From: Candidatus Bathyarchaeota archaeon
Lineage (GTDB): Archaea; Thermoproteota; Bathyarchaeia; 40CM-2-53-6; FEN-987
NCBI GenBank assembly: GCA_023247835.1
Contig: JAHFFU010000067.1
Location: forward strand, 1-6,244
Reading direction: 5' to 3'
DNA length: 6,244 nucleotides
This document shows positions 1 to 6,244 of this stretch, piece by piece; position 1 is the first letter of the stretch, and every line of letters starts with the position of its first letter. The notes beneath the pieces are model-generated. The model was given only the letters and a program-made list of their open reading frames with translations, ran no database searches and was not told where the DNA came from. The position numbers were made by a program, and so were the translations under genes.

Positions 1-10
1 TGAGCCGGTC

Positions 11-18
11 GGAAATTT
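11..18 (+). promoter_or_regulatory. weak candidate TATA element for trpB2
   Basis: A GGAAATTT stretch lies about 42 bases before the trpB2 ATG. It loosely resembles an archaeal BRE plus AT-rich TATA box and would place transcription start near position 40, giving a short leader without a clear Shine-Dalgarno. The match is poor, and only 57 bases of upstream sequence are visible, so the true promoter may lie outside the window. Confidence 0.2.
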
Positions 19-57
19 GCCTCCACATGATGTCGCATCAGCCTTTGACGTACAAAA

Positions 58-1488
58 ATGTTCAACAAAGTCTTAAATTCTGCTATACCGTTTCCAGCCG
101 ACACTACTCCACAGGAACCTCAAACCTTGCCCAAGCCAAGTGTCGACAAAGATCATGCCGTATACTTACCCCAAGACGAAATGCCAACCCACTGGTACAA
201 CATCCAGGCCGACCTGCCCGAACCACTACCCCCTCCGCTCGACCCTGGCACTCTCAAGCCCGTGTCCCCGGAGCCGCTGTTGCGACTTTTCGCGAAAGAC
301 CTTGTCATGCAAGAGGTCTCGACTGAGCGCTTCATCAAAATCCCGGACGAAGTCTACGACGCCTACCTGCGCCTTCCACGTCCCACGCCGTTACTCCGGG
401 CGAGGCGGCTTGAGAAATACCTGAACACGCCTGCGCAGATTTACTACAAGTGTGAATACGTGAACCCGACCGGCAGCCACAAGCCGAACACCGCGATCGC
501 CCAGGCTTACTACAACATGGCCCAAGGAACCGAGCGCGTGGTAACCGAGACGGGAGCTGGGCAATGGGGTTCAGCCTTAGCGATGGCGGCCGCGATCTTC
601 AGGCTCAAGTGCAATGTCTACATGGTTCGCGTGAGCTACGACCAGAAACCCGGCCGGAGGATCATGATGGAAACCCTCGGCGCCGACGTCGTCGCCTCGC
701 CAAGCAAGAACACCAAGTTCGGCCGAAGCCTCCTCGAATCCGACCCGAACAACACCGGCTCTCTCGGCATAGCGATAAGCGAAGCCCTTGAGGACTGCGT
801 AAGCCACGAAAACACCAGATATTGCCTAGGCTCCGTCCTGAACCATGTCCTTTTGCATCAGACGATTATTGGGGAAGAAGCGAAGAAACAGTTTGACATG
901 ATCGACGTTCAGCCGGACTTGATATGCGGCTGCATCGGGGGAGGTTCGAACTTCGCAGGCTTCGCCTACCCGTTCATGGCTGACAAGCTGAAAGGAAAAT
1001 CCACCACTGAATTCGTGGCCTGCGAACCCAAAGCTGTGCCCTCAACAACCCGCGGAGCCTACACATACGACTTCGGTGACACAGCGGAGATGACGCCGCT
1101 GCTGAAGATGTACACTATCGGCCACAAGTACCAGCCACCGCCGATCCATGCGGGCGGGCTTCGGTACCATGGCAAGGCCCCGTCCCTCTGCTACCTCATC
1201 AACAAGGGGTACATGACCTCAGTCGCCTATTCACAAACTGAAGTCTTCGAGGCAGCACGCATACTGGCCCGGACGGAAGGCATGATAACCGCCCCCGAAA
1301 CCGCGCACAACGTCAAATACGCCATCGAGGAGGCATTACGGTGCAAGAAGACCGGGGAGAAGAAGGTGATCGCCTTCAACAATTGTGGCCACGGCCTACT
1401 CGACCTCCAAGCCTACGACGCATTCCTTAACGGTAAGCTAGTTGATTATGAGCCCACAAGCATAGAGGTTCCGAAACTAGTCCCCTAA
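58..1488 (+). CDS. trpB: tryptophan synthase beta chain, TrpB2 type (PLP-dependent)
   Basis: This 476-residue cytosolic enzyme should condense indole with L-serine to tryptophan using PLP. Motifs seen are the TrpB2-type N-terminus (LPQDEMPTHWYNI, 37-49; LPEPLPPPLDP, 53-63), PTGSHKPNTA with the Schiff-base lysine K142, ETGAGQWGSA with catalytic E164, the phosphate-binding GGGSN at 294-298, and PPIHAGGLRYHG at 361-372. An in-frame TGA four codons upstream fixes the ATG; about 30 residues precede the usual family start. The WGSA, HKPNTA and HAGGLRYHG signatures indicate the TrpB2 subfamily rather than TrpB1. No trpA or other trp gene adjoins it, so it is an orphan copy that may act on free indole (salvage); this role is inferred. 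Near the C-terminus the usual NLSGHG is NNCGHG, putting Cys443 where the ring-contacting serine normally sits. Base composition is GC-richer than the 4.2-6.1 kb module. Confidence 0.95.
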   Translation: MFNKVLNSAIPFPADTTPQEPQTLPKPSVDKDHAVYLPQDEMPTHWYNIQADLPEPLPPPLDPGTLKPVSPEPLLRLFAKDLVMQEVSTERFIKIPDEVYDAYLRLPRPTPLLRARRLEKYLNTPAQIYYKCEYVNPTGSHKPNTAIAQAYYNMAQGTERVVTETGAGQWGSALAMAAAIFRLKCNVYMVRVSYDQKPGRRIMMETLGADVVASPSKNTKFGRSLLESDPNNTGSLGIAISEALEDCVSHENTRYCLGSVLNHVLLHQTIIGEEAKKQFDMIDVQPDLICGCIGGGSNFAGFAYPFMADKLKGKSTTEFVACEPKAVPSTTRGAYTYDFGDTAEMTPLLKMYTIGHKYQPPPIHAGGLRYHGKAPSLCYLINKGYMTSVAYSQTEVFEAARILARTEGMITAPETAHNVKYAIEEALRCKKTGEKKVIAFNNCGHGLLDLQAYDAFLNGKLVDYEPTSIEVPKLVP

Positions 1489-1537
1489 CCTAATCCCTCT
1501 CCGCTTTCAACGCGCTGGTTACAACCAACTACAATCC

Positions 1538-1552
1538 CGAAAACCTTTAGAT
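1538..1552 (+). promoter_or_regulatory. archaeal BRE/TATA promoter of the protease operon
   Basis: CGAAAACCTTTAGAT matches the archaeal pattern of a purine-rich BRE (CGAAA) followed by a TATA-like CTTTAGAT. Transcription would begin about 25 bases downstream, near 1575, leaving a leader of roughly 35 nt before the ATG at 1610. It is the best AT-rich candidate in the 121-base gap after trpB2, whose stop codon is at 1486-1488. Confidence 0.45.
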
Positions 1553-1595
1553 GCCATTGGCTTACATAGATTCCAGATTCTACGCCGGCTGCTTT

Positions 1596-1600
1596 GGAAG
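1596..1600 (+). promoter_or_regulatory. weak Shine-Dalgarno for the first protease gene
   Basis: GGAAG lies 9 bases before the ATG at 1610. An in-frame TTG-TGA just upstream (1601-1606) rules out an earlier start, so this site and the ATG at 1610 agree. Confidence 0.35.
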
Positions 1601-1609
1601 TTGTGAATA

Positions 1610-2536
1610 ATGGCGGGAGAACTCGACACGCTTCTTGCGATAGCAATAGTTGTCACCGTCTCCCTTAACGCGCTTACCAGCCTGTACGTGGTACGCCGCC
1701 TCCAACCGTCCCAACCGTCCCAACCTATGGCGTCCGGCGGAGAAGAGGAAGAAGAGGCGGACGAGGACGGGGAGGAAGAAGAAGAAGACGCAGCCTCTGA
1801 TGTCCCAACGAAGGAAAAAATCCTCGCACGCAGAGCACAATTAATTCACGAGCTAGAAGAAGAACGCGGTACCAGAATCCTCCAGCTCATTCATCGAAAG
1901 GAACCTTGGAGCGCAAGCGATGAAGAACCGGCAATCGTTCTCGAGGATTCCGAGGGCATACTTCAACAAGTCAGGGAGACTCCGCGTGACAAACCAATCG
2001 ACTTCATCGTTCACACTGAAGGGGGCCTTACCTTCGCTGCCGACCTGATAGCGATGGCCCTCAGGTACCACCCAGCCAAGGTCACAGTCATGGTCCCATT
2101 CTACGCAATGTCAGACGGCACATACCTTGTGCTTGCAGCCGACGAGATCATGATGGAGAGGTGCAGCATTCTCGCTCCCCTAGAACCCCTCATAGATGAT
2201 ATGCAGGCCAACATAGTCATGGGAATTACGAAACGCAAACCCATCGAGACCATATCAGATCGAACAATTCTACTCGCCGAAGCCGCGCGCATGGAAACAG
2301 AGAACGCAAAGGAATTCGTGAAATGGCTTTTGATGGACAAGATGGGTGAGGATCAAGCAACACAGGTAGCAAGTTTCCTTACAGGTGGATTCATGGCGAG
2401 CAGCACGCCAATTACATTAGATGTGGCTCGGGCGATAGGTCTCAACGTGGTTGAAGGCGTTCCCGAAAAAGTAATGCAACTCTTCGAAACCATCGAGTTC
2501 GGCGGGGGCAAGATGCCAGGCAAGCAATATCAGTGA
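1610..2536 (+). CDS. membrane-anchored SDH/ClpP-class serine protease paralogue, motif-degenerate
   Basis: This 308-residue protein belongs to the serine dehydrogenase proteinase (SDH_sah) branch of the SppA/ClpP-crotonase fold. It has one N-terminal membrane helix (about 7-28) followed by RR, a very acidic low-complexity linker (about 45-62), and a protease-like domain (about 68-295). Arg-Arg after the helix and acidic residues before it predict the catalytic domain in the cytoplasm. The nucleophile Ser168 is present in FYAMSDG, and lysines 208 and 210 align with those of the next gene. Several family motifs have changed: HTPGG is HTEGG (135-139), SGG is SDG (168-170), GPVDPQ is APLEPL (189-194), the loop after it is about four residues shorter, and the conserved SH-x-TPIT histidine is Ser264. 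It may be inactive or altered and work as a hetero-oligomer partner of the protease 6 nt downstream; that is inference. Confidence 0.85.
   Translation: MAGELDTLLAIAIVVTVSLNALTSLYVVRRLQPSQPSQPMASGGEEEEEADEDGEEEEEDAASDVPTKEKILARRAQLIHELEEERGTRILQLIHRKEPWSASDEEPAIVLEDSEGILQQVRETPRDKPIDFIVHTEGGLTFAADLIAMALRYHPAKVTVMVPFYAMSDGTYLVLAADEIMMERCSILAPLEPLIDDMQANIVMGITKRKPIETISDRTILLAEAARMETENAKEFVKWLLMDKMGEDQATQVASFLTGGFMASSTPITLDVARAIGLNVVEGVPEKVMQLFETIEFGGGKMPGKQYQ
1702..1725 (+). repeat. 9-bp tandem microrepeat in the linker
   Basis: The unit CCAACCGTC occurs twice and then partially (CCAACC), about 2.7 copies, and encodes the Gln-Pro-Ser run at residues 32-39 between the membrane helix and the acidic linker. 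The unit length of three codons means copy-number changes keep the frame, so the spacer length could vary between strains. Confidence 0.85.
2068..2100 (+). repeat. 33-nt block identical to 3004-3036 (paralogue conversion tract)
   Basis: These 33 bases are identical to 3004-3036 in the downstream paralogue, including third positions of ten consecutive codons (HPAKVTVMVP) just before the catalytic serine. In the wider block 2051-2114 versus 2987-3050 I count 6 differences in 64 bases, whereas other conserved stretches such as the TPITLDVAR region differ at several synonymous sites. Confidence 0.8.
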
Positions 2537-2542
2537 AGTGAA

Positions 2543-3475
2543 ATGGAAATGGATGCCGCCGAATTTTTTCTCGGGTTTGGATTAATTGCAGTTTCCACCC
2601 TCAACTCGGCTGCAGTCATCTACTTAGTGCGCCAACAAAAGGGCGCAACTAAGCCGAAAGAAAGCCCGGAAGAGGACGAAGAAGAAGCCAGTGGAGAAGA
2701 AGAGGCGCAACCGGAAGCCCCAGCTGCTCCTAAACGGCCCACCACCAAGGCCGAAATTCTTGCCTGGCGGCGGAGAATAATTGAGGATTTGGAGCGCGAG
2801 CGGGGCACGAAGGTCATCACGATGATTCACAAGAAGGAACTCTGGACTGAGCCGGGGGAGGACTCTGAAATTGTGATCGAGGATACGACGAAGGTGCTCA
2901 TGGAGCTTCGAAAGACCCCGCCGGATAAACCGGTCGACCTGATTATCCACACTCCAGGCGGTTATGCCCTGGCCGCCCAGATGATGGCGATGGCCATCAA
3001 ATTCCACCCAGCCAAGGTCACAGTCATGGTCCCATTTTACGCCATGTCAGGGGGTTCGCTCATGAGCCTGGCGGCGAGCGAAATTCGGATGGAAAAATAT
3101 AGCGTCTTAGGGCCAGTAGATCCTCAGATACCTACTCCTGATGGCATGTATCCAGCAGGTTCGTTGGCTACTCTCATCAAAACTAAGCCGATTCAGAACA
3201 TTACTGACAGAATGATCATTTTGGCCGAGGCTGGCAACCTAGAGATAGACAACGCTAAGGCGTTTGTAATGTGGCTTCTGGAGGGCAAGATGGACAAGGA
3301 ACAGGCAGAGCGCGTCGCAGATTTCCTGGCGCGCGGTTACATGTCACATGCAACCCCGATTACACTAGACGTGGCGCGTACGATAGGGCTTAACGTGGTT
3401 GAGGGCATACCTGACAAGGTCTATGAGCTGTTCAAGACGTTCGCGTTCACCGGGCAGTCTTACAAAGGGTCTTGA
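2543..3475 (+). CDS. membrane-anchored SDH/ClpP-class serine protease, motif-complete
   Basis: This 310-residue paralogue of the preceding gene begins 6 nt after its stop, so the two form an operon. Layout is one N-terminal membrane helix (about 8-29), an acidic Pro/Ala-rich linker (about 38-65), then an SDH_sah-type domain (about 68-300). Family motifs are intact: RGTKVITMIHKKE (87-99), HTPGG (136-140, the likely oxyanion-hole segment), nucleophile Ser169 in FYAMSGGS, GPVDPQ (190-195), lysines 213 and 215 in a region comparable to the SppA general base, and SHATPIT with His269. It should be an ATP-independent peptidase acting on membrane-near or signal-peptide-like substrates in the cytoplasm; substrate and topology are inferred from family and charge distribution. 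An in-frame ATG at 2549 is an alternative start. Such proteins are often labelled ClpP-class or periplasmic protease. Confidence 0.9.
   Translation: MEMDAAEFFLGFGLIAVSTLNSAAVIYLVRQQKGATKPKESPEEDEEEASGEEEAQPEAPAAPKRPTTKAEILAWRRRIIEDLERERGTKVITMIHKKELWTEPGEDSEIVIEDTTKVLMELRKTPPDKPVDLIIHTPGGYALAAQMMAMAIKFHPAKVTVMVPFYAMSGGSLMSLAASEIRMEKYSVLGPVDPQIPTPDGMYPAGSLATLIKTKPIQNITDRMIILAEAGNLEIDNAKAFVMWLLEGKMDKEQAERVADFLARGYMSHATPITLDVARTIGLNVVEGIPDKVYELFKTFAFTGQSYKGS
3004..3036 (+). repeat. 33-nt block identical to 2068-2100
   Basis: This is the partner of the identical block in the upstream paralogue, in the same reading phase and one residue offset. It encodes the strand leading to the nucleophile Ser169. 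Confidence 0.8.
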
Positions 3476-3570
3476 TTCTCGGGAATGCGGGGAGTGTTTC
3501 GATAAGCGCCTTGAGCAGGGCATTGGGCTCGTCTGTTCTGGCCTTCGAACTATCAGCAGAATACTCAGAA

Positions 3571-3891
3571 CTAGATTTTCTCTAGGAGCTTCCTCAGCTC
3601 CGAGCGGCCCTTCACACCAGTCAGCCTATCCCATTCTTTCCCTTTCGTGAAGAGGACTAGAGTGGGGATGCTTTTTATGTTGAATTGGGCCGCTAAGTCT
3701 CGGTTATTCTGAACGTCCACCTTCGCGAAGACGACCCGACCATCAAACTCTCTCGCAAGGCCTCTCAAAATTGGGGCCATCACATGGCAGGGCGCGCACC
3801 AGCTAGCCCAGAAATCCACAGCTACCGGTTTTCCGCCTCGCAACAGTTCTGGCAGGTTTCCTAGGGTAGCCTGAAGAATTCGTCCGCTCAT
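3571..3891 (-). CDS. trxA: thioredoxin
   Basis: This 106-residue cytosolic thioredoxin should reduce protein disulfides. It has the complete fold signature: VDFWASWCAPC with the active-site cysteines at 32 and 35, the buried Asp26 before FWA, the cis-proline loop SIPT (Pro76), and a C-terminal helix after GVKGRSEL. The active site is CAPC rather than CGPC, a variant seen in many prokaryotic thioredoxins. The frame stays open to 3996, but the extra 35 residues do not look like thioredoxin and would overlap the upstream membrane-protein gene. The ATG at 3891 gives a standard-length protein, and GGGTG lies 4 bases before it. It follows the - strand gene at 3926-4180 by 34 bases, so co-transcription is likely. 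It converges on the protease operon with a 95-base gap in which I see no clear element. Confidence 0.93.
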   Translation of the reverse strand: MSGRILQATLGNLPELLRGGKPVAVDFWASWCAPCHVMAPILRGLAREFDGRVVFAKVDVQNNRDLAAQFNIKSIPTLVLFTKGKEWDRLTGVKGRSELRKLLEKI

Positions 3892-3925
3892 GCTACACCC
3901 AACGCTATGGGACCTAATCAACCTC

Positions 3926-4180
3926 TCACGTGGCTGTAGTGGGTTTTGTGGAGGGAGTGTACTCATGCTCCTCCCACATGTCGCAGGCTGTTGCAACGGA
4001 AGCGGCCTGAGTAATTATTGCCAAAGCGGTTACCAGGTGTATGAAGGAAATTACGGAGATCAGAGGAATACTTGCGCTAAGTCTCAGATTTGCATAAAGA
4101 ATAACCCCTAGAACTACTTGAAGATTTGTTATACCCCACCTGTCTCTTGTGGATGCGCCTATTCTACTGCCATGACTCAT
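3926..4180 (-). CDS. small unrecognised membrane protein
   Basis: This 84-residue protein has two likely membrane segments, about 17-34 and 39-65 (containing FIHLVTALAIITQAASVA), a basic N-terminus (SHGSRIGASTRDR) and a charged tail (DMWEEHEY, 67-74). I do not recognise the family. LQVVLGVILY and a histidine inside the second helix (His48) faintly resemble heme-handling membrane proteins such as CtaA/Cox15 helices, but that is a weak resemblance. Support for it being a real gene is the coherent hydrophobic profile, an in-frame TGA directly before the ATG that fixes the start, AGGTGA adjoining the ATG, and a TATA element about 35 bases upstream. It sits 34 bases ahead of thioredoxin, so the pair may act in membrane redox or disulfide handling. 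The opposite-strand frame at 3890-4111 is low in plausibility by comparison. Confidence 0.55.
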   Translation of the reverse strand: MSHGSRIGASTRDRWGITNLQVVLGVILYANLRLSASIPLISVISFIHLVTALAIITQAASVATACDMWEEHEYTPSTKPTTAT

Positions 4181-4210
4181 TCACCTATGCCTGATCCTGC
4201 TGTATATCGG

Positions 4211-4221
4211 GCTTAAATATC
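4211..4221. promoter_or_regulatory. near-palindromic TATA element, possibly bidirectional
   Basis: GCTTAAATATC reads as TTAAATA on the + strand and ATATTTAAG on the - strand, both good archaeal TATA boxes. On the - strand it predicts a start near 4191, about 10 nt before the ATG of the small membrane protein. On the + strand it predicts a start near 4241, 28 nt before the LAGLIDADG ATG and inside the first CTGTAGGAT repeat. One element may therefore serve two divergent transcripts. Confidence 0.5.
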
Positions 4222-4239
4222 GGAAACATTAAGCAATCA

Positions 4240-4269
4240 CTGTAGGATTAAGTAATGCCTGTAGGATAA
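4240..4269 (+). repeat. tandem CTGTAGGATWA direct repeats, 19-bp period (candidate operator)
   Basis: CTGTAGGATTA (4240-4250) recurs as CTGTAGGATAA (4259-4269), 10 of 11 identical and exactly 19 bp apart, about two helical turns. The first copy overlaps the predicted + strand transcription start, and the second runs into the LAGLIDADG ATG. That position would suit a repressor that blocks initiation, but no binding is shown. Confidence 0.7.
4249..4267 (+). repeat. left arm of 19-bp inverted repeat around the LAGLIDADG gene
   Basis: TAAGTAATGCCTGTAGGAT matches the reverse complement of 4625-4643 at 18 of 19 positions; the only difference is T versus C at 4256. The two arms point inward and bracket the whole LAGLIDADG gene over 395 bp. 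Confidence 0.85.
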
Positions 4270-4280
4270 TGACTACAGGC
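4257..4280 (+). promoter_or_regulatory. hairpin/palindrome with the LAGLIDADG start codon in its loop
   Basis: GCCTGTAG (4257-4264) and CTACAGGC (4273-4280) are perfect 8-bp inverted repeats separated by 8 bases, GATAATGA, which contain the ATG at 4269-4271. In mRNA this would be a stem with the start codon in the loop. In DNA it is a dyad operator covering the translation start. Confidence 0.6.
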
Positions 4281-4625
4281 CGAAGTGATTTGCGAAAGGA
4301 AGACAAAGTATGGCTTGCTTGCGCCTTTGATTCTGAGGGATGGATTATACCGTATGACTGCGGCTCCCCCGACTGCGCAAAACGCCATAACGTTCACTAT
4401 CAACTTGGAATTGCAACAAAAGATTTGAATTTCGTACAACACTTTCGCGACATCATAGGACATGGCTCAGTGCATCCAAAACCCAAGATTGGTCAATGGT
4501 CTTACTTCCTCACGAAAACAAGCGTTCTGGAACGTACACTGAAAGATATTCTTCCTTACCTCATAACGAAGCAAGACAAGGCACAGACCATTCTAACTTG
4601 CATAGCCCATCGTAGAAAACCGTAA
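4269..4625 (+). CDS. single-motif LAGLIDADG protein (homing endonuclease-like)
   Basis: This 118-residue protein carries one LAGLIDADG-type helix, LACAFDSEGWI (16-26), with acidic residues Asp21 and Glu23, the latter at the catalytic metal-binding position. The second half fits the family fold: YQLGIATKDLNFVQHFRDIIG (44-64), then a QWSYFLT strand (76-82) and LPYLITKQDKAQ (95-106), the usual C-terminal helix. With one motif it should act as a homodimer, like I-CreI but shorter. It is free-standing: no intron or intein context is visible, and inverted repeats bracket it. A Cys/His cluster (C31, C36, H40, H43) may bind metal. It could be a homing endonuclease or a LAGLIDADG-derived DNA-binding regulator. 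Its stop lies 17 bases before the next gene, suggesting one transcript. Confidence 0.8.
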   Translation: MTTGRSDLRKEDKVWLACAFDSEGWIIPYDCGSPDCAKRHNVHYQLGIATKDLNFVQHFRDIIGHGSVHPKPKIGQWSYFLTKTSVLERTLKDILPYLITKQDKAQTILTCIAHRRKP

Positions 4626-4643
4626 TCCTACAGGCGTTACTTA
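4625..4643 (-). repeat. right arm of 19-bp inverted repeat
   Basis: This arm overlaps the last base of the LAGLIDADG stop codon and the first base of the next gene's ATG. It matches the left arm at 18 of 19 positions. Its extension TAATCCTACAG (4623-4633) is also the exact reverse complement of the first upstream direct repeat at 4240-4250. Confidence 0.85.
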
Positions 4644-5416
4644 TGCCAAGGACGTTTGACGCGGCGAAGGCAAGAGGAGTTATCACAGTAGTGGAGAAAC
4701 TCAAGGGTTCTTCATCTTTTCGTAATGTATTGAAAGAGACCGCGCGTTGGAGTATCATAAAAGATAACAAAACACTCAGACTTTATCTTAACCTCCTAGT
4801 CGCAGGCAAGGTCCTATCTGTACGCGCGCACGATGTAGGATCCGTATATCGGCAGGAAATTTACTCTCTGAGATCCAATAAACCTAGGGTCTGGGTGGGG
4901 CTTGGCATTCTTCGGAGGCATGGCCTAAACTGGGACGCGCCCCTAACCGATATACGCGCGATTTCAACTGATTTCGAAGGCTTAGTTCGTTCTAAGAATT
5001 TCGACAACGCTCGAATGGCATCACTAGAGGATTGTTTGACAGATGAGGTATATACTGACGCCAAGAAGAACACTGGCACCACCTCCTTTGTCATAGCCAT
5101 GATATCAACGACGAAAGTTGATCTTCCCTACCTGATTCGCCGTGCAGATCAGATGCATGTGGGTAAAGCTATACGCATTCTCTTCAGACGAATCTTAGAG
5201 ATCACATCTTCTAATCACACAGAATTTGATGGAACCGCATTCTTTGCCGTGCGAAATCACTTTCTGAGAATAGCCAGGCAGTACACGCAAACAGGCTTTT
5301 GGAACTTGGTTGAAAGTGAGGTGGGGGTAGGCAACTTTGGTATCTCAATTGCCAACAGCCTCACCGAATCCGAAGTAATTGGTGCAGCGAGTAAGCAACT
5401 TGGAGCGATTGGCTAA
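4643..5416 (+). CDS. unrecognised protein with possible winged-helix N-terminus; candidate AbiEi-like antitoxin
   Basis: This 257-residue soluble protein is not one I recognise by family. Residues about 10-75 look like a winged helix: helices around GVITVVEKLKG and FRNVLKETARWSII, a recognition-helix-like TLRLYLNLLVAGKVLSVRA (44-62), then a wing leading to VYRQEIYSL (68-76). The rest (about 100-250) is mixed alpha/beta without clear motifs. No signal peptide or membrane segment is evident. The functional hint is context: a nucleotidyltransferase-like gene follows in the same frame with no gap, the arrangement of AbiEi (wHTH antitoxin) with AbiEii (nucleotidyltransferase toxin). AbiEi proteins are known to bind inverted repeats at their own promoter, and repeats lie right before this ATG. 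The assignment is inference. No good Shine-Dalgarno precedes the start. Confidence 0.7.
   Translation: MPRTFDAAKARGVITVVEKLKGSSSFRNVLKETARWSIIKDNKTLRLYLNLLVAGKVLSVRAHDVGSVYRQEIYSLRSNKPRVWVGLGILRRHGLNWDAPLTDIRAISTDFEGLVRSKNFDNARMASLEDCLTDEVYTDAKKNTGTTSFVIAMISTTKVDLPYLIRRADQMHVGKAIRILFRRILEITSSNHTEFDGTAFFAVRNHFLRIARQYTQTGFWNLVESEVGVGNFGISIANSLTESEVIGAASKQLGAIG
5402..5405 (+). promoter_or_regulatory. Shine-Dalgarno supporting a TTG start
   Basis: GGAG lies inside the end of the upstream gene, 11 bases before TTG at 5417. It supports reinitiation or coupled translation at that unusual start. Confidence 0.4.
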
Positions 5417-6115
5417 TTGAAAAGACCGAAGGAAATCCGAGCCCCGCCTAAGGAATGGGTCAAAATCCTTCTTGTCGCCTACCCGTTCCTAAGAGAAAAG
5501 AAATCCATAGGTGACCTAGTGCTCTTTGGTTCTCAAGCGCTTTCTATCTACATGAGGAGTCCATTACGCAGTAAGGACCTTGACCTTCTTTCGGCACAAG
5601 TTAGTTATCGACATATGGAAGAGTTATCCTCGCAACTCTCCCAATTAGAGAATGTTGAATCGAGATCAATAACTGCCCAGACCAAAGTGTTTGGCCCAAG
5701 AAAAATGAGAACCTACGCAATAGAACTTCGGATTGCGGGAAAACCGTTTTTCGTTGAATTATTCGACAGCATATTAAATGGGAAACCCACTACTCTTCTA
5801 GCGCCATATCTTGCGCTCGAAAAGCGATGGGGGCTCGAAATCTGGGTGCCTGAACCTGAAGCCATATTGGCGCTTCGACTGGCCTTTAGACTCCCCGAAG
5901 GAATATCTAGATTCAACGCCACCCGACTAAACAGTTTCATCCACGAGAACAGACGCTCGATGAGGTTTAACCGTGTAGCTTCAATTCTCAAGGATTGGAA
6001 AATAGAGGGATGGGTGGAGAAGAACCTAATTGACCTGTACCGAAGAAATAAACTTCGCATAACAGGCGACGGTATGATAATCCCGGAAATCGAGAAAAAG
6101 CTCAAGAAATCGTAA
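5417..6115 (+). CDS. minimal nucleotidyltransferase-like protein; candidate AbiEii-like toxin
   Basis: This 232-residue protein has the core nucleotidyltransferase signature: LVLFGSQALSIY (34-45) with the G-S pair at 38-39, then SKDLDLL (52-58) with metal-binding Asp54 and Asp56. An acidic strand FFVELFD (111-117) could supply the third carboxylate (Glu114). A helix after VPEPEAILALRLAFRLP (144-160) resembles the conserved PE-x-LLALKL segment of AbiEii-like and DUF6036-like proteins, with Arg in place of the usual Lys. The C-terminus is basic. Members of this superfamily transfer nucleotides to tRNA or protein; the toxin role here is inferred from the wHTH-type partner upstream. Translation must begin at TTG 5417, right after the neighbour's TAA, because the next in-frame start candidates (GTG within LVLFG and ATG at residue 46) would remove the G-S motif or its strand. 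Otherwise the two genes are joined by stop readthrough. Confidence 0.75.
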   Translation: MKRPKEIRAPPKEWVKILLVAYPFLREKKSIGDLVLFGSQALSIYMRSPLRSKDLDLLSAQVSYRHMEELSSQLSQLENVESRSITAQTKVFGPRKMRTYAIELRIAGKPFFVELFDSILNGKPTTLLAPYLALEKRWGLEIWVPEPEAILALRLAFRLPEGISRFNATRLNSFIHENRRSMRFNRVASILKDWKIEGWVEKNLIDLYRRNKLRITGDGMIIPEIEKKLKKS

Positions 6116-6122
6116 GCCGTAT

Positions 6123-6127
6123 AAAAA
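6123..6127 (-). terminator. oligo-T run after the right-edge gene
   Basis: On the - strand a run of five T residues in an AT-rich context follows the stop codon at 6139 by about 11 bases. This fits archaeal T-tract termination, but the run is short. Confidence 0.3.
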
Positions 6128-6138
6128 TGATATTCATC

Positions 6139-6243
6139 TTACGAATGTGTATTGCGTCTCCGAGTTCGCGATACTATCCTGGAAGGCACTATCAAACCTA
6201 CGATTCCGAGGATAACTCCCAAGATTCCAACAACATATGACGC
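6139..6243 (-). CDS. partial gene: C-terminus with terminal membrane helix
   Basis: Reading leftward from the window edge, a frame is open for 34 codons to a TAA at 6139-6141. The residues form a glycine/isoleucine-rich membrane helix (YVVGILGVILGIVGLIVP) followed by an arginine-rich tail (SRIVSRTRRRNTHS). A hydrophobic helix plus basic tail is the classic C-terminal anchor of an archaeal surface or secreted protein with the tail inside the cell, or the last helix of a larger membrane protein. The start and identity lie outside the window. It converges on the nucleotidyltransferase-like gene with a 23-base gap. The other two - strand frames here give no coherent protein. Confidence 0.5.
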   Translation of the reverse strand, partial: ASYVVGILGVILGIVGLIVPSRIVSRTRRRNTHS

Positions 6244-6244
6244 T

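What the first reader, a model, noticed from the sequence alone, without database searches (positions are those of the whole stretch)
4240..4643. LAGLIDADG gene bracketed by near-perfect 19-bp inverted repeats with extra motif copies
Four copies of a CTGTAG-centred motif occur in 400 bp: 4240-4250, 4259-4269, inverted at 4273-4280, and inverted at 4623-4635. The 4249-4267 and 4625-4643 arms match at 18/19 and end exactly at the next gene's ATG. Neither gene explains this. It could be (a) the ends of a small mobile cassette of about 395 bp carrying the endonuclease, (b) autoregulatory operators of the wHTH-type protein, split by insertion of the LAGLIDADG gene, or (c) LAGLIDADG binding sites. 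The right arm lies inside an operon rather than at an intergenic promoter, which favours (a) or a duplicated operator.
Basis: partly seen in the sequence, partly recalled or inferred. Interest (0 to 1): 0.7.

Follow-up and report, generated by a model that had tools for sequence, protein, structure and literature searches.

The report
Homing endonuclease splitting an operator palindrome
A tiny selfish DNA-cutting gene appears to have inserted itself into the middle of the palindromic control element of an archaeal toxin-antitoxin-like gene pair, so the two "inverted repeats" around it look like the two halves of the site it invaded.

Summary
The repeats are real: arms 4249-4267 and 4625-4643 match 18/19, with a tandem third copy at 4230-4248 and a short inverted fourth at 4273-4280. 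They are probably not cassette ends. A homologous Bathyarchaeota locus without the LAGLIDADG gene (L001) carries the same two arms fused head to head, directly before the start codon of the winged-helix gene. Joining the window at 4267|4623 matches that site at 37 of 43 bases without gaps. Three more distant relatives also lack the gene and have an uninterrupted palindrome at that place, two of them weakly supported. The 118-aa protein weakly resembles I-CreI, a homodimer that cuts a 22-bp near-palindrome. Best reading: a free-standing homing-endonuclease gene inserted at the dyad centre of a palindromic, probably autoregulatory, operator of an AbiE-like operon. Cutting, binding and toxicity are untested. 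The left junction re-forms a 24-bp palindrome core using the endonuclease's own first codons, which may keep the operon regulated.

The parts
4230..4248 (+). Tandem extra left half-site TAAGCAATCACTGTAGGAT (3 of 19 differences from the main left arm)
4249..4267 (+). Left half of the split palindrome, TAAGTAATGCCTGTAGGAT
   Evidence: aligned to L001 3801-3819
4257..4280 (+). 24-bp core re-formed at the left junction, GCCTGTAG-GATAATGA-CTACAGGC; same 8-bp spacing as the joined site GCCTGTAG-GATTAATC-CTACAGGC (20 of 24 identical)
   Evidence: RNA hairpin of 4238-4290, z -3.31
4268..4622 (+). Inferred insert of 355 bp: one base plus the 118 sense codons of the LAGLIDADG gene; a 374-bp insert (4249-4622) fits almost as well
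   Evidence: 37 of 43 versus 36 of 43
4269..4625 (+). Single-motif LAGLIDADG protein, 118 aa, I-CreI-like; its stop codon TAA (4623-4625) lies in the right half of the palindrome
4623..4643 (+). Right half of the split palindrome, TAATCCTACAGGCGTTACTTA, ending on the A of the next start codon
4643..5416 (+). wHTH protein, 257 aa (winged helix, residues about 4-78, plus a second part); putative autorepressor/antitoxin
5417..6115 (+). Nucleotidyltransferase-like partner, 232 aa, motif GSx14DLD; putative toxin of the pair
4213..4219 (+). TATA-like TTAAATA upstream of the half-sites (by eye only)
   Evidence: sequence; not tested

Best explanation
The two arms are the halves of one palindromic element that originally stood uninterrupted before the start codon of a two-gene operon (wHTH protein plus nucleotidyltransferase-like protein). 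A free-standing, single-motif LAGLIDADG homing-endonuclease gene of about 355 bp, essentially just the reading frame, sits at the dyad centre (GGAT|TAATCC). Shown by sequence: the arms, a homologous site without the gene, the gapless join, the I-CreI-like similarity. Inferred: the wHTH protein binds the palindrome to repress its own operon, as AbiEi antitoxins do; the endonuclease dimer recognises the uninterrupted palindrome in unoccupied genomes, cuts at its centre and is copied in by break repair; its presence splits the site and protects its own copy. Because the target is non-coding, no intron or intein is needed.
For: L001 has 19-nt arms with 0 nt between them directly before the wHTH start codon, and no LAGLIDADG frame there. 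Joining window flanks at 4267|4623 gives 37 of 43 identical to L001 3801-3843, no gaps; of 81,600 two-piece joins tried this is the best; 40 mononucleotide shuffles of the stretch 4200-4680 reached at most 25 on a coarser grid of splits; the best uncut window match is 27. In L001 the next best places score 33 (same site, other strand) and 22. L002, L007 and L008 also lack the gene and have palindromes at or across the start (P 0.04, 0.004, 0.10; L001 0.003). GCC-N18-GGC spacing is identical in the joined site, L001 and L007 although inner bases differ on both sides together. The window/L001-type core occurs once in the 1.7-Mb G001. PDB matches are to I-CreI-type enzymes. Papers: homodimeric LAGLIDADG enzymes act at highly symmetric sites, and free-standing homing genes are generally limited to intergenic targets (PMC13405050, passages); I-CreI acts on a 22-bp pseudo-palindrome and a variant on a 24-bp palindrome (PMC6035192, passages).
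Against: L001 is another species (wHTH 56% identical, P0039), so this is a homologous site without the gene, not an empty allele. Only two of four relatives have a palindrome beyond P 0.01. The LAGLIDADG protein has one relative at E <= 0.01, scores below the Pfam cut-off, matches natural enzymes only weakly (I-CreI from 0.0031 upward, I-CvuI 0.0036, plain I-MsoI 0.95), best matches a PHROG labelled HNH endonuclease, and its model is poor. Of 25 other places of the same broad family none shows a comparable split palindrome; 5 of the 25 do have short paired ends (10-11 bp) reached by at most 3 of 100 shuffles. The tandem left copy makes the left boundary ambiguous: a 374-bp insert scores 36 of 43. 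No cutting, binding or mobility was tested.
Confidence: 0.7

Rival explanations
1. The arms are terminal inverted repeats of a small transposon-like cassette that carries the LAGLIDADG gene.
For: 18/19 arms flank the gene.
Against: Both arms are present and fused in L001, where the gene is absent; the join is gapless, so no target-site duplication is needed; the other named frames of the window are not transposases (Pfam scan of 8 proteins).
Confidence: 0.06
2. The LAGLIDADG protein is no longer mobile and has become a third, regulatory member of the operon that binds the half-sites (domesticated).
For: Its frame is intact; Asp 21 and Lys 101 pair with I-CreI residues that I recall as catalytic; it lies in the operon, and half-sites persist around it; a homolog with 85% identity ends at the same residue.
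Against: Absent from the four relatives with the operon that were inspected (ORF listings); one homolog found.
Confidence: 0.13
3. The palindrome acts mainly as an RNA hairpin before the start codon (translation or transcript control), not as a DNA operator.
For: The left core folds well as RNA (-15.2 kcal/mol, z -3.31; 1 of 200 shuffles as good); 5 of 10 predicted stem pairs have a two-sided change among three sequences.
Against: In one search the window row was the left junction, which breaks 2 of the 10 pairs, and three rows are few; a DNA dyad shows the same symmetry; the gene beside it encodes a winged-helix protein and AbiEi proteins bind such repeats as DNA (PMC7319586, abstract and passages).
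Confidence: 0.2
4. The gene lies in an archaeal intron whose ends pair as a bulge-helix-bulge motif, and the arms are the splice helix.
For: 5 of 25 other LAGLIDADG places of this broad family in the class show short paired ends (10-11 bp), which I read from memory as rRNA introns.
Against: The arms pair without two 3-nt bulges (by eye); the same arms are palindromic in the gene-less site; the flank is non-coding; no Rfam family matches the window at gathering scores.
Confidence: 0.03

Closest known systems
I-CreI / I-CvuI / I-MsoI (single-motif LAGLIDADG homing endonucleases)
   Same: Weak sequence similarity, mostly over residues 9-112 (I-CreI entries from 0.0031 upward, I-CvuI 0.0036, a 373-residue I-MsoI entry 0.0022 in two stretches, plain I-MsoI 0.95; best hit 3.2e-5 is an engineered single-chain protein, which I recall as I-CreI-derived); one motif per chain; gene at the centre of a near-palindrome of fitting length
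   Different: Those enzymes are intron-encoded (recalled); this gene stands free, is shorter (118 aa), and its site is a non-coding operator-like palindrome
Free-standing homing-endonuclease genes, as in phage T4
   Same: No intron or intein (PMC10448857, PMC3943268, PMC13405050, passages); such genes are generally limited to intergenic targets
   Different: LAGLIDADG type, archaeal context, inserted within its putative recognition palindrome in an operon leader
AbiE type IV toxin-antitoxin systems
   Same: Two adjacent genes, winged-helix first protein, nucleotidyltransferase-like second protein, inverted repeats upstream (PMC3985639 and PMC7319586, passages)
   Different: No match to AbiE families in Pfam or PADLOC; GSx14DhD rather than x15; one palindrome with adjoining arms rather than 23-bp repeats 3 or 13 bp apart

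Membership tests
Single-motif LAGLIDADG homing endonuclease | Sequence similarity to proven members | tested here: met
   phmmer hits to I-CreI 0.0031 and I-CvuI 0.0036 (weak); PADLOC HEase 3.8e-9
Single-motif LAGLIDADG homing endonuclease | Pfam LAGLIDADG_1 at the curated cut-off | tested here: not met
   13.2 bits against a cut-off of 23.1
Single-motif LAGLIDADG homing endonuclease | LAGLIDADG fold in a model | tested here: inconclusive
   pLDDT 40.8 from two sequences
Homing gene | Homologous site without the gene that restores an uninterrupted target | tested here: met
   L001, 37 of 43; another species, not an allele
Homing gene | Site-specific cleavage and transfer | not testable with these tools
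   needs enzyme assay
AbiE toxin-antitoxin | Two adjacent genes, the first with a winged helix | tested here: met
   window and four relatives; winged helix in the window model; co-transcription not tested
AbiE toxin-antitoxin | Nucleotidyltransferase motif hG[G/S]x9-15DhD | tested here: met
   GSx14D(L/I)D in 5 of 5 aligned partners; motif as given in PMC3985639
AbiE toxin-antitoxin | Match to curated AbiEi/AbiEii family models | tested here: not met
   none in Pfam at E <= 1 or, for the window proteins, in PADLOC at E <= 10
AbiE toxin-antitoxin | Toxicity and neutralisation | not testable with these tools
   needs expression in a laboratory strain
Transposon with terminal inverted repeats | Repeats belong to the element and are absent from the empty site | tested here: not met
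   both arms in gene-less L001
Archaeal bulge-helix-bulge intron | Two 3-nt bulges around a 4-bp helix at the junction (recalled) | tested here: not met
   arms pair along all 19 positions, one of them G-T (judged by eye)

The most novel reading that the evidence does not exclude
A homing-endonuclease gene that has made the operator of a toxin-antitoxin-like operon its target and repairs the damage it does: its first codons (ACT ACA GGC) rebuild the missing right half next to the left arm, giving a 24-bp operator core with changed centre (GATAATGA for GATTAATC). The repressor could then still control the operon, now including the endonuclease, while the changed centre resists the endonuclease. 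Host selection that keeps the operator symmetric would also keep the homing target available in other genomes.
Probability: 0.28. Interest if true: 0.75.

Novelty: new variant of a known kind. Interest (0 to 1): 0.56.

Why it matters
Homing genes often depend on introns or inteins to persist in conserved coding sites. Here the conserved site would be a repressor's palindrome, which both a dimeric repressor and a dimeric endonuclease can read. That offers a simple route for intron-less homing in archaea and a clear test: one short palindrome, two candidate binding proteins. In the searches made (all papers listed, 20 of 150 listed, 12 of 23 listed; open-access full text only) no title or abstract opening that I saw describes a LAGLIDADG gene inside a repressor operator; most of those papers were not opened.

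Tried and rejected
Terminal repeats of a cassette: rejected because both arms occur where the gene is absent. Bulge-helix-bulge or group I intron: no bulges by eye, no Rfam match. A general habit of this endonuclease family: 25 of the 29 matched places of PDLC03684 (26 of 256 genomes) were checked for flanking inverted repeats; none resembled the window (best 11 bp). In 5 of the 25 (L020, L025, L027, L028, L030) paired ends of 10-11 bp were reached by at most 3 of 100 shuffles. Left out were L031 and L040 (open frames of 794 and 870 aa), L033 (stop inside) and L042 (same contig place as L015). Shuffles there were mononucleotide and start codons were guessed.

Led nowhere: viral contigs for the wHTH family and for the palindrome, plasmids; Pfam, NCBIfam and PHROGs gave only weak, sub-threshold matches for the wHTH and partner proteins, PDB sequences nothing credible; promoter scan (bacterial model). 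The fold search of the wHTH model had no Foldseek match at E <= 0.001 and the second look covered mainly its winged helix; AbiEi was not among the rows shown, which excludes nothing. Four weak A1 matches in the phylum: three of those loci (L010-L012) hold frames that look to me like nucleotidyltransferases, in L013 I made out no clear gene; none was used as an empty site. The host was not pinned: among 398 genomes the neighbouring protease has long matches of at most 46% identity, short pieces up to 51%.

The contig-length comparison is indirect: 13 lengths are shared between 74 wHTH proteins and the 120 listed of 439 partner proteins, against about 1.1 with jittered lengths.

Changed on re-checking: the PDB similarity is stated more cautiously (plain I-MsoI only 0.95), the short paired ends in 5 of 25 loci are now told, and confidence went from 0.72 to 0.70 for that.

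Full report
Observation. The window has an inverted pair of 19 nt, 4249-4267 and 4625-4643, 18 of 19 complementary, and a direct 19-nt tandem, 4230-4248 followed by 4249-4267. The fourth, short copy CTACAGGC at 4273-4280 is one of only two + strand occurrences in the window. Dinucleotide shuffles gave such an inverted pair in 4 of 200 whole windows and 2 of 1000 500-base stretches.

The empty site. One scan of genome contigs gave two loci: L001, a Bathyarchaeota bin, and L002, a Brockarchaeota bin. Whole-genome searches gave L007 (G009) and L008 (G023): 3 of 256 genomes of the class of G001, G001 included; 6 of 398 of the phylum, two of them G001 and G002 and four weak; 1 of 12 of the class of G002, G002 itself. 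None of the four loci shows a LAGLIDADG frame before the wHTH gene (ORF listings), and a search with A2 (window protein plus P0075) rang in 3 of 256 genomes, not in G001, G009 or G023 (G002 was not in that search). In L001 the wHTH gene is preceded by TAAGCTATGCCTGTGGGATTAATCCCATAGGCGTTACTTTTG (3801-3842): two 19-nt arms, 3802-3820 and 3821-3839, with no base between them, 79% complementary, ending on the base before the TTG start codon at 3840. Joining the window at 4267|4623 gives a 43-base stretch identical to L001 3801-3843 at 37 positions without a gap. In L001 the same site on the other strand scores 33 and the next place 22. Among 81,600 two-piece joins this one scores best; an insert of 374 bp, using the tandem copy 4230-4248 as left arm, scores 36, so the left boundary is not settled. 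Uncut, the window reaches 27; 40 mononucleotide shuffles of 4200-4680, on a coarser grid of splits, reached at most 25.

What follows. The arms are best read as halves of a pre-existing palindrome, not part of a transposon. With the 355-bp reading the insert is one base plus 118 sense codons, and the stop codon TAA belongs to the palindrome's right half. No target duplication is needed. Insertion at the centre of a palindrome by a gene for a single-motif LAGLIDADG protein fits homing: passages of PMC13405050 say homodimeric members act at highly symmetric sites and that free-standing genes are generally limited to intergenic targets; passages of PMC3943268 say LAGLIDADG enzymes leave 4-base 3' overhangs and that multimeric enzymes are constrained to sites with palindromic symmetry; passages of PMC6035192 give the 22-bp pseudo-palindrome of I-CreI and a 24-bp palindrome cut by a variant. 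That this protein cuts this site is inference.

The operator. L007 has GCCTCTGTTGATATCAACGGAGGC ending 11 bases before its TTG, L002 TTGTAGAGATATCTATACAA ending 4 bases before its ATG, L008 CCTACGTACAATGGTACTTAGG across its start codon. Against 1000 first-order Markov sequences each, P is 0.003 (L001), 0.004 (L007), 0.04 (L002) and 0.10 (L008); the last two are weak. GCC-N18-GGC is the same in the joined window, L001 and L007 while inner bases change on both sides together, as a site read by a symmetric dimer, or an RNA stem, would. The window/L001-type core occurs once in G001, which suggests local autoregulation there; its absence from G009, G002 and G023 says little, since their palindromes differ in sequence. 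AbiEi antitoxins autoregulate through inverted repeats (PMC7319586, abstract and passages; PMC3985639, passages). This pair resembles AbiE in layout, but no AbiE profile matches, so I do not file it there.

The left junction. 4257-4280 reads GCCTGTAG-GATAATGA-CTACAGGC, 20 of 24 identical to the joined site and with the same spacing. The right half comes from codons 2-4 of the endonuclease; P0075 as predicted starts at the position of codon 8, though its true start is unknown. 4238-4290 folds as an RNA hairpin (z -3.31). I read this, with modest confidence, as a rebuilt operator that keeps the operon under control.

Limits. The empty site is in another species; recent mobility is not shown. The endonuclease family is nearly unsampled, and a survey of 25 of 29 places of its broad family found no second split palindrome, though 5 of the 25 had short paired ends of 10-11 bp. 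The window's own genome is not held. Endonuclease, wHTH and partner genes have lower third-position GC (0.42-0.48) than the three upstream genes measured (0.57-0.71), so the whole operon may be a foreign island.

Noticed in passing
1610-2536 and 2543-3475: Two adjacent genes for ClpP-like SDH-type serine proteases (PF01972), apparently a tandem duplication with acidic low-complexity stretches near the N-termini.
   Followed up: no
4269-6115: Third-position GC of the three operon genes (0.42-0.48) is below that of three upstream genes (0.57-0.71), as expected of an acquired island.
   Followed up: partly
L010 1156-1749, L011 1189-1746, L012 1192-1752: Positions about 105-185 of the wHTH family profile weakly match putative archaeal nucleotidyltransferases, echoing the nucleotidyltransferase-like antitoxin C-terminal domain described for AbiEi relatives.
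   Followed up: partly
L018, L022, L024-L030: LAGLIDADG frames ending in similar ASETIRR-like residues; I take this, from memory, as read-through into 23S rRNA exons, i.e. intron-borne endonucleases.
   Followed up: no
3571-3891 minus strand: Thioredoxin gene (PF00085), convergent with the protease genes.
   Followed up: no
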